Of a stretch of DNA of 15,505 nt, positions 1-15,505 are shown piece after piece. Positions within the stretch are counted from its first letter, which is position 1. Every line of letters begins with the position of its first letter. Made by a program: the position numbers and the translations under genes. The notes below the pieces were generated by a model. That model was given only the letters and a program-made list of their open reading frames with translations. It did no database searches and was not told the origin of the DNA. Source of the stretch: a bacterium (GTDB lineage: Bacteria; SM23-31; JAUVVT01); NCBI GenBank assembly GCA_030616165.1, contig JAUWXV010000066.1, forward strand, positions 1 through 15,505, in the 5' to 3' direction.

Positions 1-60
1 CAGTTGTTTTAATAACGCTCGATCTTTGGGCTTTAATCTAACTTTATTCTTAACTTGCAT
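1..60 (-). CDS. 5' end of a leftward gene, cut by the window edge; unidentified
   Basis: Reading leftward from an ATG at 60-58, 20 codons are open to the window edge: MQVKNKVRLKPKDRALLKQL. A strong Shine-Dalgarno (AAAGGAGG, about 77-70) and a consensus sigma70-type promoter lie just upstream, which makes this a real gene start despite the short visible part. The visible peptide is basic and helical. It could be the start of a transposase-like or other DNA-binding protein, but 20 residues do not allow a family call and I do not assign one. Confidence 0.6.
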   Translation of the reverse strand, partial: MQVKNKVRLKPKDRALLKQL

Positions 61-65
61 GGTTA

Positions 66-77
66 CTACCTCCTTTA
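66..77 (-). promoter_or_regulatory. Shine-Dalgarno of the left-edge gene
   Basis: Minus-strand AAAGGAGG followed by TAG lies about nine bases before the ATG at 60. It is one of the strongest ribosome binding sites in the window and supports this start. Confidence 0.7.
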
Positions 78-87
78 GTGAGAAGGT

Positions 88-116
88 AATATACCATAAA
101 ATAATTACATTGTCAA
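88..116 (-). promoter_or_regulatory. Consensus sigma70-type promoter of the left-edge gene
   Basis: On the minus strand TTGACA (116-111) is followed by a 17-bp spacer and TATATT (93-88). This is a perfect -35 and a 5/6 match to the -10. It is placed 28 bp upstream of the ATG at 60, just before the Shine-Dalgarno, so transcription would start around 80. It is the best promoter match in the window. Confidence 0.75.
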
Positions 117-172
117 GTATTTATGTCACAACGCACTAGTGCCTTATCAAATAATAAATGATATATATTTTC

Positions 173-200
173 TTGACATTTTTTGAAATAGAGAAATAAT
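173..200 (+). promoter_or_regulatory. Candidate rightward promoter, 350 bp upstream of the ABC operon
   Basis: TTGACA (173-178) is followed after 16 bp by AATAAT (195-200), which is 5/6 to the -10 consensus. It faces the ABC exporter operon, but two palindromic elements and an AT hairpin lie between it and the first start codon at 551. It may drive the operon with a long leader, or be a chance match in AT-rich DNA. It is divergent from the leftward promoter at 88-116. Confidence 0.35.
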
Positions 201-236
201 AAACGAAATAAAATCAACTTTTACTTTAGCACAGAA

Positions 237-262
237 GGACAGGACAATGTCCTGTCCCTACA
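237..262. repeat. Small palindromic element (GGACAGGAC core) ending in CCCTACA
   Basis: Arms GGACAGGAC (237-245) and GTCCTGTCC (249-257) are perfect 9-bp complements around a 3-base loop. The second arm runs into CCCTACA (256-262). The same palindrome-plus-CCCTACA layout, with a different core, is seen twice at 3748-3838. This suggests one family of small mobile or amplified repeats with a variable core and conserved edge. Confidence 0.7.
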
Positions 263-288
263 ATATATTTAATCACAAATGATTATTA

Positions 289-328
289 TGTAGGGATAGA
301 ACACAGTGTGCAGGCAGCGTTCTGTCCG
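289..328. repeat. Degenerate second palindromic element, inverted relative to 237-262
   Basis: TGTAGGGA (289-296) is the reverse complement of the TCCCTACA edge at 255-262. It continues into GGATAGAAC, which pairs with one mismatch to GTTCTGTCC (319-327) around an imperfect loop. The two elements thus face each other with their CCCTACA edges inward, about 26 bp apart, so the whole 237-328 block can fold as one larger hairpin. It lies in non-coding DNA. Confidence 0.5.
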
Positions 329-330
329 TT

Positions 331-550
331 AGCATATTTTTAAAAATTATACAGATTTAAAAATTAAGGAACTTTTTTTGTTTTCTCATTAAAAAAATGC
401 TTAACTCCAGTCTAATTTTTTTGTAAAAATTACAAAAAAGAACATATGTTATTTAACATGGCACTAGTTCATGAATAAATAATAATAAAGATATTAAATT
501 AACCACAGATATGCATAGAGAGGAAAATATTTTAATATACAAGGTATGAA
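331..550. other. AT-rich leader of the ABC operon with a hairpin and small dyads
   Basis: No gene is seen here. A 10-bp hairpin (TTTTTTGTAA at 417-426 pairing with TTACAAAAAA at 430-439, 3-base loop) is followed by the 10-bp palindrome AACATATGTT (441-450) and the dyad ATGTTA-TT-TAACAT (446-459). GCACTAGT occurs at 461-468 and also at 133-140, where it is part of the palindrome GCACTAGTGC. These could be an operator or attenuator for the exporter operon, but low-complexity AT sequence produces such dyads by chance. The first gene has only a weak ribosome site (AAGG, 541-544). Confidence 0.35.
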
Positions 551-1474
551 ATGGAAAAAGTAATCGAAATAAGAAATCTGTCGAAAAATTTCAAGGATAT
601 CAATGCTGTTAATGAATTGGATATGGAAGTTTTTAAAGATGAAATGTTCTGTCTGGTCGGTCCTGATGGTGCGGGCAAAACCACTTTAGTTAGAGTATTA
701 TGTGGTATTTTGAAGCCAGATTCGGGTTGTTTTTCAATTTTCGGACTGGATGGGAGGAAAGATAGAAATAAGATTAAGAGAAGAATAGGATATCTTTCTC
801 AGAAGTTTTCACTTTATGGAGATTTAACAATTGATGAAAATATCAGTTTTTTTGCAAAGGTTCATAACGTAAAAGAATTCAAAGACGAAAAGGATGTATT
901 GTTAGAGAAGATGGGAATAGAAAAGTTTGGTAATAGACTTGCTGAAAGGCTTTCCGGCGGTATGAAAAAAAAACTCGCACTGGCATGTACTTTGATACAT
1001 TCCCCCGATATTCTTTTTCTCGATGAACCCACCACAGGGGTTGATCCTGTTTCCAGACGGGAGTTCTGGGAGATTTTGGCAGATTTAAAAAGAGAGGGTA
1101 TCACCATTCTTATCACAACGCCATATATGGATGAAGCTGAAAGATGTGACCGGGTTGCTTTTATGTATAATGGGAGTATTTTATCGTGCGATTATCCGCA
1201 TATTATAAAAGAAAAATTTGATAAAAGGATTATGGAGGTTGTTTGTTCACCGATAAGAGAGGTTTATAAATATATGGAAACAATTGAAAAGATTGAAAGC
1301 ATCCATATATTTGGAGATAGACTTCACCTGGTTTTTGATGAAGTGAAAATTTCAGTCCAGGAGATAAAAGAAGAATTGATAAAGAGAGATTTTAACATTT
1401 ATAACATCAGATTAATAAGTCCATCACTCGAAAATATATTTATAATGAAAATGGAGAAAAGAACGGGAGAATAA
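551..1474 (+). CDS. ABC exporter ATP-binding subunit 1 (YbhF N-half-like)
   Basis: Cytoplasmic ATPase of an ABC-2 type exporter, 307 residues. Walker A GPDGAGKTT spans 37-45, the Q-loop region is YLSQ at 81-84, the signature LSGGM is at 134-138, Walker B ILFLDEP is at 154-160 and the D-loop GVDP follows. The DPVSRREFW stretch after the D-loop resembles the YbhF-type drug/cation exporter ATPases. The switch histidine expected in TTH is replaced by proline (P191 in TTPYMDEAERC), so this subunit may form the weaker hydrolysis site of a heterodimer with the ATPase encoded at 2784-3725. It is the first gene of a tight operon; the TolC-like gene starts 3 bp after its stop. The roughly 85-residue C-terminal tail is of the usual kind in this family. 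Substrate is unknown. The family call is strong; the role as the degenerate half is inference. Confidence 0.9.
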   Translation: MEKVIEIRNLSKNFKDINAVNELDMEVFKDEMFCLVGPDGAGKTTLVRVLCGILKPDSGCFSIFGLDGRKDRNKIKRRIGYLSQKFSLYGDLTIDENISFFAKVHNVKEFKDEKDVLLEKMGIEKFGNRLAERLSGGMKKKLALACTLIHSPDILFLDEPTTGVDPVSRREFWEILADLKREGITILITTPYMDEAERCDRVAFMYNGSILSCDYPHIIKEKFDKRIMEVVCSPIREVYKYMETIEKIESIHIFGDRLHLVFDEVKISVQEIKEELIKRDFNIYNIRLISPSLENIFIMKMEKRTGE

Positions 1475-1477
1475 ATT

Positions 1478-2791
1478 ATGAAAATAAGATTATTAATTAT
1501 ATTAGTGCTTTTAGTCAATGCTAAGGTTTTATCGCAAGATATTGAAAAATACACTCTTGATTATTGTATTAAAAGAGCCCTTGAAAATAATCAGGATATT
1601 AAATCGACAGAATTTGATTTGATATCTGCCCAATCGAAGATATTGAGTGCCAAAACAGAGCGTTTGCCAACGGTGGATTTTTCCGGAAATTATTCACGTT
1701 TAAGCATTATCGACCCATTTTCCATTACTATGCCAACAGGTAAAGCAATAGATATTTTCCCTGTGATACTTAACAATTATGGCTTAAACCTTACATTAAA
1801 ACAAGCTGTTTTTACAGGGTCAAGGATAAAGTCTAATTATGAGATTGCGAAAAATACGTTCTTAGCAAAAGAGAATAATTTAGAAGAGGTCAAAAATAGT
1901 ATAAAGTATGCGATAGAAGATTACTTCTGGAGACTTGTTTATGCTATTGAATCGAAAAGAGTGGTTGACGAGTCGATTGAACTTACAAAAATTCATCTTC
2001 AAGATGTGAAAAATCTTAAAGAAAATGGCATGGCATCGGAAAATGACGTTAAAAAAGTAGAGGTACAGTTATCGAATATGGAACTGATGAAGACCACTAT
2101 TGAGAAGAATATTGAATTGAGCAGAGCAGTTTTGTGTAGAACGATGAATGCTCCAATTGAAACAAGTTTTGAACCCGATTATGATCTCCCATCTCCGGAA
2201 TTTAATTACAATTTTAAAGAGATTACTTCGAAAGCGATTGAAAAAAGACCGTTATTAAAATCGATGGAATTTTACTTGCAATCATCAGAAGAGGCGAAAA
2301 AGGTAGTAAAATCAAGTTTTTATCCTTCTGTTTATTTGGTATGCAACTATAATTATGCCAGACCAAATAGAAGAATTTTACCTATGAAGGATAAATGGGC
2401 AGATACCTGGGATGCCGGAGTTGTTGTCCAGTTTACGATATGGAACTGGGGTAAAAAGAGAATGGATTACGAGTCCGCTCAGAACAATTTTTTAAAAGTT
2501 AAAACAGATTATGAAAATCTACAGAGTCAGATTGAACTGGATATTAAAAGAATATTCCTGGATATAAATGAATCATTAAAGAGGTATCAATTAAGCAATA
2601 AGATGGTTGACCAGGCAGAAGAGAATTACAGGATTTCCAGAGATAAATATAAAAATGGGATGTTGTTAAACTCAGAGTTCCTCGATGCCGAGGTTGATTT
2701 GCTAAAATCAAAATTGGAAGTAACAAAAAGTATAATGGATTTCAATATAAAAATGGCAGAATTAAAAAAGGCGGCTGGAATATATGAATAA
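1478..2791 (+). CDS. TolC-family outer-membrane efflux channel
   Basis: Outer-membrane efflux protein of 437 residues, near the usual TolC length. Residues 1-19 form a Sec signal peptide (basic start, hydrophobic run LLIILVLLV, likely cleavage near S19/Q20). The mature start (YTLDYCIKRALENNQDI) is the typical opening of the family, and the repeat is seen twice: the first half has KTERLPTVDFSGNYS (about 59-73) and the second has KSSFYPSVYLVCNYNYARP (about 278-296). Long charged helical stretches between them fit the periplasmic coiled-coil barrel. A GGGAG ribosome site lies in the last codons of the upstream ATPase. The stop overlaps the next ATPase start by 8 bp, so the two are translationally coupled. 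A channel gene between the two ATPase genes is an unusual order. It would normally need a periplasmic adaptor, and none is encoded here. Confidence 0.9.
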   Translation: MKIRLLIILVLLVNAKVLSQDIEKYTLDYCIKRALENNQDIKSTEFDLISAQSKILSAKTERLPTVDFSGNYSRLSIIDPFSITMPTGKAIDIFPVILNNYGLNLTLKQAVFTGSRIKSNYEIAKNTFLAKENNLEEVKNSIKYAIEDYFWRLVYAIESKRVVDESIELTKIHLQDVKNLKENGMASENDVKKVEVQLSNMELMKTTIEKNIELSRAVLCRTMNAPIETSFEPDYDLPSPEFNYNFKEITSKAIEKRPLLKSMEFYLQSSEEAKKVVKSSFYPSVYLVCNYNYARPNRRILPMKDKWADTWDAGVVVQFTIWNWGKKRMDYESAQNNFLKVKTDYENLQSQIELDIKRIFLDINESLKRYQLSNKMVDQAEENYRISRDKYKNGMLLNSEFLDAEVDLLKSKLEVTKSIMDFNIKMAELKKAAGIYE

Positions 2792-3725
2792 CGACATTTC
2801 GATATATGTAGAGGGCTTAACAAAGAGGTTTGGCGACTTTACTGCTGTTAGAGATGTATCCTTTGAAGTCAAAAAGGGAGAAATATTCGGCTTTCTGGGT
2901 GCTAATGGAGCAGGAAAATCAACAACTATTAGAATGCTAATTGGAATTTTGGAGCCGACTTCAGGTTATGCAATTGTGGGTGGATATAATATAATCGAAA
3001 ATGTTGAAATGGTAAAACAGTCAATAGGATATATGTCGCAGAGGTTTTCGCTTTATGAAGATTTAACTGCAAAGGAGAATCTGAATTTTTACGGCGGCAT
3101 CTATGGATTGGATGAAAAAGAGCTAAAGAACAGAGTTTCATGGGCAGTAGAAGCAGCAGATTTATCCGATAAAGAAGATGTGCTGGCAGGAGAGTTAGCC
3201 GGCGGGTGGAAGCAGAGGCTCGCACTTTCCTGCGCTCTTCTGCATAAGCCTAAAATCGTATTTCTTGATGAGCCTACCAGCGGGGTCGATCCAATTTCAA
3301 GGAGAAACTTCTGGAATCTGATACAATCAATCACCGATGAAGGGGTAACGGTATTTGTTACAACGCATTATCTTGAAGAAGCAGAGTATTGTAACAGTCT
3401 TGCATTTATTCACAACGGAGAGATAATTACCAAGGGGACACCGTCTGCGTTAAAAAAGAATGTAATAAAAAGAAAGGTATTCGAAATAGAAAGCCAAGAG
3501 CCTGATAAATTGATTGATTGTTTCAAAGCAGAAGAATTTGTGGATGATATATCAATTTTGGGATTAAAGGTTCATATTATTCCAAATAGAGAAGATATAA
3601 ATAAAGATTATATAAGTGGATTTTTGAAAAACAAGAGTTTAGAATTTAAAAAGATAGACGAGATAGAGCCTTCTCTGGAGGACGTATTCATTGAACTTAT
3701 AAAATTAAAGAGAGAAAATGTATAG
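2784..3725 (+). CDS. ABC exporter ATP-binding subunit 2 (YbhF C-half-like)
   Basis: Second ATPase, 313 residues, homologous to the one at 551-1474. Walker A GANGAGKST is at 39-47, YMSQRFSLY at 83-91, a variant signature LAGGWKQRL at 138-146, Walker B IVFLDEP at 158-164, GVDP at 167-170, and the switch histidine is present in TTHYLEE (H195). Compared with subunit 1, this one keeps the histidine while its signature serine is alanine. This fits a heterodimer or a split YbhF, whose two halves are fused in Escherichia coli. The start overlaps the TolC-like stop by 8 bp. The stop lies in ATGTATAG, where the downstream permease's ancestral start codon (3718) overlapped it. That start is now the first of three tandem copies. 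Confidence 0.9.
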   Translation: MNNDISIYVEGLTKRFGDFTAVRDVSFEVKKGEIFGFLGANGAGKSTTIRMLIGILEPTSGYAIVGGYNIIENVEMVKQSIGYMSQRFSLYEDLTAKENLNFYGGIYGLDEKELKNRVSWAVEAADLSDKEDVLAGELAGGWKQRLALSCALLHKPKIVFLDEPTSGVDPISRRNFWNLIQSITDEGVTVFVTTHYLEEAEYCNSLAFIHNGEIITKGTPSALKKNVIKRKVFEIESQEPDKLIDCFKAEEFVDDISILGLKVHIIPNREDINKDYISGFLKNKSLEFKKIDEIEPSLEDVFIELIKLKRENV

Positions 3726-3747
3726 ATTAGCCGTAATAATATTAAAA

Positions 3748-3770
3748 GGGGTGAACAAGTTCACCCCTAC
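3748..3770. repeat. Palindromic element copy A (GGGGTGAAC core, CCCTAC edge)
   Basis: GGGGTGAACAAGTTCACCCC (3748-3767) has perfect 9-bp arms around AA and is followed by TACACGAAGGAG. It interrupts what was a continuous ATPase-permease junction and leaves a truncated 21-codon reading frame from the ATG at 3718 to the stop at 3781-3783. The GAAGGAG that follows it serves as a Shine-Dalgarno-like site for the next start copy. Confidence 0.8.
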
Positions 3771-3818
3771 ACGAAGGAGTTAGAGAGAAAATGTATAGAT
3801 TAGCCGCAATAGTTAAAA

Positions 3819-3841
3819 GGGGTGAACAAGTTCACCCCTAC
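3819..3841. repeat. Palindromic element copy B (GGGGTGAAC core, CCCTAC edge)
   Basis: The palindrome at 3819-3838 is identical in sequence to copy A at 3748-3767, and the following TACACGAAGGAGTTAGAGAG is also identical. GAAGGAG (3844-3850) lies 11 bases before the true permease ATG at 3862, so this element supplies the best ribosome site visible for that gene. The hairpin could also slow ribosomes or protect mRNA between the ATPase and permease cistrons. Confidence 0.8.
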
Positions 3842-3861
3842 ACGAAGGAGTTAGAGAGAAA

Positions 3862-4986
3862 ATGCATAGATTAGCTGCAATAATATTAAAAGAGTTTAAC
3901 CAGATTAAAAGGGATAAGCGAACTTTATTGCTTTTAATATTTTTTCCTGCTTTCTTACTTTTAATTTTCGGTTATGCTATCGATTTTGACGTTAAAAATG
4001 TAGAAATAGGGGTTCTTGACCTTGATAATTCAAAAGAGAGTCGGGAATTTATAGAGAAATTTACTCTGTACGATCATTTCATTTTAAAATATCATCTAAA
4101 CACATTTAAGGAAATTGATTATTATCTTGATTCGGGTCTGGCTACTTTATGTATAGTGATTCCAGAAGATTTTTCGGATGAACTTAAACAAGGCGACAAT
4201 GTGAGTATTCAAATTATTATCGACGGAACAAATTCTAATGTCGGGATGACAGTGCTGGGCAATCTCAGGGCTTATATAACTGATTATTCTAATAACTTAT
4301 CAGCCAATGCACTTAAGAAGGTTGGAATCCATAAGGAACCTGTTCCTGTAGAATTGATTCCAAGAGTATGGTATAATCAGGAATTGAAGAGCGCAAAGTT
4401 TTTGATACCCGGCTTGATAGGATTTATAATGATGATAGTTTGTGTTATTACCACGGCTCTTTCAATTGTTCGTGAAAAAGAAAGATTTACCATAGAACAG
4501 ATAAGCGTTTCACCTATAAGACCGCATGAATTAATAATTGGTAAAACATTTCCCTATATGATTATTTCTTTAATAACCATGATATTAATAATAATCTTAG
4601 GGATAATATTATTCGATGTTACAATAAAAGGGAATCTTATATACCTATTTGTAACATCTTTAGTTTTTATAATTGGTGCACTCGGCTTAGGGATGATGAT
4701 TTCTGCAATTACAGACTCTCAGCAGGTGGCTTTTATGGTTTCTATTATTGTTACTATGCTTCCATCAATAATTCTTTCTGGTTTTATTTTCCCCCTGAAC
4801 AGCATGCCCAAGATAATTCAATTCATAAGTTATATTGTCCCGTTGAGATATTATTTAGTTATTTTAAGAAGTATTATTCTAAAAGGAAGCGGTTTAATCA
4901 GTTTTTGGGACCAGTTAATTTATTTAACAATATTTTCTTCAATAATGATAATAGTTAGTTCTATTAAATTAAAGAAAATCCTGTAA
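3862..4986 (+). CDS. ABC-2 type exporter permease 1 (YbhS/YbhR-like)
   Basis: Inner-membrane subunit of 374 residues with ABC-2 topology: cytoplasmic amphipathic start, TM1 at about 21-40, a large extracytoplasmic domain (about 41-178, with IGVLDLDNSKESREF and IIIDGTNSNVG as in this family), then five membrane segments near 180-202, 229-251, 259-281, 289-311 and 351-368. The conserved REKERFTIEQISVSPIRPHE loop (204-223) corresponds to the family's EREKGTxExLxVTP motif. LSGFIFPLNSMP (305-316) is also typical. The start at 3862 is chosen because the two earlier ATGs with the same N-terminal residues (3718, 3791) run into stops. It is 46 percent or so identical by eye over conserved stretches to the following permease, with which it should pair. 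Substrate is unknown. Confidence 0.9.
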   Translation: MHRLAAIILKEFNQIKRDKRTLLLLIFFPAFLLLIFGYAIDFDVKNVEIGVLDLDNSKESREFIEKFTLYDHFILKYHLNTFKEIDYYLDSGLATLCIVIPEDFSDELKQGDNVSIQIIIDGTNSNVGMTVLGNLRAYITDYSNNLSANALKKVGIHKEPVPVELIPRVWYNQELKSAKFLIPGLIGFIMMIVCVITTALSIVREKERFTIEQISVSPIRPHELIIGKTFPYMIISLITMILIIILGIILFDVTIKGNLIYLFVTSLVFIIGALGLGMMISAITDSQQVAFMVSIIVTMLPSIILSGFIFPLNSMPKIIQFISYIVPLRYYLVILRSIILKGSGLISFWDQLIYLTIFSSIMIIVSSIKLKKIL

Positions 4987-6102
4987 ATGAAAAAGATAAG
5001 ATATTTAATAAAAAAAGAATTCTTGCAGTTGATAAGAGATAAGAAGTTATTACTTCCGATATTTTTGGCTCCTATTCTTCAGTTAATTTTACTCGGTTAT
5101 GCAGTAACATTTGATGTTAAAAATATATCGTTCTCGGTTTATGATATGGATAATAGTTACAGTTCAAGAGAGTTAATTTCAGATTTCACCTCTTCAGGAT
5201 ACTTTGTCATGAAATCAAAAATGGATAATTATGATGAACTTGAACAGAATATTCAAAAAAACAAAGTTTCAATGGGACTTGTAATTCCTGTAAATTTTGA
5301 GAAAAATATAAAAACAGGTAAAACAATTCCATTACAACTTATAGTTGACGGCAGTGATGCAAATACTTCCACTATCGGATTGGCTTACGCTAAAGGGGTA
5401 ATTAGCAAATTTAATCAAAATCTCTTGAAGGAAAAAAAACTTCCTTTAAAAGTTTCAAAAATAAATGCTGAATTTCGCTCCTGGTATAATCCGGAACTAA
5501 AAAGCAAATATTTTATGATACCCGGAGTTTTGTGCCTTTTACTGATGCTTGTAACGATGATACTTACCTCTATGGTAATCGTTAAAGAAAAAGAAATTGG
5601 TACCATGGAACAGTTGATAGTAACACCGATTAAGCCAGTTCAGTTAATTGCCGGAAAATTAATCCCCTTTATTATAATTGGCTTTATAGATATTAATCTG
5701 GTTTTATTCGTATCATATTTCTGGTTTGGTATTCCGATTAAAGGGAGCATAATTTTGTTATTTGTTTTAAGCGGAACCTTTATATTGACAACATTAGGAT
5801 TAGGTCTTTTTATATCAACCATATCGAAAACACAACAGCAAGCGATGATGACCGCGGCTTTCTTTTTTATGCTTCCTTTTATGTATCTTTCCGGTTTTAT
5901 ATTTCCAATTGAAAATATGCCGAAAATACTACAGTATATTACTCATTTGATTCCTCTTAAATATTTTTTAATAATAATAAGAGGGATTTTCCTGAAAGGG
6001 AATGGATTTAATCTGCTATGGGATGAATTTATAATATTATTATTATTCGGTATCGGAATTTTCACAATAAGTGTTTTGAGATTCAGAAAGAGGCTGGAGT
6101 AA
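4987..6102 (+). CDS. ABC-2 type exporter permease 2 (YbhR-like)
   Basis: Second inner-membrane subunit, 371 residues, with the same topology as permease 1: TM1 about 21-40, extracytoplasmic domain about 41-172 (FSVYDMDNSYSSREL, LIVDGSDANTSTIG), then membrane segments beginning near 175. The VKEKEIGTMEQLIVTPIKP loop (199-217) is closer to the family consensus than in permease 1, and LSGFIFPIENMP is conserved. Its ATG follows the upstream stop directly (TAA then ATG) with no clear Shine-Dalgarno, so translation is probably coupled. It would form the membrane heterodimer with permease 1, energised by the two ATPases. It is the last gene of the operon. Confidence 0.9.
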   Translation: MKKIRYLIKKEFLQLIRDKKLLLPIFLAPILQLILLGYAVTFDVKNISFSVYDMDNSYSSRELISDFTSSGYFVMKSKMDNYDELEQNIQKNKVSMGLVIPVNFEKNIKTGKTIPLQLIVDGSDANTSTIGLAYAKGVISKFNQNLLKEKKLPLKVSKINAEFRSWYNPELKSKYFMIPGVLCLLLMLVTMILTSMVIVKEKEIGTMEQLIVTPIKPVQLIAGKLIPFIIIGFIDINLVLFVSYFWFGIPIKGSIILLFVLSGTFILTTLGLGLFISTISKTQQQAMMTAAFFFMLPFMYLSGFIFPIENMPKILQYITHLIPLKYFLIIIRGIFLKGNGFNLLWDEFIILLLFGIGIFTISVLRFRKRLE

Positions 6103-6359
6103 TAGTTTGACCTTACACACAAAACCGTTATAAATTTTAATTTTATGGATTCCCCCGAGTACTCGGGGGAATGACAGTTTTTAAATGATATTTTTAATTA
6201 TTTTTTAAAAAATATTTCCGTAAAACCCTATAATGATTAGATATAGATTCAATATACCTCACCATGTATTTACTTACTTGATGTATTGTTTCTGTTGAAA
6301 TGGCCTATTAATCAATACTTATCTGTTAGAAATTTGAGTTTGTTTAAATTTTTTTCTGA
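6103..6359. other. Convergent intergenic region
   Basis: No gene is seen. It separates the rightward ABC operon from the leftward aminotransferase genes and holds the 24-bp palindrome described separately, plus a pure AT palindrome (A, six T, six A, T; 6200-6213). No strong rho-independent terminator for the leftward genes is visible. Confidence 0.6.
6149..6172. repeat. Perfect 24-bp palindrome (ATTCCC...GGGAAT), possible operon terminator
   Basis: ATTCCCCCGAGT and its exact complement ACTCGGGGGAAT abut at 6160/6161, giving a GC-rich stem in otherwise AT-rich DNA. It is followed by GACAG and TTTTT (6178-6182) on the plus strand, so it could end transcription of the ABC operon 46 bp after its stop. 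The ATTCCC/GGGAAT ends and the trailing GAATGACA match a widespread intergenic repeat type, like the dRS3 repeats of Neisseria but four bases longer in the middle. Confidence 0.65.
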
Positions 6360-7718
6360 TTATACCAGTTTATCTCTGTTCTCGTAGATTTTCAAGATAG
6401 CGTCGGCGATGTCATCCATATCTTTCTTGGTTCCAATGAAAAATTCACCAGAAAACCCCATTGTTTCTTCACAGAGTTGGTCACACTCCGGGCAGTGATT
6501 CTGTTCACGGTATTTATTCAGTCTCTCCTTTGAATAAATTTTCTGAAAACTCTTAGAATTTAGAGTTTCTTCAATTAAGCCCTCTTTATTTATTGGAAGA
6601 CCTTCTATAACTCCTAATCCCCATGAACAGGAAATTCCTTCAGCCCTCAGTGCAGAGAGAAATTTTTCCCGCGGGATGCCGTTAAATTGCTCTTTTTTGT
6701 ACCTCAAGGCATACTTATAGTATGCAGTTCTTGTTGTTTCTTTATAGTCCTTTCGTGGAATTATACCTGGTATCTCTTTAATTCTCGATGTTAAATAGTC
6801 TGCGTTTTCGGAGCGCTTTTCAGTCTGCTCTTCAACATGGTAAATTTGAGTGTCTAACAAGGCAGCATGAATTGTGGAAATTCTGTATTTAGTTCCCAAT
6901 ATGGGATGCCCACCTCTGTCCCGCGGCATATACTTTCCCCTTGGTCTTCCAAAGTTATGGAAAGAGTAACATCTGTCAATTACTTTCTCGTCATCTCCAA
7001 GAATCACTCCACCTTCACCACAGGTGAGATTTTTACTGGTCTGGAAACTAAAACATCCAAGGTCGCTAAGTGTTCCAACCTTTTTGCCTCTCCATTCTGC
7101 AAAGATTGCCTGACATGCATCTTCTATCACTTTAAGGTTATACTTTCCTGCAATAGCATTAATTTTATCCATATTCGCAACTCCACCGTTGATATGGACT
7201 GGCAGAATTGCTTTTGTGTTTTCCGTGATTTTTTCTTCCATTTTATCCGGATTTATCTGAAATGTTTCAGGGTCTATATCCACGAAAACCGGCAGTGCAT
7301 CTTCTAATAGAATTGCATCCACCGTTGCAACAAAAGTATAAGGAGTAGTAAGAACTTCATCTCCAGCGCCTATTCCAAGTGCGTGGAGAGCGGCATTGAG
7401 TGCCTGGGTTCCAGACCCGGTAAGAAGGCAGTATTTTGATCCCATCAATTCGGCAAACCTTTCTTCAACAGTTGTGACCAATTTACCCCTCGACCATCTT
7501 CCACTGCGCAGTGCAGATAGAACTGATTTTTCGTCTGTTTCATCAATGATTGGCCAGGAAGGAAAGCGTTTAGTTCTAACGGGATTACCGCCAAGGACTG
7601 CAAGTTCACCTGCTTTTTTATTTCCATAGGCAGTAATTCCGCCCGACGAAACAGCAGCAATAGTGCCTGCCGACGCAGTGCCTAAAAATTGCCGCCTGGT
7701 TAAATTATTTTTTTTCAT
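6360..7718 (-). CDS. DegT/DnrJ/EryC1/StrS-family PLP aminotransferase with Tat signal (paralogue A)
   Basis: Fold-type I PLP enzyme of 452 residues. Residues 1-32 form a twin-arginine signal (LTRRQFLG at 6-13, then an Ala/Gly-rich hydrophobic stretch), so the folded protein is predicted to be exported. The enzyme part begins near LAVLGG (39-44). Phosphate-binding GSGTQAL is at 101-107, the PLP-ring aspartate is D200 in IEDACQA, and the Schiff-base lysine is K229 in SFQTSKN followed by CGEGG, so catalysis looks intact. A Cys-containing CPECDQLC segment lies near the C-terminus. The family normally uses nucleotide-sugars or related ketones in the cytoplasm; a periplasmic location is hard to reconcile with that, and the substrate is unknown. 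The start has GGAG (7728-7725) six bases upstream. It lies 76 bp downstream of paralogue B and is probably cotranscribed. Confidence 0.85.
   Translation of the reverse strand: MKKNNLTRRQFLGTASAGTIAAVSSGGITAYGNKKAGELAVLGGNPVRTKRFPSWPIIDETDEKSVLSALRSGRWSRGKLVTTVEERFAELMGSKYCLLTGSGTQALNAALHALGIGAGDEVLTTPYTFVATVDAILLEDALPVFVDIDPETFQINPDKMEEKITENTKAILPVHINGGVANMDKINAIAGKYNLKVIEDACQAIFAEWRGKKVGTLSDLGCFSFQTSKNLTCGEGGVILGDDEKVIDRCYSFHNFGRPRGKYMPRDRGGHPILGTKYRISTIHAALLDTQIYHVEEQTEKRSENADYLTSRIKEIPGIIPRKDYKETTRTAYYKYALRYKKEQFNGIPREKFLSALRAEGISCSWGLGVIEGLPINKEGLIEETLNSKSFQKIYSKERLNKYREQNHCPECDQLCEETMGFSGEFFIGTKKDMDDIADAILKIYENRDKLV
7650..7718 (-). repeat. Tat-signal coding segment, copy A
   Basis: This 69-base stretch, from the ATG through the Tat signal, matches 9085-9153 at 66 of 69 positions. 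The downstream enzyme parts differ at roughly half of their residues. The gene ends also match (IYENRDKL then stop, then ATAATCAGAAA), so whole-gene duplication with later homogenisation of the 5' end is likely. Confidence 0.85.
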
Positions 7719-7794
7719 TTCTAACTCCGATTATTGTGATAAAATTATAAAATACTTTTCAAGAAACTTCTCGCTTTTTTTATCTTCTTTCTGA

Positions 7795-9153
7795 TTATGT
7801 TAGTTTATCTCTGTTTTCATAGATTTTCAAAATGCCATTGTAAATATTATCTGTATCTTCTTTTGTTCCGGATAAAGCCCAGTGCCATATTCCGATTGAT
7901 TCTTTACAGCGTTGAGCATTATTCGGGCATTCATTTTCTTCACGGTACTTTTTAAGTCTTTCATTTGAAAAAATTTTCTTAAATGTTCTTGAATTTAATG
8001 TATTCTCAATAACTGGTTCTTTATTTAATTCAAAAATGCTTTGGCGAAATGTTGGAATTCCCTCTGCATTTAGAGCCTTTTCAAAAACATCCAGTGAAAC
8101 ATCATTAAAGTGTTCCTTTTTATATCTGAAATCATAAGTATAATAAGTTGCCTTTCCTTGACCTTCATAATGCTTTTGAGGGAGTATTCCAGGAATATCT
8201 TTAAGATTTGATGTTAAATATTCTGCATTTTCAGTTCTCCGATTAACACGTTCTTCAAGTAAATCCAGCTGAGGCAGCAATACAGAACCCTCAAACTCAT
8301 TCATTCTATACTTAGGAGCTCCAATCATCCATCTTCTCCTTGCTGGGCTGCCTGTTTCGGTTTCAACTCCTAGTGTATGGAAAGAATAACACCTATTCAT
8401 TAACTCGTCGTCATTACCAATAGCTGCTCCTCCTTCTCCGCAGCCAATAATCTTACTGGCCTGAAAACTAAAACATCCTATGTCGCCCAAGGAGCCACAC
8501 TTTTTACCTTTGTATTCTGTGAAAAGTGCCTGACATGCATCTTCAACTACCATAAGATTATGCTTTTTTGCAATTTTATTGATTCCGTCCATATCAGCTG
8601 ATAAGCCTGCTATATGAACGGGTTCAACAGCTTTTGTATTGCCGTTTATCTTTTCCTCCATTTTGGCAGGGTCCATCTGAAATGTCTCAATATCTATATC
8701 CACAAATACTGGTAGAGCATTTAAAAGAATAATCGCATTCACTGAAGCAATAAATGTGTATGGTGTAACAAGAACCTCATCTCCGGCATCAACTCCGACA
8801 GCATATAATGCAGAGTGTAATGCTTGTGTTCCTGAACCGGTTCCAACACACTTTTTAGTCCCGGTTAACTCGGCTAACCTCTTTTCAAATGTGCTGACCT
8901 TCTTTGCACCTCTTTCAAACCTATACCATTTACCGCTCTTATATGTAGAAAGAAGCGATTCCTCAATAGATTCATGAGTTTGGGGCCATGGAAAAGATTT
9001 ATTTACTGCACGCTGGCCGCCAAGGATTGCAAGTTTTGTGGCATCTTTACTCGTTTTTCCACAAGCAGGAATTGCCCCTGATGCAACAGCAGCAATAGCA
9101 CCTGCCGACGCAGTGCCTAAAAATTGCCGCCTGGTTAAATTGTTTTTTTTCAT
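7795..9153 (-). CDS. DegT/DnrJ/EryC1/StrS-family PLP aminotransferase with Tat signal (paralogue B)
   Basis: Paralogue of the gene at 6360-7718, also 452 residues. The first 18 residues are identical (MKKNNLTRRQFLGTASAG), giving a Tat signal. Here the end of the signal reads GAIPACG, so C31 could be a lipobox cysteine (I-P-A-C), making this a candidate Tat lipoprotein; the position is tyrosine in paralogue A. Enzyme motifs: LAILGG at 41-46, GSGTQAL at 106-112, PLP aspartate D205 in VEDACQA, Schiff-base lysine K234 in SFQASKI, CGEGG at 238-242. All catalytic positions are present. A CPNNAQRC segment near the C-terminus matches the CPxxxxxxC region of the family. The Shine-Dalgarno GAGGAGA (9167-9161) lies 7 bp upstream and a promoter candidate is at 9216-9243. 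Substrate is unknown. Confidence 0.85.
   Translation of the reverse strand: MKKNNLTRRQFLGTASAGAIAAVASGAIPACGKTSKDATKLAILGGQRAVNKSFPWPQTHESIEESLLSTYKSGKWYRFERGAKKVSTFEKRLAELTGTKKCVGTGSGTQALHSALYAVGVDAGDEVLVTPYTFIASVNAIILLNALPVFVDIDIETFQMDPAKMEEKINGNTKAVEPVHIAGLSADMDGINKIAKKHNLMVVEDACQALFTEYKGKKCGSLGDIGCFSFQASKIIGCGEGGAAIGNDDELMNRCYSFHTLGVETETGSPARRRWMIGAPKYRMNEFEGSVLLPQLDLLEERVNRRTENAEYLTSNLKDIPGILPQKHYEGQGKATYYTYDFRYKKEHFNDVSLDVFEKALNAEGIPTFRQSIFELNKEPVIENTLNSRTFKKIFSNERLKKYREENECPNNAQRCKESIGIWHWALSGTKEDTDNIYNGILKIYENRDKLT
9085..9153 (-). repeat. Tat-signal coding segment, copy B
   Basis: Partner of the segment at 7650-7718, differing at three of 69 bases. Two of the differences are adjacent and change a threonine (copy A) to an alanine (copy B) at residue 19; the third is silent in an asparagine codon. 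Such DNA-level identity next to a much more diverged coding region points to recent gene conversion or strong constraint on this sequence. Confidence 0.85.
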
Positions 9154-9215
9154 CTTTAACTCTCCTCATTAATAAATGTTATGTTCAATTAGATATATAT
9201 TTTTAATACTTGATT

Positions 9216-9243
9216 ATTATCTAAACCAGTAATATAATGGCAA
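9216..9243 (-). promoter_or_regulatory. Candidate promoter for the two Tat-signal aminotransferases
   Basis: On the minus strand TTGCCA (9243-9238, 5/6 to consensus) is followed by a 16-bp spacer and GATAAT (9221-9216, 5/6). It lies in the 158-bp gap after the third aminotransferase and would give a leader of about 55 bases before the ATG at 9153. This would let paralogues B and A be expressed apart from the upstream genes. It is AT-rich DNA, so a chance match remains possible. Confidence 0.4.
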
Positions 9244-9311
9244 TTAAAATTATTATGCAGAATATATTTATTTGAATAAGAGAAATATCTACTTTTATCC
9301 CTCCCTGGATT

Positions 9312-10640
9312 TTATCTCTCCTTTGCCGTTTGCATTTTCGTCCAGTCCATATCTGGTTTTTTTTCTATCTTCGTCACTTTAATCTTTCTAACTTCATCAA
9401 CATTTTCTACAACCTTCTTAAAGGCATTAATATACTGGTCCAACAAATCTTTCTCTGCCTGGGGGAAGGTAGGCAGAGCCAGCAGTTCTTGATGTAGTTT
9501 TTCTGTGACAGGTAAATCTCCCCGGTTATAGGTTACTTTTCTCTTTACGTGTTGACAATTCCAGGGACATCCCTTTCCCCACATATCAGACTCCTGAAAA
9601 ATAGGCTGAAGATGCAACAATTCATACCTTTCAGTTGTAACTTCAACGCCTTCTGCCTGCAGGGCAGCAATGAAGTTTTCCCTCTCTAATCCTCCAAGTT
9701 GTTCTGATTTGTATTTGATTCGGTAACAATAATAAGTCCGTTTGACATCTGTTGGAGATTTAATTGTCTCTATGCCTTTAATTTTTCCCAATTCGGAGTT
9801 CAAATACTCATGATTTTCATTTCTCAGTTTATTTCTTTCATCCAGATGCTTAAGTTGTACCCTGATGATTGCTGCGGCTAAAGGATGAATCCTGTACTTA
9901 TAGCCGAAACAGGTATGAGAAAATTTTCGATATCTGGAATCTTCGGGTAAACCCGGTAACCTTTCATAATGTCCAAGAGTCACCGCTCTTTCATAATATT
10001 CCCGATTATCCGTGATTAGCAATCCTCCCTCAATAGCAGGTAACAATTTAGTAGCCTGGAAACTAAAACAGCCGATACCGCCGATTGTTCCTATCTTTTT
10101 ACCTTTATATTCTGCTCCGTGAGCATGTGCTGCGTCTTCTATAACTTTTATATTATACTTTTGAGCAATATCCATGATTTCATCCATAGCGCAGGGCAAA
10201 CCACAAAGATGAACCACAACAATTGCTTTTGTTTGGGGAGTAATTTTTTTTTCAAAATCTTGAAGGTCTATATTTAATGTTTCCGGATTTACCTCCGCAA
10301 ACACCGGGATTGCATTACAGGATAGTATTTGCATAGTAGATGCCCAAAAAGTAAGAGAAGGGGTTATGACTTCATCACCGGGACCAATCCCCAAGGCAAA
10401 AAGGGCACTGTGAATTGCAGAGGTGCCATTATTATGAGCCAATACATATTTTGACCCGGAGTAATTTTTGAATTCCTCTTCGAACCTGTATGCTTCCTCA
10501 TAAAAGGAATAATCAGGCATCTGCATTACCCTTTTTACTGCTTCGAAATCCTCATCACCAAATTGGGGCCACTTCAGAGATTCAGTTTGGTCTAAAGCCA
10601 CAGCCCTCTCTCCTCCGTTAATGGCTAACTTTTCACCCAT
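9312..10640 (-). CDS. DegT/DnrJ/EryC1/StrS-family PLP aminotransferase, cytoplasmic (paralogue C)
   Basis: PLP-dependent aminotransferase of 442 residues without a signal peptide; it begins directly with the enzyme (MGEKLAINGGERAV), so it should stay in the cytoplasm. Phosphate-loop NNGTSAIHSAL is at 70-80, PSLTFWAS at 94-101, the PLP aspartate D169 in IEDAAHAHGAEYKGKK, and Schiff-base lysine K198 in SFQATKL with EGG following at 204-206. The C-terminal part carries a CPWNC segment and a longer tail (about 30 residues, ending KMQTAKER) than its two Tat-tagged neighbours. A good Shine-Dalgarno AAAGGAGA (10656-10649) lies 8 bp upstream. The family makes amino-sugars or aminocyclitols from keto precursors using Glu or Gln; the exact substrate cannot be read. 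It is more diverged from paralogues A and B than they are from each other. Confidence 0.85.
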   Translation of the reverse strand: MGEKLAINGGERAVALDQTESLKWPQFGDEDFEAVKRVMQMPDYSFYEEAYRFEEEFKNYSGSKYVLAHNNGTSAIHSALFALGIGPGDEVITPSLTFWASTMQILSCNAIPVFAEVNPETLNIDLQDFEKKITPQTKAIVVVHLCGLPCAMDEIMDIAQKYNIKVIEDAAHAHGAEYKGKKIGTIGGIGCFSFQATKLLPAIEGGLLITDNREYYERAVTLGHYERLPGLPEDSRYRKFSHTCFGYKYRIHPLAAAIIRVQLKHLDERNKLRNENHEYLNSELGKIKGIETIKSPTDVKRTYYCYRIKYKSEQLGGLERENFIAALQAEGVEVTTERYELLHLQPIFQESDMWGKGCPWNCQHVKRKVTYNRGDLPVTEKLHQELLALPTFPQAEKDLLDQYINAFKKVVENVDEVRKIKVTKIEKKPDMDWTKMQTAKER

Positions 10641-10648
10641 AATATATA

Positions 10649-10656
10649 TCTCCTTT
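10649..10656 (-). promoter_or_regulatory. Shine-Dalgarno of aminotransferase paralogue C
   Basis: Minus-strand AAAGGAGA sits 8 bp before the ATG at 10640 and confirms that this protein starts without a signal peptide. No in-frame upstream extension with a Tat motif is seen. Confidence 0.65.
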
Positions 10657-10866
10657 AATAATATTTAGATTTACTTTTCCGATAATCTTCTTTTCGTATC
10701 AGGTTAAACAATATTTAGACATGTATTAAAAAAATGTTTCTCTCCAAATCCTTAATTAAATAGGTTTGTTTGCCCGACACAAACGGTGGAAATTTTTCAA
10801 CTATTGAGCACAAAATCTATATACAATGAATTCGATTTAATTTATCTGAGAATCGGGCTTCCTGAA

Positions 10867-12117
10867 TTACCCGAAATAATCTAACAGACCAATTACACCG
10901 TAGTATGACATAATAATTGAAAAAACAATTGCTCCAATACATGCAAAATTCATTAGCGCCGAATTTTTGTATTCTCCCATATACTTCTGGTTTAAAAGGA
11001 TAGTGATTGCAATAGTTGACAATGGAAGAATCACTGCTAAAAGTGCCATAGTTATAATCATAAGAAATACGGGCTTGGTTTTGATATATGGTCCAACCAA
11101 TCCAATCAGGATACCAATTGAAACAAAAAGCCGACTGATTCCGGATGCAGGATTAATACCTGAATTCGTATAATCGGAGATGACCCAGGGCGCGATCAGG
11201 ATAGTCGGGATAAGACTCGATAAACCTGCGCCAACAATACCAATAATAAAGAGAGAATTCGCAAATCCCCCAGCCAATGGTTCAAGAGTCCTGATCATAT
11301 CAACAGCGTCTTCAACCGGTTTATTAATTACATATAAAGTACCAGCGGCACATATCATAACGGCGATACTGAGAATAAACATCATAAATACCGATATCAC
11401 CGTATCAGTGAGTGCCTGTTTTCCCTGACCGAGCCTCCATCCCTTTGCCTTAATGATGATGCTGCGACAATATAATATGGCTGAACCAAAGGTTGTACCA
11501 GCCATGCCAGCCACAATTAATGCTGCATTCGGTTCTTTCGGAACTCTTGGAACCAGTCCCGTTACAATCTCCCGCCATGAGGGAACTACCAAAAACGTGG
11601 TAGCCACAAAACAAAGCCCCATAATCGACACCAACACCGCCAATAGTCTTTCCAGATATTGATAGCTTCCCGTCCAGAGAATAGTAAAAAGAATGGCTGA
11701 TATGAATATGGTCAAACCAAATTTTATTCCCCCGGCATAATATCCGGCAGTATATTTAATCCATTCTTGAAGCAGATCTACTATAATAGCCATCAGCCCG
11801 GTAATACCGACAAACTCGGCTACTATAACAGCAGCCATTATAAAAAGACTGACCTGTTTACCAAATGGAAATCGCTGCTTGATGGCATATAAGATTGTAT
11901 CACCCGTAACCAGCGTATATCTGCTAAAAGCCAGGATTCCTATGAATGTAAAAAGACAGGATAATACTACTGTCCATGTCAGTGACATCCCCCACCTCGA
12001 CCCTGCCGAAGCCATTGTGGTCACGCTCCCTGTACCAATATTATAACCAATCAGAAATAATCCCGGTCCCAATAAAGCTAAAAGTTTACTAAACTGCTTT
12101 AAACCTCTTTTTCCCAT
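10867..12117 (-). CDS. Nramp-superfamily transporter lacking the canonical metal-binding motif
   Basis: Inner-membrane protein of 416 residues with about 11 hydrophobic segments. The N-terminal LLALLGPGLFLIGYNIGTGS (12-31) and the following ASAGSRWGMSLTWTVVLSC align well with Nramp TM1 and TM2. The metal-binding DPGN of TM1 is replaced by IGTG (27-30), and the TM6 MPH-type motif is replaced by AGTTFGSAILYCRS (206-219). Canonical Mn/Fe transport is therefore unlikely; loss of these residues is known in Nramp-related proteins with other substrates, such as the Mg-transporting NRMT group. The start has only a weak GGGA-like site at about ten bases, but the N-terminus matches the family. It lies 226 bp upstream of the aminotransferase genes on the same strand, so a shared transcript is possible but not shown. 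Confidence 0.8.
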   Translation of the reverse strand: MGKRGLKQFSKLLALLGPGLFLIGYNIGTGSVTTMASAGSRWGMSLTWTVVLSCLFTFIGILAFSRYTLVTGDTILYAIKQRFPFGKQVSLFIMAAVIVAEFVGITGLMAIIVDLLQEWIKYTAGYYAGGIKFGLTIFISAILFTILWTGSYQYLERLLAVLVSIMGLCFVATTFLVVPSWREIVTGLVPRVPKEPNAALIVAGMAGTTFGSAILYCRSIIIKAKGWRLGQGKQALTDTVISVFMMFILSIAVMICAAGTLYVINKPVEDAVDMIRTLEPLAGGFANSLFIIGIVGAGLSSLIPTILIAPWVISDYTNSGINPASGISRLFVSIGILIGLVGPYIKTKPVFLMIITMALLAVILPLSTIAITILLNQKYMGEYKNSALMNFACIGAIVFSIIMSYYGVIGLLDYFG

Positions 12118-12536
12118 TGGCGTCCCAGTTTGAAAACTTATTTCATTCCCTAATTTTGAGTATTTTTTTTATTTTGAAAAATTTGAAAATTGATTTTAAT
12201 TAGATTTTCTTGTAAGTTAATAATTTTTCTATAAATTACTAAATATTATTATTAAACTCAAAGATTTTTTAAAAATTACTTGAAACTTAAAATAATTTTT
12301 GTTATTATCTTGAGTGACAACTTACTTATTATTACTGCATATCATACAATTCAATTTTAATGATAATTTACTAAAATTAATATGGCTAAATAAAGAGGAA
12401 ATATTGACTTAAGATTTTAAATATAGTAAATTATGATTAAAATTCTTTAGATTAGTCATAAATGGCAGAAACTTACTCATAGAGAAGGCAGATCGAAATT
12501 CTTAAGGGCTTTCTTGTTAAATTATTCTCTATACTC

Positions 12537-12565
12537 TTGCAGAACTGATACTCTTTTTTTATACA
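12537..12565 (+). promoter_or_regulatory. Weak candidate promoter of the multi-PAS kinase
   Basis: TTGCAG and TATACA are spaced by 17 bp and lie about 60 bp upstream of the kinase start. The matches are only 3/6 and 4/6, so this is a guess based on spacing and position. Confidence 0.25.
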
Positions 12566-12612
12566 ACTTAGACATTTATTATTAAAATATATATGACAAA
12601 TATTATATTTTT

Positions 12613-12616
12613 GGAG
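12613..12616 (+). promoter_or_regulatory. Shine-Dalgarno of the multi-PAS kinase
   Basis: GGAG (in TTGGAGAT) lies 8 bases before the ATG at 12625. It fixes the start of a reading frame that then stays open to the end of the window. Confidence 0.65.
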
Positions 12617-12624
12617 ATTAAAAA

Positions 12625-15505
12625 ATGAGTAAACCTTCATATGGAGAGTTAGAAGAACGTGTAAAAGAACTTGAGAAAGAGAATTGCAAACTAAAGAAAG
12701 CAGATGAAAGATTAAAAGAGAGCGAAGAGCATTTTCGAAACATTTTTGATGGTGCCAGAGATGGAATACTATATGCCAATAAAAAAGGTATTGTGCTTGA
12801 CGTTAATCATTCCTTCACAAAAAAAACAGGGATTTCAAGAAAAGATATTATAGGCAAACATACTTTAAATCTTATAAAAGAATTTGTAGAGATTAAAGAT
12901 GTACCCTGGATGTTGAAATTAGCCAAGCAGATTCTATCCGGAGTTCCTATAGAACCATTTGAATTAGAGTACAAGGATAAAATATTAGAAATAAGTTCTC
13001 TTTTTCTCGGAATAGAGAAATATGGAATTATAGGAGTAATTCGTGACATCACCAAGCGCAAGAAATCGGAGGAGGCGATACGGGAGGGTGAGAAGAGATA
13101 CCGTATGCTTTACGAGTCTTCCCGGGACGGTATTGCGACAGCCAACCTAAAGGGTTTCATCACTGAGTGCAACAAGAGTTACACTGACATGTTAGGATAC
13201 AGCTGCGAAGAGTTAAAGAAAATCAGGTACCAGGATATCACGCCTTCAAAGTGGCATGATTTCAACGAGAAAATATTCCAAGAGGCAATGGAACGCGGGT
13301 ATTCGGATGTGTTCGAGAAGGAATATATTAGGAAAGACGGTACAGTTTTCCCAGTCTCCCTGCACACATGGCGTATAGATGACAAGGATGGTAATCCAGT
13401 AGGAGTAGCCTTCATAATCAGAGACATCACAGAACACAAGCAGGCGGAAAGAGCTTTACGAGAAAGAATAAAGGAACTTAATGGATTATACAATTTAGGT
13501 AAATTATCAGAACAAGTTGAAGATTTAGAAGAATTGTTTCATAGACTAATAAACGATGTTATTCCCGTAAGTATGCAGTTTCCAGATAAGACAATTGCTA
13601 TAATAGAGTTAGATAAGAAAAAATATTGCAATAAAAGGGTAAATGCATATGATAATTTTCCACATTTATCCGCACAAATTATAGTGAAGAAAAAGCAAAG
13701 AGGTAGTTTAACTATTGGTTATATTGAAGAGCTTCCATTCATAGAAGAATTTGAACAAAAACTTATTAACGGGTATGCAGATAGATTAGGAAAAATTATT
13801 GAAAGAAGGGAAACAGAAGAAACGCTGCGTGAGAGTGAAGAACGTTTTCGTGGACTGATTGAGAGCACAAGTGATTGGATCTGGGAAGTGGATGCGAACG
13901 GTATCTACACATACAGCAGCCCGAAAGTCAAAGATATTTTAGGGTATAGTCCAAAGGAAATCATCGGAATTACACCGTTTGATCTCATGCCTCCAGAAGA
14001 GGCAAAATGCGTAGCTGCAAAGTTCAGGACTATCGCTGAGTCCAGGAAACCATTCGAAAGATTGGAGAATATCAATCTGCATAAAGATGGACGACTGGTA
14101 GTACTGGAAACAAGCGGTGTGCCAATATTTGACATCAAAGGACAGTTTTGTGGTTACCGTGGTATTGACCGTGACATCAGCAAGCGCAAGAAAGCAGAGG
14201 AAGCGCTTCGGGAGAGTGAGGAGCGGCTTCGATTACTGGTAGAAAGCGCCGAAGATATTATTCTCATGCAGGATACAGAGGGAAAATATTTATACTATAA
14301 TGGACCATCCCTGTATGGCATAGAGCATAATGAAGTAATTGGCAAGACTCCTTTTGATTTTCACAGCCCAGAAAATGCAGCCAAATTTATGGAGAATCTG
14401 GAGAAAGTAGTGAAAAGCAGGGAGAGCGTGACTTACGAAAGTCAAGTGGACTGGGGGGGAGAGAAATCATGGTTCATAGATCAAATGTCTCCAATAAAAG
14501 ATTCTGCTGGTAATATCAAGGGTGTAGTTACTATATCCAGAAACATCGCCGAACGCAAGAAGGCAGAGGAGGCGCTGAAGAGGTCAGAGTTAGAATTAGC
14601 AATCAGGAATCGAATCTCCAACATATTTCTTACTATTCCTGATGCTGAAATGTACGGAGAAGTGTTGCAAATTGTTCTGGAAACCTTGAATAGCAAATAT
14701 GGGGTTTTCGGATACATTGACGAGAATTGGGCATTTGTCTGCCCCTCGATGACCAGAGATGTTTGGTGGCAATGTCATATTCCTGACAAAGAAATCGTAT
14801 TCCCTCGTGAAAAATGGGGTGGTATCTGGGGCCGGGCTCTTATAGAGAAGAAGAGCATTTATTCTAACGAACCTTTCAACGTACCCAATGGGCATATTCC
14901 TATATTCAGGGCTTTAGATGTGCCCATTATACATCGAGGCGAGGTCATTGGAAATCTTCTTGTCGGCAACAAGGCGACGGACTATGATGAGAGGGACCAG
15001 GAGTTGCTGGAAACTATTGCCAACCATATAGCTCCAGTGTTGCAAGCAAGGTTAGAGAAAGAGAAAATAGAAAACAAGCGCAAGAAGGTAGAGCAGGCAC
15101 TTAAAAAAGCTCATAATGAATTGGAGTTACGAGTTAAAGGAAGAACTGCTGAACTCAGGAAGATAAATGAACAGTTGAAACATGAGATAATCGAGCGCGA
15201 ACTGACAGAAGAAGAATTAAAAAGTTCACGCGAACAGTTACGTAACCTTTCCACACATTTGCAAACAGTGAGAGAAGAAGAAAGGAGGCACATTGCGCGT
15301 GAGATTCATGATGAATTGGGAAAAGCGATGATGGTTTTGAAGATGGACTTATCTTGGTTGGAAAATAAATTACCTAAAGGGAAAAAGTCGCTGTTGGAGA
15401 AGACGAAATCGATGTCAGGTCTCATTAATGAAACCATTCAGACTTTGCAAAGAATTTCTACAAAATTGAGACCGAGTTTACTTGATGATCTTGGTCTCAC
15501 GGCAG
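12625..15505 (+). CDS. Cytoplasmic multi-PAS/GAF sensor histidine kinase (HisKA_3, NarL-type), 3' end cut by window
   Basis: The frame is open for 960 codons from ATG 12625 to the window end. An N-terminal coiled coil (5-33) precedes PAS1 (about 34-147), PAS2 (156-272), a degenerate GAF-like segment (282-395), PAS3 (405-523), PAS4 (532-645), a GAF domain (656-808; GGIWGRALIEKKSIYSNEP, then VPIIHRGEVIGNLLVG), a coiled coil (about 810-880) and a HisKA_3 domain. In HisKA_3, REEERRHIAREIHDELGK (883-900) places the phosphoacceptor at H895, and KLRPSLLDDLGLTA ends the visible part. PAS units end in the family motif RDIT/RDIS followed by a KRKKAEEAL-type linker. No transmembrane segment or signal peptide is seen, so it senses a cytoplasmic signal. 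The HATPase_c domain must lie beyond the edge. Partner regulators of this class are usually NarL/LuxR-type; none is in view. Confidence 0.9.
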   Translation, partial: MSKPSYGELEERVKELEKENCKLKKADERLKESEEHFRNIFDGARDGILYANKKGIVLDVNHSFTKKTGISRKDIIGKHTLNLIKEFVEIKDVPWMLKLAKQILSGVPIEPFELEYKDKILEISSLFLGIEKYGIIGVIRDITKRKKSEEAIREGEKRYRMLYESSRDGIATANLKGFITECNKSYTDMLGYSCEELKKIRYQDITPSKWHDFNEKIFQEAMERGYSDVFEKEYIRKDGTVFPVSLHTWRIDDKDGNPVGVAFIIRDITEHKQAERALRERIKELNGLYNLGKLSEQVEDLEELFHRLINDVIPVSMQFPDKTIAIIELDKKKYCNKRVNAYDNFPHLSAQIIVKKKQRGSLTIGYIEELPFIEEFEQKLINGYADRLGKIIERRETEETLRESEERFRGLIESTSDWIWEVDANGIYTYSSPKVKDILGYSPKEIIGITPFDLMPPEEAKCVAAKFRTIAESRKPFERLENINLHKDGRLVVLETSGVPIFDIKGQFCGYRGIDRDISKRKKAEEALRESEERLRLLVESAEDIILMQDTEGKYLYYNGPSLYGIEHNEVIGKTPFDFHSPENAAKFMENLEKVVKSRESVTYESQVDWGGEKSWFIDQMSPIKDSAGNIKGVVTISRNIAERKKAEEALKRSELELAIRNRISNIFLTIPDAEMYGEVLQIVLETLNSKYGVFGYIDENWAFVCPSMTRDVWWQCHIPDKEIVFPREKWGGIWGRALIEKKSIYSNEPFNVPNGHIPIFRALDVPIIHRGEVIGNLLVGNKATDYDERDQELLETIANHIAPVLQARLEKEKIENKRKKVEQALKKAHNELELRVKGRTAELRKINEQLKHEIIERELTEEELKSSREQLRNLSTHLQTVREEERRHIAREIHDELGKAMMVLKMDLSWLENKLPKGKKSLLEKTKSMSGLINETIQTLQRISTKLRPSLLDDLGLTA
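13042..13102 (+). repeat. PAS-linker repeat copy 1 within the kinase gene
   Basis: Encodes RDITKRKKSEEAIREGEKRYR between PAS1 and PAS2. It is closely similar at DNA level to 14170-14230; the first 24 bases (CGTGACATCA, one mismatch, then CAAGCGCAAGAAA) match except for one base. Related shorter copies lie at 14542-14583 and about 15074-15100. Confidence 0.7.
14170..14230 (+). repeat. PAS-linker repeat copy 2 within the kinase gene
   Basis: Encodes RDISKRKKAEEALRESEERLR between PAS3 and PAS4 and matches copy 1 at 13042-13102. These recurring helical linkers are the likely recombination points for adding or swapping PAS modules. Confidence 0.7.

Follow-up and report, generated by a model that had tools for sequence, protein, structure and literature searches.

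Predicted Tat-exported aminotransferases of the DegT/StrS family and their genomic linkage to a ceramidase-fold hydrolase

The window analyzed here, a 15.5-kb contig taken at its full length of 15,505 nucleotides, carries two genes for putatively exported pyridoxal phosphate (PLP) aminotransferases, A and B, together with a third homolog, C. Besides C, the neighborhood of A and B comprises an ABC exporter, an Nramp permease and a PAS-type kinase. The features considered below are the following (basis of the assignment in brackets):

6360..7718, minus strand: gene A, predicted Tat-exported PLP aminotransferase of the DegT/DnrJ/EryC1/StrS family, 452 aa (PF01041, 320 bits; Tat clade; active-site residues; model and fold)
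7795..9153, minus strand: gene B, second predicted Tat-exported DegT-family PLP aminotransferase, 452 aa (PF01041, 291 bits; other subclade than A)
9312..10640, minus strand: gene C, cytosolic PF01041 homolog without a signal, 442 aa, used as the comparison protein (ORF, PF01041 profile, tree)
10867..12117, minus strand: Nramp-family permease upstream of C, with no proven link to A and B (PF01566, 193 bits)
7620..7718, minus strand: Tat signal region of A, residues 1-33, with R8-R9 at 7692-7697 (motif, start-site check, model helix)
9055..9153, minus strand: Tat signal region of B, with the twin arginine at 9127-9132 and a lipobox-like PACG (motif, start-site check)
7032..7034, minus strand: Schiff-base lysine K229 of A, in SFQTSK (clade alignment)
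7119..7121, minus strand: PLP-nitrogen aspartate D200 of A, in VIEDACQ (clade alignment)
8452..8454, minus strand: Schiff-base lysine K234 of B, in SFQASK (clade alignment)

The two proteins begin with MKKNNLTRRQFLGTASAGTIAAV... (A) and MKKNNLTRRQFLGTASAGAIAAV... (B), the start MKKNNLTRRQFLGTASAG being common to both. Each contains the twin-arginine motif TRRQFLG, with RR-x-hydrophobic and a moderately hydrophobic stretch, and the G/A-rich run after the arginines ends with AYG in A and with the lipobox-like PACG in B. The first ATG is preceded by a ribosome-binding site in both genes (CGGAG and GAGGAG, respectively), which agrees with the original prediction of an RRQFLG Tat signal in A and B. 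That prediction also considered in-frame starts after residue 32 in orthologs; in A and B themselves, codons 2-60 contain no ATG, GTG or TTG, which leaves no site for initiation downstream of the signal, so that the latter belongs to the protein. In the AlphaFold2 model of A, residues 1-33 form a low-confidence helix outside the folded body, and TatC is encoded in the same genome (217 bits in a profile search). These features make export of A and B by the Tat pathway very likely. At the DNA level, the signal region of B is 89% identical to that of A, whereas the bodies of the genes show only 43-74% identity.

Both genes are complete ORFs, and profile searches demonstrated full-domain matches of both proteins to PF01041 (320.2 bits for A and 291.5 bits for B against the cut-off of 19.8), and the proteins are 56% identical to each other. 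The PLP aspartate and the Schiff-base lysine, which were expected to be retained, are D200 and K229 in A and D205 and K234 in B; both are invariant across the clade described below, the lysine not being replaced by the histidine of the dehydratase branch. K229, D200, E199, S224, Q203 and the GEGG motif (A numbering) are conserved at or near 100% in the 41 members of this clade, and the residues of the PLP phosphate loop are retained in A and B. A pseudo-enzyme that has lost its catalytic residues was therefore rejected, and judging by these residues A and B are likely to be catalytically active.

The model of A (pLDDT 90.8) is most similar to RbmB, AHBA synthase, the sugar transaminases 7b0d and 7b0m, BtrR and Fic25 (Z 48-50), with Z up to 50 and rmsd 2.2 over 395 residues in VIA-align. 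When profiles were compared with solved structures, 2-deoxy-scyllo-inosose aminotransferases ranked first (404, 401 and 398 bits for BtrR and RbmB entries), followed by an entry with 323 bits; WbpE and ArnB scored lower (267 and 260 bits, respectively). As the closest solved relatives act on nucleotide-free cyclitols, NDP-sugars alone are too narrow a premise for the substrates of the DegT/StrS family, and the ranking fits a substrate outside the cytoplasm.

Relatives of A and B were gathered by a scan of genome contigs and by whole-genome searches, and a tree was built from the domain cores after removal of the signal. A and B fall into different subclades of one clade of 41 homologs (SH-aLRT 100), whose hosts are Planctomycetota, Bacteroidota and one further phylum. 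The N-terminus of three members is cut by contig ends, and an RR signal is present in each of the other 38, whose N-termini are readable and whose identity to A goes as low as about 45%. The signal is absent from the closest sister rows. Two automatic labels were corrected by eye: L122, whose ORF is extended upstream, was scored as non-Tat, and L012 as truncated at the end of its contig. Tat-bearing rows also occur at two other positions in the family tree, which together with the signal-less sisters implies at least three changes of state. The Tat start of A and B is a clade-wide feature and not a quirk of these two genes. The clade is distributed patchily, with four positives among the 61 genomes sampled from one planctomycete class, and can be amplified within a genome: the genome of A and B has seven copies and its one relative from the same family has about eight.

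Protein C was previously suggested to be a cytoplasmic paralog suitable for direct comparison. It lacks a signal indeed, its domain beginning at the N-terminus (MGEKLAINGG), and is 37% identical to A, but it is more distant than a paralog next door, as it falls both outside the Tat clade and outside the nearest cytosolic sisters of that clade.

The neighborhoods of the clade members revealed a recurrent partner, a gene for a PF04734-like Zn-hydrolase with the neutral-ceramidase fold (hereinafter CER). A CER gene lies within 3 kb of 19 of the 41 members, compared to 0.61 expected from the density of CER genes (Poisson P about 4e-22), and two of four further Tat members from the sampled planctomycete class are also CER-linked. 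In a sister genome, the ortholog of A is located in a CER-DegT-DegT-CER block (L018). The linked CERs form about five well-separated groups in the CER tree; hence, the linkage does not reflect one inherited pair. About half of the Tat clade has no CER within 3 kb, and this includes A and B, as no PF04734-like gene was found on their own 15.5-kb contig. A pathway shared with CER has good support at the level of the clade, but the case for A and B themselves is indirect.

The CER fold is that of neutral ceramidase (2zws and 4wgk, TMq about 0.7; Foldseek TMq 0.69 for 2zws), and the Zn ligands are largely retained: the HxH motif and the second histidine in 60 of 60 rows, the glutamate in 54 and the tyrosine in 58. 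The column of the catalytic serine holds serine in only two of the 60 rows and mostly N, D, V or T in the others; moreover, CER has 459 aa versus 646 aa in the ceramidase, with the C-terminal part missing. For these reasons CER was rejected as a true ceramidase. We consider it to be a metal-dependent hydrolase of the neutral-ceramidase superfamily and infer an amidase role. In one locus (L104), a protein with a Tat signal and a xylose-isomerase-type TIM barrel is fused to CER.

The predicted compartments of DegT and CER agree. All 21 readable CERs beside Tat-DegTs have an export signal, and in two loci (L030 and L163) both DegT and CER carry Tat signals; CERs beside nine cytosolic DegTs are signal-less. 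The exception is an exported CER beside a cytosolic DegT on contig C249, where the two genes are transcribed convergently. Two of 20 unlinked CERs lack a signal. As Tat is monophyletic among the CER-linked DegTs, there is just one independent contrast on the DegT tree; the CER tree yields one supported contrast (three on the best tree), and all contrasts have the same direction. With one to three independent contrasts, small raw Fisher P values overstate the match and were not relied on, so that the agreement is consistent rather than independently proven.

Other genes near the clade members encode sugar-modifying enzymes. In L106, L107 and L114, a Gfo/Idh/MocA dehydrogenase with a Tat signal is separated from a clade member by 10, 61 and 52 bp, respectively, while cytosolic Gfo/Idh/MocA proteins adjoin cytosolic DegTs in L014, L124 and L168; Tat-Gfo/Idh genes may be common in these genomes anyway. 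In Parabacteroides sp. Marseille-P3160, a polysaccharide locus (4.13-4.18 Mb of the chromosome NZ_LT799418; L112, L113 and L029) contains three Tat-DegTs and three CERs along with GH20, GH123, SusD, GH16, a Tat-Gfo/Idh, NagA (above the cut-off) and a NagB-like gene. A cytosolic version is represented by the operon in L155-L158, where genes for a NagK-like kinase and a SIS isomerase are followed by CER and two DegTs. The glycoside hydrolases near clade members (GH106, GH2, GH20 and GH123) vary by locus, so no single substrate stands out. Keto-sugars had been thought unexpected in the periplasm, but 3-ketoglycoside catabolism has been described there (PMC9007349), and a gene for a 3-keto-disaccharide hydrolase (PF06439) is situated about 4.3 kb from another Tat-DegT of the genome of A and B (contig C24). 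Taken together, these gene contexts point to catabolism of amino-sugar glycans that involves extracytoplasmic keto-sugar chemistry.

What the sequence shows, namely the export signals, the catalytic residues, the clade, the gene linkage and the presence of exported partners next to exported DegTs, suggests that A and B are probably active PLP transaminases exported by Tat and acting on a nucleotide-free keto/amino sugar or cyclitol, with CER as a partner in relatives. This is the best-supported reading and corresponds to the original proposal of enzymes exported folded and acting on a non-nucleotide substrate. A and B would fold and bind PLP in the cytoplasm, be exported by Tat, and work outside the cytoplasmic membrane, as free periplasmic proteins or, for B, possibly with a lipid anchor. 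In relatives, the exported CER, most likely an N-deacylase, would expose the amine, and in some loci a Tat-exported Gfo/Idh/MocA dehydrogenase would interconvert hydroxyl and keto groups. Jointly, these enzymes could interconvert the hydroxyl, keto, amine and N-acyl substituents of glycan-derived sugars prior to their uptake, with the direction from amine to ketone favored by the amino-sugar catabolic context. A point against this reading is that it requires Glu/Gln or a keto acid to be available outside the cytoplasm as the amino donor or acceptor.

The same export and activity could also serve biosynthesis, that is, amination of a keto group on an exopolysaccharide, an envelope glycan or a secreted small molecule outside the cytoplasm, comparable to the reaction of the cytoplasmic WbpB/WbpE or NtdC/NtdA pairs. 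The characterized relatives are biosynthetic, with 2-deoxy-scyllo-inosose aminotransferases, AHBA synthase and WbpE ranking high among the solved structures, and the cytoplasmic WbpB (3-dehydrogenase) and WbpE (aminotransferase), which oxidize and then aminate (PMC10622841), are mirrored by Tat-Gfo/Idh adjoining Tat-DegT. However, the linked gene encodes a hydrolase and not an acetyltransferase or a glycosyltransferase, and the Parabacteroides locus contains the degradation genes GH20, GH123, SusD and NagA, which makes this direction rather unlikely.

Two alternatives already raised by the original prediction, that the Tat-like start merely anchors or inserts the protein, or that the fold has another role, such as a binding or sensing one, with no extracytoplasmic catalysis, are improbable. 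The lipobox-like PACG of B and the variable signal-peptide cleavage sites agree with an anchor, and DegT was reportedly first described as a regulator; however, the PLP-binding and catalytic residues are complete in the 41 members, and the clade is repeatedly linked to exported enzymes that would act in the same compartment. A chance resemblance to a Tat signal, or a vestige of one, at the N-terminus of a cytosolic NDP-sugar enzyme is very improbable, given the RR conservation in 38 of 38 members, the sharp clade boundary, the further Tat-bearing rows, the fixed start sites, TatC in the genome and the exported neighbors. Equally little weight can be given to turnover of sphingolipids or amino-lipids, with CER as a true ceramidase and DegT acting on the released base: the PF04734 match, the fold and the Zn ligands fit, but the serine nucleophile is replaced in nearly all CERs, the C-terminal part is missing, signal-less cytosolic CERs exist, and the substrates of known DegT enzymes are sugars, cyclitols and polar ketones of a similar kind.

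If A and B are exported transaminases of nucleotide-free substrates, they have several partial counterparts among known systems. Aminotransferases are regarded as cytoplasmic, with PvdN and PtaA as rare exceptions, and we take these two to belong to another aminotransferase family than A and B. They act on the pyoverdine side chain in Pseudomonas and are PLP enzymes exported folded by Tat, PtaA being a periplasmic transaminase (PMC6206403). The likeness to A and B concerns only export, folded and with the cofactor, and mechanism: the substrate of PvdN and PtaA is the glutamate side chain of a siderophore, whereas A and B are of the PF01041 sugar/cyclitol type, occur in many copies per genome and are glycan-linked. 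BtrR and RbmB are the closest to A and B both by profile (404 and 398 bits, respectively) and by fold (Z 49-50), share the PLP motifs and use a nucleotide-free ketone, but are cytosolic enzymes of antibiotic biosynthesis that have no signal peptide and about 30% identity. The pairs WbpB/WbpE and NtdC/NtdA resemble several loci described here in that a Gfo/Idh/MocA-type dehydrogenase adjoins a DegT aminotransferase; they differ in being cytosolic, in using a UDP-sugar or a sugar phosphate, and in having no ceramidase-fold partner. The 3-ketoglycoside pathway (LacABC, DUF1080/PF06439) shares with our proposal the keto-sugar chemistry outside the cytoplasm, and PF06439 occurs near a Tat-DegT as noted above; to our knowledge, it involves no amino-group transfer. 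A search of the literature collection used here for Tat-exported DegT/StrS enzymes, or for PF04734 together with DegT, found no relevant paper. Hence, while Tat-exported transaminases as such are already known from PvdN and PtaA, we found no report of one from the DegT/StrS family.

More tentatively, the system may be a self-contained extracytoplasmic amine-exchange pathway, in which amino groups of glycan-derived sugars are removed or swapped by three exported enzymes: a Tat dehydrogenase with bound NAD, a Tat-DegT with bound PLP and a ceramidase-fold N-deacylase. Other lineages would have a cytosolic counterpart of this pathway, and A and B would be two specialized copies of its transaminase. 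If so, the extracytoplasmic keto-sugar pathways already described would be joined by amino-group chemistry, a function could be assigned to many "ceramidase" genes in Planctomycetota and related bacteria, and the source of the amino donor or acceptor outside the cytoplasm would become a testable question. A clade of sugar-type aminotransferases is marked for export in several phyla, reaching about eight copies in a genome, and is associated with genes for amino-sugar glycans and with an uncharacterized family of ceramidase-fold hydrolases; three of its copies reside in one named Parabacteroides strain.

The DNA coding for the signal regions of the two Tat-signal-bearing DegT-family aminotransferases, A (7620-7718) and B (9055-9153), is 89% identical, whereas the remaining bodies share 43-74% identity. 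A and B also fall into separate subclades. The pattern points to gene conversion or to an exchange of the signal segment between genes. Three Tat-DegT genes (DegT-family genes with an N-terminal twin-arginine signal), each from a different lineage, follow one another in a planctomycete locus (L038 5168-9320).

An exporter cassette is transcribed toward the DegT genes, in convergent orientation; its components were named by eye from the translations. Features noted in the window:

551-6102, + strand: exporter cassette with two ABC ATPases, a TolC-like protein and two ABC-2-type permeases
6149-6172: strong terminator-like hairpin at the end of the exporter cassette
12625-15504, + strand: sensor-kinase-like protein with what look like several PAS repeats, continuing past the contig end

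A protein similar to the PAS sensor-kinase-like one is encoded in the sister genome (L095 2093-3685), beside another Tat-DegT gene.

In the ceramidase-like family (L132-L151 and other loci), the Zn ligands are retained and the catalytic Ser is mostly replaced by N, D, V or T. Most of these genes probably carry the annotation "ceramidase" in error. At L104 (1645-3921), one protein of 758 amino acids combines a Tat signal, a xylose-isomerase-type TIM barrel and a ceramidase-fold domain in a single fusion.

Finally, a single PF01041 gene (L016/L017) is divided between the two ends of C249, a 29,942-bp contig of the window's own genome, so that C249 could be either a circular contig or a loop created in assembly.
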